Positions 1 to 64,000 of a DNA stretch of 64,000 bases are shown piece after piece. This DNA comes from Sphingobacterium sp. lm-10 (lineage in GTDB: Bacteria; Bacteroidota; Bacteroidia; Sphingobacteriales; Sphingobacteriaceae), in assembly GCF_023554555.1 (NCBI RefSeq), contig NZ_JAMJWC010000001.1:1054001-1118000 (forward strand), written 5' to 3'. The stretch's first letter is position 1; each line of letters starts with the position of its first letter. Under the pieces are notes generated by a model. That model saw only the letters and a program-made list of their open reading frames with translations, did not search any database and had not been told where the DNA came from. The position numbers and the translations under genes are program-made.

Positions 1-459
1 TTTTTTTGTGACGCCCAAACTACTAACCAATGGATAGACAATCAAGGTGTGAGAAGAGAAAAGACTGGCAAATAATACGGTGGTGAGTACAGAAAAGCCG
101 AGCACATAATACCCTCCTATCAACCCCAATACAAAAGGGACAATAAACGTATACATAGAGAAAGTGATACTCTTCCACTTATTCTTTTTAAAGTCGCCCA
201 TGTCGATCTCCAAGCCGGCAAGAAACATGATATAGAGCAGACCGGTGGTGCCAATCACTACCACACTGCTGTCGCGCAGCAACACATTAAACCCATTTGG
301 ACCAACGATAGCACCTGCAATGATAAGTCCAAGCAGGTGCGGAACTTTGATTTTGTTTAATAGTATCGGAATGAAAAGGATGATCACCAGCTCAATTAAA
401 AACTTGATGATAGGATCTTCCACCGGCAAGGTGAATCCGTGTATAGCTAAGTTTACCAT
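1..459 (-). CDS. CPA2-family Na+/H+ antiporter (KefB-like), N-terminal part
   Basis: This reading frame runs off the left edge of the window, so only about the first 153 residues are present. The start is the ATG at 459-457. The visible protein begins MVNLAIHGFTLPVEDPII and then has alternating hydrophobic segments with the family-typical stretch VPHLLGLIIAGAIVGPNGF and a following GLLYIMFLAGLEID segment. These are hallmarks of the first helices of monovalent cation:proton antiporter-2 proteins, which exchange Na+ or K+ for H+ in the inner membrane. The upstream lipoprotein gene stops only 3 bases before this start, so the two are probably co-transcribed. Which ion is moved, and whether a C-terminal TrkA-type domain follows, cannot be seen here. 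Confidence 0.88.
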   Translation of the reverse strand, partial: MVNLAIHGFTLPVEDPIIKFLIELVIILFIPILLNKIKVPHLLGLIIAGAIVGPNGFNVLLRDSSVVVIGTTGLLYIMFLAGLEIDMGDFKKNKWKSITFSMYTFIVPFVLGLIGGYYVLGFSVLTTVLFASLFSSHTLIVYPLVSSLGVTKK

Positions 460-462
460 GTT

Positions 463-1047
463 TTATTTCGATCTCGGCGTTAAGAGTACAGAGAATACTA
501 ATTTGCAGTTATCTGGACCGGTATTACGTTTTTGTCCACGAATCTGCCTTGTAGCTATCTCACTAAAGGACAACACCGTAGCAGTCTTGCTACTTTGGGA
601 AAATTGTTCGTCTTTGAGTATTAATTCGTTCCTGTTGCCAGAAGATGCTGCCCAATAGGACTTCGTATCGCTGGCTTTACCAGCCACCTGCAATTGCAAA
701 CCGGTGGTGTCTGACAAGAATGTCCACTGTTCGGTACGCTGATCACCGATTACGTAACCACGGCAGCTCGTAGAAATACACACTAACCTACTCTCCCATT
801 CACCTAGGAGGCTATCTGTCCACCGCATGTCGTCACTATTGTGCTTCACTTCTGCAAGCTTATTTTTAGTTAAACTATCTTGCATAGCGAGCAACTGTTC
901 GTAATGTTCGGAAATTGCAGACACCTGCCTTTCGCGTTCAGCTATTGCTGCCTCCCGCTTATCTAATTCTTCGGATCGTGAATTGTCACCACATGCAGTC
1001 GTGCTTGAAACAAGAATCAAGAGAGCATAAAAGTATGTTTTTAGCAT
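463..1047 (-). CDS. small lipoprotein with a coiled-coil N-terminus, function unknown
   Basis: A 194-residue protein with a short hydrophobic leader ending in STTAC, which fits a lipobox with C19 as the lipidated cysteine. Residues about 25-65 (ELDKREAAIAERERQ and onward) are charged and heptad-like, suggesting a short coiled coil. The rest is a soluble periplasmic-type domain that I do not recognise. It lies directly upstream of the antiporter gene on the same strand with a 3-base gap, so the pair looks like an operon. Protein coding is supported by the signal sequence and by this tight spacing; function is unknown. Confidence 0.75.
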   Translation of the reverse strand: MLKTYFYALLILVSSTTACGDNSRSEELDKREAAIAERERQVSAISEHYEQLLAMQDSLTKNKLAEVKHNSDDMRWTDSLLGEWESRLVCISTSCRGYVIGDQRTEQWTFLSDTTGLQLQVAGKASDTKSYWAASSGNRNELILKDEQFSQSSKTATVLSFSEIATRQIRGQKRNTGPDNCKLVFSVLLTPRSK

Positions 1048-1231
1048 CGTAGATTATATTTTGGTGCATTAATCTCACGCACCTGCCTCCTTATTAACTT
1101 TAGATATGTATAAATGTTTTCGATTGGAATAGTTGTACTATACCCGATCCTAGCTTAGTGTAAAAATAGTTTAAATAATATGGTATCGGGGGTTTTATGC
1201 TCATTTCATAGATTTCGTCACGAAGAAAAAA

Positions 1232-1270
1232 AGCCGAGGCGAAATTCTGATGATGAATTTCTCCTCGGCT
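1232..1270 (-). terminator. intrinsic terminator of the first SusCD operon
   Basis: Arms 1232-1247 and 1255-1270 pair over 16 positions with one mismatch around a 7-base loop. Read on the minus strand the hairpin is followed by a run of T (plus-strand A run at 1226-1232). It lies 24 bases past the SusD stop codon. Confidence 0.85.
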
Positions 1271-1293
1271 AAGCTTATATGATCAGGAAAAGA

Positions 1294-3165
1294 TTAGTCC
1301 CAAAAAGGATTCTGTACCAGATTAGGGTTTTTATCTACTTCAGACTGAGGCACTGGGAACCAATAATTTTTAGCGGTAAACACACGACGCTGATAAACCG
1401 ATCTTTTGAAAAATGCCCTAGGATTGCTTGGACTATCATCTTGCTCTGTTCCGGAGAAATTCATGCCGAAGAAATTACCATTTAATACAGATTCCCCAAT
1501 TTTCCAACGTCGGATATCCCGATAACGAATCCCTTCGTTATTCAATTCTACGCGTCTTTCTCTGCGGATGGCTTCCCGCATGAGTTCTTGCGACGCCGGA
1601 ATAGGTAATGCGTTATTACCAGCACCGTACTGTGGTATCCCCGCGCGTACACGTATCATATTAATGTATCTCACAATATCCGGATTACCCGGGTCCACCT
1701 CATTTAGCGCTTCCGCATAATTCAAATATGCCTCGCCTAAACGATACAGAATACCCGGTCGGTAGGGATTCGTTCCGTTGCGTGGATCATGGTTTGGATG
1801 CACTTTTTTGCGCAACAAATACCCATTTTGTGGCGCATCGTGTGTAGGCCCACCATCCCAGTTGCCGCTATAAAATTGTGTGGTACGATTTTCCCGACGA
1901 AACCAGGCGCCATTATACAATACAGAAATATAAAACCGGGGTTCGCGGCCTGTGTACATATTAAATGTGCCGGCCAATGTCACTTTTCCATCGCCTCTCG
2001 ATTCGGCCCATTGTGTATTCCGTATTTCGTCGGTTTCAGAAAAGCCTCGCTCCGTGTAGCCCGAAAGTGGGTCATTGATGGGCCGACCATTTTCCATATA
2101 GAAGGCATCTACCAACGACTGTGTAATACCCATGCCGCCATTACCGCCCGTTCCTCGTGGTTGCGCATGCCTGTCGTATTCCCAGACATTTGACTCCGGG
2201 CGAGCGAATAATATTTCAGTATTTCCATCCTGAGGGCGCCTAAACATCATATTCTGGTAAGAAAGAAATGGATCTACGCTACCATCTGGATTGTATTCTA
2301 GGTATAATTTGTGTCCTGCTGCTGCGGATCTTTCAATTAAGAGTTTGCTCGCTTCCATGGCTTTGCTCCATTTACCAGCGTCAGCTATGCTGTTGTAAAT
2401 CTCCACGCCTTCTTTGTTGGTAAATCCACTGTAATCGGAGTTACCATTTACCAAAGGACTCGCCGCGAAAAGCAGAAACCTCGCCCTAACTGCCAAACAC
2501 ATGATAGCAGTTGCACGTCCATATTTTTGGGCATTGCTATAATTATTTGGTAGTAGCTGTGCAACATCTAGCAATTCCTGATCTACCCATGCAGCCACCT
2601 CATCGAAAGGGCTTTGTCCTATCATCAATTCTTCCTGGCCGGCTGCCGGATCGGTGAGTCCTAACTGGAACGGAATTGCCCCATAGGTTTCCAATAGAAG
2701 CGAGTAATAGTAGGCGATCATAAATCGTGCTTCTGCTTTCATAAGCGCGACCTCTTCCTCGGTCACGAGTTGCGCTGGGTTGGCTTTCACATTTTCTAAA
2801 AATATATAGGCCGAACGGATTCTTTTGGGAAGTTCTACCCAATAATTAGGCCCCCAAGAACTACTGGGGTTCCAGTTTCCCGTTTGCTTGCCAATAACCG
2901 TCCAGCCAAATTGCTCCCATCCGGTAGACGGCGCCATATCATCCGAAAGGGGATCGAGTTCGATATCTCTGGCATATCCCCAATAGGGATCCGGGATATT
3001 GCTGTAAATACCGGCAAGCCAATCTTCGGTACGGGTCTTGTCGTTGAATACCATTTCTAAGGTGAGCTGATCGTCTGGCATCCTATCCAAGAACTTGGAA
3101 CAGGATGACAACACCAGAGCCAATAATGCACACAGTACTTTTAGAGTATAATTTATCGCTTTCAT
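1294..3165 (-). CDS. SusD/RagB-family outer-membrane nutrient-binding lipoprotein
   Basis: A 623-residue surface lipoprotein. The leader ALLALVLSSCSKFLD has a lipobox with the lipidated cysteine near residue 22. The N-terminal SusD-like region has the typical FLDRMPDDQLTLE start, and the C-terminal RagB/SusD part includes the GEAYLNYAEALNEV and IRVRAGIP segments and a late RRERRVEL helix, all standard in the family. SusD proteins cap the SusC beta-barrel and bind the incoming substrate. The gene starts 18 bases after the SusC stop codon and is the last of the operon, with a strong terminator behind it. No glycoside hydrolase or peptidase is linked, so the substrate cannot be deduced. Confidence 0.95.
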   Translation of the reverse strand: MKAINYTLKVLCALLALVLSSCSKFLDRMPDDQLTLEMVFNDKTRTEDWLAGIYSNIPDPYWGYARDIELDPLSDDMAPSTGWEQFGWTVIGKQTGNWNPSSSWGPNYWVELPKRIRSAYIFLENVKANPAQLVTEEEVALMKAEARFMIAYYYSLLLETYGAIPFQLGLTDPAAGQEELMIGQSPFDEVAAWVDQELLDVAQLLPNNYSNAQKYGRATAIMCLAVRARFLLFAASPLVNGNSDYSGFTNKEGVEIYNSIADAGKWSKAMEASKLLIERSAAAGHKLYLEYNPDGSVDPFLSYQNMMFRRPQDGNTEILFARPESNVWEYDRHAQPRGTGGNGGMGITQSLVDAFYMENGRPINDPLSGYTERGFSETDEIRNTQWAESRGDGKVTLAGTFNMYTGREPRFYISVLYNGAWFRRENRTTQFYSGNWDGGPTHDAPQNGYLLRKKVHPNHDPRNGTNPYRPGILYRLGEAYLNYAEALNEVDPGNPDIVRYINMIRVRAGIPQYGAGNNALPIPASQELMREAIRRERRVELNNEGIRYRDIRRWKIGESVLNGNFFGMNFSGTEQDDSPSNPRAFFKRSVYQRRVFTAKNYWFPVPQSEVDKNPNLVQNPFWD

Positions 3166-3183
3166 AATGAGCTGTTTGTAGGC

Positions 3184-6100
3184 TTATTTAAAATTCATTT
3201 CAAGTCCGAAGGACACCGATTTCATGATCGGGTAACGCAGGCCATTGTTTACTCCCAGTTCTGGATCCCATAATTTGAAGTCTGAAAATGTGAGTAAATT
3301 GTTTCCTCGTGCAAACACTCGAAAATTGCGGATATGTACCGGATCCAGCCATTTAGCTGGCAAGCTATAGCCCAATTCAACATTACGAAGACGGATAAAA
3401 CTCATATCACGCAGCCACCAGGTAGATGCCATATTATTGTTGGCGCTCTGGTAATCGGATAGACGTGGATAAAATACATCTTGACTCGGGTTTTCTACGG
3501 TCCAGCGATCGTCGACGTTGGTGTACATATTGCCCATAGCTCCGTTGGCACTTCCTGGAATAAAGTTGGCACCTCCGATAATGCGGTAGCTATTGCCTAT
3601 TCCTTGTAGGAAAAATCCGAAGTCCAATGATTTGTACCGTAAATTGGCACCAAAGCCAAATACGATCTGTGGATCTTCGGTGCCGCCGATATCTGTCATA
3701 TCCAGTGCGTCTATAACTCCGTCGTTATTCAAATCACGGTACTTGATATCGCCAGGACGTACTAAACCAAACGTATGTCTTGGAATGCCATCCCTTAATA
3801 CATTATTTCCTACATCTGCAAAGTCTGCTTCGGTAAATAAACCTTCATCAATCAACCCAAAAAGCTGACCTACGGGTTTACCGGTAGATGAGCGAGATGT
3901 ACCGATGACCACACTTGGCTCATCTTGCTCAATGATGCGATTTTTAACATAGGTAAAGGTCCCGCGTAGCGATAAGAATAAATCTTCTCTGAGCGCTCTA
4001 TTGACATCCAAAGACAGGTCTATACCCCGATTTTTAACGCGACCATAATTAGCCCACGGCAGGGCTGTAAATCCGCTCGATCCAGGAATAGAGCGCCTTT
4101 GCATAAAGATATTGCGCCGATCTTCATTGAATAAGTCGACCTGTAAGTCTAGGGCATTCCACAATCCGAGTTCAAATCCAAGGTTTGCTTTAGCAACCGT
4201 TTCCCAAGTGAGATTTAAATTACCTTGGTCTCCCTCCATCCGGCCGGCTCTCCGAAAATCATTGTCTAATCCCCAGGAATACCCACTACCCTCATTGATC
4301 GTCGTAATGTAGGCAAAGCGTCGCCCATCTAATCGATCGTTACCCACTAGGCCATAAGATCCACGTAGTTTCAACTTGGTAAATGTATCTTTTGCCGTTT
4401 GCATAAATGCTTCCTCGGATATCAGCCAGCCTAAAGCAAATGAGGGAAAGAATCCAAATCGCTTTCCAGGTGCAAAATTTTCAGAACCGTTGTAGCCAAA
4501 GTTGAACTCGGCAATATATCGGTTATCGTAATTATAGGAAAACCGACTGGCGACGCCTTGATTGCGATAGGGCAGCAGATCTCCATTATCATAATTACGC
4601 TGATTGTACAAGAAGAGCCCGTCGACATGATGCTTTCCAAACAGGCGACTATAGGTAATTGCTCCCTCCAGGTAGACACTTTTATCTCCCCACTCGGAGC
4701 CCGTGTTATAACCCAAAAATTCTTGGCCGTAACTATCAATAACAAGGCGTAAATTGCCATTTTCGTCGCGACCTACAGCGGGATTATAGTAATCGGGATT
4801 TTTGCTACGTATGACTGAATTGTTTGCATAACGATCAAAGGAGAATAATCCCCGAGCCTTCAGTCCTTCCAGAAAAAACTTTAAATCTTGTTCTACTGAA
4901 AAAAGAGACTCAATTTTGCTGGCGCTAAAGCGCTCGTAACCTCGCTGGGTGGCAAGTGCCCAAGGGTTTGTTCTGGACGGTGTCCGCGGGATCTCACCCG
5001 AGGAATAAATCGTTGGATGCACATAAGGAGGGATGACAAAAGCTTCAGAAAACAGCTCATCCACACTTTGCGGTGCCCGACTTCTATCTTGCAGGTAGCC
5101 GCCAATATTAAGCCTGAATAATGTGGTAGGGCTCACGTTCACGTCTACGTTGGAGCGTACGTTGTACCGATTTAACTTAGAAGAGGAATCCCATGACTGT
5201 GCTCTATCCCGTTCGATAAGTCCGCCTTCACTAAAATAAGACGTGACCAAGGAATAGCGCAACAGTTCTGATCCACCGTTGACACTCAAATTGGCCCTAG
5301 AATTATGGGCACTATTCATCAAAATGGCGTCTAACCAATTTATATCTGGGTACAGATCGGGGTCGACTCCATTACGAATATTGTCTAAGCGTTCCTGACT
5401 ATAAAGCCCCTCCTCGCCGCGCTCTCTACGAATGCTATTCATCACCTCTAGGTAATCGGCAGCACCAATAAACTCTGGAAGCTGCGTAGGAGCAGTTAGC
5501 CCTTGCTCGAAACGTGCGGTAACGGTTGGTTTTCCTATTTTTCCTCTTTTGGTATTGATTAAGATAACACCATTCGCTCCGCGAACACCATATACGGCGC
5601 TTGCCGCGGCATCCTTTAATACGGAAAATGATTCTATCTCTTCGGGATCCATATTATCTAACGAACGTTCTACCCCGTCTACCAAAATAAGTGGGTTGCG
5701 ATTACCACCAAATGTGCTTACCCCCCTGATCCAAAAGTTGGAGTTGTCGTAACCTGGTTCTCCTGAGCGCTGTACGGCAATCACACCTGCTAACTGTCCC
5801 GCTAAATTGTTACTCATCGAGCGAGAGGTACCTATCTGCAAATTACGCGGTTGCGTAGTGCTGATGGCACCCACTACCGAAGCTCTACGCTGCGTACCAA
5901 AACCCACGACCACGACTTGATCTAAGGTACTTGTGCTATCTTCTAGGGATATTCGGTAATTTGTTCGCGTATCTAATCCAACCGTTTGGGTTACGTAACC
6001 CAATACAGAAACACTTAAATCGGTATCCACAGAAGATACTCTTAGCGAAAAGCGACCAGTTTCATCAGTGGTGGCTTGCCGGCGACTGATGTTTGAGATA

Positions 6101-6537
6101 ATGGTTGCATTTGCCAAAGGCAGCTGATTTTGGTCTATAATCTCCCCACTAATGGTACGCTGCGTTTGTACATTGGCATTTCTAGCAGATCGTTGGATGA
6201 TGATCGTCCGATCTTTTAGTGTGTAGCTAATACCAGAATTATCGAATATAGTGCGCAATACTTCGCCAACAGGAGTATTTACAAATCGATGTGAAATTTT
6301 TTTCCTGTCGTCAAAGTCGCTGGAGGAATAAATGAATTCTAATCCGGTTTTGGAGTTCAAGTCCTGAAATGCCTGTTTAAACGTGATATTGTTAAACGAT
6401 ATGGTAATATTTTCCTGTAGGACTGTTACAGGAATCGTATGACTGCCCCAAGAATATAATGGAAGCACACAAAAGCATACGAAAATTCGCATCATAGACA
6501 TTAATAGTCTATGTTTTTCAATAAACAATTGATACAT
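3184..6537 (-). CDS. SusC/RagA-family TonB-dependent transporter with STN signalling domain
   Basis: A 1117-residue outer-membrane transporter. After the signal peptide (about residues 1-32), residues about 45-115 form a secretin/TonB short N-terminal (STN) domain (FKQAFQDLNSKTGLEFIY). A carboxypeptidase-regulatory-like domain follows (ISGEIIDQNQLPLANATI), then a plug domain with the TonB-dependent hallmark LDQVVVVGFGTQ and the SusC signature DAAASAVYGVRGANGVILI. The rest is a beta-barrel ending in GLEMNFK. The STN domain normally contacts a FecR-type anti-sigma factor, and genes for FecR and an ECF sigma lie just upstream. This makes the receptor a probable sensor as well as a transporter. 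Confidence 0.96.
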   Translation of the reverse strand: MYQLFIEKHRLLMSMMRIFVCFCVLPLYSWGSHTIPVTVLQENITISFNNITFKQAFQDLNSKTGLEFIYSSSDFDDRKKISHRFVNTPVGEVLRTIFDNSGISYTLKDRTIIIQRSARNANVQTQRTISGEIIDQNQLPLANATIISNISRRQATTDETGRFSLRVSSVDTDLSVSVLGYVTQTVGLDTRTNYRISLEDSTSTLDQVVVVGFGTQRRASVVGAISTTQPRNLQIGTSRSMSNNLAGQLAGVIAVQRSGEPGYDNSNFWIRGVSTFGGNRNPLILVDGVERSLDNMDPEEIESFSVLKDAAASAVYGVRGANGVILINTKRGKIGKPTVTARFEQGLTAPTQLPEFIGAADYLEVMNSIRRERGEEGLYSQERLDNIRNGVDPDLYPDINWLDAILMNSAHNSRANLSVNGGSELLRYSLVTSYFSEGGLIERDRAQSWDSSSKLNRYNVRSNVDVNVSPTTLFRLNIGGYLQDRSRAPQSVDELFSEAFVIPPYVHPTIYSSGEIPRTPSRTNPWALATQRGYERFSASKIESLFSVEQDLKFFLEGLKARGLFSFDRYANNSVIRSKNPDYYNPAVGRDENGNLRLVIDSYGQEFLGYNTGSEWGDKSVYLEGAITYSRLFGKHHVDGLFLYNQRNYDNGDLLPYRNQGVASRFSYNYDNRYIAEFNFGYNGSENFAPGKRFGFFPSFALGWLISEEAFMQTAKDTFTKLKLRGSYGLVGNDRLDGRRFAYITTINEGSGYSWGLDNDFRRAGRMEGDQGNLNLTWETVAKANLGFELGLWNALDLQVDLFNEDRRNIFMQRRSIPGSSGFTALPWANYGRVKNRGIDLSLDVNRALREDLFLSLRGTFTYVKNRIIEQDEPSVVIGTSRSSTGKPVGQLFGLIDEGLFTEADFADVGNNVLRDGIPRHTFGLVRPGDIKYRDLNNDGVIDALDMTDIGGTEDPQIVFGFGANLRYKSLDFGFFLQGIGNSYRIIGGANFIPGSANGAMGNMYTNVDDRWTVENPSQDVFYPRLSDYQSANNNMASTWWLRDMSFIRLRNVELGYSLPAKWLDPVHIRNFRVFARGNNLLTFSDFKLWDPELGVNNGLRYPIMKSVSFGLEMNFK

Positions 6538-6619
6538 TTGAAATAAATTGATTAGTCAAATAGTTAATTTTCTAGTACCTAAGGGTATAAGGTTAGGAAT
6601 GTTGCACCATTCCTAACCC

Positions 6620-7759
6620 TTATTTTAAGCCAACATAGATCACTCCTTTCTTTTCATAATAGGTTATTGTATTGGTCATCTTAATGATCTCCAAAATATC
6701 TTCGATACGCTTATAACGACTCACAATACCGGTTATTGGAAGATTACGCGCTGATTGGTGTACTGAAATCTCACGCCCGTACCAATCTGCTAATTCGGTC
6801 ATCACATCATTCAATTGTTGATCATCGAAATAGAATTGTTGCTTTCGCCAAGCCATCAATTTTTGCTGATTTCTATTAGATGATGACACATATATGCGGG
6901 GATTATTCTCTGCCACAAAACCAATCTGACCGGGACGCAGAAGTACTTGATCTTGACTTGCATGATGGCTGAGCCGTACGCTCCCTTCATGCAGATTTAC
7001 GGAATGTTCTGTATTTGAATTGGCATCTACGGTAAACACTGTTCCTAGAACAGCCACTTGCTGAATAGTTGTCTCGACGTAAAATGGAATGTTCCTACCC
7101 TGCCGTTTCATCTTAGCAACGTCAAAAGATACTTTTCCTTTCATGTGTAATTTTCTATCAGATGATTCGTCATTCCACTGATAAGCAATTCGGGCGCCGG
7201 ATGCTAAGCGAGCGAGCGTTCCGTCAGACAACATCACGGCAAATGCTGCTTTGGTCGGATTGGTAATGATTAGGCTATCGGCTGCGTTTAACGACTGTAC
7301 CGCCGACAAATCCAATACTTGCTCGTCTTTCAGCTCGCGGTAGCGCGCCTCTTTTGGTAAGCTATCCAGCAAATTATCAAAATGTAGTTTACCGACAGAT
7401 AGCGTAGGACTAATGTGTACTGAATTAAATACGTTGGACGAAGAATCGTTATGCCTTGCGTTCCAGTTCGTCGAATCAGAAAATGTCAGAAGAATTAGCA
7501 GAATAGCGGCGGCGGGTATGAATATCTTTAGGAAAGGATAGCGTGCTGATTGCTTACCGATGAGGTATTGATCAATCTCTTGCTTCATTTGGATTTTGAC
7601 TTCATGAAGCTCAGGTTTGGCCATAGGTTGTTCTTCAGACTCCACTCGGGCGAAGAATTTTTCTACCAGGCTTTGTTCCGCGGGAGTGGCTTTACCACGC
7701 TTATAACGGGAAAAGACAGATAACAGAAATATCTTGACTAAATCTCTATTTTTGGGCAT
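6620..7759 (-). CDS. FecR-family anti-sigma factor with DUF4974 domain
   Basis: A 379-residue inner-membrane regulator. The N-terminal about 85 residues are cytoplasmic and should bind the sigma factor. One membrane segment follows (FIPAAAILLILLTF, about residues 90-103). The periplasmic FecR domain lies at about residues 165-270, with the motif VAVLGTVFTVDA. The C-terminal DUF4974 region (LNDVMTELADWYGREISV) has an STN-like pattern and probably contacts the receptor. It lies between the sigma gene (50-base gap) and the SusC gene (82-base gap) on the same strand, the usual order for trans-envelope signalling operons in Bacteroidota. Confidence 0.95.
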   Translation of the reverse strand: MPKNRDLVKIFLLSVFSRYKRGKATPAEQSLVEKFFARVESEEQPMAKPELHEVKIQMKQEIDQYLIGKQSARYPFLKIFIPAAAILLILLTFSDSTNWNARHNDSSSNVFNSVHISPTLSVGKLHFDNLLDSLPKEARYRELKDEQVLDLSAVQSLNAADSLIITNPTKAAFAVMLSDGTLARLASGARIAYQWNDESSDRKLHMKGKVSFDVAKMKRQGRNIPFYVETTIQQVAVLGTVFTVDANSNTEHSVNLHEGSVRLSHHASQDQVLLRPGQIGFVAENNPRIYVSSSNRNQQKLMAWRKQQFYFDDQQLNDVMTELADWYGREISVHQSARNLPITGIVSRYKRIEDILEIIKMTNTITYYEKKGVIYVGLK

Positions 7760-7809
7760 CAGAAGTCGGTTTACTTATGGCTATTAACTATAAGTCGTAG
7801 CAATAGCCC

Positions 7810-8388
7810 CTAACTCCCAAATAAAAAAAGAAAAAAAATATAAATTATTTTTTCCAGCAGTAATTTAAGCGCTGTTTTGGAGGTAAGCATTTGGTTTTGG
7901 ATTGTTTTTATGGAAAGATCTAAGGCGATACTAATCTCTTTTGTCGTTCTTCCTTCCTCAAACTGAAGCCTAAATATTTCTCGACGCTTCTTTGGCAGTT
8001 TCGCCATCCAGGCGTCAATGACTGCAGCATATTCTTTTTGTAGGAGCTTGCTATCAGATGCTTCACAGTCCGTCAACTCGTCAACAAAACCCTCTACTGA
8101 TTCAAAACGAGCATTGACTTTACGAAATCGATCGATAGCTTTAAAACGTACCGCTTGCTTCAGATAAGTTTGTACATGATTAATTTGCTTGGTCGACCGT
8201 TTGCACCATAAATCAATGTAAATTTCTTGCACTAGGTCTTTAGCTACATCTTCATTTTTAAGCATGGAGTATGCAGAAACAAAGAGGGATTCCCACGTTC
8301 TATTGTAAATCTGGTCAAATGCGGTCTTATCATTTTGCTGTGTCAGCAAAAACAGATTTTCAAGACTATCATGTTCATAATTTGGCAT
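7810..8388 (-). CDS. ECF RNA polymerase sigma factor
   Basis: A sigma-70 family extracytoplasmic-function factor of about 192 residues. Region 2 contains DVAKDLVQEIYIDLWC and region 4 contains TTKEISIALDLSIKTIQNQ, the helix-turn-helix that reads the -35 element. I place the start at the ATG 8388 (protein MPNYEHDSLE). An in-frame ATG at 8451 would add 21 residues without similarity to the family and would lie inside a candidate -7 promoter box (8449-8456). The FecR-type anti-sigma gene follows after 50 bases. The operon is probably self-activated when the SusC receptor binds substrate. Confidence 0.94.
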   Translation of the reverse strand: MPNYEHDSLENLFLLTQQNDKTAFDQIYNRTWESLFVSAYSMLKNEDVAKDLVQEIYIDLWCKRSTKQINHVQTYLKQAVRFKAIDRFRKVNARFESVEGFVDELTDCEASDSKLLQKEYAAVIDAWMAKLPKKRREIFRLQFEEGRTTKEISIALDLSIKTIQNQMLTSKTALKLLLEKIIYIFFLFLFGS

Positions 8389-8448
8389 TGGTAGATAACT
8401 GGTTAGAACTACTGCGTTGGGCAATTTATAAAATAATCCATCGAATCG

Positions 8449-8456
8449 CAAAAGTA
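8449..8456 (-). promoter_or_regulatory. candidate -7 box for the first sigma/FecR/SusCD operon
   Basis: The minus strand reads TACTTTTG here, matching the Bacteroidota -7 consensus TAnnTTTG, about 60 bases before the ATG at 8388. I see no good -33 TTTG at 19-base spacing, so support rests on the -7 box alone. Confidence 0.4.
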
Positions 8457-8562
8457 GTAAGATTAAGCTGTATGGATTGGCAGATTTTTATACTTAAATC
8501 GTTTTAAAAACAACTTTATCAATCTTATAATGCAGAACAGATAAAAGTATTAAACAAAAGAA

Positions 8563-8598
8563 GCATTCTTGCTAATACAGAAGTATTAGCAAGAATGC
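8563..8598 (-). terminator. intrinsic terminator of the choloylglycine-hydrolase-like gene
   Basis: A perfect 16-bp hairpin with arms 8563-8578 and 8583-8598 and a 4-base loop. On the minus strand it is followed by a T-rich tract (CTTCTTTTGTTT). It lies about 50 bases past the stop codon at 8650 and separates that gene from the sigma operon. Confidence 0.8.
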
Positions 8599-8649
8599 CT
8601 CGCAAACAGTATCTCAGCAAAATACCCGAATTGATTTGAAGTAAATGCT

Positions 8650-9708
8650 TTAATTCGTTTGATTTAACCCCATAAATCTAAAGGGCTCCTTCTGAACAAG
8701 TTGACTATTGCTCCGCCCTGCCAGATTAAAGTTTCCTTCCACTTGTAATTTAAGCACTTTGCCACGCTCACTAAGATCTAATTCTTTCAAATCGAGCCAG
8801 AATGCACTCGGCGCATTGACAGTTTCAAAGTAATACGTCAAATTCTTTTGATCAGAAACAGATCTCCATCGCGTGGAGGAGATGTTTGGTTCCGAAGGAG
8901 AAGATATCCCAAAAGGCACAGAGCAATTGCGAATGACGCTGAATACGCTTGCTAAAGAGTTTCGGGTATTATCTGTTTGTGGAATAGCATCAATATAATA
9001 AGATGCTCTCACAAAACGATCAGCTGCGCGGTTGGTGCCCGGCAGCATCACTGTACCTGGTATCCCCTGCCAATAGGTATTTAATGCAAGCTGCTGATCA
9101 AAAGCGGGCGAATTGGTCATAACCGTGTAACTCGGGTCGTGATGAATCGTTAACTTCCCGTCGATATATTCAAATATGGCGTTATCCCCTGTCTTATCGG
9201 ATATAGATAAATGGAGCGTGGTAAACTTATCTGTACCAGGAATGACATCGCTTACCACCACAAATTTTTCTTGACGAAGTGTCATAACGGCTTCGTTTAC
9301 AGTGGCAAAATTATCAAGTACATATTGCGCCCAGGCCGAAATGCTGAGTCCTTGGGTAGCTCCCTTGGGGTCAAAGGCTGGGTAAGTGGATTCCGCTAAC
9401 CATAGTACATTGGCGACCAAACCTTCTTCATTCATTCCATCTGTGGTGGCGATATCCCAGGCACTGGCTGATACGCTTCCATATTTGGAAGTCCAGGTAA
9501 CGGATTGCTCCCCTACCTCCCCATTTCTTTGCATTCCTCTTGGAAAAACCCATAAATTAACCGGAATTTCATCTCGCCAATCCATACTTCTGGCGGTAAT
9601 AACTGTGCCATTAGGACCTTTATATACCACCCGTGTACACGGAATTGCCTGCAATAGACAAGCCGACGCGGCGAGCGTCGTTAATAGGAAAGATTTTAGT
9701 GATTTCAT
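8650..9708 (-). CDS. secreted linear-amide C-N hydrolase (choloylglycine hydrolase / penicillin V acylase family)
   Basis: A 352-residue Ntn hydrolase. A signal peptide (MKSLKSFLLTTLAASACLLQAIP) precedes C24, which becomes the N-terminal nucleophile after processing. By the family pattern, R40 and D43 (TARSMDW) match the Arg and Asp of the active site, N93 sits in GMNEEGL, and N199 in TNSP. Members cleave bile-salt amides, penicillin V or N-acyl homoserine lactones; the substrate here is not evident. Export to the periplasm favours an acyl-amide or signal-degrading role over cytoplasmic bile-salt hydrolysis. It appears to be a single-gene unit with its own terminator. Confidence 0.9.
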   Translation of the reverse strand: MKSLKSFLLTTLAASACLLQAIPCTRVVYKGPNGTVITARSMDWRDEIPVNLWVFPRGMQRNGEVGEQSVTWTSKYGSVSASAWDIATTDGMNEEGLVANVLWLAESTYPAFDPKGATQGLSISAWAQYVLDNFATVNEAVMTLRQEKFVVVSDVIPGTDKFTTLHLSISDKTGDNAIFEYIDGKLTIHHDPSYTVMTNSPAFDQQLALNTYWQGIPGTVMLPGTNRAADRFVRASYYIDAIPQTDNTRNSLASVFSVIRNCSVPFGISSPSEPNISSTRWRSVSDQKNLTYYFETVNAPSAFWLDLKELDLSERGKVLKLQVEGNFNLAGRSNSQLVQKEPFRFMGLNQTN

Positions 9709-10227
9709 AGCGTATTGGATTAGGTTTTATGACGTCTGATTTTCGATAAGATGTTTTACGAGACTTTGTAAAGGGTGATCATGACACTATTATTCGAACC
9801 CACCTTTTAACCATCTCTGATAAATTTACAATAAATAAGCTAATAACGCTAGATTTTCAAGAAACTTAAACAACTGTTTTTCAATAATTTCACAACCTAT
9901 CCCTAAATTCTGGCTCATGCTACTTCTCGGAAAAGGGTGCTACAAGGTTTTTTTCTTAACTGAAAGATGTCGGCTAATTACACGAGGTTCTGTGTAATAA
10001 TCATTAGGCATAGTGACATCATCTTTCCAAGATCCGAGGATAATGAAATTTCAATCGCTATTTGAGTGTATTAATTTCAGTACTTATACTGTTAAAAAAC
10101 ACTCAAAAAGAGGGATTTTAAATTGTTTTGCCGTAATGGCCCTAATCATTTCTAAAGAAATAGATAAATACTTGGTGCAGTAACGCGAAATTTTATCGCA
10201 ATAATATGCTATATGTTGAGAGTGGTA
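9709..10227. other. long intergenic region, no gene seen
   Basis: About 500 AT-rich bases between the divergent hydrolase gene and the small-peptide gene at 10351. I see no convincing reading frame, RNA gene or terminator. A candidate promoter for the rightward genes begins at 10228. Confidence 0.6.
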
Positions 10228-10256
10228 TTGTTATAGAATTATTTTTGATACTTTTG
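10228..10256 (+). promoter_or_regulatory. candidate promoter of the small-peptide/fimbrillin genes
   Basis: TTG at 10228-10230, an 18-base spacer, then TACTTTTG at 10249-10256, a match to the Bacteroidota -33/-7 pattern. It would give a leader of roughly 90 bases before the ATG at 10351. Confidence 0.5.
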
Positions 10257-10350
10257 AGTACACTAATAAGGCTTGAATGCTATTTGTCCACACTTTAGCA
10301 TACTAGAGATCATCGTAACGTATTAATAATTTGCTATCATCTAATTTTTT

Positions 10351-10539
10351 ATGAAAACCACCAACAAGAAACAAAAACCCAAAGCCCATTACACCTCACC
10401 CTCAATTGAAGTAGAGACAATTACTGTAGAATATTGTATTGGAGCTGCCTCAGCCACTGTTACCCCCGTTAACTCATCTTCGCAGGTAAGGCAGGAATGG
10501 GACACAGAAGCAGATGTAGTAGGAAATCAAGCTTGGTAA
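10351..10539 (+). CDS. small 62-residue protein paired with a fimbrillin gene
   Basis: The protein has a lysine-rich start (MKTTNKKQKPKAHYTSPSIE), a hydrophobic and polar middle with IGAASATVTP, and a tryptophan-containing acidic tail (QEWDTEADVVGNQAW). There is no signal peptide or membrane helix. It is clearly related to the 58-residue protein encoded at 14619-14795: both have Y-x-SP-x-I-x-V near the start, a following (T/A)-(V/L)-E, then A-(A/S)-S-A-x-V, an NSS stretch and an acidic W region. Both sit immediately upstream of a fimbrillin-type lipoprotein gene. That repeated pairing is the main support for it being a real gene. Function unknown; I do not recognise a named family. Confidence 0.75.
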   Translation: MKTTNKKQKPKAHYTSPSIEVETITVEYCIGAASATVTPVNSSSQVRQEWDTEADVVGNQAW

Positions 10540-10708
10540 CAAAATGCAAAAGCGACCCGTCTAAAATAGATTAGACATGTTGAGCTTACTACTACATAAA
10601 TCTAAACTTATTTTATATTTCTAGTATCCATAATACAATTTGGGCACTGTACTTTTTATGATTATCGTATGCTGATTAGTCAGTTACCGCCAATCTAATA
10701 TCATCATT

Positions 10709-12403
10709 ATGAAAAAAATGACAGAATTATCAAGACACTTCTACCTACTTCTTTTGATCGTAGCAGGTTCAACATGTTGGCTTTCTTCTTGTAACAAGTT
10801 AGAAAATGGAGAATTAGGAGATGGTACTACAGGTACCGTTGAATTCACCCTAAATGCAGCCACTTTTGAGGCCGTAGAAGAACTTGGAAATCGAGCGGCT
10901 ACACCATATTTAACGGACGTTGTGGAAGGAAGTTCGGTCCAGCAAAATACAATCGAACTTGGAAATGGCTTTTTGATGGTAGCTGAATTAACACCAGTAG
11001 ATCCACAAGCAACGCAAACAGGAAATCAATCACTCAAGGATGCTAGCAGAGCAGCATTAGACACAACCAATCTTTCTGCCAACATCAGGTATAGAGTCTT
11101 AGTATATAATTCGGCTGGTGCATATGTGACGGAAAGAGACTATATCCGCGGGCAGGAAGCCAGCACACAAGCATTACAACTCGATGGTGGTAGTACGTAC
11201 AGCTTTATAGTTTACTCCATAAATAGTACGGCGGCTGATCTTCCCGCTGTAACGCCCGCTGCCACGGCTAGCAGGACATTGGCCAACTCACAAATCAGTG
11301 TCGGAGGTACGCAGGACTATATGTATTTTAGACAAAACTTGACCGTTACTGGAAATTCTATTAATCGACTAAATATTGTTTTGAAACACCGATTTAGTCA
11401 AATCACTACAACTATTAATGCTTCTCAGACGAGATATAATATCACTGCTGTTAGCTCGAACTTTCAACCGCATAATACAAATTCATTGGTAAACTTATCA
11501 GATGGTTCATTTACACGGAATGGCACCGCGACCACATCCGCTGTAACTTACCCAACATTGGGAGGTCAGGTGGTCAACGCTGTACCAACGATGATTAATG
11601 CTCCTGCAAATCAAACAACCATTTTTACCATTCCTTCGATAACCATCGGACCGCTGACACAAAACAATTTAACACCGTTTACGACTCTTCGGGTAACACC
11701 AGGAGTGAGATACAATTTAATTTTAAATATTGTACCCACTGATGAATACTTGACACATTCAGGCAGACCAGCCGCACGTATTAACGGTAGAATCTGGGCA
11801 TTACATAACGTAGGCGTTGACCCTAATACCAGTGCTAATCCGGATCCGATAACATCCGTATTCCACGGTAACTTTTATCAATTTGGTCGGAATGTTATTG
11901 TCGCAGCACCAACTGCCACGGCCGTTAACGGTAACTGGAGCAATAGTACAAGTGCGGCTGCTGTGCCCCGGAACTCTTGGAATTCTGGATCAGAAGCTGC
12001 CCCTGCAAGAACCGTATCCGACCCTTGCCCAACGGGTTACAGAGTTCCGACAAGGACAGAAATTCAACAACTACTAGCCAATGTTATTGTCACTAATAGA
12101 GGCCCTTTTGAAGCTGGGTCAGGAAACTATAACTCAGGAAAGGTACTAACCAGTGTACGCAGAGCAGATGTCGTACTCGTATTGCCAGCGCAAGGATTTT
12201 ACAATATAGTCGGCACAAACCCAATAACTCCTGGAGCATTGGAAAACAGAGGTGCAGTTGGACATTATTGGACGAGTTCTGCATCTGGAAACAATTTGTG
12301 GAGACTGATTTTCAATTCAACTTCAGAAACTATTTCAGAACTTCAGGATAATGTAAATTACGTGGCACAGTCGAGGTATGTGAGATGTACCGCTACACTA
12401 TAA
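10709..12403 (+). CDS. fimbrillin-type lipoprotein with C-terminal FISUMP domain
   Basis: A 564-residue lipoprotein. The leader ends WLSSCNK, a lipobox with the lipidated cysteine near residue 28. The N-terminal two thirds (FTLNAATFEAVEELGNRA and onward) resemble the Mfa/FimA fimbrillin superfamily, with repeated beta-strand-rich segments. The last about 160 residues have DPCPTGYRVPTRTEIQQLL, GHYWTSS and a final RYVRC, which are hallmarks of the Fibrobacter succinogenes major paralogous (FISUMP) domain. Proteins of this type are surface adhesins or fimbrial tip components. The gene starts 170 bases after the small 62-residue gene, and a strong terminator follows. Confidence 0.85.
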   Translation: MKKMTELSRHFYLLLLIVAGSTCWLSSCNKLENGELGDGTTGTVEFTLNAATFEAVEELGNRAATPYLTDVVEGSSVQQNTIELGNGFLMVAELTPVDPQATQTGNQSLKDASRAALDTTNLSANIRYRVLVYNSAGAYVTERDYIRGQEASTQALQLDGGSTYSFIVYSINSTAADLPAVTPAATASRTLANSQISVGGTQDYMYFRQNLTVTGNSINRLNIVLKHRFSQITTTINASQTRYNITAVSSNFQPHNTNSLVNLSDGSFTRNGTATTSAVTYPTLGGQVVNAVPTMINAPANQTTIFTIPSITIGPLTQNNLTPFTTLRVTPGVRYNLILNIVPTDEYLTHSGRPAARINGRIWALHNVGVDPNTSANPDPITSVFHGNFYQFGRNVIVAAPTATAVNGNWSNSTSAAAVPRNSWNSGSEAAPARTVSDPCPTGYRVPTRTEIQQLLANVIVTNRGPFEAGSGNYNSGKVLTSVRRADVVLVLPAQGFYNIVGTNPITPGALENRGAVGHYWTSSASGNNLWRLIFNSTSETISELQDNVNYVAQSRYVRCTATL

Positions 12404-12492
12404 AGATGGAAAAAGCTTCTATCAAGGTCGTACGGTTTAGATTTATTTAATTCTTGCCGAGCCATCGAGTAAGCAATATCTTGCACTTCACC

Positions 12493-12550
12493 GTTATAAC
12501 ATAAGAAAGCTTCTCTTTTAGAGAGGCTTTCTTATGTTATAACCTTTTTT
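12493..12550. terminator. bidirectional intrinsic terminator between convergent fimbrillin genes
   Basis: A perfect 18-bp stem with arms 12493-12510 and 12526-12543; further pairing inside extends it. It is followed on the plus strand by CC and nine T. It ends the 10709 gene and may also serve the convergent gene ending at 12649. Confidence 0.9.
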
Positions 12551-12648
12551 TTTGCGCATTAACCTTGAACAGGCAAAAGTTAATAAGGAAAAAATACTAT
12601 GATGCTATTTTCGTTAACCTCCTAAATTCTTATATATTTCCAGAAATG

Positions 12649-14616
12649 TTAGTTAGTATTAATTCCATAGTATTCTGCTCTTTCGGCAGCCCAAACCATT
12701 AAATTGGCAAATAGAACAGAATTATAAACAGGCATGCTTCCTGCAGCCCTGCCATTTCCAGGTCCGCCGTAACTCTCTTTGCGAACCGGGAAGTTTTCGT
12801 ACGGACTTCCGCCTGCAGGTACAGTAGCAAAAGGTTGGGCAAAATAATCAGTGATTGATCCGCTTGAACTGCTGTTAGCCAACATCCCACCATCGCCTAC
12901 GAAAAACAAATTAAGCGTATTGTGCTTGAACATCGTGATACCGGGGTTGCTTTGATTGCTATAGTTTATGGCATTTCCTCCAGTATATATCGTAATATTA
13001 CCGGTAGGAACTCCGGTAAGTGAGGTGGTTGAATTCGCATCTTCGCCTCGAAACAGATTTCTGATATCGCCAAATGGACCATTTAGAATTCTATCATTTA
13101 TGTTGGGAAGCTGATAAACCGCGCCGGAGCCATTAACTCGAGTCCAATCTATTGCTGCGGTATTAAATATATTACGTAGAACATTCCTCCGCTGATTGCT
13201 TTGCGCAACATCTGGGGCACTATCAATCATCAGAATCAAGACTCCACCTGCTCTCACATAATTAGCTAACTCCGTGATTTCATCTGTGTTCAAAGGATAA
13301 AATAACGCAATGATAACTATATCCGGCCTAGGTGTCGCTCTAAGATGAACCAGCAGTCTATCGGAAGCGGCGATACTAGAGACGCGAGTTCGTACAAAGG
13401 GCTGCATTCTGAATATACTATTGGTCTGATTTCCAAAATTACGCGGCTCATATAACATACGGTAAGATGCCCTATTGAGGTCTCCAGCAGAATAACCGAA
13501 AATGATATCAGTGCTTACATGTAAAATTCTTTTACCAGAAATTACACGAAGTAGGTTAACACTACCATTTAGTGACATCCCGACCCTAGGTCGTGTAAAG
13601 TTACCAACCGTGTGCGTAAGAGGTGACCCACTGACCACTAATTGCTCCACTCGACCATTAGGATAGCGAACCGACAGGGCATTGAATCTAACCTGGACAT
13701 TGCTCAGGTTGGAGGGGTCGGCAGTGTAGTACGTCGCTATCTTAACCGCGTCAGAACCTGTCGTTACATTGCTAAAAGTAAGCGGGCCTGTGGCGATGGG
13801 GGTAATACCCGATTTAGTACCAGCACGCAAATCAAATCTTGCCTGTCTTAGCGTTTCATCTGTAAAAATAGCGTTCAAATCCACGATTTGAGCATATATC
13901 GGCTCGGCATTTACCCGAACGGTAACTCTTGCCAACTCGTGTTTGAACGTGATAGGCAACGTTGTATTTCCCGGAACAGTTCTAAATTCGCCGGCAGCGT
14001 ATAAAAGATCCCTCTCTATCGGAGTCTGTATGCTTGGGTTTTGAGTATTTGCTGGCTGTGGGATATCCTGGGTATCATTATAGGAGTAAGCATACCAGAG
14101 GTACTCTTCATTGAGTACAACTTCAATGTTAGTGGTAGTACCAGCGTTTGCTAAGACAGACATGGCAAACTGACCATTCCTCTTATAATAAAGTAGTAAT
14201 CTGTATGTTCTACCTTGCGTCATTAAAGTTGAAGCTCTTGCTTGTGTACTTGCTAGCATCGACATCGTGGGATTCCTATCAAATTCGTTAATAGAAGATC
14301 TGTCGTCGATACCTGTTTGCTCAGATATAATAGTCGCCTGAACATCTGATAGATCCGAAAAATTAATAACGTTATTTGGAGAAATGGGTACCTGTGCTTC
14401 AAGTATTTTTGAAGCAGCGCGTGGTAATATTCCAAGACCTAAACCCTGCCCGGCCTCTATTTCTTCTGTAATGCCAATGATATCTACAGAAATAGACGTT
14501 GATTCCCCACTAATGCTGTTCAAATCTTCTTTGCAAGAAAAGATTAGACTAGAAATGATAACTGCCAAGAAGGCATAAACTATAATCCCATGTCTTTGAA
14601 CAGAATTTGACATCAT
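12649..14616 (-). CDS. large fimbrillin-type lipoprotein with an unusual C-terminal domain
   Basis: A lipoprotein of about 655 residues. I place the start at the ATG 14616 (MMSNSVQRHG), giving a leader that ends SSLIFSCKED with a good lipobox; a longer frame from 14658 would overlap the small upstream gene. The N-terminal half resembles fimbrillins (SISVDIIGITEEIEAG; LPITFKHELARVTVRVNA). The C-terminal half (about residues 360-655) looks different: RPDIVIIALFYPLNTDEI and YVRAGGVLILMIDS suggest a Rossmann-like or glutamine-amidotransferase-like fold, with LNLFFVGDGGML further on. The stop of the 58-residue gene lies 2 bases before this start, so they form an operon. A surface adhesin is likely; the role of the C-terminal domain is unknown. 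Confidence 0.82.
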   Translation of the reverse strand: MMSNSVQRHGIIVYAFLAVIISSLIFSCKEDLNSISGESTSISVDIIGITEEIEAGQGLGLGILPRAASKILEAQVPISPNNVINFSDLSDVQATIISEQTGIDDRSSINEFDRNPTMSMLASTQARASTLMTQGRTYRLLLYYKRNGQFAMSVLANAGTTTNIEVVLNEEYLWYAYSYNDTQDIPQPANTQNPSIQTPIERDLLYAAGEFRTVPGNTTLPITFKHELARVTVRVNAEPIYAQIVDLNAIFTDETLRQARFDLRAGTKSGITPIATGPLTFSNVTTGSDAVKIATYYTADPSNLSNVQVRFNALSVRYPNGRVEQLVVSGSPLTHTVGNFTRPRVGMSLNGSVNLLRVISGKRILHVSTDIIFGYSAGDLNRASYRMLYEPRNFGNQTNSIFRMQPFVRTRVSSIAASDRLLVHLRATPRPDIVIIALFYPLNTDEITELANYVRAGGVLILMIDSAPDVAQSNQRRNVLRNIFNTAAIDWTRVNGSGAVYQLPNINDRILNGPFGDIRNLFRGEDANSTTSLTGVPTGNITIYTGGNAINYSNQSNPGITMFKHNTLNLFFVGDGGMLANSSSSGSITDYFAQPFATVPAGGSPYENFPVRKESYGGPGNGRAAGSMPVYNSVLFANLMVWAAERAEYYGINTN

Positions 14617-14618
14617 GT

Positions 14619-14795
14619 TTAAAAATATAAATTGCTCGAAGAGTTTTGATCTTCCCAACCCTCTATCTCAGGAGTATTCGAAGAGTTCGGTCCACCTAGC
14701 CTCACCACTGCCGATGAGGCAGAAAAGTTCTCTTCAAGCGCAAGAAACACAACCTGTATTTCCGGAGAGACATATTGTTTCTTTTCAGGTATCAT
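14619..14795 (-). CDS. small 58-residue protein paired with a fimbrillin gene
   Basis: ATG at 14795-14793, stop TAA at 14621-14619. The protein starts MIPEKKQYVSPEIQVVF, continues through FSASSAVVRLGGPNSS, and has an acidic IEGWEDQ near the end. It has no signal peptide. It aligns with the 62-residue protein at 10351: Y-x-SP-x-I-x-V, a glutamate eight or nine residues later, A-x-SA-x-V, the NSS run and the acidic tryptophan segment all correspond. Only two bases separate its stop from the ATG of the fimbrillin-type lipoprotein gene, so the two are translationally linked. Function unknown; a chaperone-like, regulatory or secreted partner of the fimbrillin are all possible. Confidence 0.72.
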   Translation of the reverse strand: MIPEKKQYVSPEIQVVFLALEENFSASSAVVRLGGPNSSNTPEIEGWEDQNSSSNLYF

Positions 14796-15299
14796 TATTT
14801 CTTTTTGTTTGTAATAAAATTAAGATTGATCAACAAAAATCATGTAAAAATTAATACAGCGATTGACATAATTTAATATATATAACTAATACTATTATAA
14901 ATATAATGTAAAGATATAACATAACTACAAAATAAAAAAATAACATTAATTTGCTATACTTGGATTCAATACATAAATAAAAACAATAATTTAAAAATAA
15001 TTTTATTTTTATGAATTTATATTTACTCTAATGCGCAGATAGATATTGGTGTTTTAGCAAGATTTTGGTCTCTTCAGACCGTTATTAAGCTATTGTATCC
15101 GATTGCACGTAAGAAATTAATCCCGAATATGAATTGGATTAGCTAAGATGCATTGACAACCACCTCACCAGTATATTATACTAAATTAAGGCTATCAAGC
15201 AATTACAATATCTGCGCTTAGGGAATAGGATGCGCAAGATTATACTACTGCTTTTACACACCTTTTACTGCATACAATCAAACTGTAATTCCACAAAAA
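14796..15299. other. AT-rich intergenic region, no gene seen
   Basis: About 500 bases, very AT-rich, between the small-peptide gene (start 14795) and the terminator of the MACPF gene. It must hold the promoter of the leftward small-peptide/fimbrillin operon, but I could not pick out a convincing -33/-7 pair. No RNA gene or repeat was recognised. Confidence 0.55.
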
Positions 15300-15327
15300 A
15301 ACCCAAGCTAATTTAAAAGCTTGGGTT
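15294..15327 (-). terminator. intrinsic terminator of the MACPF gene
   Basis: Arms 15300-15309 and 15318-15327 (10 bp, 8-base loop); on the minus strand the hairpin runs into a T tract (plus-strand A run 15294-15300). It lies 23 bases past the stop codon. Confidence 0.85.
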
Positions 15328-15350
15328 CGAAATCTTACTGACTTTAATTA

Positions 15351-16799
15351 CTACTGCGGCTTGGGAAAAGCATAAAATACAATGCCTTGATTCTCCCATC
15401 CTATAAAATAATTATTCCTTTCAAATGTATGATCGTGCATAGAGGCATGAAAATGCTTATAAATAGGAACTGCCCCAGGTACAGTAGCTTTCGGAACGTA
15501 AAATATTATACCCTGATTTGAAAGGTCTGAATTTCGACGCTGCAAATTAGGGTCGGTGTAGTACACATGTGATTTATAAGACTTTATGTAATATTTATAA
15601 ACGGGAACACTATTGGGTGCTTGATAGTTATACACATAGAATGGAATATGTTCCTTTTGTAGATTTGAGTCATAATCTCTTAAGTTTGGGCGAGGGTCAT
15701 AAATATGATCTTGAGCCCAAGTCCAATAATATCTGTATACAGGAATCTTATTAAGTGTAATCTTTGTCGAATTCTTATTTAGATACCATTCCAAATAGAT
15801 TTTCATATACTCCCTTTTTGTAGGATTTGAAATAAACTCATAAATCGGTACCATTCCATTTTTTCCATATTCAATCAATACCGCATTTTTTAAGTTTACG
15901 GTAGATTGCCAGTTGTCGATATTAATCTTTTGAGGCGTTTTGCCATCTAAAATCATCTCTCCCACCAATCCTTTGCTACCGTCTCCACCAATTGATCTAT
16001 AGTTAATCTGCTGTTTAGAATTGGAATTAGCTGCAGAATGATTGTAAGCAAAATCTACTTTTACATTCCATACTTTTTGTAACCCATTTAGTGCTAGCCC
16101 CGCCGCTACTGACTGATGTTTATTTTCTGTATTGGTCTCTGTTTTATAACCCAAACAAAATTTTGCCCCCAAATGAATATGAGTTAAAACGTGGGTTCCG
16201 TAAAATTCCACAAGATCTTGAGGAGAGTACTTTTCTAAATCTTCCAGAAATTCGCGACTCAGATAGTTATTTCTCAGATCCTCGACTGCCGTTGCCAATC
16301 TCAATGTCCTCATAAAAATTCGTTTGTTAGCACTTGCTAATGAATAACTTCCATGATAAGCAGAACTTCCACCGAATGAGGCATTTATTTCAGTACGGAA
16401 CATTTTTTTCACTCCAAAACCGCTATTAATGTTTATCGATAGAGAATCAGAATAGCTTTCCGCATTATCCGCTATTATATATCTAAAATCGTCATTCACA
16501 CCAACATCATCTATAAATCTTTCATTATTGTTGGCGATAAACTTGGGCACATCAATAACTGCTAACTTTGCAGAGACTCTGTTAGCATATAAACCAGTCG
16601 CGTCATAACCATGACCAATTAAATTAGTGGGGCCATGATCCGAAGCTGCCATTACGCTTCTGCTGATTGTTGATTTCCTTTTTTTAATTTCTTGATCAAT
16701 CTGGTCTTGATCATTTAAATTTTCAAGTTCGGATACTGAACAACCTACCATTGTAGCCAATAGTAAGAAAGTTCCAATTAATTTTAATTTCATACACAT
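15351..16799 (-). CDS. MACPF-domain lipoprotein with three C-terminal aromatic repeats
   Basis: A 482-residue lipoprotein. The leader ends LLLATMVGC with the lipidated cysteine at residue 20; a second in-frame ATG two codons later is an alternative start. Residues about 55-350 form a membrane attack complex/perforin domain; the signature is YGTHVLTHIHLGAKF at 200-214. The C-terminal 130 residues hold three repeats (about 352-390, 398-435, 444-476), each of the form (V/I)P(V/I)Y(K/R)xx, then a histidine-containing HxY or HxF, then a closing (I/V)xFYxx. These resemble DUF5648-type modules. In Bacteroidales, MACPF lipoproteins such as the BSAPs kill related strains by forming pores; a similar role, or a self-protective one, is possible here but unproven. 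Confidence 0.85.
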   Translation of the reverse strand: MCMKLKLIGTFLLLATMVGCSVSELENLNDQDQIDQEIKKRKSTISRSVMAASDHGPTNLIGHGYDATGLYANRVSAKLAVIDVPKFIANNNERFIDDVGVNDDFRYIIADNAESYSDSLSININSGFGVKKMFRTEINASFGGSSAYHGSYSLASANKRIFMRTLRLATAVEDLRNNYLSREFLEDLEKYSPQDLVEFYGTHVLTHIHLGAKFCLGYKTETNTENKHQSVAAGLALNGLQKVWNVKVDFAYNHSAANSNSKQQINYRSIGGDGSKGLVGEMILDGKTPQKINIDNWQSTVNLKNAVLIEYGKNGMVPIYEFISNPTKREYMKIYLEWYLNKNSTKITLNKIPVYRYYWTWAQDHIYDPRPNLRDYDSNLQKEHIPFYVYNYQAPNSVPVYKYYIKSYKSHVYYTDPNLQRRNSDLSNQGIIFYVPKATVPGAVPIYKHFHASMHDHTFERNNYFIGWENQGIVFYAFPKPQ

Positions 16800-17532
16800 G
16801 AGATAAATAGTTTTTGCTAATATATAAAATTTAATAATAAAAGGAAAATTTAAAATGTTAATATTATTTTTTATAACTAATCATAGTAGTAATAATGAAA
16901 CATCGAGATATTTGCATTACCTATAAAAACCATCAAGCATTTGCATAAGATCAATATTCCGCAAAATTAGTTGTTATACACGAAACAAATTATGCCTATA
17001 TAAACCACACAAGTAACTTAAATAAAGATAGATAAAGATGTAATAGGGAGACTTAATTATTAATGGTTAAAGAATGATAAAAGTGATTATCTACCTAAAC
17101 GTTTATCAATTTAGTATAGTACAAAATTGGCGACTTATTACCAATATCAACCACCATATCACTCGCATTCTTTACCTCACACGCCTCTTTTACTAATTTA
17201 ACTAGTATTCGAAATAACCTTTATAAGCATGTTATTTCTCCACATTATTTATAAAACATTACCTATGTTGAGAAAAAAATATATACACCAAATGATATTG
17301 CTCATTTTAACATCAATACTATTCAGATGGTGGTGATCGGCTATCTGGTTTGCTGCGCCTTTCATGTGTTCGCAGCCTAATTCATCATTGATTTGAAAAT
17401 GTCTTTTATGGCTTTAAATAAGAACAAATAATTCCTTTGCTTATTTATTCTCTAAGCCATGATTTACAAAATCGTACTAACAATAGTAAATACAATAACT
17501 ATCTAATTTCAACTATTTTACATATTGAAATA
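16800..17532. other. AT-rich intergenic region, no gene seen
   Basis: About 730 AT-rich bases between the MACPF start codon and the ssrA-derived repeats. It presumably holds the MACPF promoter. A short frame at 17265 (MLRKKYIHQMILLILTS, then stop) looks like the beginning of a signal peptide and could be a gene remnant, but is too short to call. Nothing else was recognised. Confidence 0.5.
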
Positions 17533-17912
17533 GGAAACCAGCGGAATTGCTTTCGTACCAAAAATCCGCAGGCATTAAGTAAGAACCTGATTGAAGGGTT
17601 CTCATCCCTAGCTTACAAAAAAAACCCAATCTTTCGATTGAGCTTTTTTTGTGGAGCCGGAGGGATTGCTTGCGTCCCATAACCCCGCACACCGGCCCGC
17701 AGCGAAGAAAGTTCGAACCCTCCTATCGGGTTCTCATCCCTCGGTCACAAAAAAAGCCCAATCTTTCGATTGAGCTTTTTTGTGGAGCCGGAGGGATTGC
17801 TTGCGTCCCATAACCCCGCACACCGGCCCGCAGCGAAAACAGTTCGAACCCTCCTGTCGGATTCTCATCCCTCGCTTACAAAAAAAGCCCAATCTTTCGA
17901 TTGAGCTTTTTT
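17533..17912 (-). repeat. tandem 131-bp repeats derived from the ssrA 3' end
   Basis: The boundary GTGGAGCCGGAGGGATT occurs at 17651, 17782 and 17913 on the plus strand, an exact 131-base period. The third copy is the true tmRNA 3' end. Units 17651-17781 and 17782-17912 differ at only a few positions. A partial unit lies at about 17596-17650 and a more decayed one at about 17533-17595. Each unit, read on the minus strand, has a T-arm half (GGAGGGTTCG), a GC-rich insert of 46 bases, the other T-arm half with the acceptor strand (AATCCCTCCGGCTCC), and a copy of the ssrA terminator hairpin. No unit can encode a full tmRNA. They look like scars of repeated insertion at the ssrA 3' end, or a repeat family derived from it. 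Confidence 0.85.
17880..17907 (-). terminator. ssrA terminator
   Basis: Arms 17886-17894 and 17899-17907 (9 bp with a G-U pair, GAAA loop on the minus strand), then a T run on the minus strand. The same hairpin is copied in each of the upstream tandem repeats. Confidence 0.85.
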
Positions 17913-17913
17913 G

Positions 17914-18279
17914 TGGAGCCGGAGGGATTCGAACCCTCGTCCAAACATAGTATGATCTACGCTTTCTACATGCTTAGCTTCTCTTTAATTGTCGGGAACC
18001 TGGAAGGTGAGTCGCTTACCTATACCCTGCTCCTTAGTTACTGAATCTTGTCAATGCTTAGTAACATCACATTAACCAGTTCTACAGTTCGATGCCTCTG
18101 ATGTTAGACGGTAGAACGAAGTCTAACGAGACAAATAGCTATGTTAAGTCTAACTTAAGCAGCTAAGGCGTAGTTTTCTTCGCCAGTTGTAAAGTTGAAA
18201 GTTCAGATTATAGTGCTAGACTAACAATGCACTGCATGCTTACATAACCATCGCTATCCTGTCAATTCCGGTCGACCCC
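17914..18279 (-). ncRNA. ssrA: transfer-messenger RNA (tmRNA)
   Basis: The 366-base RNA runs from GGGGTCG (18279-18273) to the acceptor strand CGGCTCC with discriminator A at 17914. The seven acceptor pairs form with two G-U pairs, and the T-arm is GAGGGTTCGAATCCCTC. CCA is not encoded. The tag reading frame starts at GGC 18184 and reads GEENYALAA followed by TAA (18157-18155), so with the charged alanine the tag is AGEENYALAA. This marks stalled nascent chains for ClpXP-type proteases. A TACTTTTG box at 18312-18319 (minus) is a candidate promoter, implying a short 5' leader that is trimmed. The 3' end is duplicated in the tandem repeats just downstream. Confidence 0.95.
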
Positions 18280-18311
18280 AAATAGTAAGATTCGCAATAA
18301 TTACAAGGATA

Positions 18312-18319
18312 CAAAAGTA
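18312..18319 (-). promoter_or_regulatory. candidate -7 box of ssrA
   Basis: The minus strand reads TACTTTTG, matching TAnnTTTG, 33 bases before the mature tmRNA 5' end. No clear -33 element at standard spacing. Confidence 0.45.
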
Positions 18320-18344
18320 CGCATTTTTTTGGGATAAACGTTAT

Positions 18345-19325
18345 TTAACACTCCCTAAAATGTTTCATATTCTTCGGGAGATTAACGGATGTCCAATCGA
18401 TATGCTTGCTATACTCCTCGGCGCGAATAGGACAATCCTTGACATTACAATAATGACAGCATTGCGGCATACAGGGATCAGCGTGAATAAAAAGCTCGGT
18501 CGGCATATCCAAGCCTTTATTTAAAGTATGTTCAAAATCAGAGATTACGTCGTGTACTTTTGTTAGTGTGTAATATTTCGGCATGGTGAGATGACAGTCT
18601 ACATGCAGCTCTCTGCCATAACGCTGAATGCGCATATTGTGTACATCAATCCAATCCTCTTTACGAGTTGTCCCCAACACATCTACCACCTCCTGCATCA
18701 CCTCGACATCAGATTCATCCATGAGACCGCTTATGGACTTTCGCAACATCTTGTATCCACTCCACAATATATAGCTACCCAACCCTGCAGAAAGCGCCGT
18801 ATCGATCCAAGCCATTTGTGTGACCTTCATCAGGTAAAGCCCGGCGATCAATCCGATAGAGCTGATCGCATCAATCTGCAAATGTTTCCCATCCGCTTCG
18901 ATGGTCATCGAGCGAAGAGTAGCTCCCCTCCTTTTCAAATATTCTCCAACACCGAAATTTACGATCGCAGTAGCAAGAATTAGCCACAACCCCTCCATAA
19001 TATTGGTGATTGGAGAAGGTACGATCAGGGCATAGAACGCTTTGACCAAGATAATAGAACCCGCGATAAAAATCAATCCTCCCTCTACAAAGATTGAAAA
19101 GAATTCTACCTTACCATGCCCATAGGGATGATTTTCATCCTTTGGCCGAGCGGACAGATAGATACTATAGAACGCAAAGGAAGAGGCGACCACGTTGACA
19201 ATACTCTCGGCGGCATCCGAAAATATCGCATTGGATTCTGTGATAAAATACGCCATAAACTTCACCAGCATCAATCCGACACCTGTGAACAAAGACAGCA
19301 AAATAAGTCTTTTCTCTCTTGACAT
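18345..19325 (-). CDS. cation diffusion facilitator (CDF) family metal exporter
   Basis: A 326-residue inner-membrane transporter. The six-helix CDF core starts at about residue 8. SDAAESIVNVV in helix 2 and DAISSIGLIAGL in helix 5 carry the Asp residues of the transport site, and HPYGHGKVEFFS lies in the loop between helices 2 and 3. The C-terminal cytoplasmic domain (about 205-326) ends in an unusual cysteine-rich tail, CMPQCCHYCNVKDCP, which probably binds metal. CDF proteins export Zn2+, Fe2+, Co2+ or Mn2+ in exchange for H+. It is a single gene between the lysozyme gene and ssrA. Confidence 0.93.
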   Translation of the reverse strand: MSREKRLILLSLFTGVGLMLVKFMAYFITESNAIFSDAAESIVNVVASSFAFYSIYLSARPKDENHPYGHGKVEFFSIFVEGGLIFIAGSIILVKAFYALIVPSPITNIMEGLWLILATAIVNFGVGEYLKRRGATLRSMTIEADGKHLQIDAISSIGLIAGLYLMKVTQMAWIDTALSAGLGSYILWSGYKMLRKSISGLMDESDVEVMQEVVDVLGTTRKEDWIDVHNMRIQRYGRELHVDCHLTMPKYYTLTKVHDVISDFEHTLNKGLDMPTELFIHADPCMPQCCHYCNVKDCPIRAEEYSKHIDWTSVNLPKNMKHFREC

Positions 19326-19360
19326 TAACCCTTAATTTATAGCAAAACTAACCAAAAAAA

Positions 19361-20209
19361 TCAGAACGGCAGGCACAGCTTTTCCAACTCTTCTATATTG
19401 CCTTTGTACATGTTTAAGTCGACAGGATATGCGATCCCGTTGACGCTGCCTTTTTCTGAAAATTGCCAAAAATCCCAATGATCTTTGGGCGATTCGACCC
19501 AAAAATTGTAATTAGCAATCCATAATACATAATCAGAAAATTCTCTTTCTAAAAAGTCTGTATAATAGCTATCACCAGAATAAACGATCGGTTTGATCTT
19601 ATAGTGTTGCTCCACCGTGATCAACCATCGTTTTAAACCCTTTTGAAGATTTTGAAGTGATTGATTACGTGGCAACTCTTCAATATCGAGTACCGGCGGA
19701 AGATCGCCCGGTTGCAACTTCACTTGCCTAATAAAGTTCTTTGCTTGCTTTAGCGAATTCTCATTGGGCCGATAATAGTGGTAGGCGCCCTTTATTTTTG
19801 ATTTTTGACTAGCCCCTACCCAGTTATTTTTGAATTCCCGGTCTTTGCCCGACTCTCCCATAGTGGCTCGAATAAAAACGAAATCTAGTGGAAATTGATC
19901 ATTGATCGTACGTATACTATCCCAAACAATATGCCCCTGATAATGACTAACATCCATTCCAAACGTATAATCTTTATGCTGGGACATTAGAAAAATATTC
20001 CTAGCATCGTACCTCTTATTACCAGGTTGATCGGGCTTATCATTACTAAAAAATGTCTGTGTATAATATATAATGCCTGCTCGATAATGCCATAGGCCAG
20101 TTATCATTATTAAGATCAACGGGATAAAAATACTCCAAAGAAGGTACGGCAAACGTTCTTTCTTAGTCGAAACGACTACCTGTTTTCTGCTTCTCCGAGG
20201 TGCTGCCAT
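19361..20209 (-). CDS. membrane-anchored GH25 lysozyme
   Basis: A glycoside hydrolase family 25 muramidase of about 282 residues. I choose the ATG at 20209 (MAAPRRSRK); an upstream in-frame ATG at 20248 adds 13 residues. A basic N-terminus and one membrane segment (SIFIPLILIMITGLW) anchor it. The GH25 barrel begins at FGMDVSHYQG, with the catalytic-site Asp in this motif; GAYHYYRPNENS and PPVLDIEEL supply the other active-site acids. GH25 enzymes cut the MurNAc-GlcNAc bond of peptidoglycan. It probably serves in wall remodelling. It has no secretion-system neighbours, so there is no sign of an effector role. Confidence 0.92.
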   Translation of the reverse strand: MAAPRRSRKQVVVSTKKERLPYLLWSIFIPLILIMITGLWHYRAGIIYYTQTFFSNDKPDQPGNKRYDARNIFLMSQHKDYTFGMDVSHYQGHIVWDSIRTINDQFPLDFVFIRATMGESGKDREFKNNWVGASQKSKIKGAYHYYRPNENSLKQAKNFIRQVKLQPGDLPPVLDIEELPRNQSLQNLQKGLKRWLITVEQHYKIKPIVYSGDSYYTDFLEREFSDYVLWIANYNFWVESPKDHWDFWQFSEKGSVNGIAYPVDLNMYKGNIEELEKLCLPF

Positions 20210-20373
20210 ATACAACGCGAAATTACTTCTTTCTATATCGTCACACAAGCGTAATAACGAAACGAATTTGGAACTTCTGAGACATTAATAGCTGGGGTAT
20301 TGTACAGATAAAATGCAGATTTCATGCTGTTAAAAATACATAATATTCATTTTCAGCACACTAAAAAATATGT

Positions 20374-20404
20374 TTTGGAGCTATATGGTAATTTTCTACC
20401 TTTG
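20374..20404 (+). promoter_or_regulatory. promoter of tRNA-Ser
   Basis: TTTG at 20374-20377, a 19-base spacer, then TACCTTTG at 20397-20404: a full match to the Bacteroidota -33/-7 pattern, ending 4 bases before the tRNA. Confidence 0.8.
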
Positions 20405-20408
20405 CAGC

Positions 20409-20493
20409 GGAGAGTTGGCAGAGTGGTCGAATGCGGCAGTCTTGAAAACTGTTGACTGTTACAGGTCCGGGGGTTCGAATCCCTCACTCTCCG
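20409..20493 (+). tRNA. tRNA-Ser (anticodon TGA)
   Basis: An 85-base tRNA with acceptor strands GGAGAGT and ACTCTCC, discriminator G at 20493, anticodon loop CTTGAAA giving TGA, a long class II variable arm, and T-arm GGGGTTCGAATCCCTC. CCA is not encoded. Its 3' end and terminator are repeated at 20617 and 28334. Confidence 0.96.
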
Positions 20494-20537
20494 CAAGGAA
20501 ATCCTTCATCGAAAGATGAGGGATTTTTTGTGTTGTG
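20478..20537 (+). repeat. tRNA-Ser tail direct repeat, copy A (left)
   Basis: The last 16 bases of tRNA-Ser plus its terminator (hairpin arms 20501-20510 and 20515-20524, then T run). Copy C at 28334-28393 matches at 57 of 60 positions without gaps, and copy B at 20617 matches slightly less well. Together A and C bracket the second SusCD operon. Confidence 0.85.
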
Positions 20538-20616
20538 AGGGTTCGAACAGAAGGGTTGGCCAGGGGTTCGATCCTTGGAGGTTTAGGGCTGCGTTTGGGG
20601 AAGTGGGGCTAAACCC

Positions 20617-20668
20617 ATCCCTCACTCTCCGCAAAAGAATCCTTCATCGAAAGATGAGGGATTCTTTT
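20617..20668 (+). repeat. tRNA-Ser tail direct repeat, copy B
   Basis: A second copy of ATCCCTCACTCTCCGCAA plus the terminator hairpin, 138 bases after copy A. Between A and B lies GAGGGTTCGAA (a T-arm 5' half), then a GC-rich insert with GGTTTAG and CTAAACC ends that can pair. This has the same layout as the ssrA-derived repeats. Confidence 0.8.
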
Positions 20669-20738
20669 ATCAACCACTATTTGGACTCCCTGCAAAACAA
20701 AGTTTACGACGCCCATCGTGAATTATTCGACGCATGGA

Positions 20739-21743
20739 TCACGTATTATTTATTTCTGTTGTATACAACACCTTTCCTTGATGGTCAATGCATTGTACTT
20801 GCATCTTTTCTTGGTTGAGGCTGAAATACATAAAGCCATAGGCAGATGCTGCATAATTTACAAAATCCAAATCCGGCTTCACGGGCGTCACTTCAGAGCC
20901 GCCACCAGAGATCAACTGGCGAAAGCAGGTTCCTCCCTCTTGGACATCCTGTAGCGAATGCTCGTGACCAGATAAATAGACAGGAATATGATGTTTTTCC
21001 AGAATAGGTTGCAACACCTTGCGCACCGCCTTGGTATCATAGTTTTCTGTACGAGGACCAGCTGTATAGATTGGATGATGCCCCACCACGATTTTCCAAG
21101 TCGCCGTCGACGTGCTAAGGAGCTCATCCAGCCAGTCCAATTGCCGTTCAGGATATTGCCCTTCCACATGCGGACCATACTCTTTGTTGCTGTAAAACTC
21201 CGGGATCATAGGATTGGTATCTATAAATGCCAATAAGGCTGTTTTACCATCCTTCAAACGAAACTCTTTGCTATAATAACGCGCAGGCATCTTCCATCTT
21301 CGGCTAATCTTGCTGTATCGCACTTGTGCATCAGGATCTGACTTGTAATCATGGTTTCCCAAAATGGGATACCAATCCCACTGCAACGAAAAATCCGAAT
21401 AAATATCTTCGAAGGAATAACGCCATAAGGGATCGTGCTCACTGACCACGCCAGATGGGTAAAAATTATCGCCCGTGGATATGATGAAGTCATTCGGATG
21501 TGCTGTCGTCCACTTTCCCATCTGCACCGCTACCTGCCGTTGGTGGTCTGCACCGTTACGCCCCCAATCACCAATAGCGACAAAATGCACATCGTATTCG
21601 CCCTTGGCTACCACACGTCCGTCTACAGCCGTACCTTCCATGTCTTCTGGAGTTCCTGCCATACCATTCACTAGCGGTACCGTAGCTAGTCCGGCGCTGA
21701 GCGCCGTGCCTAGTGTACTTTTCATAAAGTCTCTTCTCTTCAT
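20739..21743 (-). CDS. Tat-exported purple-acid-type metallophosphatase
   Basis: A 334-residue enzyme of the calcineurin-like superfamily, close to tartrate-resistant purple acid phosphatases. The twin-arginine leader (MKRRDFMKSTLGTALSAG) indicates folded export. Metal ligands appear in order: GDWGRNG (58-64), GDNFYPSG (91-98), GNHDY (129-133), VVGHHPIY, and GHEHS. Such enzymes release phosphate from phosphomonoesters at a dinuclear metal centre. It is the last gene of the sigma-FecR-SusC-SusD operon (15 bases after SusD), which suggests that the transported nutrient is a phosphorylated compound or that freed phosphate is the goal. Confidence 0.92.
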   Translation of the reverse strand: MKRRDFMKSTLGTALSAGLATVPLVNGMAGTPEDMEGTAVDGRVVAKGEYDVHFVAIGDWGRNGADHQRQVAVQMGKWTTAHPNDFIISTGDNFYPSGVVSEHDPLWRYSFEDIYSDFSLQWDWYPILGNHDYKSDPDAQVRYSKISRRWKMPARYYSKEFRLKDGKTALLAFIDTNPMIPEFYSNKEYGPHVEGQYPERQLDWLDELLSTSTATWKIVVGHHPIYTAGPRTENYDTKAVRKVLQPILEKHHIPVYLSGHEHSLQDVQEGGTCFRQLISGGGSEVTPVKPDLDFVNYAASAYGFMYFSLNQEKMQVQCIDHQGKVLYTTEINNT

Positions 21744-21758
21744 CAGTAGTTGTCTTTG

Positions 21759-23411
21759 CTAGTATCCATTATTTTGTGTCCAATTGGTATTGACCTCCAT
21801 TACCGGACGCGGAATAGGAAATATTCTACGGAAGTTTTCACTGTAGCCTGCTGTGTAAAGCGACTTGAAGCCCCAATCTTGCTCAAACACACCAAAGCGA
21901 ATCAGGTCATTTCTGCGCCACGATTCATCTGCAAATTCGCGTGCGCGCTCGTCTAACAAGTCAGTCAGTGTAGGCTGTTGTGTCAGATTTGGTGCTTTCA
22001 CATAAGTACGGATCTCATTAATCAGCGATTGCGCTGTTTGCCCTTGTGTTGGCGCAGCACCACGAAGAATCGCTTCTGCTTTCATCAGTAAGACATCAGC
22101 ATAGCGAAAGATCGGTACATCGTTACTTTGGCTTCGCTGATTTGCAGCCGTCACATTGACATCCATATAGAATTTCACAGAACGATATCCCATAGATCTC
22201 CCCTTCTGGTCATTACCCGCATTTAGGGTTGGTCCACCATCAGGGCGCAATTTTATCTCTTTGGTCGTTTCCATATGCCAGTTAAACACGGCATCCGCAT
22301 CTGCACCCGTATAATCCTGATCGATACCTCGTTTGGACGTTCTGATTAAGAATGGTCGACTAAGATCGGGCGCGTAATCTGACCAGTAATATTGCAAACC
22401 ACCCATATACGAAGCATTGCGTTCATCACCTGGAAGATTAAATTTTTCTAGGAACGTGGGCAATACGCGTAACGTTCCCCCCACACTTTGCGGCAGCGGA
22501 GCAAATTGATTTTGACTACTACGGTGAATCCAGAAACGAGCATAAGTCATTCCCTGCTGTTTCTCCCGATCATAAGGCATGGCGAATATAAAGTCTCGAA
22601 TCTGCGGACCATTATCTGGTCTAAACTTCTCCAAAAAGCGATGGCTGCTAAGATTAAACTGTCCGGATTGAATGATTTCATCACAAAAAGCCACGACTTC
22701 ATTTAGTTTTTCATTCGTCATTGCAGGAGTATAGGTCGCGACATCGCCCGCCGTATACACGCTCCAATTGAGGTACAGCTTCGCCAACAATGCATCTGCC
22801 ATATGGCGCGTTGCTTTACCATAGGTAGCTGCAGAAACGGCAACCGGCAAACGCTCACGTACTGCTAACAATTCGGATTCGATAAATTGGCAAATCTCGG
22901 CACGTGAAGTTCGTTCTGGGATCTGGTCTACCTTCGATACGATAAGCGGCGCAGCGCCAAAGTTGTCCATCAGGATAAAATAGAAGTACGCGCGCATGGC
23001 ACGCATCGGTGCGGCGCTCTCGCCCTCGTCATCATTGAAGATAGCGAGAACATTATTGGCGAGGTTGATGCCAGACATGGCGCCATTCCAGATACCTGGC
23101 AAAAGCGCATTATCCGCCGTCCAATTGTGCACATGCAATTCGCGAAAGCGGCCACCATCGTAGTAATCTGTACCGATGGCCAGACTCACGGCTTCATCAG
23201 ATGATATCGTTTGCACCATCCAATGATTGTTGCCCAAGGCACTTCGATAGGCAGCATATACATCTGCCGAGATCGCTTCGGCAGCGCGCTCTGTAGTGGG
23301 AAATTCGGTGTATTGAGATTTAATATCTACATCCAGATCAGTACAAGATGCAAGTAACAAAGCCGTACCTAATGCACTGGATATAATAGAAGTATAGAAA
23401 GATAATTTCAT
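21759..23411 (-). CDS. SusD/RagB-family outer-membrane lipoprotein (phosphatase-linked)
   Basis: A 550-residue lipoprotein with leader LGTALLLASCTDLDV (lipobox, lipidated cysteine near residue 23). SusD-like helices are evident (MRAMRAYFYFILMDNFG, GKATRHMADALLAKLYLNW), and the C-terminal part carries FRYADVLLMKAEAILRG and LLDERAREFADESWRRNDLIRFG, which are standard for the family. It caps the partner SusC barrel and captures substrate. SusC ends 12 bases before it and the phosphatase gene begins 15 bases after it, so co-transcription is very likely. Confidence 0.95.
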   Translation of the reverse strand: MKLSFYTSIISSALGTALLLASCTDLDVDIKSQYTEFPTTERAAEAISADVYAAYRSALGNNHWMVQTISSDEAVSLAIGTDYYDGGRFRELHVHNWTADNALLPGIWNGAMSGINLANNVLAIFNDDEGESAAPMRAMRAYFYFILMDNFGAAPLIVSKVDQIPERTSRAEICQFIESELLAVRERLPVAVSAATYGKATRHMADALLAKLYLNWSVYTAGDVATYTPAMTNEKLNEVVAFCDEIIQSGQFNLSSHRFLEKFRPDNGPQIRDFIFAMPYDREKQQGMTYARFWIHRSSQNQFAPLPQSVGGTLRVLPTFLEKFNLPGDERNASYMGGLQYYWSDYAPDLSRPFLIRTSKRGIDQDYTGADADAVFNWHMETTKEIKLRPDGGPTLNAGNDQKGRSMGYRSVKFYMDVNVTAANQRSQSNDVPIFRYADVLLMKAEAILRGAAPTQGQTAQSLINEIRTYVKAPNLTQQPTLTDLLDERAREFADESWRRNDLIRFGVFEQDWGFKSLYTAGYSENFRRIFPIPRPVMEVNTNWTQNNGY

Positions 23412-23423
23412 GATTGATTCAGA

Positions 23424-26400
23424 TTATAAGTTAAAGTTTAGACCAAACATCCAGGTGCGAGTACGCGGATAAGTTTGGCGATTATCGATACCGGGCATCA
23501 AACCGCCTAGATCCACTTCAGGATCTACACCCTTATATCCGGTGAGTGTGAATACATTATTTACAGTAGCATATACGCGCAGGTTTTTGATTGAAGTGCC
23601 ACTGGTAGGAATTTGATAAGCCAACGTCAAGTAAGCCAAACGTAGGTAATCACCGTTCTCCAAATAGCGATCAGATAGATAATGGGCATTGATATCTGTC
23701 ATCCGTTCGGTTTCAAACACGCTAGCCAAGACATTTTTTTGCCCCGCATTACCGACCACATTAGAATGGCGAGCACGTGTAGCATTCATGATCTGATGAC
23801 CAAATACGCCTTGAAACATACCAGTTAACGCAAAACCGCGGTATTGAAAATTATTGTTCCAACCCAAGGTATAGCGTGGTTGTGCCGTACCAGTCATTGC
23901 ACGATCTTTATTTACTGGCGTAATGGTGGTATTACCTGTGCGCTCACCACTTTGTGCATCGCGCTCGTAGAATGTGGAAATGCCTTCTTCATTGTAGCCA
24001 GCCCACTCCCAAGTATAGAATTGTCCAATAGGTGCCCCTTCCATCAAGCGCTGTTGAAACGCATTACTTTGTCCGGCACCGCCCAGATTTGCCAGGTCGA
24101 TATATGCCGTCGAAAACTCTTGATTCGATATACGAGTTACCTCATTTCTATTATGCGAAGCTACGATATCGGTGTTCCATCGTAGGCTTCCTGTACGCAG
24201 TGGCGCAAAGTTTAAGGTAAGCTCTACACCGCGATTGTTGATCTCGCCCACATTCGCCGTTAAGGAACTATACAGGTATTTTGTAGTGGATACCGCATAA
24301 TCATAAATTAAGTCAGTCGTATTTTTGGTGTAGTATTCCAAGGTACCACTTAGCCTATTATCCAAGATGGCAAAATCCAAACCTAGATTGAGCATCCCTG
24401 TACGTTCCCATCTTAAATCAGGATTTGCATTGCGTAAAGCGGCCAAAGTCCGTAAGTCGCGCCCGTTGGCGTCCGTGTAGAAGCTTGATGTAGCTCCATA
24501 TACACGGCGCGCTGTAAACACATCAAATCCTAATGAATTGCCACTCACGCCATAACCAGCACGTAGTTTCAAATCGTTGAAAACACCCAAATCCTGGATG
24601 AAGCTTTCTTCTGACAGGCGCCATGCAGCAGAGATGGATGGAAATGTTGCCCAGCGATTGTTCTCACCAAATGCAGAAGAACCATCGCGACGTACCGTTG
24701 CCTGAAAGATGTACTTGCTGTTATACGTATAATTCAATCGACCATAAAAAGAGATCATGCGTAAGGTGGACAGGTAATAATTACCGAATCCAAGCAAGTC
24801 GACCACATTGGCCATTCCGGGATTGTAATATCCTAAGCCATCATCATAGTAATCGGATGTAGTGAGTTGAAAACCGTCATTATTATTGTTTTCTTCCCAA
24901 GAATAACCGGCTAGTGCATTCAGCTTATGCTTGTCGCCAAATGTCTTCTCGTAGTTAAAGTTCATCTCCATTACTTTACGCTCGTCTTCCACTGCGGCGC
25001 GGATAGAACGGCCATTTTGATTACGCGCTGCCATGGATTTGCTGGTGTAATACTGCGAGGGGTTGAACTGTCGGTTTTGCATCGACAGATCCAAATTGTA
25101 GGTCAAGCCCGACAGTATCTCATAGCCCAAACGCGCGTGTGTCTGCAATACCTTGGTTTTTGTAAAATTTGCATTTTCTTCGATCAAGGATACCGGGTTT
25201 ACGTATTGAGAGCGGTCTGTCTTCTCAAACCACGATCCATCTTCCTGCCTAACGGGCGAAACTGGCAAATAGTAATACATGGCGTCGTACACGCTCAGCC
25301 CGTCGCCAAGCGCAAGCACATCATTTTGCTTGGTAATACTGGCATTGACATTGAATGAAGCGGTTAGTCGATCACTCAGCGCTTTGGTCTGTACGAAACC
25401 GCGAGCGATCTGCCGCCCCATGTCAGTACCTTTTATCACCCCATTATTCTGAAAGGTATTGATGCTGGCGTTGTATTGGGTACGCTCGGTAGCACCTAGT
25501 AGAGAAATGTTGTGATTGTTGGACACGCCGGTGCGCTCTACTTCTCGTTGCCAATCTGTATCGGCACCGAGATCGTCCGTTGGTTCTATGCTAAAGTTGT
25601 TTTCTTCGACAAATCGACGGTACTGCGGGCCATTCATCATTTCATAGCGGCGCGCCACTTTATCCAGCGCCACATAGCCATTGTACGAAACGCCCGTTTG
25701 TCCGGCTTTGCCACGTTTGGTGCTCACGATAATAACGCCATTGGCTGCTTTCGAACCATAGATAGCGGTTGCAGATGCATCTCTAAGTACATTGATACTC
25801 GCAATATCATCTGGTGCTACTAGCGCCAGTGAAGCGCCCGGAACACCGTCGATCACATAATACGGCTCCATGGCTTCGCCAGTCCGTAAGGTAGATGCTC
25901 CCCGCAAACTCACCGAAGGCGTCGCATTTGGGTTACTGTTATTGGTAGAAATAGTTAAGCCCGGAACTTTGCCCTGCAACATTTGCGCAGGCGAGGTCAA
26001 CACACCGACATTCATATTTTCCGCTTCGATGGTCGTGATCGAACTCGTCACATCCTTACGGGAAATTCTTCCGTAACCAATCACCACTTCCTCTATTGCA
26101 GTAGTTACCGGACGCATCTTGATGCTGAGTGCCAGCACCTCGCCCGATCTTATATAGTAGCCGCGTAAGGTGTCAGGCTCAAAACCCAGTGAATTGAATA
26201 TAAAGTGGTATGGCCCTCCCGTCGGCAAACCACTGAATGAAAACAATCCTTGATTGTTAGAAGTGGTCGTGTAACTCAAGCCGTCTTCGGTATGAACCGC
26301 ATCGATCCCAACGCCGGATAAGAAACCTCCAGACTCATTTTGTGTACCGCCCCGTACTTGTACTTGTTGGGCGTGGCTTCGACCGATCGTCGCGCCTAGG

Positions 26401-26450
26401 AGAACAAAAAGTACCATGACTTTTTGAAAAGTGTGCAAATGGTGTGACAT
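23424..26450 (-). CDS. SusC/RagA-family TonB-dependent transporter lacking an STN domain
   Basis: A 1008-residue outer-membrane transporter. The signal peptide ends at about residue 27 (SHAQ). A carboxypeptidase-like beta-sandwich follows at once (SGGFLSGVGIDAVHTEDG), then the TonB region EEVVIGYGRISRKDVT, a plug with the SusC signature DASATAIYGSKAANGVIIV, and a barrel ending MFGLNFNL. Unlike the first SusC of this window (1117 residues), it has no STN signalling domain, although FecR and ECF sigma genes precede it. Transport is energised by TonB; signalling to FecR must use another contact or another receptor. Confidence 0.95.
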   Translation of the reverse strand: MSHHLHTFQKVMVLFVLLGATIGRSHAQQVQVRGGTQNESGGFLSGVGIDAVHTEDGLSYTTTSNNQGLFSFSGLPTGGPYHFIFNSLGFEPDTLRGYYIRSGEVLALSIKMRPVTTAIEEVVIGYGRISRKDVTSSITTIEAENMNVGVLTSPAQMLQGKVPGLTISTNNSNPNATPSVSLRGASTLRTGEAMEPYYVIDGVPGASLALVAPDDIASINVLRDASATAIYGSKAANGVIIVSTKRGKAGQTGVSYNGYVALDKVARRYEMMNGPQYRRFVEENNFSIEPTDDLGADTDWQREVERTGVSNNHNISLLGATERTQYNASINTFQNNGVIKGTDMGRQIARGFVQTKALSDRLTASFNVNASITKQNDVLALGDGLSVYDAMYYYLPVSPVRQEDGSWFEKTDRSQYVNPVSLIEENANFTKTKVLQTHARLGYEILSGLTYNLDLSMQNRQFNPSQYYTSKSMAARNQNGRSIRAAVEDERKVMEMNFNYEKTFGDKHKLNALAGYSWEENNNNDGFQLTTSDYYDDGLGYYNPGMANVVDLLGFGNYYLSTLRMISFYGRLNYTYNSKYIFQATVRRDGSSAFGENNRWATFPSISAAWRLSEESFIQDLGVFNDLKLRAGYGVSGNSLGFDVFTARRVYGATSSFYTDANGRDLRTLAALRNANPDLRWERTGMLNLGLDFAILDNRLSGTLEYYTKNTTDLIYDYAVSTTKYLYSSLTANVGEINNRGVELTLNFAPLRTGSLRWNTDIVASHNRNEVTRISNQEFSTAYIDLANLGGAGQSNAFQQRLMEGAPIGQFYTWEWAGYNEEGISTFYERDAQSGERTGNTTITPVNKDRAMTGTAQPRYTLGWNNNFQYRGFALTGMFQGVFGHQIMNATRARHSNVVGNAGQKNVLASVFETERMTDINAHYLSDRYLENGDYLRLAYLTLAYQIPTSGTSIKNLRVYATVNNVFTLTGYKGVDPEVDLGGLMPGIDNRQTYPRTRTWMFGLNFNL

Positions 26451-26466
26451 GTTTAAGTTGTTTGGT

Positions 26467-27597
26467 TTATTGTTTTATTGTATCGATTTGGTGTATGCTA
26501 TTAATTTCTTCAGGCTTCGCTTGGCGCAGCAACAGATAAGAACCGTCTTCTTGCACGGTATAGCGTAAATCATTGATCAGACAGATGATTGCCAATACGT
26601 CAGCCAGTTTTTCTTTAGCTAGGTCAACAGTACCTGTGTATTGGATCTGCTGTAGTGAAGGCTCGCCAAAGTGAATTGTTTTTCCATAGACATTGCCCAA
26701 TTGGGTCATCACTTGTGCCAATGGAATCTTGTCCATTGTTAACATACCATGGTTAACAGCCGTATTTTCCGACTTATCGAGTACTTCTTTTGCTTGTTTT
26801 TGTACGTTGGGTGTCTGGTGCGCGATTAGGTGAAATGCCTCATCAAATAAGATTCGTTCGCCTTGTGTACTCAAGATGGTTCGGTTCATCACAGCCTGCA
26901 TCGTAATCGGCGCTACCGCCACCTTGCCGGTATGCAAGGTGACCGATGTACGTTGGTTTTTTTCGAGTGTATTGATGGTGAATGAAGTCCCTAAAGCGGT
27001 CGTCTTCGTCGCGCCGGCATACACGGTGAATGGTCTTGCTGCGTCTTTGGCCACATCGAAATAGGCCTTTCCTGCTAGATGTAATTCTCTACTGCTCGGT
27101 GAGAAGCTACTTAGATAAGTCAATCTGGCTTGCGAATAGAGTTTCACTGTAGATCCATCGGGAAGCGTAAAATGCCGAGGCTGCTTGCTCTCATTGACCA
27201 AGACAGTCGACGACGTGTCGGGTAGCGGTGCAACAGCTACAATAGGGTTATTGGTAAGGTTATCTGGAGCGCTACTAAACCATACCTGCCAGCTAAACAC
27301 ACCGCAGAAAAGTAGTACTGCTGCTGCGATAGCGTACCTTGCCAATTGCTGACGTTGACGCATGCGCCTTAGCGTGCATAGTTTATCTCGGCTGTCGGCC
27401 GCCATCAACTCCTGCAGACGGGCAGACATCTGTTCGCTAGGAATAGCGGAGTGTGGGAGATCGTCGGTATACGATTTCCAAGCATCATCCGTAAATAAAC
27501 GTTCGACGATCCCCGGATCGTTCCAAAGATATTCGCGCAATTGGCGTTCTCGATCCGTCCATTCCCGATTGGGGGACGCTCTCTTTTTAGACTTCAT
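26467..27597 (-). CDS. FecR-family anti-sigma factor with DUF4974 domain
   Basis: A 376-residue inner-membrane protein. A cytoplasmic charged N-terminus (about 1-85) is followed by one membrane helix (YAIAAAVLLFCGVFSWQVWF), a periplasmic FecR domain (TALGTSFTINT at about 200) and a C-terminal DUF4974 region (LAQVMTQLGNVYGKTIHFG). FecR proteins hold or activate an ECF sigma factor according to receptor state. It lies between the sigma gene (106-base gap) and SusC (16-base gap). Confidence 0.94.
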   Translation of the reverse strand: MKSKKRASPNREWTDRERQLREYLWNDPGIVERLFTDDAWKSYTDDLPHSAIPSEQMSARLQELMAADSRDKLCTLRRMRQRQQLARYAIAAAVLLFCGVFSWQVWFSSAPDNLTNNPIVAVAPLPDTSSTVLVNESKQPRHFTLPDGSTVKLYSQARLTYLSSFSPSSRELHLAGKAYFDVAKDAARPFTVYAGATKTTALGTSFTINTLEKNQRTSVTLHTGKVAVAPITMQAVMNRTILSTQGERILFDEAFHLIAHQTPNVQKQAKEVLDKSENTAVNHGMLTMDKIPLAQVMTQLGNVYGKTIHFGEPSLQQIQYTGTVDLAKEKLADVLAIICLINDLRYTVQEDGSYLLLRQAKPEEINSIHQIDTIKQ

Positions 27598-27703
27598 ATT
27601 AGGAATACGCGGCTCAAGCCACCATCCCTATCTGCTTAACAATTATTTAATCTGGATTTGAAAAGTCGGTATGATTTCGTGTTTCGGGACTACATACCAT
27701 GCA

Positions 27704-28228
27704 TTAGAGCATCACAGAGTACAGGTGTTGTTTTAGTTGGCCTAATGCTTTTCCGATATGCTTTTCTACTGCTTTAGTAGAAATAGAAAACATATCTGCA
27801 ATTTCTCGGTGCGACATGGCGTGCTTGCGACTAAGCTCAAAAACCAATCGTCGCATTTTGGGCATGCTCTCAATATCCTTCTCTATAATTTGCAAGATAT
27901 CTTTACTTTCGATGGCATTGATTAGGGAATTGGTGAGCGGCGTTTCTGCCGTATCTCCTTCATACTTGAAGCGAGCAGCCTCTTTTCGCAGCAAATCAAT
28001 CATCACTTGCCTAGCCATACCAAAGAGCTGTATATGGATTTCCAATGTATGACTTAATGCATCGCGACTTTTCCAGAATTTGATAAAGGTAAGTTGTGTA
28101 ACCTCTTCGGCTAGGTAGGTAGATTTGGTTCTACTCAGTATGAAACTGTAGATACGCGGATGATAATCTTCGTAAATCCTATTAAAGACAAGCTCGTTAT
28201 CCGATTGTAGTGCATGTATTTCATTCAT
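27704..28228 (-). CDS. ECF RNA polymerase sigma factor
   Basis: An ECF sigma of about 174 residues from the ATG at 28228 (MNEIHALQSD). An in-frame ATG at 28258 lies upstream of a candidate -7 box (28237-28244), so it is less likely. Region 2 has YLAEEVTQLTFIKFW and region 4 has MSHREIADMFSISTKAVEKH, the DNA-reading helix-turn-helix. It heads the operon FecR-SusC-SusD-phosphatase and probably controls it. A copy of the tRNA-Ser tail repeat lies about 100 bases upstream and marks the right boundary of this locus. Confidence 0.93.
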   Translation of the reverse strand: MNEIHALQSDNELVFNRIYEDYHPRIYSFILSRTKSTYLAEEVTQLTFIKFWKSRDALSHTLEIHIQLFGMARQVMIDLLRKEAARFKYEGDTAETPLTNSLINAIESKDILQIIEKDIESMPKMRRLVFELSRKHAMSHREIADMFSISTKAVEKHIGKALGQLKQHLYSVML

Positions 28229-28236
28229 AGGTGCCA

Positions 28237-28244
28237 CAAAGGTA
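28237..28244 (-). promoter_or_regulatory. candidate -7 box for the second sigma/FecR/SusCD operon
   Basis: The minus strand reads TACCTTTG (TAnnTTTG) 9 bases before the preferred ATG at 28228. A TTTG further upstream is at a 13-base spacing, shorter than the usual 19. Confidence 0.4.
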
Positions 28245-28333
28245 TTGGCTTTCCACACAAACTCTTTTTAAGGAATTGTTATGCTTATATGAATTTACAC
28301 AAACATATGAGGAGATTACTGAATGACGCAGCA

Positions 28334-28393
28334 AATCCCTCACTCTCCGCAACAAAAGCCTTCATCGAAAGATGAGGGATTTTTTGTGTTGTG
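28334..28393 (+). repeat. tRNA-Ser tail direct repeat, copy C (right)
   Basis: A 60-base copy of the tRNA-Ser 3' end plus terminator, 57 of 60 bases identical to 20478-20537 and in the same orientation, 7.86 kb away. The bases just before it (GACGCAGCAAATCCCTC) also resemble the end of the ssrA-repeat insert (GACGCAAGCAATCCCTC). No tRNA body precedes it. It may be the far attachment-site copy of an integrated element or a dispersed repeat. Confidence 0.85.
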
Positions 28394-28571
28394 CAATAAA
28401 TCTATTTTCAATATCTTAACGAGCTGTCTAAAGAGTAAGCCATGAACGTCCAGCGAGAAGGGGTAACGACAGCAATCGCCATCTAGTATATAAATCTTTT
28501 TGAGGTAACATTATGTATAATTCTATTCCCACATTCTTATGAGAAAACCGAAATTCATAAATAACCCACAG

Positions 28572-29750
28572 ATGAAAGCAATGCAAAGAAACCTAATCAT
28601 TATTGGATGTATCCTATCCGCTTTTTTTGTATCGGGCCCTAGCCTCCTTGCGCAAACCATATCGTATCGTCTATTTGTGAAATTAGAAGAAGCTCCGTTT
28701 GAGGATCTATCACTCCTAGACTATACCGAAGATCGAAAAATAGCAATCGAAGGTCAACGAATGGAGACATATATGTGGAAATTCACCATCCCGGACAGCA
28801 TTGTATTAAACTCACAATCGATGAGTTTACGTGTGAAAGGATACGACTCTGTAAGCAATACCATATCGTTAGTCAGATTTATTTCAGAAGACTCTGATAG
28901 CGAACAACCAATAGGAAACGTAGGCGTGGAAGATGAGGATACTTATATTTATGCCAAATTCAAAGAAAAATCGGTTAATCCAGATCAGTATATTTCGCTA
29001 AAGACAAAAAATAAAGAAGATTCGTTAATCACAGCTGATATAATTAGATATGATTTTTCTATAACAGCGGAAAACAATATAGAGTCTGATATTAGAGTCA
29101 GAAGCGCAGCGCATTCTTTCAGCATGTTTGACGACGAAGATAAGCCGTATGAGGAGCAGCTTGCAGCGTATAAACATATCGCTAAACAGCATCCTGATTC
29201 CAGATACCTGATAACACAACTCGCGAGCTCGCTTACAAACTATAAGTCTAAAAAAGACATTCAGAGCATTTACGATAATCTCTCCGATAAATATAAAGAC
29301 GGATTTTGGGCGACACAAATAAAACGGTTTGTGGACGGTAAATTTGAAAACGAAAGCTTACCCTCCCTTTATACAAAAAAACAGGAAAAGATAATTCAAG
29401 ATTCCACAAAATACAACTTAATCGTTTTCACGGCGTCTTGGTGCATACCATGCTTAGAAGAAATTCCATTGCTCAAAAAGATTTATAACGATTTAGGACA
29501 CAGACTGAACATAACTTACATCACGATAGATCGACAGGAAGAAATAGCTAATTTTCGAAAAGTAGTGGAAGAGCATGACATTCCTTGGCCATCGTTGCTG
29601 GCATTCGAGAGTGTAAAAGAAGTGAGGCAAAAATTCTTCGTAGAAAGGATACCTCATTGTGTGTTAATTTCGCCAGATTTTGATATGAACGTCCTTGATG
29701 TACGGGATGAGTTAGAACGCCAGCAACTATACGATCAATTAACGCTTTAA
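28572..29750 (+). CDS. secreted thioredoxin-fold (TlpA-like) protein
   Basis: I place the start at 28572 (MKAMQRNLII), giving a normal signal peptide that ends SLLAQ; an upstream ATG at 28539 would add 11 residues. The first about 250 residues are a beta-rich region of the sort seen in Bacteroidota TlpA/AhpC-like proteins but not otherwise recognisable. The last about 110 residues are a thioredoxin fold with the redox motif WCIPC (29439-29453) and a cis-proline region IPHCVL. It probably reduces or exchanges disulfides in the periplasm. It is a single gene between the SusCD islet and a convergent lipoprotein gene. Confidence 0.87.
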   Translation: MKAMQRNLIIIGCILSAFFVSGPSLLAQTISYRLFVKLEEAPFEDLSLLDYTEDRKIAIEGQRMETYMWKFTIPDSIVLNSQSMSLRVKGYDSVSNTISLVRFISEDSDSEQPIGNVGVEDEDTYIYAKFKEKSVNPDQYISLKTKNKEDSLITADIIRYDFSITAENNIESDIRVRSAAHSFSMFDDEDKPYEEQLAAYKHIAKQHPDSRYLITQLASSLTNYKSKKDIQSIYDNLSDKYKDGFWATQIKRFVDGKFENESLPSLYTKKQEKIIQDSTKYNLIVFTASWCIPCLEEIPLLKKIYNDLGHRLNITYITIDRQEEIANFRKVVEEHDIPWPSLLAFESVKEVRQKFFVERIPHCVLISPDFDMNVLDVRDELERQQLYDQLTL

Positions 29751-29939
29751 GGTCAGAATATAAATATCCGAACTAGGAACATATGCGGCTAATCGATCGA
29801 CATATCGAATATTTGAAGATTATATGTCTAGTTTTACCAAAGCATATAAAAGCTATGCCAGTGATTTAAGATCAGATCAGTAGAGCACTGATCATCTTCT
29901 TCCGTCGTTTTCACCGAAACAGCTCCATCATTCAACTCT

Positions 29940-30548
29940 CTAACAATCAGGCACCATGCCCATGGTGATACCATTGGGGCTCCAGATCGGAACCAAACGC
30001 ATCTGACATCCGGCATCATTGTCTTCATCATTAGGAATTTCACGGCTAGTATTTAACTGTAAATTTAATGTAGAACCTGCAGGAAATGCGCCATCCGTCT
30101 GTTTAAAATACACACTCAAGGTCATATCTGCTTTTCCGCGCTGCAAGATCCCATCGAAAACCATGCTTTGGGAGGCGTTCTCAATCTTTCCGTCAATCTG
30201 CTCATTAGTGATCAAAAAGTAGCTAGTACTTCCTGCCGCTTCCAATCTTAAATCAGACCCGTCAATTTTACCTCGAAACTTAAGGTTTATTTCCCCTTCA
30301 TCGGCGAAATCCGCCATAAACACCACGGAGACTGAATCGCCCGAAGCTTCAATCACTGCAACACGACCTTCTCCATTCCAGGTATAATCTGCTGTGCCAG
30401 GTTGTGATCGCACTCCCCTAGCTGTACCTATATAAGGCTTGCCGCCAAAAAGCTTATTAAAATTTCTATCTTCCATACTTTCGGTATTGTCTTTTGCACA
30501 TGCTGCAAACAACAATCCTAATGTCAAAATAATGAATAGTTTCTTCAT
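29940..30548 (-). CDS. small lipoprotein, function unknown
   Basis: A 202-residue lipoprotein with leader MKKLFIILTLGLLFAAC, the lipidated cysteine being residue 17. The mature part is beta-rich with regular alternation (VAVIEASGDSVSVVFMADF, INLKFRGKIDGSDLRL), suggesting a lipocalin-like or barrel-like fold. Two cysteines close to the C-terminus (GCQMR and the final PDC) may form a disulfide. I do not recognise a family. It is monocistronic, divergent from the ABC-F gene. Confidence 0.78.
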   Translation of the reverse strand: MKKLFIILTLGLLFAACAKDNTESMEDRNFNKLFGGKPYIGTARGVRSQPGTADYTWNGEGRVAVIEASGDSVSVVFMADFADEGEINLKFRGKIDGSDLRLEAAGSTSYFLITNEQIDGKIENASQSMVFDGILQRGKADMTLSVYFKQTDGAFPAGSTLNLQLNTSREIPNDEDNDAGCQMRLVPIWSPNGITMGMVPDC

Positions 30549-30763
30549 AGCGCTTTTATAGATAAAATACGAGTACTAATATATATCGAAAGGACTAGTA
30601 GATCAATCCACGAAAACCAGTATTTCGAGAGGCGGTAGTACTTTTCAAAGCACTCCGATTTCGTTACATCATCTAATCTCAGTTGATTCCTGAATCATTG
30701 ACCCCGGTATCTTCACCATGATTAGCCCTCGTCATAAATGTCAATAATTCCTATTTTTAATCG

Positions 30764-30771
30764 TACCTTTG
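30764..30771 (+). promoter_or_regulatory. candidate -7 box of the ABC-F gene
   Basis: TACCTTTG matches TAnnTTTG, 67 bases before the ATG at 30838. The -33 region is not well matched. Confidence 0.45.
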
Positions 30772-30837
30772 TACCCGAATTAGTACACTATAATTTATGG
30801 AGCGTAATCTCCATTAACACGTAAAATACATCGTTAA

Positions 30838-32463
<1,626 letters not shown>

Positions 32464-32485
32464 GCACAAAAAACATTAATGGTAA

Positions 32486-32526
32486 AACACCCTCGATAAA
32501 TTTTATTCATCGAGGGTGTTTTTTTA
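32486..32526 (+). terminator. terminator of the ABC-F gene
   Basis: A 12-bp hairpin with arms 32486-32497 and 32509-32520, then a run of T on the plus strand. Confidence 0.9.
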
Positions 32527-32553
32527 TAATTTGCTGGTTATCTTAGCACCTCT

Positions 32554-33072
32554 ATGGATTCTAACAATAGCAAGATAAAAACTTTAAAACGCTATATTGC
32601 GGATACGGATATCAATATATCTTTCAAAAACCGAAAGGTAAATCTATTGAATTACCAAAAATTCAAGTATGTCTTTTTTGGAGGCTGTAATGTCGTGCTG
32701 AGTTGGATCCTCTATTTTATGTTTTATCATTACGTGATTGCAAAGCGCTATGTGGATGTGTTTGGATTGATAACAATCAGCCCGCATATTTTTGCTTTTT
32801 TGTTGTCTTTTGCCGTCACCTTTTTCACCGGATTCTTCCTGAACTATTACCTCGTATTTCGGAGCGATGGAATGCGCTTTCCGATCGGCAATCGTTTGTT
32901 CAGGTATTTTGTAGCCAATATGGGTTCTGTGGTGCTCAATTATTTATTGCTGAAGCTATTTGTCGAAAAACTACACTGGTACCCTACTCCTTCACAGATT
33001 CTATGCACCTCAATCATTACCATTTACAGTTACCTCGCACAACGTAAATTCACCTTTAGCAAAAATTTTTAA
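32554..33072 (+). CDS. GtrA-family membrane protein
   Basis: A 172-residue protein with four predicted membrane helices starting at FKYVFFGGCNVVLSWILYF and ending with CTSIITIYSYLAQRKFTF, the closing (N/R)KFTF pattern typical of GtrA. Family members work with glycosyltransferases in moving or modifying lipid-linked sugars for teichoic acid, arabinogalactan or O-antigen decoration. The first about 35 residues are a polar extension. No glycosyltransferase is adjacent, so its partner is unknown. Confidence 0.88.
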   Translation: MDSNNSKIKTLKRYIADTDINISFKNRKVNLLNYQKFKYVFFGGCNVVLSWILYFMFYHYVIAKRYVDVFGLITISPHIFAFLLSFAVTFFTGFFLNYYLVFRSDGMRFPIGNRLFRYFVANMGSVVLNYLLLKLFVEKLHWYPTPSQILCTSIITIYSYLAQRKFTFSKNF

Positions 33073-33117
33073 ACATCGTAGCACGCGTTTTGTATTATTA
33101 TCGTAAAGGATAAAGAT

Positions 33118-33930
33118 ATGAATGTAACCCTGATTACTGGCGCATCTGGCGGCATAGGCGAAGCGATAGCGCACCAATTTGCGCAACGTAAGAATAACCT
33201 ACTTTTGATTGCTCGAAGCACGGATAAGCTAGCCGCGCTATGTACTGTTTTAGAAAAGCAATATGGCATCAGGGCAAATTACTTGTCGGCAGATTTGACC
33301 GATCGGGAGATGCCTGAACAAGTCTATCATCAAATCAAAACTAAAGGATTCGAAATTGACACATTGGTTAACAATGCTGGAATTGGATCAGGTGGAGAAT
33401 TTGGTACCAGAGCGCTTAAGGAAGAAATGGATCAGATTCAGCTCAACGTATCTTCTTTGGTCGCATTCACCCAACTTTTAGGAATAGATATGAAGCAAAA
33501 AAGGCGAGGCACCATCATCAATATTGCTTCTGTGGTGGCTTTTATGCCTATGCCCTACATGGCTACGTATGCTGCTACAAAAGCTTTTGTCCGGTCATTT
33601 ACAGAAGCTATTGCACAAGAATATAAGCCTTTCAACGTGCATGTTTTGTTATTCTGCCCCGGCCTGACGAAAACTAACTTTAACGCAGCAGCAGGATTAG
33701 ATAATGATATGGGGAAAGGACTCGGTTTGAGTTACGAAAACGCGAAGAAAATATTGCAAAGCCCGGAAGAAGTAGCGGAGGAACTGATGATTGCACTGGA
33801 TAAGAAAAAACATGTGGGCGTATCCGGTCTTAAAAATCGAATCGGCGCAGCGTTATTCAGCATTCTGCCCAACAGATGGATCACGCAGGTCGTTGCGAAG
33901 CGATATCGGGATAAGGTGAATAAGAAATAG
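33118..33930 (+). CDS. short-chain dehydrogenase/reductase (SDR)
   Basis: A 270-residue classical SDR. The nucleotide-binding motif TGASGGIGEA is at residues 6-15, the NNAG motif is NNAGIGSG at about 84, and the catalytic Tyr-Lys is in YAATK (about 143-147), preceded by the IASVVAF strand. The R in the first loop (IARSTDK) hints at NADPH preference. The substrate is not evident from sequence. It begins 45 bases after the GtrA gene and may be co-transcribed. A likely terminator follows. Confidence 0.92.
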   Translation: MNVTLITGASGGIGEAIAHQFAQRKNNLLLIARSTDKLAALCTVLEKQYGIRANYLSADLTDREMPEQVYHQIKTKGFEIDTLVNNAGIGSGGEFGTRALKEEMDQIQLNVSSLVAFTQLLGIDMKQKRRGTIINIASVVAFMPMPYMATYAATKAFVRSFTEAIAQEYKPFNVHVLLFCPGLTKTNFNAAAGLDNDMGKGLGLSYENAKKILQSPEEVAEELMIALDKKKHVGVSGLKNRIGAALFSILPNRWITQVVAKRYRDKVNKK

Positions 33931-33935
33931 GATTG

Positions 33936-33972
33936 AAGCTCGAAGATCATTTGAGTGTTCTTCAAGCTTTAA
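33936..33972 (+). terminator. probable terminator of the SDR gene
   Basis: Arms 33936-33949 and 33956-33969 pair at 12 of 14 positions and are followed by a T/A-rich tract. No perfect T run, hence moderate confidence. Confidence 0.5.
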
Positions 33973-34030
33973 TTAATTTAGGTTAACTATACATCTATAA
34001 AAATAAACGCTCATCGAATGTGATTTTCGG

Positions 34031-34390
34031 TTAATCGAAATAAATCCTTAATTCTCTCTGGTTATCAACAGTGATATGTTCATATTTGAATAATTTTTCC
34101 AAATTGTAATAAACAGACTGATTCCCTTGTCTTACAATTCTTAGCCGGCAACCTTCAACGACTTCGGATCTACCTGAAATATGCCTCCACCACTGATTAT
34201 TAGTAGTCTTCTCGTAAATAACCGTGTTAGTAAACGTCAGATCGGATACGGGCGTTGAAAGACTGGAACAAAACTGATTTTCTTCCGCACCGGGTTCATC
34301 TTTCTTACATCCTGTTATCAATAATAAAGCAGCAGCTAATGCATAAATAGATTGGGGATAGATAAGGCTTTTAAAAAATTTCATGTACAT
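34031..34390 (-). CDS. small lipoprotein, function unknown
   Basis: The start is probably the ATG at 34390 or 34384 (MYMKFFKSLI), which puts a signal peptide ending LLLITGCKKD with a good lipobox at the N-terminus; an upstream ATG at 34456 would add 22 residues. The mature part is about 90 residues with no family I recognise. Two cysteines (NQFCSSL and EGCRLR) may bridge. It is monocistronic. Confidence 0.7.
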   Translation of the reverse strand: MYMKFFKSLIYPQSIYALAAALLLITGCKKDEPGAEENQFCSSLSTPVSDLTFTNTVIYEKTTNNQWWRHISGRSEVVEGCRLRIVRQGNQSVYYNLEKLFKYEHITVDNQRELRIYFD

Positions 34391-34493
34391 CTTTTTGCTG
34401 CTATTGATTATTACGCTCAAATATAGCCTTCGACTTTTATAATTTGATCTTACCACATATTAATTTATTATTAAAGATAAAATTGTAGAATTG

Positions 34494-34530
34494 CAATAAA
34501 AAAATCCCCAAGCGAATGCTTGGGGATTTT
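34494..34530 (-). terminator. terminator of the Oar-like receptor gene
   Basis: A perfect 13-bp hairpin with arms 34501-34513 and 34518-34530 and a 4-base loop. The minus strand continues into a T run (plus-strand A run from 34497). Confidence 0.9.
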
Positions 34531-34561
34531 AAAGGTTAATTGATGTGCAATACTATTACAC

Positions 34562-37500
34562 CTAGTTAAAGATATAACGGACACCAAATTGAGCACTCCA
34601 TCTAGATGGTAAATCTAATATTAAATAAGGATCTCTATCTAAATTATTTACGCGATAAACTGGGTTATTCTCTGCATCAAGAGTAGTAAACTGCAGTGGT
34701 CTAAAGCTATTATCCCAGAAGCTACCACTACCTGTATATTGTTGACCCCAATTTTTATTGAGTAGGTTTCCAACATTCATAATATCTAAAGAGAACTGCA
34801 ATTTATTTTTCTTACCACCAATATTTGTGAATACATCTTGTAAGATTTTAAAATCAAAAATATGGGTAAAAGGTGCACGGTCTCCATTACGTTCCGCATA
34901 CTGTCCGCGACGATCTCGTAAATAAGGATTTGCTTCGATAAAAGTATTGAGGGAAGCCCATTGATTAGGATCTTCCAATTTAATATCATTTTGATCGGTA
35001 GGAATATACATCAACGCAAATTGATCACTCGCACTTCCAGAGCTTACACGGCCTGGATCACCTTGAATTAAGTAAGAAAATCGAGAACCAGACTGGCCCG
35101 TATATACCAATGAAATAGTAGTTCCTAATGAGCCTAAATATTCCTTCGTGTAAGAAGCGAATCCGATGATACGGCTACCAGTACTAAATGGATTGTGACC
35201 TAAAGTTACGTGATTAGAACCATCGACAGTGGCAGTACGGAAGAAGTTTGATTGATTCTGAGACGATGATCCAGAGAATAAATCTTTAGCTTCTGTGTAC
35301 GTGTAAGCTATGGAACCAAAGAAACCTTGACTGAAGGTCTTCGAAAGCTGTGCCGTTGCCGACCAAGAGTGTCCTTCATTTACGTTATCTACATAAATAA
35401 CTTGAGTATAGTTGTCAACTACACGACGGTCGTTAGTAGACGCCGCATATAGTAATCGATTATCCGATCCGTTCAATCTACCAATCGGGTCTTCCATGTT
35501 CAAATCTGTAAACCTAAATGTGCTCAAGTTTTTAGAGTACATAAATTCAGCAGATGCTTGAATACCCCATGGTAGTTGATGATCAATACCAGCAGAAGCA
35601 CGCAAAATTTGAGGAAGCTTCAAGTTTCTATCCAAGACAGATATATTTCCAGATGGAGTTTGTACACCGTCACGCTTCGGTTGATTATTTACGTCAGCAA
35701 TAAAATCGATATTAGGCGCACCTGAACCAGCATTTAATTGATTCCCTCCTAAAAGCACACCACTTTGTGTGTATGCTCCTGCGGACCACACGAAAGGAAA
35801 TCTTGAGGTGAAGACACCTACACCACCTCGCACAATTGTCGAACGATCTCCTTTAACATCCCAGTTTGCACCAATACGTGGCGATACCATGAAGGCCGGC
35901 TTCGGCATTCTATTAGTTTGCACACCATGCCTTGCAGCAATTGCCGAGTTATTAAAATCCGTATTTTCTAAAGGATCTGTCAGATACATAGGTATGTCTA
36001 AACGAACACCTGCAGTCAACTTCAAATTGCGAGTTGCCTGATATTCATCCTGCACATAAAATCCTAATTGTAAAGCGGAGAAGTCTGCACCTTGACGAGG
36101 ATCGTCTGTGTTACTATAATTGTATTGAAATGCACGTGCACGACCACGTTCAAAATTTTCTATGGCAGTATAACGCTGACCGGTCGCCGGATTTATATCT
36201 GAAGCTGGTGAATCAGCAAAAGTATAATTACCAAATGCACTTCCTATAAACCCATTGTACATTTTATAGAATTCATTGTGCGTACCAAAAGTCAACGTAT
36301 GATCTCCTTTATACAAGTTCAAGTTATTGGTCAAGGTAAGAATACTTTGATTTAGTTGGTTGACAGTAGAAAATGGCTCCGTTCCAAGATTAATGAACCG
36401 ATCGTCACCTAGCTGAAGCGCGACACGTGGAAACGGATCTCCTGGAGCAGAACGTGGTTCCCTAACCGATGTGTAGCCAACTACTAGATTGTTAGAAAGA
36501 ACGTTGGAAAAACGACTGTTTAGCTCAAGAATCGCAGAATGTGTGTTACTCTCTCTAAGAATAGCCCCGTTTTCAAAAGTCAATGCTCGCTGAGTCCTAC
36601 CCAGATCTACGGCACTACCCCCTACGTAGCTATAACGAGCGGTAAGCTTGTGTATATCATTAATATTGTAATCTAGTCGAGTGAAGATTTTGTTCGACTG
36701 ATTGCTAGAAGACTGATCCATAAAACTTCCAGGATCATACCCTAAAGCGATTGCGCGATTTGCCACACGTTGAACATCGGCTACGCTCAACTCAGAACCA
36801 TTTTCACCGGGAGCAAAACCTAGCGGAGTATTACTTTCTGTACGCTCATAGTTTAAGAACAAAAATAATTTATCTTTTACCAAAGGACCTCCAATACGCA
36901 CACCGTATTGATGTTCTGAGAAGTCTTCTAGTCTGGTCCCTGGTTGACCATCTGCACGAAGACCGCCTGGAGTTTTACCAGTTAAATTCTGATTTCTAGT
37001 ATAGAAATAGGCTGATCCTTGGATTTCATTTGTTCCTGATCTAGTTACTGCGGAGATACCACCACCTGCGAAGCCACCGGCTCTTACATCAAATGGAGCA
37101 ACCTGAACTGTCATTTCCTCAATTGCATCCAGTGAAATTGGAGAAACACCCGTACTACCTCCATTTGTACCAGCATCACTTAATCCAAACACGTCGTTAC
37201 TGACAGCGCCATCAATAGTTAACTGGTTGAAGCGGTTATTCATACCACCAATAGAAATTGAAGATCCCTTAACATCGGCCTGTGGAGTGAAACGAGTAAA
37301 ATCATTCAATCCGCGAGATACAGTGGGCAATGACTGAATCTGACGATTGTTAATTCCTGTAGACGCACCTGTTTTTAAAGCTCTGTTACCACTACGCGCG
37401 TTTACTAACACTTCATCAAGAGATGTTGTGCCATCATTAAGAGACACATTTAGTGAAAATGCTTCACCTAATTTCAGATAAACGTCTTCATAGATCACAG

Positions 37501-37759
37501 GATCCTGTCCTACGTAAGTTACCTCTATACGGTAAGGTCCGCCAACACGCATACCAGCGAGGCTAAAACGCCCGGTTTCATTTGTCGAACTAGAGTACGT
37601 TGTTCCAGATGGCGTATGTACAGCGCGGATGGTAGCCCCTGGTGTTGCCTGCCCCGATGACTGTGTTACAACCCCCGTAACACTACTCGTCGTGACCTGC
37701 GCTTGGATAGTTCCGTAGCTAGCTAGGACTAACGCAAAGAAAAGTAAAGATCTCTTCAT
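34562..37759 (-). CDS. Oar-like TonB-dependent outer-membrane receptor
   Basis: A 1065-residue outer-membrane protein. The signal peptide ends TIQAQ (about residue 20). A carboxypeptidase-regulatory domain (VTGVVTQSSGQATPGATI) is followed by a plug with DEVLVNARSGNRA and SISIGGMNNRFNQLTIDGA, and by VAPFDVRAGGFAGGGISAVTRSGTN, a pattern characteristic of OmpA-related Oar proteins of Bacteroidota and Myxococcus. The barrel ends FGVRYIFN. Its ligand is unknown; peptides or proteases are known for some relatives. No SusD partner is adjacent. A good TTG-N19-TAATTTTG promoter lies just upstream. Confidence 0.93.
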   Translation of the reverse strand: MKRSLLFFALVLASYGTIQAQVTTSSVTGVVTQSSGQATPGATIRAVHTPSGTTYSSSTNETGRFSLAGMRVGGPYRIEVTYVGQDPVIYEDVYLKLGEAFSLNVSLNDGTTSLDEVLVNARSGNRALKTGASTGINNRQIQSLPTVSRGLNDFTRFTPQADVKGSSISIGGMNNRFNQLTIDGAVSNDVFGLSDAGTNGGSTGVSPISLDAIEEMTVQVAPFDVRAGGFAGGGISAVTRSGTNEIQGSAYFYTRNQNLTGKTPGGLRADGQPGTRLEDFSEHQYGVRIGGPLVKDKLFLFLNYERTESNTPLGFAPGENGSELSVADVQRVANRAIALGYDPGSFMDQSSSNQSNKIFTRLDYNINDIHKLTARYSYVGGSAVDLGRTQRALTFENGAILRESNTHSAILELNSRFSNVLSNNLVVGYTSVREPRSAPGDPFPRVALQLGDDRFINLGTEPFSTVNQLNQSILTLTNNLNLYKGDHTLTFGTHNEFYKMYNGFIGSAFGNYTFADSPASDINPATGQRYTAIENFERGRARAFQYNYSNTDDPRQGADFSALQLGFYVQDEYQATRNLKLTAGVRLDIPMYLTDPLENTDFNNSAIAARHGVQTNRMPKPAFMVSPRIGANWDVKGDRSTIVRGGVGVFTSRFPFVWSAGAYTQSGVLLGGNQLNAGSGAPNIDFIADVNNQPKRDGVQTPSGNISVLDRNLKLPQILRASAGIDHQLPWGIQASAEFMYSKNLSTFRFTDLNMEDPIGRLNGSDNRLLYAASTNDRRVVDNYTQVIYVDNVNEGHSWSATAQLSKTFSQGFFGSIAYTYTEAKDLFSGSSSQNQSNFFRTATVDGSNHVTLGHNPFSTGSRIIGFASYTKEYLGSLGTTISLVYTGQSGSRFSYLIQGDPGRVSSGSASDQFALMYIPTDQNDIKLEDPNQWASLNTFIEANPYLRDRRGQYAERNGDRAPFTHIFDFKILQDVFTNIGGKKNKLQFSLDIMNVGNLLNKNWGQQYTGSGSFWDNSFRPLQFTTLDAENNPVYRVNNLDRDPYLILDLPSRWSAQFGVRYIFN

Positions 37760-38081
37760 AAGTTTTGTTTGATAGAATAATTATGCATGGCAAAATTAAG
37801 AAGAGGGAACAGTATATCAACAGCTTAACATAAACTTAATATTGAATTCATACTATCCTTATGTGTGGATAAGTACAAATTTTAAAGCACAAGTCTCAAA
37901 AATCGAAAAATTATCAATGGTGCAAGATCAACTGTTAATGATATGTTAAAATATCAGTGCTCCAATTGTAAATTTGGAAAAAGTAAGATTTTTGAATTGT
38001 GGAAAAAAAGATTGTCATTCTGTATCAAACAAAGTTATTTATAGCGAATCTAAACAGCTATGTGTTACACGATTACCTAGC
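37760..38081. other. intergenic region with the Oar-like gene promoter
   Basis: About 320 bases between the Oar-like start and the mutS2 stop. On the minus strand TTG (37821-37819), 19 bases, then TAATTTTG (37799-37792) forms a good Bacteroidota promoter about 30 bases before the start codon. Nothing else was seen. Confidence 0.6.
37792..37821 (-). promoter_or_regulatory. promoter of the Oar-like receptor gene
   Basis: Minus strand TTG at 37821-37819, a 19-base spacer, TAATTTTG at 37799-37792; fits TTTG-N19-TAnnTTTG. Confidence 0.65.
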
Positions 38082-40466
38082 CTACTTGATGTAGGCGTAC
38101 GTAATACCATCGCCCCCGCGGTCAGCATGTTCATCTTCGAAATGGGAAATATGACTGTACTTCCTTAAATACTCACGAACAAACTTGCGTAAAATACCGT
38201 CTCCCTTGCCATGAACAATCTTTAAAGAAGGATAACCAATCATCACAGCACGATCCAATACTAGCTCCAGCTGATGCATCGCGTCATCAGTACGCATTCC
38301 TCGAATATCCAGTTCAGGACTGAAGTCGGCGGCATCACCTGTCGATAGCGATCCAATCCGCTTCGCAGCTTTTTTCTTTTCCTTCCCTTGCAGCTTCTCG
38401 ACTTTGGCGGGCTTTACCACAGTCCGAAGCTCTCCCAACGCCAGTATTAGGTTTTTATTTTTAGCGATTTCCATTACCTGTGCTTCCGCACCTGATTCGC
38501 GCAGCCGAACCCAATCTCCTACTTTGAGATCTTGATCCGCCGCTACATCCGACTTAGATATCGGCTTTGCTACAGCAGGTTTTACCGGGCTATGCTTATC
38601 AATTGCTTGATGTAAAGTAGATCGGATTTCCCGTGTTTTCTCCTTATCAGCCTGCACAGATTTGATTTCTGCAATGGTATTTTCTACTAGTTTGTTAGCG
38701 TCTTTCAGGATTTGGCGTGCTTCTTCTTTAGCTTGTTTGAGTAGCTCTCGCCTATTCGTATCCACATAATCGCGCAGCTCCTCATATTCTTGTTGCTTCG
38801 TCAGCAATTCCTTCTCACGCTTTAGAATGGCGGCTTTAGTATCGTAAATTTCTTTTTTATCCCGTTCCAGATTCACCAAGAGTGATTCCACGTTTTGCTG
38901 GTGTTCGCCAATTTTGGTTTTTGCCAGACGCAACACTTCCTTTGGTAGTCCAATGTTTTGTGCTATCTCTAACGCGTACGAACTGCCAGGTTTGCCAATT
39001 TGCAAGATATACAGCGGTTTCATGGCTGCGTTATCAAAAAGCATGGAAGCATTTTCTAATCCGGCTGTGTCACTGGCAAATACTTTGAGGTTTGAATAGT
39101 GTGTTGTGATTACTCCCCGTACATTTTTGGTATTAAGCACTTCCAAAACTGCTTCCGCTATTGGCCCACCAAATTGTGGATCGGTACCAGTACCAAACTC
39201 ATCGATAAGTACCAATGTCTTTGCATTTGCAAACTGCGTAAAGTGTTTCATCTTAGAAAGATGGGCGCTGTACGTACTTAGGTCGCTCTCGATGGATTGA
39301 TCATCTCCAATATCCGCAAACACCTGACGGAAAATCCCTATTTTAGAATTACCATCCGCTGGAACCAGAAGACCAGACTGAAACATTAATTGCAACAGAC
39401 CCACTGTTTTCATACAAACAGATTTACCACCCGCGTTCGGACCAGAAACCAAAATGATACGACCTTGCTCGTCCATCTTAATATTGAGGGGAACAATACT
39501 GTGTGTACCATCTGCCTTAGCATTCAGAAACAACAAAGGATGACGCGCATTTACTAAATTGATTTCAGATGTTGCCAAAATCTCCGGTAACGATGCTTCA
39601 ATGTCGATCGCAAAGAGTGCTTTAGCCCTTACAAAATCCAGTTTAGTGAGCAATCCGTGATAGGATTGTAATAAAGGAATATGCGGACGTAGTGAGTCGG
39701 TAAGTTCTGTCAAGATGCGCACCACTTCTCTCCGACGCGCAAACTCCAAATCCCTAACCTTATTGTTTAAATGAAACACCTCTTCTGGCTCTATATAAGC
39801 CGTTTGTCCGGTAGCAGATTCGTCATGAATTAAACCTTTTACCTTCCGCTTATTCTCTGCCAAAATGGGAATACATAATCGACCATCTCGGATCGTGAGG
39901 TTGCCATCTGCTGTCCAGCCGTTGTTTTGCGCGGTTTTGAACACCGATTCCAAACGTTTACGTGCTTCTTGCTCGCTTTTCTGAATCTGTTGGCTCAAGT
40001 CTAAAAGCAGCTTCGAAGCATTTTCTTTTAATTTGCCGCGGTCATCTATCACGCGTTCTATAGAGCGGACAATTGCATTCTCAATCGTCAGATGTTCAAA
40101 TAACATATCCAGATGTGCATATTGCCCTTCTCGCTCTTTAAAGTAACGGATCAATGCAAATACGGTACGTAATGACAATAGTACCCGATGAAACTCTTCT
40201 TCTAACAAAAAAGTCCCCTCCACCCGTGCCTTTTCTATCAAAGGTCGGATAGGATACAAATGATCTATTGGCAGCGGATCGTCAGTCTGCAACAAGCTTT
40301 TAAACTCGGCAGTCTGGCGCAAGAATTTCTGAATCTGTTCTGGGTTTACCTGAGGTTGTATTTTGCTCACCAATTCTCGTGCAGGTTCACTCAAGCATTT
40401 CTGCCGAACCAACTCTTTAATCTCGAGGAAACCCAGCTTATCAGCTGCATTAGGAGGGTATATCAT
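38082..40466 (-). CDS. mutS2: MutS2 family ATPase/nuclease with Smr domain
   Basis: A 794-residue protein of normal MutS2 length. The N-terminal core and clamp helices (about 1-300) are followed by the ABC-type ATPase with Walker A SGPNAGGKSVCM (near residue 340) and Walker B TLVLIDEFGTGTDP. A long coiled coil (about 520-610) precedes a KOW-like segment (KVGDWVRLRESGAEAQV) and the C-terminal Smr nuclease domain starting LDIRGMRTDDA with KIVHGKGDGILR. MutS2 suppresses recombination or rescues collided ribosomes. It starts 21 bases after the DUF4296 gene, so the two are an operon. Confidence 0.96.
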   Translation of the reverse strand: MIYPPNAADKLGFLEIKELVRQKCLSEPARELVSKIQPQVNPEQIQKFLRQTAEFKSLLQTDDPLPIDHLYPIRPLIEKARVEGTFLLEEEFHRVLLSLRTVFALIRYFKEREGQYAHLDMLFEHLTIENAIVRSIERVIDDRGKLKENASKLLLDLSQQIQKSEQEARKRLESVFKTAQNNGWTADGNLTIRDGRLCIPILAENKRKVKGLIHDESATGQTAYIEPEEVFHLNNKVRDLEFARRREVVRILTELTDSLRPHIPLLQSYHGLLTKLDFVRAKALFAIDIEASLPEILATSEINLVNARHPLLFLNAKADGTHSIVPLNIKMDEQGRIILVSGPNAGGKSVCMKTVGLLQLMFQSGLLVPADGNSKIGIFRQVFADIGDDQSIESDLSTYSAHLSKMKHFTQFANAKTLVLIDEFGTGTDPQFGGPIAEAVLEVLNTKNVRGVITTHYSNLKVFASDTAGLENASMLFDNAAMKPLYILQIGKPGSSYALEIAQNIGLPKEVLRLAKTKIGEHQQNVESLLVNLERDKKEIYDTKAAILKREKELLTKQQEYEELRDYVDTNRRELLKQAKEEARQILKDANKLVENTIAEIKSVQADKEKTREIRSTLHQAIDKHSPVKPAVAKPISKSDVAADQDLKVGDWVRLRESGAEAQVMEIAKNKNLILALGELRTVVKPAKVEKLQGKEKKKAAKRIGSLSTGDAADFSPELDIRGMRTDDAMHQLELVLDRAVMIGYPSLKIVHGKGDGILRKFVREYLRKYSHISHFEDEHADRGGDGITYAYIK

Positions 40467-40487
40467 AGATAATGTAACTCAATAAAA

Positions 40488-41093
40488 TTATAATGCGTTC
40501 ACCGTATCGGTCGTCGTTGTTACTGGCTGGCTCAAATCCATTGCTGGAGGTGCCACCGTTCGATACTGCGTCATATCACTCCGCTTCCACAGGTAGTAAA
40601 GGCCACTTGGTCTATACAAACTCTCCTTATAGCTATCATAATCGAAGCGGAATGTCGAATCCGGATAGAAATTCCAAAGACTCTGCCTTACATCCATTAA
40701 TCGTTGATAATGAGATATTCGATTTAGACTGTCCCGTTCTGCGGCGTAACGCAAGGAATCTACCCGACTGAAATCTCGCTCGGCATCACTTAATTGCTTT
40801 TGGATAGTGTTATAAATTTTCTCCGTAAGCACTGGATCAGCATAATAATAATCCACATTACGAGCAAAAGCCACCGAATCCAGACCGTATCGAGAAAGAA
40901 GCTGTTTGTATAGGGTATCAATTACTTTCTGCGAACTATCAATGGGCAATGTTTGCAAATAGCCATCCAGCATGTGCACATCGGTAAGCAATCTGGTCGC
41001 TTGATTTTCCGCTAATATTCCGTCGGGCCTTTTATCTGAACAAGAGGCCAATAGTAAAATCAGTGGAATCAACACAAAGAATGAAGCACGCAT
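40488..41093 (-). CDS. DUF4296 lipoprotein
   Basis: A 201-residue lipoprotein with leader LIPLILLLASCSDKR (lipobox, lipidated cysteine at 18). The DUF4296 pattern is clear: an early helical region LLTDVHMLDGYLQ, then YKQLLSRYGLDSVAFARNVDYY. This family is restricted to Bacteroidota, and its function is not known. It lies 21 bases upstream of mutS2. A perfect 18-bp palindrome made of two facing -7 boxes sits 5 bases before its start codon. Confidence 0.88.
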   Translation of the reverse strand: MRASFFVLIPLILLLASCSDKRPDGILAENQATRLLTDVHMLDGYLQTLPIDSSQKVIDTLYKQLLSRYGLDSVAFARNVDYYYADPVLTEKIYNTIQKQLSDAERDFSRVDSLRYAAERDSLNRISHYQRLMDVRQSLWNFYPDSTFRFDYDSYKESLYRPSGLYYLWKRSDMTQYRTVAPPAMDLSQPVTTTTDTVNAL

Positions 41094-41097
41094 TTTG

Positions 41098-41115
41098 TAA
41101 ATTTGTACAAATTTA
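41098..41115. promoter_or_regulatory. perfect palindrome formed by two divergent -7 boxes
   Basis: TAAATTTGTACAAATTTA is an exact 18-bp palindrome. Each half is a TAnnTTTG box: the plus-strand box (41098-41105) faces YggS, and the minus-strand box (41115-41108) faces DUF4296-mutS2. I found no matching -33 elements, so this could be a divergent promoter or an operator. Confidence 0.5.
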
Positions 41116-41168
41116 GCAATTCGGGACGATAATGCCTATCCCATTGCTCGTTAATAAATGCAAAGAAG

Positions 41169-41858
41169 ATGAGTATACGTAGTAATATAGAAGCTTTACA
41201 AAATGAGTTAAGCGCGCGCGAAGTAACCTTAGTAGCCGTATCCAAAACCAAGCCGAACGAAGACATTCTTGAAGCTTATGAAGCGGGGCAGCGCGTATTT
41301 GGCGAAAATATGGTGCAGGAGTTAGTTACAAAACAAGAGGCGCTGCCACAAGACATTGAATGGCATTTGATTGGACACTTACAATCGAACAAGGTGAAGT
41401 ATATCGCGTCATTTATCGCTATGATACAGTCGGTTGACTCACTCAAGCTCCTGAAAGAGATTAACAAGCATGCTGCTAAAAATAATCGGATCATTGATTG
41501 TCTACTGCAAATACACATCGCTGATGAAGAAGCAAAATTCGGCTTTGACCATGCAGAATTGATCGAGGCATTGCGCGATGAATCGTTGAACGATTTAAAT
41601 AATATTCGCATTCGAGGATTGATGGGTATTGCGACCAATACGGACAATGAAAAACACATAAAAGAAGAGTTTTACGAGTTAAAGATGTTGTTCGATGGCA
41701 TCAAAGTGAGTTTTTTCCGAAAAACAGATTCCTTTGACACACTGTCTATGGGCATGTCATCTGACTACCCTATTGCGATAGAAGAAGGTAGCAATATGAT
41801 TCGTCTAGGAAGTACTATCTTTGGAAAACGAGTGACAAAACATTTTAAATCTCAATAG
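41169..41858 (+). CDS. PLP homeostasis protein, YggS/PLPBP family
   Basis: A 229-residue protein with the fold-type III alanine-racemase-like barrel. The PLP-binding lysine lies in VAVSKTKPNE, followed by GENMVQEL, EWHLIGHLQSNKVKYI and the closing MGMSSDYPIAIEEGSNMIRLGSTIFG, all family signatures. It binds and buffers pyridoxal phosphate and has no known catalysis. It heads a tight operon: the next start codon follows after 2 bases. A PLP synthesis gene (pdxH) lies 10 kb away on the other strand. Confidence 0.95.
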   Translation: MSIRSNIEALQNELSAREVTLVAVSKTKPNEDILEAYEAGQRVFGENMVQELVTKQEALPQDIEWHLIGHLQSNKVKYIASFIAMIQSVDSLKLLKEINKHAAKNNRIIDCLLQIHIADEEAKFGFDHAELIEALRDESLNDLNNIRIRGLMGIATNTDNEKHIKEEFYELKMLFDGIKVSFFRKTDSFDTLSMGMSSDYPIAIEEGSNMIRLGSTIFGKRVTKHFKSQ

Positions 41859-41860
41859 AC

Positions 41861-42691
41861 ATGATCATAAGAAACCATATAATTCCCAGCTTATTATTAT
41901 TGCTCCTTTTAGGAAGTTCAAGCTGCGGATCGCCTACTGGCGATGGATCGGCGGCAGGTAAAGATTCCCAGAACAAGATCGACACCATTCCATATAAGAT
42001 AACGGAGTACTATCAAAGTAGCCCGTATTTTCATCAGCGTGGAGATCAATACGATACCAGCTATTTTAGAGTTTCTTATCCGCAGTCAAAAGATTCGCAG
42101 TTCAATGCTCTAATTCTGCAATCTTTAGCGGTTAAAGACCGAGCAGATCTCGAACAAATGGGCGAGTCATTTCTGGCGGACTACGATAGTTATGTGGAGG
42201 AAGCGACACAACCCGAGCTAGTAAATGCCTGGTTTCAGGATATCAGCACGCGCGTGTTATTGTACACGCCGAACCTACTGGTTGTGAGCAAAACATTAAA
42301 GGAATATGCAGGTGGTGCACACGGCAACTTCGCAGAACTCTTTAACAATTACGATATTAAAGCTAGTAAAATTATATCTCTAAATGAGATCGTTGCTGCC
42401 GAACGCCAACAGGAGCTTATCAATTTAGGCGAATCACACTTTAGAACAACAGAAGGCTTAGCGCCAAATGACCCATTATCCGGTCGGTATTTCTTCGATG
42501 AAGGTATTTTCACGCTCGCCGATAATTTTGCATTCAGTAAAACAGGTTTGGTTTTCCAATATAACCCTTATGAGATAAAGGCTTGGTCGGAGGGTGTTAC
42601 ACGTATTGAAATACCGTATAAAGAATTGAAGGATTTACTCACAGATCAAGGCCGCAAAATCGTGGCAGAAATAGAAAACACGTATCGATAA
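41861..42691 (+). CDS. RsiV-like lipoprotein (DUF4163/DUF3298)
   Basis: A 276-residue lipoprotein with leader LLLLLLGSSSCGS (lipobox). The N-terminal half fits DUF4163, and the C-terminal half fits DUF3298: AGGAHGNFAELFNNYDI, ADNFAFSKTGLVFQYNPYEIKAWSEG (the Y-E-I-x-x-W-x-x-G core) and a final IPYKELKDLL. Such proteins occur as RsiV-type lysozyme-binding anti-sigma ectodomains in Firmicutes and as free lipoproteins in Bacteroidota. Role here unknown. It lies between YggS and aspartate kinase in one operon. Confidence 0.87.
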   Translation: MIIRNHIIPSLLLLLLLGSSSCGSPTGDGSAAGKDSQNKIDTIPYKITEYYQSSPYFHQRGDQYDTSYFRVSYPQSKDSQFNALILQSLAVKDRADLEQMGESFLADYDSYVEEATQPELVNAWFQDISTRVLLYTPNLLVVSKTLKEYAGGAHGNFAELFNNYDIKASKIISLNEIVAAERQQELINLGESHFRTTEGLAPNDPLSGRYFFDEGIFTLADNFAFSKTGLVFQYNPYEIKAWSEGVTRIEIPYKELKDLLTDQGRKIVAEIENTYR

Positions 42692-42705
42692 CCACAACAA
42701 CATAC

Positions 42706-43974
42706 ATGCAGGTATTTAAATTTGGTGGGGCTTCCGTTAAGAGTGCAGAAAACATCCGAAATGTAGCGACCATCATTGATACATATAAGGTAAATGGCTT
42801 ATTGGTCGTGGTTTCTGCCATCGGCAAAACCACCAATAAACTCTCTGAAGTGGTAGATCGCTACTTCCACCGAGAAGGAGATCCATTTGAAGCATTGGAG
42901 CAGGTGCGCGCTGAGCACCTAACCATATTAAATGATTTGTTCAGTGATAAAAGTCACCCCATTTTCGATGAGGTGATCAATACGCTCGTAGAGGCGGAAT
43001 GGATTTTAGAGGAAGATCCACAGGATGCTTACGATTACCTATACGATCAGATTGTCTCTCTCGGTGAGATCTTATCCACTAAGATTATCGCAGCCTATTG
43101 TCAGCACGTTGGATTTGCTGTTCGCTGGTTGGACGCCCGGGATTATATATTCACCGATAACCGATATATGGAAGGCACAGTGGATTGGAATAAGACCGAG
43201 GAAAAAATCAGAAGAGAAATCCCTGTCCTACTGGAGAAAGAGATTATCATTACACAAGGATTCATTGGCTCCACTTCAGAGAACTTCACGACCACACTGG
43301 GTCGCGAAGGATCCGATTACAGCGCTGCCATCTTCGCATCCTGCCTTCGCGCAAAAGACCTTACCATCTGGAAAGACGTACCAGGCGTACTTAATGCCGA
43401 TCCAAAATGGTTTAATGAAACCGAGTTGATACCGGAGCTGTCGTACACCGATGCGATCGAGTTAACGTATTATGGAGCTACCGTTATTCACCCAAAAACC
43501 ATTAAACCGCTTCAAAATACGCAGATTCCACTTTATGTGCGTTCTTTTCTGGACCCCACACAACCGGGCACACAGATTCGCGCCACGCATCAAACGCTTC
43601 CAGTGCCATCCTTCATCTTTAAGGTCAATCAAGTACTGGTCAATATTCAACCCTTGGACTTTTCCTTTATTGTGGAAGACAACCTCGGACATATTTTCAA
43701 CACCTTTCACGAGAACCGTATCAAGGTAAACATGATGCACAACAGTGCAATCAGCTTTTGCGTAAGTATTGATGATACTGGTGAGAATGTATGGAAGTTG
43801 ATGGAAGATTTGCAGAAACGTTATAAGGTTAGCGTATCTGCCGGATTGGAATTGATTACTATTCGCTACTATAATCAGGAAACTATAGATCGCGTGCTGG
43901 TGGGTAAAGAAATAGTTCGGGAATTAAAAGATAGTTATACCTGCCAGATGCTGGTAAAGAAAAGAGATGAATAA
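42706..43974 (+). CDS. aspartate kinase
   Basis: A 422-residue monofunctional enzyme that phosphorylates aspartate, the first step towards lysine, threonine and methionine. The kinase domain starts MQVFKFGGASVKSAENI (the KFGG motif). TLGREGSDYSAAIFA and VPGVLNADPKW mark nucleotide and substrate binding. About residues 295-422 form two ACT-type regulatory domains (VLVNIQPLDFSFIVEDNLG; NRIKVNMMHNSAISFCVSID), consistent with feedback control by an amino acid. The downstream methyltransferase gene overlaps it by 8 bases. Confidence 0.95.
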   Translation: MQVFKFGGASVKSAENIRNVATIIDTYKVNGLLVVVSAIGKTTNKLSEVVDRYFHREGDPFEALEQVRAEHLTILNDLFSDKSHPIFDEVINTLVEAEWILEEDPQDAYDYLYDQIVSLGEILSTKIIAAYCQHVGFAVRWLDARDYIFTDNRYMEGTVDWNKTEEKIRREIPVLLEKEIIITQGFIGSTSENFTTTLGREGSDYSAAIFASCLRAKDLTIWKDVPGVLNADPKWFNETELIPELSYTDAIELTYYGATVIHPKTIKPLQNTQIPLYVRSFLDPTQPGTQIRATHQTLPVPSFIFKVNQVLVNIQPLDFSFIVEDNLGHIFNTFHENRIKVNMMHNSAISFCVSIDDTGENVWKLMEDLQKRYKVSVSAGLELITIRYYNQETIDRVLVGKEIVRELKDSYTCQMLVKKRDE

Positions 43975-45148
43975 ACGACTGCTGGATTCTGACGTACAAA
44001 GCTACCTCTTAGCCCACCGCCAGGAGCAACCAGCGACCATTGCTTTGAGGAAGAGTCCTTTCCCTACCGTTGCTCCCGGCGAACTGGCGGCTCAGGTAGA
44101 TGGTTGGCAACGCTGCGTATCGAAGTTACCGACCTGGGCATTTAGCGAGCATATTTATTATCCCCAAAAAATCAACCTCGAACAATGTTCATCAGAACAT
44201 ACTGCCTTAATCAAACAGCAGATTATCCGAAAAGGTGCGAAGGTAATCGATCTTACTGGCGGTTTTGGTGTGGATAGCTGTTATATGGCACAGCATGCAG
44301 CGTCAGTGATCCATTGTGAATGGAATGAAGCATTGTCCGCTATCGTGGCACATAATGCCAGCGTTCTGGGAGTACATAACTTAAGTTGTATCACAGGTGA
44401 TGGCATCGCCTATCTGCAGCAACAAGCGGACGATAGCTTGGACTATATCTATATCGATCCTTCGCGGCGCGTGAGCAACAGCAAAGTATTTTTGTTAGAA
44501 GATTGCGAACCAAATATCGTGCAGCTGCAAGCGTTGTTTTTCTCCAAATCGGAACGCATCATCACCAAAGTATCTCCGCTGTTAGATATTACGCAAGCAT
44601 TGCGTTCACTCAAGCATGTCAGCAATGTATACGTGGTTAGTTTGGACAATGACTGCAAGGAGCTACTCTTTATTCAAAAAAGAGGTTATGAGGGTGAGCC
44701 ATTGCTATCCGCTATCCGCTTATTTAAGGATAAGATTCAGGAGTTTTCGTTCACTGTAGCCGAAGAGAAGGCACTACGTAGTGAATACCGCACGCCCCAA
44801 ACTTATTTATACGAGCCTGATGGGAGCATCATCAAAGCAGGTGCTTTTAAAAGCATAGCAAAAGAGTACCAGCTCGGCAAGCTACACCTTCACTCCCACC
44901 TGTATACTTCAGATGAGCTTGTTTCTGATTTTCCGGGCAAGGTCTTTGAAATCAAAGAAATATTTCCTTTTGGAGATTTGAAGCGTAAGAAAACGTTCTC
45001 CAAAGCCAATATCACCACCCGTAACTTCCCGCTGAAAGTGGAAGAAATCCGGAAGAAATATAAGATTCAAGACGGTGGCCAACTACACTTGTTCTTCACT
45101 ACCGATCTGGAAGATACACTCATCGTAGTAGTCTGCGAAAGACAGTAA
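43967..45148 (+). CDS. SAM-dependent methyltransferase with THUMP-like C-terminal domain
   Basis: A 393-residue protein. A Rossmann methyltransferase core lies at about 90-230, with SAM-binding VIDLTGGFGVDSCYMA and a DYIYIDPSRR motif (D-P-x-R/S) typical of RNA or small-molecule methyltransferases. The C-terminal about 120 residues match the THUMP-like domain found in Bacteroidota class I enzymes (FPLKVEEIRKKYKIQDGGQ). A nucleic-acid substrate is likely but not established. It overlaps the aspartate kinase gene by 8 bases and is the last gene of the operon. Confidence 0.9.
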   Translation: MNKRLLDSDVQSYLLAHRQEQPATIALRKSPFPTVAPGELAAQVDGWQRCVSKLPTWAFSEHIYYPQKINLEQCSSEHTALIKQQIIRKGAKVIDLTGGFGVDSCYMAQHAASVIHCEWNEALSAIVAHNASVLGVHNLSCITGDGIAYLQQQADDSLDYIYIDPSRRVSNSKVFLLEDCEPNIVQLQALFFSKSERIITKVSPLLDITQALRSLKHVSNVYVVSLDNDCKELLFIQKRGYEGEPLLSAIRLFKDKIQEFSFTVAEEKALRSEYRTPQTYLYEPDGSIIKAGAFKSIAKEYQLGKLHLHSHLYTSDELVSDFPGKVFEIKEIFPFGDLKRKKTFSKANITTRNFPLKVEEIRKKYKIQDGGQLHLFFTTDLEDTLIVVVCERQ

Positions 45149-45154
45149 AGAGAG

Positions 45155-45190
45155 CTACTTATGGCATCTTATCAACCTAAGTAGTTTTTT
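45155..45190 (+). terminator. terminator of the YggS-to-methyltransferase operon
   Basis: CTACTTA (45155-45161) pairs with TAAGTAG (45178-45184), followed by six T. Confidence 0.65.
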
Positions 45191-45370
45191 AAAAAATTTC
45201 ATCATTGCGAACCTGAGGCACGAAAATGCGGCAATCTTTAAATCGAAGTAAGGCGTTTGAAAGATGTGTTTTTCATTCGTAATAGATGTTTGTTTTGTCG
45301 GAGTAACGCTATTTGTTTTACTGTCTAAATTTTGATATCATCGTAGATATATTAAACTACCTATAAAATC

Positions 45371-46042
45371 ATGAACAAAATGACAAGTATTGTACGTGTA
45401 CTCATCTTAATCGCACTAACATCCCTATCTTTTGAGGTCGCTGCTCAAAAATTAGACAAGCTAATCTGGTTTAATGAGCCCAACGATTGGGAAATAAAAG
45501 ATGACGCCCTGAACATGTTTGTGACCCCTAAAAGTGACTACTGGCGAATTTCTCACTATGGTTTCACGGTAGATGATGCTCCTTTTTATTATACAGAACG
45601 AGGCGGCGAGTTTGAGGTGAAGGTGAAAATTACAGCGGACTATAAAAACAGGTTTGATCAAGCCGGACTGATGCTGAGGATTGATCATGAAAACTACATC
45701 AAAGCAGGGATTGAGTTTGTGGACGGGAAGTACAATTTAAGTGCCGTCGTAACGCATAAAACCAGTGATTGGAGCATTGTGCCGATCGAAAACGCTATCC
45801 CATTTGTATGGATAAAAGCAATCCGTAGATTAGATGCGGTAGAAGTTTTCTATTCTTTTGATGATAAAACCTATACTATGATGCGCAATGCCTGGCTACA
45901 GGACAACCATCCGGTCAAAGTTGGTGTGATGGCAGCATGCCCAGACGGTAATGGATTCGACGTAAAATTCGAGCAATTTAAAATCACTCCGCTGGCAGAT
46001 CAGCGCCGCACAGAGTGGTTAGAAAGAAACGCAGGAAATTAA
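45371..46042 (+). CDS. secreted DUF1349 protein
   Basis: A 223-residue protein with a signal peptide (MNKMTSIVRVLILIALTSLSF, cleavage after VAAQ). The mature part is a concanavalin-like beta-sandwich of the DUF1349 type: LIWFNEPNDWEIKDDALNMF, FDQAGLMLRIDHENYIKAGIEF, and GVMAACPDGNGFDVKFEQF. This family is related to regulation-of-enolase-1 proteins and to lectin-like domains; the ligand is unknown. It is monocistronic. Confidence 0.88.
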   Translation: MNKMTSIVRVLILIALTSLSFEVAAQKLDKLIWFNEPNDWEIKDDALNMFVTPKSDYWRISHYGFTVDDAPFYYTERGGEFEVKVKITADYKNRFDQAGLMLRIDHENYIKAGIEFVDGKYNLSAVVTHKTSDWSIVPIENAIPFVWIKAIRRLDAVEVFYSFDDKTYTMMRNAWLQDNHPVKVGVMAACPDGNGFDVKFEQFKITPLADQRRTEWLERNAGN

Positions 46043-46148
46043 GATCGGGTAGAAACATAACGGTATTTACATTGTCCTGACGATGGCACCAGGCAATTGT
46101 GACGATATCGCGACGATAGATGGCTACCGATGCGTGTATCTTTGAATT

Positions 46149-47153
46149 ATGACAAACGTAAAATTTTCGACGCTGGAATTGGCGACTGTGGTAAAAGGCG
46201 ATAATCTCGCCGGCGCCATGGCTCGTACGGTGCAAAGCGCGCAAGCATCCGAAAAATACGGATTCGAACGCATCTGGCTTGCGGAACATCATAATATGGA
46301 GTACATCGCGAGCTCCGCCACTTCCTTACTTATTCAGCATATTGCAAGCAATACAGAACGTATTCGCGTAGGATCAGGAGGTATCATGTTGCCGAATCAT
46401 GCTCCCTTAGTCATTGCAGAGCAGTTCGGAACGTTGGAGACCCTATTTCCCGGCCGGGTAGAGATTGGTTTGGGCCGGGCACCGGGCACCGATCAGCAAA
46501 CTGCTATGGCGCTTCGCCGGAATAACCTGAACACATCCTTTTATTTCAAAGATGATGTACAGGCATTGCAGCAATATTTAAGTTCAGGAAACCAAACCGC
46601 CAAAGTGAGGGCCTTTCCGGGGGAAGGATTGGAAATACCTTTATGGATACTGGGTTCGAGCACAGATAGTGCTTACTTAGCAGCCGAATTGGGATTACCC
46701 TATGCCTTCGCCGCGCATTTTGCACCCGCTATGCTATCACAAGCGATTGAGATCTATAGAGCCAACTTCAAGCCGAGTGAGCAGTTAGAAAAGCCGTATG
46801 TATTGATATGTGCTAACATTGTACCTGCAGAAACCAATGAAGAAGCACAGCTTTTATCCACCAGCTTATTCAATATGTTTTGCGGTATTATTACCAATCG
46901 CAGAGCGCCGCTCTCCCCGCCTACGTCAGAACCAATTTATGCTGGAATCCCAGAAATCGAACAGGCAGTGCAATCCATGATCAGCTGTACGTTTATGGGA
47001 GATACGCCGACATTGGTAAGAGATCTTCAGAAATTCATCGACCAACATCAACCCGATGAAATCATGACTACAAATTATATATTCGACAATCAGAAGCGGC
47101 TAGACGCATTCCGACTAACGGCCGATATATTTAAACAAATCAACCATCAATAG
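46149..47153 (+). CDS. LLM-class flavin-dependent oxidoreductase (luciferase-like)
   Basis: A 334-residue TIM-barrel flavoprotein. FERIWLAEHHNMEYIASSA, IRVGSGGIMLPNHAPLVIAEQF and FPGRVEIGLGRAPGTD are standard for the MsnO8-type subgroup of luciferase-like monooxygenases. It uses reduced FMN and O2; the substrate is unknown. A small conserved gene follows after a single base and may act with it. Confidence 0.94.
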   Translation: MTNVKFSTLELATVVKGDNLAGAMARTVQSAQASEKYGFERIWLAEHHNMEYIASSATSLLIQHIASNTERIRVGSGGIMLPNHAPLVIAEQFGTLETLFPGRVEIGLGRAPGTDQQTAMALRRNNLNTSFYFKDDVQALQQYLSSGNQTAKVRAFPGEGLEIPLWILGSSTDSAYLAAELGLPYAFAAHFAPAMLSQAIEIYRANFKPSEQLEKPYVLICANIVPAETNEEAQLLSTSLFNMFCGIITNRRAPLSPPTSEPIYAGIPEIEQAVQSMISCTFMGDTPTLVRDLQKFIDQHQPDEIMTTNYIFDNQKRLDAFRLTADIFKQINHQ

Positions 47154-47154
47154 C

Positions 47155-47400
47155 ATGCGTGTATTAGCAGAGTTACCCCATCCGTCTTTCAAGATTAGTC
47201 TGTTTGGTATGAACCAAAAATTCATCATCAAGTTTGAACAAGGAACATTGGAACAGTCCTACAAAATCGCAGAGACGGATATCATCGGAGGAGTGAATGG
47301 CGTCTTTGAATTACTAGATGAAGCCTTTCTAAAAACAGTCGAAGACACCTTTCAACAGATGCGCGGCAGTTTTGTAGAAGCGTATAACAGATATGAATAA
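47155..47400 (+). CDS. small conserved-type protein, function unknown
   Basis: An 81-residue soluble protein with a beta-strand-rich first half (HPSFKISLFGMNQKFIIKFE) and a helical end (VEDTFQQMRGSFVEAYNRY). There is no signal peptide. Only one base separates its ATG from the stop of the oxidoreductase gene, and a strong terminator follows, so it is very likely translated. I do not recognise a named family. Confidence 0.8.
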   Translation: MRVLAELPHPSFKISLFGMNQKFIIKFEQGTLEQSYKIAETDIIGGVNGVFELLDEAFLKTVEDTFQQMRGSFVEAYNRYE

Positions 47401-47421
47401 TCAATTCATATCTGTTAATAT

Positions 47422-47464
47422 AAAACCCTGTTAAATAAATACTTATTTAACAGGGTTTTTCTTT
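47422..47464 (+). terminator. terminator of the LLM oxidoreductase operon
   Basis: A perfect 16-bp stem, arms 47422-47437 and 47444-47459, followed by a T-rich tract. Confidence 0.92.
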
Positions 47465-47587
47465 TCAGAATTATATTTGGCATCTTCCGTATAGCATCCA
47501 TATGTTACTATTTTATAGACAAACAATAAGTACATATAAACAATATAAAATATTGATATTTAAATATTTATATTATAATACAAAATA

Positions 47588-48271
47588 TTATTTGGCAAGC
47601 AAATTTTGTAGATATGGGATACTTTTGATGGCAGTTTGCTCTACAAGAACAGTTTTCGCCGGAACGCTATAATTAGATGCATTCGGGTCTACAAATATAA
47701 GTGTGCAATCACTTTTTAAGTAATGCAAAAGATTGGCTGCTGGATACACTTGAAGTGACGTGCCGATCACAATAAATACATCTGCTCCTTCTGCCATAGC
47801 AATCGCGACATCCATTGCCGGCACGGCTTCGCCGAACCAAACTACATGCGGCCTTAGTGGTGCACCGCGCTCGCAGCAGTCGGTCATAAGCAGCGTATCC
47901 CCCGCTATCGAATATATCGCTTTTGAATCCAATGAAGATTGCGACATTCTGATTTGCCCATGGAGATGCAGTACCCGATCACTGCCAGCGCGTTCATGCA
48001 GATCATCGATGTTTTGTGTAATGATCTGCACATCTTCTAATTTTGCCAAGTCGGCCAGGTAACAGTGTGCCGCATTTGGCTGCGCCGCAATACATGCCTT
48101 GCGTCTCAAATTATAGAAATGCTGCACGCGTGCCGGATCCCGTTGCCATGCTTCCGGCGTAGCCACTTCTTCTATACGATATCCTTCCCATAGTCCATCC
48201 GTTCCACGAAAGGTTTGCAAGCCACTCTCCGCAGAAATACCAGCTCCAGTAAATACGACGATCTTCCTCAT
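47588..48271 (-). CDS. cobB: Sir2-family NAD-dependent protein deacylase
   Basis: A 227-residue class III sirtuin. GAGISAESGLQTFRGTDGLW binds NAD, TQNIDDLHERAG and HLHGQI supply the catalytic His region, and RPHVVWFGEAVP and VIGTSLQVYPAANL are conserved family elements. The class III substrate pair (Y and R, as in GLWEGYRIEEVA) suggests removal of acidic acyl groups such as succinyl. The usual zinc-binding CxxC pairs are incomplete: only TDCCERG remains in the second position and the first pair is absent. Confidence 0.93.
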   Translation of the reverse strand: MRKIVVFTGAGISAESGLQTFRGTDGLWEGYRIEEVATPEAWQRDPARVQHFYNLRRKACIAAQPNAAHCYLADLAKLEDVQIITQNIDDLHERAGSDRVLHLHGQIRMSQSSLDSKAIYSIAGDTLLMTDCCERGAPLRPHVVWFGEAVPAMDVAIAMAEGADVFIVIGTSLQVYPAANLLHYLKSDCTLIFVDPNASNYSVPAKTVLVEQTAIKSIPYLQNLLAK

Positions 48272-48281
48272 AAAATGGGTT

Positions 48282-48320
48282 TAAAATAAAAATCCTATCA
48301 ACACCATATGGTGGATAGGA
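48282..48320 (-). terminator. terminator of the pdxH-to-DUF2892 run
   Basis: Hairpin 48293-48320 (TCCTATC paired with GATAGGA, with further pairing inside). The minus strand continues into a T-rich tract (plus-strand A-rich 48282-48292). Confidence 0.75.
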
Positions 48321-48349
48321 CTATAAATAGAAGTAAGGTTTTTTTATTA

Positions 48350-48646
48350 CTATTTTACGAAGTAACGATGTTCGATCACCGTAGTCTCTGGCTTTTCTTC
48401 CTCACTGTTTAGTGCGCTGGTCAACTTACACTGTCCGGTAACGCCACGATAAATCAGTGAACCACCCAAAGCAATACCAGAAAATGAGGTTAATGGGCTG
48501 CGAAACAAATTTTTCACGCCTACCCCTAAAATAAATCCTCCAGCTACAACCGATAACACCCGTTCGGTGCCCCCGACATTACCATTGGTACATTTACTAT
48601 CCAATCTATCTTTCAAGATCTCAAATGTTTTATTTAAAATACTCAT
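48350..48646 (-). CDS. DUF2892 small membrane protein
   Basis: A 98-residue protein with the pattern of DUF2892/YgaP-like inner-membrane proteins: NVGGTERVLSVVAGGFILGVG, then SLIYRGVTGQCKL with the characteristic cysteine after the second helix. Two membrane helices are predicted at about 28-45 and 55-72. Function unknown. It starts 57 bases after ispE on the same strand and ends in a terminator. Confidence 0.85.
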   Translation of the reverse strand: MSILNKTFEILKDRLDSKCTNGNVGGTERVLSVVAGGFILGVGVKNLFRSPLTSFSGIALGGSLIYRGVTGQCKLTSALNSEEEKPETTVIEHRYFVK

Positions 48647-48703
48647 AGCTCTTAATTTTAACTCAATAGATAAACAGCCATAGCTGCAAAAAGTTTGATT
48701 TTT

Positions 48704-49501
48704 TTAGCCCGAAAATACCGTACCGAAGGATTGAAATAACTGTAGGTCTGGCGCCTCATTAAATAGCGCATACACGGCCGAACCGGATCCAGACATAGAC
48801 GCATAAATAGCACCCGAATCGTACAGCGCAGCTTTCAGCACCTGAATCTGTGGATGAGACCGAAAAAGTCCTTCCTCAAAATCATTTTTAATGTGGTATT
48901 TCCATTCTTGTAGTGGCAATTGCATGGCTTCGCGCAGATCTACTTGAGCGGTACGAATCGAAACACTTTGGTACGCTTCGGCAGTAGAGATATGAACGGG
49001 TGGTTTCACGACGACGATATGGTACGGCGAAAGATCAAGTGCTATTTCTTCAAAAGTAGTCCCGATTCCCGTCGCATAGATCGGCGTATTGCGAATGAAG
49101 AAGGGACAATCTGCACCCAATTGACTAGCATAGCTTTCCAGTTGTTGCTGCGTGAGATCAAGCTTATACTGCTCATTTAACATCATCAACACTCGGCTGG
49201 CGTCGGCAGATCCACCTCCCAAACCAGCACCAACTGGAATTCCTTTCAACAAATGAATTTGTACCGTTGGAAGGTCATAGTCGGCCGCTAATAATTGGTA
49301 GGCCTTCGTACACAGGTTGTCTTCATTTAAGGGGAAGGCATAATTATAGACTCGCATCGACAAGGTGCCGGAAGGCAAAATTTCAACACCATCATATAGT
49401 TTAACAGGATAAAAGATTGATTCGAGATCATGGTATCCGTCCGGTCTTTTACCCGTAATGTGTAGACCTATATTTATTTTTGCGTTAGCGAACTGTAGCA
49501 T
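48704..49501 (-). CDS. ispE: 4-diphosphocytidyl-2-C-methyl-D-erythritol kinase
   Basis: A 265-residue GHMP kinase of the non-mevalonate isoprenoid pathway, which phosphorylates CDP-ME at the 2-hydroxyl. FANAKINIGLHITGKRPDGYHDLESIF is split over the start region and carries the substrate-binding signature. PVGAGLGGGSADASRVL is the ATP loop, and SMSGSGSAVYALF the third GHMP motif. It lies 25 bases after nuoD on the same strand. Confidence 0.95.
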   Translation of the reverse strand: MLQFANAKINIGLHITGKRPDGYHDLESIFYPVKLYDGVEILPSGTLSMRVYNYAFPLNEDNLCTKAYQLLAADYDLPTVQIHLLKGIPVGAGLGGGSADASRVLMMLNEQYKLDLTQQQLESYASQLGADCPFFIRNTPIYATGIGTTFEEIALDLSPYHIVVVKPPVHISTAEAYQSVSIRTAQVDLREAMQLPLQEWKYHIKNDFEEGLFRSHPQIQVLKAALYDSGAIYASMSGSGSAVYALFNEAPDLQLFQSFGTVFSG

Positions 49502-49526
49502 AATGACTTCTTGGATAAATGAGCAA

Positions 49527-50717
49527 CTAGCGATCTACTTCCCCTAGCACTATATCAATAGAACCGAGAATGGCAATCAAGTCTGCGATCAACACGTCTT
49601 TGCCCAATGCCGGCAATACAGATAAGTTGTTGAAGCTTGGCCCCCGTGCTTTTACACGCCGCGGAATATCACTTCGCTCTTGCGTAACAAAATAAAAACC
49701 GAGTTCTCCTTTGGGATTTTCGGCACGCACATAGTAATCCTGTGCTTTTAAATTGACTTTCTTGGGCACGAGTGCACGCGGATCAAACGCTGGCGTCCGC
49801 TTGAAGTCGGATGTGAGTCGATCTAAGCATTGTTCCATGATACGAACAGATTCCCGAACTTCATCGACACGCACCTTGTACCGGTCCCAGCAATCGCCCT
49901 TCTGCCCCATCTTACCTTCACCCACTGGAATTTCAAACTCCAACTCCGGATAAACGGAGTAACCATCTACCCTTCTCAAATCCCATTTGATTCCCGAACC
50001 ACGCAACATCGGCCCACTACAACCATAATTAATCGCAACGTCGGCGGGCAATACACCAATATTCGCTGTCCGCGCAATGAAAATTTGATTGTTTGTTAGA
50101 ATTTCATCCAACTCATCCAACTTGGGTTTAAAATAGTCGACAAACTCGCGACAGCGCTCCTCAAAACCTACTGGCAGGTCATAAAACAAGCCTCCTATCC
50201 AGATATAGTTGTAGAGCATGCGTGAACCAGAAGCCCATTCTAGCATCGCCATAATATGCTCGCGGTCACGAAAGCACCACATAAATGGTGTAAATGCCCC
50301 AATATCTATCCCATATGTTCCGATAGCGATCAAATGGGATGCGATACGATTTAGTTCGCATACGAGCACGCGGATGTATTCTACGCGCTTTGGAATAGAT
50401 TGTTCCATCCCGAGCATGCGCTCTACTCCCATCACAAAAGCATGGCTGTTGTTCATGGACGACAGATAATCCAGCCGGTCTGTAAAAGGAATACTTTTAC
50501 CAAAATTCATGGATTCGGCGTGCTTATCAAAGCAGCGGTGCAGATAACCAAGGTGTGGTATTACCTCTTTAACGATCTCTCCGTCCGTAATCAACTCTAA
50601 CCGCAGAACACCGTGTGTAGACGGATGCTGCGGCCCCATGTTAATCACCATTTCCTGAGATTTTATGGAAGCTATCTTTTCCTGATAACGTGCTAAACCT
50701 TCGTTGTAACGATTCAT
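49527..50717 (-). CDS. nuoD: NADH-quinone oxidoreductase subunit D
   Basis: The start is the ATG at 50717 ([12 protein letters not shown]), two bases after the nuoC stop, giving about 396 residues; an ATG at 50792 would run back inside nuoC. The 49-kDa subunit of complex I is related to NiFe hydrogenase large subunits. [40 protein letters not shown] and the closing [25 protein letters not shown] region are diagnostic. It helps form the quinone-binding site. Confidence 0.96.
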
Positions 50718-50719
50718 GA

Positions 50720-51223
50720 TTAATCTTTTACCGGTATACCGTGATAGATTTCTGGATCCTGATAATCTTTCCGAAGCGGAAATCCTTCCCAATCATCCGG
50801 CATCAGAATACGTCGTAGATCGGGATGATCTGTAAAAAAGATACCCATAAGATCATATGCCTCTCGCTCATGCCACTCTGCTGTATGCCATACCGAGGAT
50901 ACCGATGGTAGTTCGGGCAGCATTGAGGTAGCACGATCATGATCGCAACGCACCTTCAAGGTAAGTTGAGTTTGGTGCGGAATGGATGCCAATTGATACA
51001 CTATCTCAAAATAGGATTCTGGAAAGTAATCTACAGCAGCTATATCTGACAGAAAATCCATGTAGAACGCCGGATCGTTACGTAGAAATAGGCATACAGC
51101 TACTAAATGATCCGGATGAATATATAGCGCAGGCTGCAAACCTTGTAATTGTACATTTTGCACGGCATCTGCGTGGATTCGCTCCATCAGCACAGTGCGC
51201 AAATGTTCTATTTGTTCGCTCAT
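50720..51223 (-). CDS. nuoC: NADH-quinone oxidoreductase subunit C
   Basis: A 167-residue 30-kDa subunit of complex I. The C-terminal signature is present: [19 protein letters not shown], then [22 protein letters not shown]. It docks onto NuoD in the peripheral arm. The gene lies 5 bases after pdxH and 2 bases before nuoD. No nuoA, nuoB or nuoE-N gene is near it in this window, which differs from the usual nuo operon. Confidence 0.95.
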
Positions 51224-51228
51224 CTATT

Positions 51229-51882
51229 TTATGGGGCTAAACGTTGTTTTTTCCAAATGGAAGCTTCCTGTACATAGGCAATACGATCATGCAATCGGCT
51301 CGCTCTTCCCTGCCAAAATTCCATCTCTACCGGGCGCACGAGGTAACCTCCCCAATGTGCTGGTCTTGGAATGGGTATATCTCCTGTATATTTTGAGTCT
51401 ATCTCTGCGACTCGTTGCTCTAAAAATGATCGATCTGGAATAACTTGGCTCTGCGGTGATGCCACGGCTCCGATCTGACTTCCGCGCGGTCTGGATTGAA
51501 AATATTGATCAGACTCCGCTGGCGGAAGTTTTTCAATCGTGCCCACCACACGTACCTGTCGTTGTAACTCAGACCAGAAAAAAAGAAGCGAAACATAAGG
51601 GTGCTGAGCAACCTGATTTCCTTTTGCACTATCGTAATTGGTATAGAAGCTCAATCCATCCGGCTTAATGTCTTTCAGCAAAACGACACGTGATTGTGGC
51701 ATACGGCGATCATCTACCGTTGATAATACCATAGCTGTAGGCTCCATTACTTCGGCACGCAAAGCATCATCCAGCCAAACAGCAAGTTGCTGAATAGGAT
51801 CTGCAACTGCATCTTCGTAGTCGAATGATCCTTTGACATAATCTTCTCGGAGATCTGCTAATTCTTGTCGTACAATCGCCAT
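51229..51882 (-). CDS. pdxH: pyridoxamine 5'-phosphate oxidase
   Basis: The start is the ATG at 51882 (MAIVRQELADLREDYVKG), giving about 217 residues; the ATG at 51906 would add 8. This FMN enzyme oxidises PNP and PMP to pyridoxal phosphate. ADPIQQLAVWLDDAL, PQSRVVLLKDIKPDGLSFYTNYDSAKGNQ, RPRGSQIGAVASPQSQVI and WGGYLVRPVEMEFWQGRASRLHDR follow in order, and it ends WKKQRLAP, the conserved terminus. It is first in the run pdxH-nuoC-nuoD-ispE. Confidence 0.96.
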   Translation of the reverse strand: MAIVRQELADLREDYVKGSFDYEDAVADPIQQLAVWLDDALRAEVMEPTAMVLSTVDDRRMPQSRVVLLKDIKPDGLSFYTNYDSAKGNQVAQHPYVSLLFFWSELQRQVRVVGTIEKLPPAESDQYFQSRPRGSQIGAVASPQSQVIPDRSFLEQRVAEIDSKYTGDIPIPRPAHWGGYLVRPVEMEFWQGRASRLHDRIAYVQEASIWKKQRLAP

Positions 51883-51986
51883 CAAAACATGTGTTGGTAT
51901 GCACAAACTTAATCAAAAGGACCTTGTTTTACCCATATGGATGTTAAATTTATTGTCAAAAACTAGGGATTACTAGTCACAATCGA

Positions 51987-51994
51987 TAAATTTG
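51987..51994 (+). promoter_or_regulatory. candidate -7 box of the YqgE gene
   Basis: TAAATTTG matches TAnnTTTG, 23 bases before the ATG at 52017. No -33 TTTG at standard spacing. Confidence 0.4.
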
Positions 51995-52002
51995 GTCTAG
52001 GA

Positions 52003-52024
52003 AAGGAGGATCATGTATGTTTAG
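52003..52024 (+). promoter_or_regulatory. strong Shine-Dalgarno with overlapping micro-ORF at the YqgE start
   Basis: AAGGAGG ends at 52009, a strong ribosome-binding site that is uncommon in Bacteroidota. Two ATGs follow: 52013, which reads MYV then stops (52013-52024), and 52017, which opens the YqgE frame. The micro-ORF overlaps the true start in another frame. Confidence 0.45.
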
Positions 52025-52583
52025 CGAATTCGAACCAAAAAAAGGAAGCTTACTAGTTTCAGAGCCTTTCATGCTCGACCAGAACTTTGAGCGCTCTGTT
52101 ATTTTACTATGTGAGCATGATGCCGAAGACGGTACCGTAGGGCTGATCTTAAATCATCGCTCTTTCATGGTATTATCAGATATTGTGGATGGTGTGGAGA
52201 ATCCCACTTTCCCTGTGTACTTAGGAGGCCCCGTTGAACAAAATACGCTTTATTTTGTTCATGAGGCGTACGATCGTTTGAAGAGTGGCATCCACGTGGT
52301 GGACAATCTCTTCTGGGGCGGCGACTTTGAGCTGTTAATAGAGCTGATCAACCGAAATGAAATAACACCAGAAGAAGTCAAATTATTTCTTGGTTATTCG
52401 GGTTGGAGCCCCGAACAGTTGGAAAAAGAGATACAGCAGAACTGTTGGGCAGTACACAACACGTACGTTACTGATTTGGCTTTTATCATAGATGGAGAAG
52501 ATTTGTGGAAACATACACTCATTAGTTTAGGGCCAAAATATGCTCATGTGGCCAATTTCCCTAAAAGACCCGAGTACAATTAA
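52017..52583 (+). CDS. YqgE/AlgH family protein
   Basis: A 188-residue soluble protein. The family start GSLLVSEPFMLDQNFERSVILLCEHD is spread over residues 8-33, followed by GTVGLILNHR, FPVYLGGPVEQNTLYFVH and FLGYSGWSPEQLEKEI, all diagnostic. AlgH/YqgE proteins are widespread but their biochemical role is unclear (AlgH affects alginate control in Pseudomonas). It has an unusually good ribosome-binding site, and the next gene starts 24 bases on. Confidence 0.93.
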   Translation: MFSEFEPKKGSLLVSEPFMLDQNFERSVILLCEHDAEDGTVGLILNHRSFMVLSDIVDGVENPTFPVYLGGPVEQNTLYFVHEAYDRLKSGIHVVDNLFWGGDFELLIELINRNEITPEEVKLFLGYSGWSPEQLEKEIQQNCWAVHNTYVTDLAFIIDGEDLWKHTLISLGPKYAHVANFPKRPEYN

Positions 52584-52607
52584 TTGCATATATTACGATA
52601 GCTTATT

Positions 52608-53861
52608 ATGAAAAACATCAAATTTATGATTCCTACCACTTTAGCGGTGGCATTAATGACCTCTGCATCATGCAGTGGCACCAATTCAGCATCTGAGAAC
52701 CCCGACAGCGGTAGCGATACTACTTCGTACCCTCCCGTTGAAAACAATAAAGCCAACACCGACTATAAGCCCGCATTTGAAGGACAAACCCGTGTGGTTG
52801 GCACTAAAACTACAACCGCCTTTGAAGGGAAAATGATTACAGATGCATTGACTTCGCCTTGGGGCATAGTAGGCTTGCCAGATGGAAGATTGCTTATTGC
52901 GGAAAATGCGGGTAATATGCGCATCGTAGATCCTGCGAATGCCAATATTAGTGAGCCAATCACCGGATTGCCTAAAGTGGACGACAACGGGCAGGGTGGT
53001 CTACTTGGTTTAACCCTCGATCCTTCTTTCGAATCCAACAGAATGGTGTACTGGGTTTTCTCTGAGCCTGCGGCTAATGGAAACCATACTGCTGTGGCTA
53101 AAGGAAAACTTTCTGCGGATGAAACCAAGATTGAAAGTGCACAGGTGATCTACCGTGCATTGCCCACGTACGATGGTAAATTGCATTACGGTGGTCGCGT
53201 GGTATTTGATAAAGAAGGAAATCTATTTGTAAGTACTGGAGAACGCTCCGACAAAGAGACACGCCCGCAATCACAAGATTTGAAATCTGCTTTAGGTAAG
53301 ATCTTGCATATTACTACCGATGGGAAACCAGTAGCTGGAAATCCATTTGAAGGACGTGCCGATGCTTTGCCCGAAATTTATTCTTACGGACACCGCAACC
53401 CACAGGGTTTAGCATTTCATCCGGAGACGGGTGAACTCTGGAATAGTGAATTTGGTCCTAGAGGTGGTGATGAAATTAACCGCATTAAAGCAGGCGCTAA
53501 CTACGGATGGCCCGTGATCACCTATGGTTTGGAATACAGTGGTGATGAAATTGGCACGCCGCCGATTCAACAAAAAGAAGGTATGGAGCAACCTGTCTAT
53601 TATTGGGATCCAGTCTTGTCTCCTAGCGGAATGGTTTTCTACACCGGAAGCAACGTGCCAGAATGGAAAAACAACCTGTTTATTGGTGGATTGAGCTCTA
53701 CACACATTGCTCGCCTGGTAATCAAGGATAATAAGGTGGTCGGCGAAGAACGACTTTTAGGAAGCGAAGGCCAACGTTTTCGTGATATCACGCAGGCTAA
53801 AGACGGTGCGCTATATGCTGTAACAGATAGTGGCCGCTTGTATAAGATAGACAAAAAATAG
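52608..53861 (+). CDS. PQQ-dependent sugar dehydrogenase-like lipoprotein
   Basis: A 417-residue lipoprotein with leader ALMTSASCSGT (lipobox). The mature part is a six-bladed propeller of the soluble glucose/sorbosone dehydrogenase family. SPWGIVGLPDGRLLIAENAG starts blade 1, GGLLGLTLDPSF and HYGGRVVFDKEGNLFVSTGER follow, and GHRNPQGLAFHPETGELWNSEFGPRGGDEINRI holds the typical PQQ and calcium-site region. It probably oxidises an aldose at the cell surface, but the substrate and cofactor need proof. A terminator follows. Confidence 0.92.
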   Translation: MKNIKFMIPTTLAVALMTSASCSGTNSASENPDSGSDTTSYPPVENNKANTDYKPAFEGQTRVVGTKTTTAFEGKMITDALTSPWGIVGLPDGRLLIAENAGNMRIVDPANANISEPITGLPKVDDNGQGGLLGLTLDPSFESNRMVYWVFSEPAANGNHTAVAKGKLSADETKIESAQVIYRALPTYDGKLHYGGRVVFDKEGNLFVSTGERSDKETRPQSQDLKSALGKILHITTDGKPVAGNPFEGRADALPEIYSYGHRNPQGLAFHPETGELWNSEFGPRGGDEINRIKAGANYGWPVITYGLEYSGDEIGTPPIQQKEGMEQPVYYWDPVLSPSGMVFYTGSNVPEWKNNLFIGGLSSTHIARLVIKDNKVVGEERLLGSEGQRFRDITQAKDGALYAVTDSGRLYKIDKK

Positions 53862-53889
53862 ACGTCTGATATACTATTATACAGTTATA

Positions 53890-53943
53890 GAATCCCCGGA
53901 AAGATGGGCTTACCAGCCTCATCATTCCGGGGATTCTTTTTTT
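53890..53943 (+). terminator. terminator of the sugar dehydrogenase gene
   Basis: A 12-bp stem with arms 53890-53901 and 53925-53936, followed by seven T. Confidence 0.88.
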
Positions 53944-54075
53944 ACATCAAGCTGAATACTTTGTTCCTCCCTTTTGCCTTCTCTAATAAAATTCTAACAT
54001 TTTTCTGTCAAATCTCTAACGATAAACAATAGAATTCTAAAAGATCTTTGCCGTACTAAAACATAGATTAATCCT

Positions 54076-55269
54076 ATGCACATGAAACGGCTAACAACAT
54101 TTACAAAAAGAGAATTAACCAACAGAATTTATGTAAAAGTACTTCCCGTATTTTATACAGTTTCTATTCTATGCATATTCATTGTCATTATTGCATTTAC
54201 ATCCTGTAGCAATACAGAAGTAGACAATGAATCTCAGCACGAGGACTATTATATCCGAGGAGATACGATCACCTTAACAGAAAATTCTAATATTCTATCT
54301 AGAATAGTCCTACATACTGTATCTACACAAGAATATAAAGCAGAATGGAACACGGCAGGAGTTGTTAGAGCTATTCCGAATAGTTACGCAGCAATCGCAC
54401 CACCATTTGCTGGAAGAGTTATCCGTTCTTATGTAAAATTGGGACAAAAGGTTAATCCCGGATCACCTCTTTTCGAGATTAACGCACCCGATTTCTTTTC
54501 TGCACAAAAGAATTATTTTGATACTGAGCAGGAATTTAGACAGGTCGAGTTAAGTCTAAGACGACAACAAGATCTATTAAAAAACGGAGTTGGTGTTCAA
54601 CGCGAACTGGAGGAAGCTGAAACCGAGTTCGAAATTAAAAAAACCGCATTGGCAAACGCCTCCGCATCATTGAACATTTTCAATATAGATCTCTCTAAAA
54701 TAAAATTAGGCAAGCCTCTTGTAATACAATCGCCTATTAAAGGTGAGATCATAAGCAACCAAATTGTGATTGGACAATATCTAAAAGAAGATGCCGAACC
54801 TATAGCCATCGTAGCAGGATTATCAAAAATTTGGATTGTAAGTCAGGTAAAGGAAAAGGATATCTACCACATCCGTGCGATGGATCAGGTAGAGGTGCAA
54901 GTTTCCGGTATACCCGGCAAATCCATCTCTGGAAAAATATTTCACATCAATGAAATGGTGGATGAAGACACCCGAAGCGTCGAAATTTTGATTGAATGTG
55001 ATAACACCGATCGCACACTCAAACCAGGAATGTACGCTACCGTACACTATAAAGATGTACCTATACAGAGCATAATTATTCCTTCAAAAGCCATATTTCA
55101 GCAAGAAGAAAACCAATATGTATTCGTTCAAATCGAAAAGAACAAATACCAGAAACGTAAGGTGGAGACCGCAGATACGACAGATAGTAATGTCGTCATA
55201 TTATCCGGACTCGAAAATGGCGAGATCATCGTGAATGACGGCGGAATTTATCTGATTAAAGAACAGTAG
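54076..55269 (+). CDS. RND efflux periplasmic adaptor (CzcB/CusB-like)
   Basis: A 397-residue membrane-fusion lipoprotein. A long leader ends FIVIIAFTSCSN (lipobox). A barrel-sandwich (biotinyl-lipoyl) domain holds AIAPPFAGRVIRSYVKLGQKV and VIQSPIKGEIISNQIVIG, with an alpha-hairpin between (about 150-215). The beta-barrel and membrane-proximal domains follow (PGMYATVHYKDV). It links the RND pump to the outer-membrane channel. The pump and channel genes follow directly, forming a heavy-metal efflux operon. It lacks a His-rich or Met-rich metal-binding N-terminus. Confidence 0.92.
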   Translation: MHMKRLTTFTKRELTNRIYVKVLPVFYTVSILCIFIVIIAFTSCSNTEVDNESQHEDYYIRGDTITLTENSNILSRIVLHTVSTQEYKAEWNTAGVVRAIPNSYAAIAPPFAGRVIRSYVKLGQKVNPGSPLFEINAPDFFSAQKNYFDTEQEFRQVELSLRRQQDLLKNGVGVQRELEEAETEFEIKKTALANASASLNIFNIDLSKIKLGKPLVIQSPIKGEIISNQIVIGQYLKEDAEPIAIVAGLSKIWIVSQVKEKDIYHIRAMDQVEVQVSGIPGKSISGKIFHINEMVDEDTRSVEILIECDNTDRTLKPGMYATVHYKDVPIQSIIIPSKAIFQQEENQYVFVQIEKNKYQKRKVETADTTDSNVVILSGLENGEIIVNDGGIYLIKEQ

Positions 55270-55306
55270 CATCACCATTATCACATCTAAAATATATTGA
55301 CACGAA

Positions 55307-58300
55307 ATGAATAAACTAATACATATCAGTGTACAAAAGCGCTGGGTAATGGTGGCGTTGTTTACACTAATGGCTTTCTTTGGGTATTATTCTTGGCAAC
55401 AATTATCTATAGAAGCCTATCCAGATATTGCCGACGTAACCTCTCAGGTTGTTACACAGATTCCAGGACTTGCCGCCGAGGAAGTAGAGCAACAAATTAC
55501 TATACCTGTGGAGCGTGCCCTAAATGGTCTTCCGGGTATGCACGTGATGCGTAGTAAGAGCACATTCGGCCTATCCATCATAACGATCGTTTTCCAAGAT
55601 GATGTGGATGATTATTGGGCGAGAATGCGTATTCAAGAAAGACTAAATGAGATAGAGCTTCCCTATAATGCTACTCCTGGTCTCGATCCCCTCACTTCTC
55701 CAATTGGAGAGATTTATAGATATATCATCGAAACGGATGGTGATCAGGACTTGCGTGAACTTACCGATCTTCAAAATTTCACCATTATCCCTCGCATAAA
55801 ACAGGTTTCGGGCGTAGCCGATGTTACAAACTTTGGCGGCATAACGACGCAATTCCAGATTGAAATAGACCCGAGAAAACTAGCGCAGTATGACCTGCCA
55901 TTAAGTGAAATAGTGGAGACCATAGAAAGCAACAACATCAATGCAGGCGGAAGTGTAATGCCACGAGGAGAATTGGGCTATGTGATACGCGGGATAGGGT
56001 TGGTTAAAAATCTAGATGATCTGGGCAATATCGTCGTCAAATCTGAAAGAGGCATTCCTATTTTCTTACATGATATCGGCGAACTAAAATATGGTACTTT
56101 GGAGCGTAAGGGTATCTTAGGATATACCGACCGCACACGTAATTACTCGGAGAGTCTTGAAGGAATTGTTCTGCTGCTGAAAGGACAAAATCCGTCGACC
56201 GTATTAAGGGGAATTCATATAGCCGTCGATGAACTGAATAATGGTGAGCTGCCTGCCGGAGTTAGGATCCACACATTTATGGATAGGACTGATCTGGTAG
56301 ATACCACACTAAACACCGTATCCCACACCTTGCTGGAAGGTATGGGATTAGTGATCATTGTTCTCATTGTGTTTCTAGGTAGCTGGCGAGGCGCGTTGCT
56401 TGTAGCTGTAACCATTCCACTTTCACTACTAATTGCTTTTATCCTAATGTACTTTACCGATATTCCGGCCAATCTGCTTTCTTTGGGTGCAATTGATTTT
56501 GGGATTATTGTAGATGGGGCAATCGTGATGATGGAAACAATTCTAAAGAAAAGAGAGGATCATCCCCAAAAAGAACTGAAAGAAAAATCCATAGCTAAAA
56601 AAGCCGTCGAGGTCGCAAAACCTATATTTTTCGCGACAATTATTATCATCACTGCCTATCTGCCACTATTTGCTTTTGAACGCGTAGAGAATAAGCTGTT
56701 TACACCGATGGCCTTCACAGTTGGGTATGCTTTATTCGGTGCATTGGCCGTAGCGTTACTGGTTATTCCCGGTTTAGCCTATGTCATCTACCGCAAGCCA
56801 CAAAAGATCTATCACAATAAATGGTTGGAGAAGCTTACTAACGCATATTATACGAGATGTAGTAAGATTATGAACCGTCCTGGAGTTGTTTTTATTCCTC
56901 TTATAATCATTTTAGGAACATCAGCTCTCCTCACACTCAAAGTAGGCAAAGACTTTCTACCTCCGCTGGATGAGGGTTCGTTGTGGTTACAGGTACAGCT
57001 TCCTCCGGGAATCTCCGTAGAGAAATCTAAGGAGCTAAGTGACACACTTAGAGCCAGAACTATGAAATATAGTGAAGTCACTTATATCATGGTACAAGCC
57101 GGGCGAAATGACGACGGTACCGATCCTTGGACTGCTTCGCATTTTGAAGTCTCTATAGGAATAAAGCCTTACAAAGGTTGGCCAAAGGGAAAAACGAAAA
57201 ACATGCTGATACAAGAATTAGCAAAGGAATATGAAGGTCTGCCCGGATTTACCGTTGGATTCTCTCAACCAATGATCGATGGTGTTATGGATAAAATATC
57301 GGGTGCTCATAGCGAGCTCGTTGTAAAGGTTTATGGAGACGACTTTAAAGAGACTCGGCGTATTGCGGAAGAAGTAATGGGTACATTAAAAAGTGTACCA
57401 GGAGCTGTAGATCTGGCAATAGATCAAGAGCCACCTTTACCTCAACTTCAGATACATGCCGACCGTGATAAAATTGCACAATATGGACTAAATGTAGCCG
57501 ATGTTGCAGAACTGATTGAAGTTGCGATTGGAGGAAAAGCGGTATCACAACTTTTCATTGGACACAAGGTGTATGATATTATCTGTCGCTACAACGAAGA
57601 ATCTCGCAATACGCCGGAAAAAATTTCCAATCTGATGCTTACCTCGAAAACAGGAGCAAAAATCCCTCTTTCGCAGGTGGCAAAAGTACGATTAAGTACA
57701 GGAGAAAGTACCATCACACGTGAAATGAACATGCGCCACCTTACCGTCAAGCTAAATGTGCGCAACAGAGATTTACAATCCTTGCTATCTGATGCGCAGA
57801 CAGCTATCGAAAATAGCGTGAAATACGACCACGAGAACTATCACATCAAATGGGGCGGTCAGTTTGAAAATCAAAACAGAGCGTATGCAAGGCTTTCGTT
57901 TATTGTCCCATTAGCATTGGCCATCATGTTTGTGTTGCTTTATGGCGCATTTGGATCATTTAGACAAGCGGGGCTTTTGATGAGCATTGTTCCATTGGCA
58001 TTATTTGGAGGTATGCTTGCACTTCACGTTCGAGGTATGTCGCTCAATGTTTCGTCTTCTGTCGGCTTTATCGCACTATTCGGTGTTGCCATTCAGAATG
58101 GTGTAATTATGATCTCCCATATAAATGAGTTAAGAAAGAAGGGCTACTATCTCCGCAACGCGGTAATTGAAGGTGCAGGGCATCGATTTCGCCCAATATT
58201 GATGACAGCCACAGTAGCAGTGCTCGGTTTGTTTCCTGCATCATTAGCCACTGGCATCGGTTCGGATGTACAAAGACCGTTGGCTACAGTCATTGTATAC

Positions 58301-58408
58301 GGTTTACTGTTCTCCACTATCATCACGTTATTCGCCTTACCTGCACTATACTATTTATCGGAACGTAAATGGGGCAAAGATTTCAATAAGAATGTTGCTG
58401 AAGATTAA
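55307..58408 (+). CDS. heavy-metal efflux RND pump (CzcA/CusA family)
   Basis: A 1033-residue inner-membrane pump of normal length. It starts MNKLIHISVQKRWVMVALF. The proton-relay helix carries SLGAIDFGIIVDGAIVMMET, the HAE3-type heavy-metal signature. PGLAAEEVEQQITIPVERALNG and QPMIDGVMDKISGAHSELVVK are typical of CzcA and CusA porter domains. It should export divalent (Zn, Co, Ni, Cd) or monovalent (Cu, Ag) cations; sequence alone does not decide which. It lies in an adaptor-pump-channel operon with a gap of 37 bases from the adaptor. Confidence 0.95.
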   Translation: MNKLIHISVQKRWVMVALFTLMAFFGYYSWQQLSIEAYPDIADVTSQVVTQIPGLAAEEVEQQITIPVERALNGLPGMHVMRSKSTFGLSIITIVFQDDVDDYWARMRIQERLNEIELPYNATPGLDPLTSPIGEIYRYIIETDGDQDLRELTDLQNFTIIPRIKQVSGVADVTNFGGITTQFQIEIDPRKLAQYDLPLSEIVETIESNNINAGGSVMPRGELGYVIRGIGLVKNLDDLGNIVVKSERGIPIFLHDIGELKYGTLERKGILGYTDRTRNYSESLEGIVLLLKGQNPSTVLRGIHIAVDELNNGELPAGVRIHTFMDRTDLVDTTLNTVSHTLLEGMGLVIIVLIVFLGSWRGALLVAVTIPLSLLIAFILMYFTDIPANLLSLGAIDFGIIVDGAIVMMETILKKREDHPQKELKEKSIAKKAVEVAKPIFFATIIIITAYLPLFAFERVENKLFTPMAFTVGYALFGALAVALLVIPGLAYVIYRKPQKIYHNKWLEKLTNAYYTRCSKIMNRPGVVFIPLIIILGTSALLTLKVGKDFLPPLDEGSLWLQVQLPPGISVEKSKELSDTLRARTMKYSEVTYIMVQAGRNDDGTDPWTASHFEVSIGIKPYKGWPKGKTKNMLIQELAKEYEGLPGFTVGFSQPMIDGVMDKISGAHSELVVKVYGDDFKETRRIAEEVMGTLKSVPGAVDLAIDQEPPLPQLQIHADRDKIAQYGLNVADVAELIEVAIGGKAVSQLFIGHKVYDIICRYNEESRNTPEKISNLMLTSKTGAKIPLSQVAKVRLSTGESTITREMNMRHLTVKLNVRNRDLQSLLSDAQTAIENSVKYDHENYHIKWGGQFENQNRAYARLSFIVPLALAIMFVLLYGAFGSFRQAGLLMSIVPLALFGGMLALHVRGMSLNVSSSVGFIALFGVAIQNGVIMISHINELRKKGYYLRNAVIEGAGHRFRPILMTATVAVLGLFPASLATGIGSDVQRPLATVIVYGLLFSTIITLFALPALYYLSERKWGKDFNKNVAED

Positions 58409-58418
58409 AATACTCGAT

Positions 58419-59708
58419 ATGAACAGATATATCAAATTGTTGCTGGTGTTCATGACACTACGTTTCGGACATACAGCAGCAGGACAGGAATTAGATTCGC
58501 TATATGTAAAAGAACCGATGGATTATTTAACTTTTCTTGGTATAGTAGGAAAAGAAAACATTGCTTACACAGCAGAACGTTTCAATATAAATATTGCACA
58601 AGCAGAAATTGAAACGGCAAAAATATTTCCCGATCCGGAATTGGAATTTGGATGGTTTGATAATGGAGAACGCAGAATGAGGATGGGCTATGGCTTTACT
58701 TCTGAGCTAACATGGATACTGGAATTGGGTGGAAAACGAAAAGCTCGAATAGATCTCGCCAGAAATCAGACACAACTCACACAGTATCAGCTAGAAGATT
58801 ATTTTAGAAACTTAAGAGCCGATGCAACACTCTCCTATCTTCTGGCCGTACAAAACAGAATGCTGCTAGAGGTGCAACGTAACTCATATCAGCAGCTAAA
58901 TCAGTTAGCAGTTTCAGATAGTATACGATACAATTTAGGAGCTATTTCTCAAGTAGATGCTCGACAGAGTAAGCTCGAAGCAGGCTCAATGCTGAATGAA
59001 ATATATAATGCAGAGGCTGCCTATAAAACATCCCTTGTGGGATTATCACTGTTATTAGGAGATAAAAAAAAGGACACATTAATTTACCCGACGGCAAATT
59101 TTTCTAGCTTCGATCGTACTTTTAGCCTACAGGATCTTTTGGTTACAGCGATTAATAGTCGGGCCGATCTAAAAGCAGCGCTACAAGATAAGCAGGTGTC
59201 GGCCAGTGCAATAAAACTTGCAAAAGCCAATAGAGCCATAGATCTTGGCCTTAAACTAGGAGTTAACTATGCTTCGGATGCTCGGAACATTATTGCTCCT
59301 ACTCCTTCATTCACCACTGTAATGGCTAGCATAGCAGTTCCTCTTAAATTTTCCAATAACAGACATGGTGAATTACGCGCAACACGTTATGCTAACATGC
59401 AGTCAGAATACATATATCGCCAAATCGAATTGGAAATAAAGACGGAGTTAACACAGGCGTATTATGCTTATCAATCTGTTGAGAAGCAGATCCGACAATT
59501 TGACAAAGGTCTGTTGACGGAAGCTAAAGCTATACTTGATGGAAAAGTTTATAGCTACCAAAGAGGAGAAACTTCTTTACTGGAAGTTTTGAATGCGCAA
59601 AGAACCTATAATGAAATACAACAGACGTATTATCAGACATTATACAATTATGCAGAAGCCTTAGTCGAATTGGAAAGAGCATCAGGTATATGGGACATTA
59701 ACTTCTAA
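58419..59708 (+). CDS. TolC-family outer-membrane channel (CzcC/CusC-like)
   Basis: The start is the ATG at 58419 (MNRYIKLLLVFMTLRFGHTA), 10 bases after the pump stop; it gives a proper signal peptide ending TAAGQ and about 429 residues. Two outer-membrane efflux repeats follow: helices around FNINIAQAEIETAKIFPDPELEFG and the second repeat with SALK-like helices ending YNYAEALVELERASGIWD, the usual TolC-family closure. It completes the tripartite metal exporter with the two genes before it. Confidence 0.9.
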   Translation: MNRYIKLLLVFMTLRFGHTAAGQELDSLYVKEPMDYLTFLGIVGKENIAYTAERFNINIAQAEIETAKIFPDPELEFGWFDNGERRMRMGYGFTSELTWILELGGKRKARIDLARNQTQLTQYQLEDYFRNLRADATLSYLLAVQNRMLLEVQRNSYQQLNQLAVSDSIRYNLGAISQVDARQSKLEAGSMLNEIYNAEAAYKTSLVGLSLLLGDKKKDTLIYPTANFSSFDRTFSLQDLLVTAINSRADLKAALQDKQVSASAIKLAKANRAIDLGLKLGVNYASDARNIIAPTPSFTTVMASIAVPLKFSNNRHGELRATRYANMQSEYIYRQIELEIKTELTQAYYAYQSVEKQIRQFDKGLLTEAKAILDGKVYSYQRGETSLLEVLNAQRTYNEIQQTYYQTLYNYAEALVELERASGIWDINF

Positions 59709-60002
59709 AAAAGCTGATAAAAATGATATTAATTATTTAATAAGCCTGACTACCTATTTTCTGTCGCGCTGTACGATATGAGAAAGAATACAACCATTAT
59801 CCACGAGATGATTCGTTACGATCTTCAAGTAATCTGATTATCAGATATACCTTTACAATATAAAAATGTGATTAAATATCAGCAACCTTAGCAGATCGCT
59901 AAATAAATCTACTCTTTATAAGTTTTTCAAACTATTTACGAATAATTTCATTGGAATGTTGATTATTTTCTAAATTCGGACTATTATATATACATCAAAA
60001 GT

Positions 60003-60380
60003 ATGCAAAAAGTCGTATTAATAACTGGTGCTGTTTTTGGTTTCTTAGCCATTGTTTTTGGCGCCTTCGGCGCACATGCATTGAAGAAAATTTTGTCGGA
60101 AGAGAAAGTAGCCTCTTTTGAAGTTGGTGTGCGTTATCAGATGTACAGTGCTATTACCCTACTGGTAATTGGTTTTGGATTAGACTTTGATTTGCGCGTG
60201 GCACGTTGGGCATTCTTTGGAATATTTTACGGAACGCTAGTCTTCTCGGGCAGTATTTACCTGCTTTCTTTTAAAGAATATTTAAAAGCTGATGGCCTAA
60301 AATTTCTCGGCCCGATCACCCCACTTGGCGGACTATTGCTATTGGTAGGCTGGGCTTGTATCTTATTAAGTATCTTATAA
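60003..60380 (+). CDS. DUF423 small membrane protein
   Basis: A 125-residue inner-membrane protein with four helices. The diagnostic AIVFGAFGAHALKKIL near the start, VRYQMYSAITLLVIGFG, and FLGPITPLGGLLLLVGWACI near the end define DUF423 (YgdD/TMEM256-like). Function unknown. It is convergent with mqnA, with a 16-base gap and no obvious terminator between. Confidence 0.93.
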   Translation: MQKVVLITGAVFGFLAIVFGAFGAHALKKILSEEKVASFEVGVRYQMYSAITLLVIGFGLDFDLRVARWAFFGIFYGTLVFSGSIYLLSFKEYLKADGLKFLGPITPLGGLLLLVGWACILLSIL

Positions 60381-60396
60381 AATACGGAGCGTTACC

Positions 60397-61122
60397 TTAT
60401 AAAGTCTGGTAGAGTTCGAGGTAACGGGCGATAGCCTGGCGTTTTTCGTCCGTAAGATTAAAATCTAGCTTCTTTAAAAGGTAATCGGCAAAATCAAAGT
60501 TTGGAAGATTCGGTAGCGTTGCAATGACTTGATCCATGTGTTCAATACCACTGGCTAATGCTTCATTAAAAACCTTTTCAAATGTATCTGGCAATGGCTT
60601 ATTGGCTGCCCAAACGGCAAAGGCGAATGGTAATCCGGTAAACTCTTTCCAACAGGCACCTAAATCATAGGCGTATGCATGAGCTTCTTTCTGGCCAAAA
60701 GTGCGGTCGCCAATAAGTACTTCAGCATCTGCCTGTCCGGCCAGTACCACGTCTATATCTTTTCGCCAAAAATACTTAAACAGTATTCGAGCTAGGCCAT
60801 TGGACGTTTTTGATTGCGGATCAAGGCGTAAAACATTTACCTCGGCAATGGGCACTTTCGAAAAAATAAAAACGGAATCTACCGCACCATCGCTTCCTAT
60901 ACAATAATCACCGATAATATGATAGTTCGGAATGTCGAGCAAAGCTTGAATTGGGATAATACCTAAATCTGCCTCATCACGGATTACCTTTTCCGCACAG
61001 GCACTTGGATAATCCATCAGTAATTCCGCGGTACTGCTTATGTCCGAGGATGCTTGTAATCCTTTTAGAAAAGGTAATGTATTCGTGTAGGTTGCGACCG
61101 CAATCCTTATATGATCAGGCAT
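60397..61122 (-). CDS. mqnA: chorismate dehydratase of the futalosine menaquinone pathway
   Basis: A 241-residue MqnA. IRIAVATYTNTLPFLKGL at the start, DEADLGIIPIQALLDIPNYHIIGDYCIGSDG and DPQSKTSNGLARILFKYF are family elements, and VLIGDRTF near the centre is typical. The enzyme converts chorismate to 3-enolpyruvylbenzoate, the first step of the futalosine route to menaquinone, which shows that this organism makes menaquinone by that path. It overlaps the histidine phosphatase gene by 8 bases. Confidence 0.93.
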   Translation of the reverse strand: MPDHIRIAVATYTNTLPFLKGLQASSDISSTAELLMDYPSACAEKVIRDEADLGIIPIQALLDIPNYHIIGDYCIGSDGAVDSVFIFSKVPIAEVNVLRLDPQSKTSNGLARILFKYFWRKDIDVVLAGQADAEVLIGDRTFGQKEAHAYAYDLGACWKEFTGLPFAFAVWAANKPLPDTFEKVFNEALASGIEHMDQVIATLPNLPNFDFADYLLKKLDFNLTDEKRQAIARYLELYQTL

Positions 61123-61762
61123 CTATGTCTAATTCGTCTAAATGTTGGGTATTGTAATGATCCACAATCGTGAATTTGCCTTCATGGTATTCTACAATAT
61201 ACAGCGCAGTATTGGTATGCGGAAAATCATCCATCTGGCAAACGGCTAATTGGGTAAGATGGCAAAGTAAAATTCTTAAGGCACGCCCGTGAAGACAAAC
61301 CAATACCAAATCCTCTTCTTTTTGATCAAGCATATGCTGGATCGCTTCCTGTTGACGCTTTACCAAAGCATTCGGTGATTCGCCATTTTCAACGGACACG
61401 TCCAATAGATTATTACGCCACTGATCCACCAAGTCTTTAAAACCTGCCATAATGGATTCGTCTTGCTCCTTGCCTTCATAGATTCCCCAGCTAATCTCGT
61501 CAAGACCAGCTAACTGTTCAGTCGGGATTCCATTTGCAGTAAAAGAAGCAACAGTCTCATGGGTACGCAGTAAAGTAGAAGTATACACCTTGTCGAAGGG
61601 AACTTCTTTATAGGCTTGAAAGAAAGCTTCAGCTTGCTTACGTCCGGTGGCATTCAGCGGCGAGTCTACACCCCTTCCTTGCACTATACCACGCAAATTG
61701 AGATCGGTCTGCCCGTGTCGTATGAAATAAAATGTCTTCTTCAATATTACTGATGGATTCAA
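61115..61762 (-). CDS. histidine phosphatase family protein, start disturbed by an IS30 remnant
   Basis: A phosphoglycerate-mutase-like phosphatase. The catalytic motif is FYFIRHGQTDLN (phospho-accepting His), with RGVDSPLNATGRKQAEAFF and LVCLHGRALRILL carrying the second His. No ATG opens the frame: candidate starts are TTG at 61762 and TTG at 61744 (LKKTFYFIRHG). The stop of the IS30-type transposase remnant (61761-61759) overlaps the far end. The original N-terminus may have been replaced when the IS landed. Its 3' end overlaps mqnA by 8 bases. Confidence 0.85.
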   Translation of the reverse strand: MNPSVILKKTFYFIRHGQTDLNLRGIVQGRGVDSPLNATGRKQAEAFFQAYKEVPFDKVYTSTLLRTHETVASFTANGIPTEQLAGLDEISWGIYEGKEQDESIMAGFKDLVDQWRNNLLDVSVENGESPNALVKRQQEAIQHMLDQKEEDLVLVCLHGRALRILLCHLTQLAVCQMDDFPHTNTALYIVEYHEGKFTIVDHYNTQHLDELDIDA

Positions 61763-62195
61763 GCCAAAAATGCAACACTAATGTTTTCGTTTAGTTTTTG
61801 AGCGAAAACTTCGTTGGGCGATCTAAAATCAAATCTTTTTCGAGGCCTGTTATTTAAAGTATTTATAACACTGTCAATTTCTGCTTGGATTATTGACTCA
61901 AAGTTACTCTTTTTTGTGAAATATTGCCTCACTAATCCATTTAGATTTTCGTTCGCTCCACGCTCCCAGCTGTGGTAGGGTTTGGCAAAGTAGTAGTCAA
62001 TTCCGAGCTTTTCTGCGAGTCGATGGTTAGCAAATTCCTTTTTTTGTTACCAAAGGTGATCGTATGTAACAACGGCTTCCATTGCTCCAAAAGATCGATG
62101 GCTTTTGTTTCTAGGCACGCAATCGCTTTTTATCCGACCAGATGTATTGATAGATGAATTCGTGCGAGACGGCTACAAGGCAGATCGAAATCTAA
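61759..62195 (-). pseudogene. IS30-family transposase remnant
   Basis: The C-terminal part reads EFANHRLAEKLGIDYYFAK, then PYHSWERGANENLNGLV, then NTLNNRPRKRFDF, a clear IS30 DDE end with the catalytic Glu in WERGANEN. Before it a frameshift in an A7 run (about 62038-62046) breaks the TITFGNKK segment. A further piece, VSHEFIYQYIWSDKK (about 62130-62175), is the HTH-proximal region, joined directly to the later part, so about 100 residues in the middle are deleted. The element is dead. Confidence 0.85.
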
Positions 62196-62215
62196 ACAAA
62201 AATATTTCTATCTAA

Positions 62216-62699
62216 TTGCCCGTAAAGAACTTCATGCAGCGAAAGAAAAACGTGGTCATCTTCGAGGCATCTGGAACAGGTAAAAGCCGCCTCTCACAGG
62301 CTCTGGGACATCAGGTCTGCATGGCAGGGATGAAGACCTTCTATGCTGTCACGGCACGGCTCCTCAAAAGACTTAAGCTCAGCAAAGTTGACGGAACCTA
62401 CATCAAGGAAATCGAAAAGCTCACCATCATAGAACCGCTGATCCTTCACGACTTTGGCCTACAGGCTTTTGATGGTTAGGATAGAGAAACGCTTACGGAT
62501 ATTATCGATGATCGGCACGGCAAAAGATTCACTATAATCTCTTCATATGTACCCGTATGCTTATGGCACGATATCATCATAGGGAGAAGGTACCATTGCA
62601 GATGCTATATTTGAAAGGATCGTCAACTCATCGCAGAAGATCGGCCTCAAGGGCGAATCACTTAGAAAAGGAATAATCAACAACTTTTTCACAATATAA
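62216..62699 (+). pseudogene. IS21-family istB ATPase remnant
   Basis: The AAA+ helper protein of IS21: Walker A EASGTGKSRLSQALGHQ, then KEIEKLTIIEPLILHDFGL (Walker B region), DIIDDRHGKRFTIISSYVP and, in another frame, GEGTIADAIFERIVNSSQ and LKGESLRK. The N-terminal about 90 residues are missing, an in-frame stop occurs at 62477-62479, and a frameshift at about 62580 splits the end. No istA gene is seen. It is inactive. Confidence 0.85.
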
Positions 62700-62829
62700 A
62701 AAACGAAAAACGCTCCAAAAAAGTGACTCGGAAACTTGCAAATTAATAGAGTATATGACAAAAACTGAAAAAAGAAAACTAACGATCTATTTTTCACTAA
62801 ACGAAATGTTTAAAATACTTATATTCCAT

Positions 62830-63421
62830 ATGTCAAAGTTTAATTTCCCACAATATGCCCTTAAAAGAATATTTGCTGACTCAAAGAGATTCAACTGTGT
62901 ACCCCAAGACGGGTATCCCTTGTCGCCAAGCAAAGTACAATCGAACAATTGCTACATGAAATCTCTAAGGCAATGAAGGTCATATACGTTCGCCGAACTA
63001 ATATCCAACGACTGAAAGCCAACTTCTAACGAGCATACTGTATGAAGTTTGTAACCTTGATAATAGGTCTTTTGTGCGGCACAGCATCCTTTAGTCGATA
63101 GACTATGTATATCTTCCTTACAGATCTTCGAGCGAGTACTAGGGGTAATTTTGCAGACTTCCAGTGGCATGCATGCTGGCCACGATAAACACATCTTCGA
63201 ATTCGTTGAAATACTCGGCAAGCTTCATCCGAAGCTGCTTCTGATAGAAGATCAATCTACGCTTCCTGCGGTTAAATACAGTTCGTTCAATTTTGGATTT
63301 TAAGTAAGCGCAAAGGCGATTTTAGAAAAGATTATTCTTGCTGTCCAAACCCATGAATTCAGCCGTCAGACTTAAGTTGATTACTTTCAGATCGCTTATT
63401 GCAGGACGCCTACGCTAAATG
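62830..63421 (-). pseudogene. IS982-family transposase remnant
   Basis: Pieces in order on the minus strand: RRPAISDLKVINLSLTAEF (about 63421-63365), NRRKRRLIFYQKQLRMKLAEYF, FEDVFIVASMHA then PLEVCKITPSTRSKICKED (frame change near 63170), AAQKTYYQGYKLHTVCSLE, and LLGDKGYPS. Stops interrupt the frame after NNLF and at LRDFM. These match Bacteroidota IS982 transposases. The start and the end of the element are missing, and it is inactive. Confidence 0.82.
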
Positions 63422-63609
63422 GTCAACTGCCGATTATATAAAAAATTATCATTTAAATTAACAATAATATTTATTAACTTGCTTTAGATTATTTATTCTA
63501 GATAGTTCCTTTATAAAAAAACAAATCTATTATCAGCAGAATAAAAAAATTTTTATTCTCTATATTTTCTAATGCACAATGAGTTGAAGTATTTTTTTAC
63601 GAAAAAAAA

Positions 63610-64000
63610 ATGATTATGATTAACCGAAAGACATCCGTATTACTTTTTTATCTCGTTGTCTCATTTCTCGGTATAGATATTACTTCTGCACAGCAGCGAA
63701 CTCTTAAGGGGAAAGTGTTAAATAAAAACAAGTTGCCTGTAGAATTTGTTCATGCTTTTTTGTTGAAAAATGACACAGTTTTTGTTGAGGGGATGGTTAC
63801 AGATAGTTTGGGTACTTTCTTGTTTAAAGCGGAAAAAGGTAACTACAAGTTGATCTTGGAACAATTCGGTGGCGAATATTTTAACCAGCATCTGGAACTT
63901 AGTCAGGATGTAGATATGGGAGAAATTGAAATTGACGAATCTGTAATGCTTGAAGGTGTAACAATAACTGTAAGGAAAAAGCTGATAGAGCAAAAAGTGG
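63610..64000 (+). CDS. outer-membrane beta-barrel receptor, N-terminal part
   Basis: ATG at 63610 (a second at 63616); the frame is open to the window edge, about 130 residues. A signal peptide (LLFYLVVSFLGIDITSAQQ) is followed by a carboxypeptidase-regulatory-like domain (LKGKVLNKNKLPVEFVHAFL, then DSLGTFLFKAEKGNYKLIL) and a segment LEGVTITVRKKLIEQKV that looks like the start of a TonB-dependent plug region. This layout fits the outer-membrane beta-barrel family receptors of Bacteroidota. The rest lies outside. Confidence 0.82.
   Translation, partial: MIMINRKTSVLLFYLVVSFLGIDITSAQQRTLKGKVLNKNKLPVEFVHAFLLKNDTVFVEGMVTDSLGTFLFKAEKGNYKLILEQFGGEYFNQHLELSQDVDMGEIEIDESVMLEGVTITVRKKLIEQKV

Follow-up and report, generated by a model that had tools for sequence, protein, structure and literature searches.

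We found that a family of small genes is, almost without doubt, paired with the genes of one fimbrillin-type lipoprotein family. A family lipoprotein gene lay within 700 bases (open frame to open frame) of 114 of the 118 distinct small ORFs in our main sample, in agreement with the original prediction that the pairing is conserved. Fimbrillin-type lipoproteins are widespread Bacteroidota adhesins, and to our knowledge the handling of single-gene fimbrillins is poorly known. The tiny partner tracks lipoprotein copy number over 60 genomes, whichever of the two genes comes first, and it is also present in other genera and in gut-type genomes. This suggests that a step in the production or use of these adhesins has been overlooked.

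Two gene pairs in the window and their relatives in the source genome

The window, a 64,000-nucleotide stretch of the Sphingobacterium sp. lm-10 genome, holds two such pairs. Small protein A is encoded on the plus strand (10351-10539; 62 aa, ATG start) and small protein B on the minus strand (14619-14795; 58 aa, ATG start), and both were recovered as members by the family profile (E 8.6e-21 and 5.0e-23, respectively). The two had been noted to align; both ORFs were confirmed, and they are homologous, one pairwise BLASTP comparison giving 11/27 identities in the N-terminal half (E 3e-5). In small protein A, the leader Y14-x-x-P17-x-I19-x-V21 ... E27 ... S34 is followed by an acidic tail whose last residue is W. 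Small protein B carries the same leader and a GG-type tail whose last residue is F. A relative of small protein A named from Sphingobacterium chungjuense (P0007) showed 47% identity. As claimed before, no signal peptide was apparent by eye in either small protein.

Partner lipoprotein 1 (10709-12403, plus strand; 564 aa; lipoprotein family profile E 7.1e-131) consists of a lipoprotein signal peptide, a fimbrillin domain and a FISUMP-like C-terminal domain, the FISUMP matches being weak and below cut-off (Pfam E 0.0028, NCBIfam E 2.2e-4). Partner lipoprotein 2 (12649-14616, minus strand; 655 aa; profile E 2.5e-92) gave weak matches to Mfa_like_1 (PF13149, E 6.8e-5) and ABC_transp_aux (E 0.028), again all below cut-off, and the C-terminal parts of the two lipoproteins differ, as had been noted. 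The two lipoprotein genes are convergent, and an inverted repeat between them (12493-12543, unstranded; 24-nt arms, 96% complementary, 3-nt loop), with a T run after it, is probably a terminator shared by both. In both pairs the small gene lies directly upstream of the lipoprotein gene, as proposed, but the close spacing held for the second pair only: the ATG of partner lipoprotein 2 (14616) is two bases past the stop of small protein B, whereas 169 bases separate the small protein A gene from the ATG of lipoprotein 1 (10709). An alternative in-frame TTG start of partner lipoprotein 2 at 14658 would overlap small protein B. No match to a Bacteroidota promoter pattern was found beside either small gene of the window.

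Other features lie around these pairs. A MACPF-domain protein with a lipoprotein-like start and DUF5648 (15351-16799, minus strand) adjoins the second pair and matched the BSAP5a pore-forming toxin family at E 1.8e-11, far under the cut-off of that family. Upstream of the first pair, a choloylglycine hydrolase family protein is encoded on the opposite strand (8650-9708, minus strand; PF02275, E 5.6e-50), and an apparently non-coding stretch at 17596-17929 contains a 131-base tandem repeat (2.5 copies, 94% matches).

Searching the source genome with small protein A yielded five more candidates, to which reading of neighbourhoods added one, and the resulting eight-sequence profile (A2) found 11 members at E <= 2.5e-5, nine close and two distant. 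Each of the nine close members was followed directly by a lipoprotein gene of the same family, with gaps of 2 to 169 bases. Pairing in the source genome therefore far exceeds chance, with all nine close members placed before one lipoprotein family. The distant members (C1:920042 and C1:463037; L021 and L022) have the front half common to the family, lysine-rich tails and no family lipoprotein alongside; by eye, their next genes are lipase-like and a Crp-like regulator. The neighbours of these two are not fimbrillin genes, so the leader may also be used with other kinds of tail. Adjacency from the lipoprotein side was counted in the source genome only, where a 36-sequence lipoprotein profile (A5) found ten family lipoproteins, nine of them with a small gene; none was seen beside C1:37862-39565, the middle lipoprotein of a tandem triplet.

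Pairing, spread and constraint

The main pairing sample combined 60 stretches around matches picked from the list top with family-search loci and wider contexts. It comprised 103 loci with 118 distinct small ORFs (129 before repeats were removed) and under-represents low-scoring members. The lipoprotein gene was downstream of the small ORF in 98/118 (97 within 150 bases, many within 50 bases), first on the same strand in 14/118 (13 within 150 bases) and divergent in 2/118. The proposed order, in which the small gene precedes the lipoprotein gene, was thus found in most pairs, but in the 14 reversed ones it follows. These reversed cases are independent of the seed, because the genes used to seed the lipoprotein profile all lay downstream of a small ORF. 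The remaining four (L143, L060, L153 and L080, the last covered upstream for about 1.2 kb only) had no lipoprotein nearby, and two of them, L143 and L060, adjoin arabinose-type genes by eye. Adding the two distant source-genome members, which lie outside this sample, gives 114/120 paired.

A second sample of 76 named loci, with genes that partly overlap those of the first, contained 92 distinct small ORFs. The lipoprotein was downstream in 59, upstream in 26, convergent in 2 and absent in 5, and 84/92 shared the lipoprotein's strand and lay no more than 150 bases from it. Among the small ORFs of Elizabethkingia and Pedobacter, the lipoprotein was at most 150 bases downstream in 24/27, and a record labelled as a Thermoanaerobacteraceae MAG was counted under Sphingobacterium. 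This record holds the same pair of small gene and lipoprotein gene, and may be contamination. The short spacing suggests that many pairs may form one transcription unit.

Copy numbers agreed closely. Among 60 genomes of the genus Sphingobacterium, we counted 358 small genes (E 0.01) and 392 lipoproteins (E 1e-5), with a Spearman correlation of 0.957 and a Pearson correlation of 0.939 when relatedness is ignored. Both counts were zero in four genomes, a lipoprotein without a small gene occurred in three, and 1-18 small-protein copies were present in 53/60 (25-sequence profile of small proteins, A3). At the family level, matches to A2 were found in 5/61 genomes, four of them within the genus; at the order level 25/151 genomes matched, every one in the genus; and at the phylum level 6/395 matched, half of them in the genus and the other three with E between 4.8e-4 and 0.009. 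The homologues sought outside the source genome were thus found in further Sphingobacterium genomes and, through named records, in Elizabethkingia and Pedobacter (Pedobacter cryoconitis). An alignment search for database relatives returned 22, including some from the source genome, while a single-sequence protein search with the family member P0001 returned nothing.

We compared 223 pairs of small genes whose products were identical at 50% or more of their residues and whose dS was 0.05-2. dN/dS was below 1 in 223/223 pairs (median 0.16), and also in 35/35 pairs when each locus was used once (median 0.14). These results demonstrate that the family is under strong coding constraint, as the original prediction required. 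The consensus leader is Y-x-x-P-x-[ILV] ... E-x-x-I-A-A-G-S, followed by a variable acidic tail, and mean charge is about +0.4 for the leader and about -4.5 for the tail in the 181 proteins splittable by pattern. In 190 aligned members Y is conserved in 99%, P in 98% and I/V/L two positions past P in 89%; in 191 distinct proteins the later positions are E 100%, I 87%, A 92%, A 78%, G 79% and S 100%, all of these percentages being inflated because members were picked by a profile. The tail has a W in 90%, and the last residue is W, F or L in 151/191. Small proteins A and B matched nothing in Pfam and NCBIfam at E 1, 25 members gave no match above cut-off (best E 0.023 in NCBIfam and 0.071 in Pfam), and PDB sequences gave no significant match (best E 0.63), in line with the earlier remark that no named family is known. 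Furthermore, the small protein is predicted to be disordered: AlphaFold2 gave P0001 alone a mean pLDDT of 65 and a pTM of 0.21, and in a naturally adjacent pair modelled as one chain the small part reached about 46-64 pLDDT (block means) with at most a helical turn.

The partner lipoprotein is predicted to have a type V pilin (FimA/Mfa) fold, that is, the fimbrillin fold that marks this class of pilins. A lipobox with a hydrophobic stretch was detected by pattern in 96/114 partners and not in 18, several of which are cut by the locus end. A candidate trypsin-like processing site (R/K-A/S-A/S/T) followed the first strand in 49/75 partners, compared to 6, 7 and 8 of 75 in control windows. In the window, RAA is 38 residues past the lipobox Cys of partner lipoprotein 2 and 39 residues past the script-chosen Cys of partner lipoprotein 1, whose likelier lipobox Cys is five residues further on. 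PF13149 was a poor probe here, with one weak match in the source genome and matches in 3/247 phylum genomes. Twelve of the 14 matches from the phylum search, in two genomes of one family (f11), had no small gene within about 1.5 kb on each side (0/12), and the other two were Sphingobacterium pairs. Fimbrillins in general are without the small partner.

Two further observations concern the loci themselves. A third gene ('...FPxFAGKxYxFIxxQG...') turns up repeatedly in Elizabethkingia, placed either between the two genes of the pair or behind them (L169, L155 and L203). Seven partner genes are short, four of them from one genome (G053), and in six the lipoprotein profile runs on in another frame (L029, L030, L033, L042, L069 in its minus-strand copy, and L083), so these six look frameshifted, through decay, phase variation or assembly error; the small gene is open there.

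The tail follows the partner's fimbrillin domain

Of the 114 paired lipoproteins, 96 had a lipobox, 82 of these were uncut by the locus end, 75 had at least 460 aa and 74 were distinct, and these formed the covariation set. Distances between tails correlated with distances between lipoprotein residues 31-370 (r 0.66 for all pairs and 0.82 within genomes), which 0/500 and 0/1000 permutations reached. The correlation of the leader with the same residues was lower (0.30 and 0.63). Given the C-terminal domain, the tail kept its correlation with the fimbrillin domain (0.53 for all pairs, 0.69 within genomes), whereas given the fimbrillin domain, that of the tail with the C-terminal domain vanished (-0.05 and -0.13). 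Taken together, these results demonstrate that the tail tracks the partner's fimbrillin domain and not its C-terminal domain.

Ward linkage separated two lipoprotein clades (n = 30 and 44), and the window contains one pair of each tail/lipoprotein clade type; an average-linkage cut into two clusters split one outlier from 73 and was uninformative. A GG tail occurred in 24/30 versus 2/44, and a terminal W in 5/30 versus 36/44 (5/19 versus 24/31 after thinning by genome). The covariation suggests that tail and fimbrillin domain may be in contact, but it does not prove contact, since linked inheritance alone gives part of the correlation. Mimicry, in which the tail would copy a strand of its own partner, was rejected: in 33/74 cases the own partner outscored the average of six others, which is no signal.

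Possible roles of the small protein

The original suggestion of a dedicated partner is the best fit. None of the three outcomes named at the outset as refuting (no homologues elsewhere, no conserved pairing, no coding constraint) was observed. The free gene order rules out a cis-acting ORF and leaves a trans-acting protein specific to its neighbour. We tentatively favour the reading in which the small protein is a dedicated piloting chaperone of its own fimbrillin lipoprotein precursor, although this falls somewhat short of an even chance. Shared machinery of the cell would provide the docking site for the conserved N-terminal leader, and the acidic tail would bind directly to the fimbrillin domain of the matching lipoprotein. 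The small protein would do its work in the cytosol, ahead of any contact between the precursor and the Sec system. We place it in the cytosol because it has no visible export signal and two tested peptide export routes fail. Lasso maturation was rejected, with the leader protease PF13471 in 0/60 genus genomes (E 1e-3). Export by the C39/double-glycine route was rejected as a required route, with the C39 peptidase absent in 17/60 genomes; 14 of these 17 have small genes (1-18), three of the 14 being single-contig. Several points weigh against a piloting chaperone. AlphaFold2 shows no chaperone fold and no bound tail, and linked inheritance explains part of the tree correlation. The leader, too, keeps its own link to the fimbrillin domain given the tail (0.24 for all pairs, 0.52 within genomes). 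The four unpaired members of the main sample, the two distant source-genome members and the source-genome lipoprotein without a small gene do not fit either, and a short linear leader with a variable tail equally resembles an exported or processed precursor.

That last resemblance leads to a less probable reading, to which we would give about one chance in four: an undescribed enzyme or exporter would read the leader and cut near A-A-G/S, and the tail, once released, would work on the outside, for instance by attaching to the partner adhesin or completing it. The leader-tail anatomy with its invariant Ser after small residues is consistent with this, and so are the predicted type V pilin-like nature of the partner adhesin and its candidate processing site. 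In addition, Y-x-x-P-x-[ILV] resembles the YxxPxL motif described for lasso leaders (PMC10368454), and the UniRef name of P0019 begins 'Lasso RiPP family leader peptide-c'. However, in the loci read, inspection by eye revealed no biosynthetic or transport gene that recurs next to the pairs, NCBIfam models had no significant match to P0019 or the 25 members, and the distribution of PF13471 and of C39, which is missing from 14 genomes that have small genes, also argues against an exported peptide.

A similar leader occurs in Prevotella-like genomes. In L113, from another family of the class, a 61-aa ORF precedes a fimbrillin-like gene, and a search with this ORF returned 213 proteins at E <= 1, one of the best 120 of the 213 being named from Prevotella. 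In a profile-profile comparison of the L113-type with A3, the leaders aligned with a probability of 96.3% (E 1.7e-9 in that comparison). The L113-type leader was found in 18/201 genomes of its family (21 matches), and it stood directly before a lipoprotein gene in 11/12 matches with E < 1e-3 and in 2/9 weaker ones. All 13 of these lipoproteins are related to one another (phmmer), and a PF13149 scan of 10 of them placed four above cut-off, one below and five without a match. When the partner families of Sphingobacterium and the Prevotella-like genomes were compared by profile, the match was weak (probability 32%, 61 columns), so the assignment of both partners as fimbrillins rests on the PF13149 matches and the fold of one side. 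By eye, the Prevotella-like pair often follows a gene resembling a Wzc-type polysaccharide chain-length kinase (L245, L247, L250-L254).

It is conceivable, but unlikely, that this leader defines a Bacteroidota-wide delivery system, in which Y-x-x-P ... E-x-x-[IF]-x-A-x-S would send the tail out through an undescribed machine, and each tail would serve from outside as a dedicated strand or cap, completing the fimbrillin domain of the adhesin it is paired with once that domain has lost its first strand. We consider equally unlikely a trans-acting regulator that would tune the expression of its lipoprotein via a shared cytosolic factor. The small protein is cytosolic by default, many pairs are spaced so closely that they may form one transcription unit, and one common regulator could be bound by the shared leader; however, there is no match to a DNA- or RNA-binding family, the tail is acidic, and the tail tracks the fimbrillin domain in particular, which expression control does not require. 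An upstream regulatory ORF or leader attenuator, whose translation would control the lipoprotein gene, is very improbable. The predominance of upstream small genes, many within 50 bases, and the 2-base gap in the window would suit it, but the 5' position is not fixed (lipoprotein first in 14/118 and 26/92, divergent in 2/118), which argues against a cis-acting role, and purifying selection acts on the protein. A true lasso peptide precursor can be virtually discounted despite the YxxPxI motif and one UniRef name (P0019), as the PF13471 protease is absent from the 60 genus genomes and the leader ends in the conserved A-A-G-S and not in the Thr/Ile(-2)-Gly1 border described for lasso precursors (PMC10368454).

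The small proteins can be compared with several known systems. Lasso precursors have leaders with YxxPxL and Thr (or Ile/Val) at -2, and their core begins with Gly1 (PMC10368454). The small proteins are alike in having Y-x-x-P-x-[ILV] in a short N-terminal leader and a variable C-terminal part, but unlike in that their regular neighbour is a surface lipoprotein, PF13471 is lacking in the 60 genus genomes and the Thr/Ile(-2)-Gly1 border is absent. In contrast to FimA, Mfa1-4 and PF13149 fimbrillins, the lipoprotein here has a large C-terminal domain and its gene forms a unit of two with that of the tiny partner. No small gene of this kind is mentioned in the accessible parts of two accounts of the fim and mfa loci (PMC11316588, PMC5954841). 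Unlike in type V pilus loci, inspection by eye of the loci read showed no polymerising stem, anchor or tip genes next to the pairs. Our literature search, thin on subscription journals, found no description of a pairing between a small protein and a fimbrillin lipoprotein. The leader gives a starting point in the search for its reading machinery. Dedicated secretion chaperones, such as those of type III secretion, are encoded beside their cargo. Although the small protein is much shorter than these chaperones, is predicted to be disordered and has no sequence relation to them that we found, it is like them in being small and without a signal, in its acidic tail, in having about one gene per cargo gene and in a sequence that is matched to its cargo.
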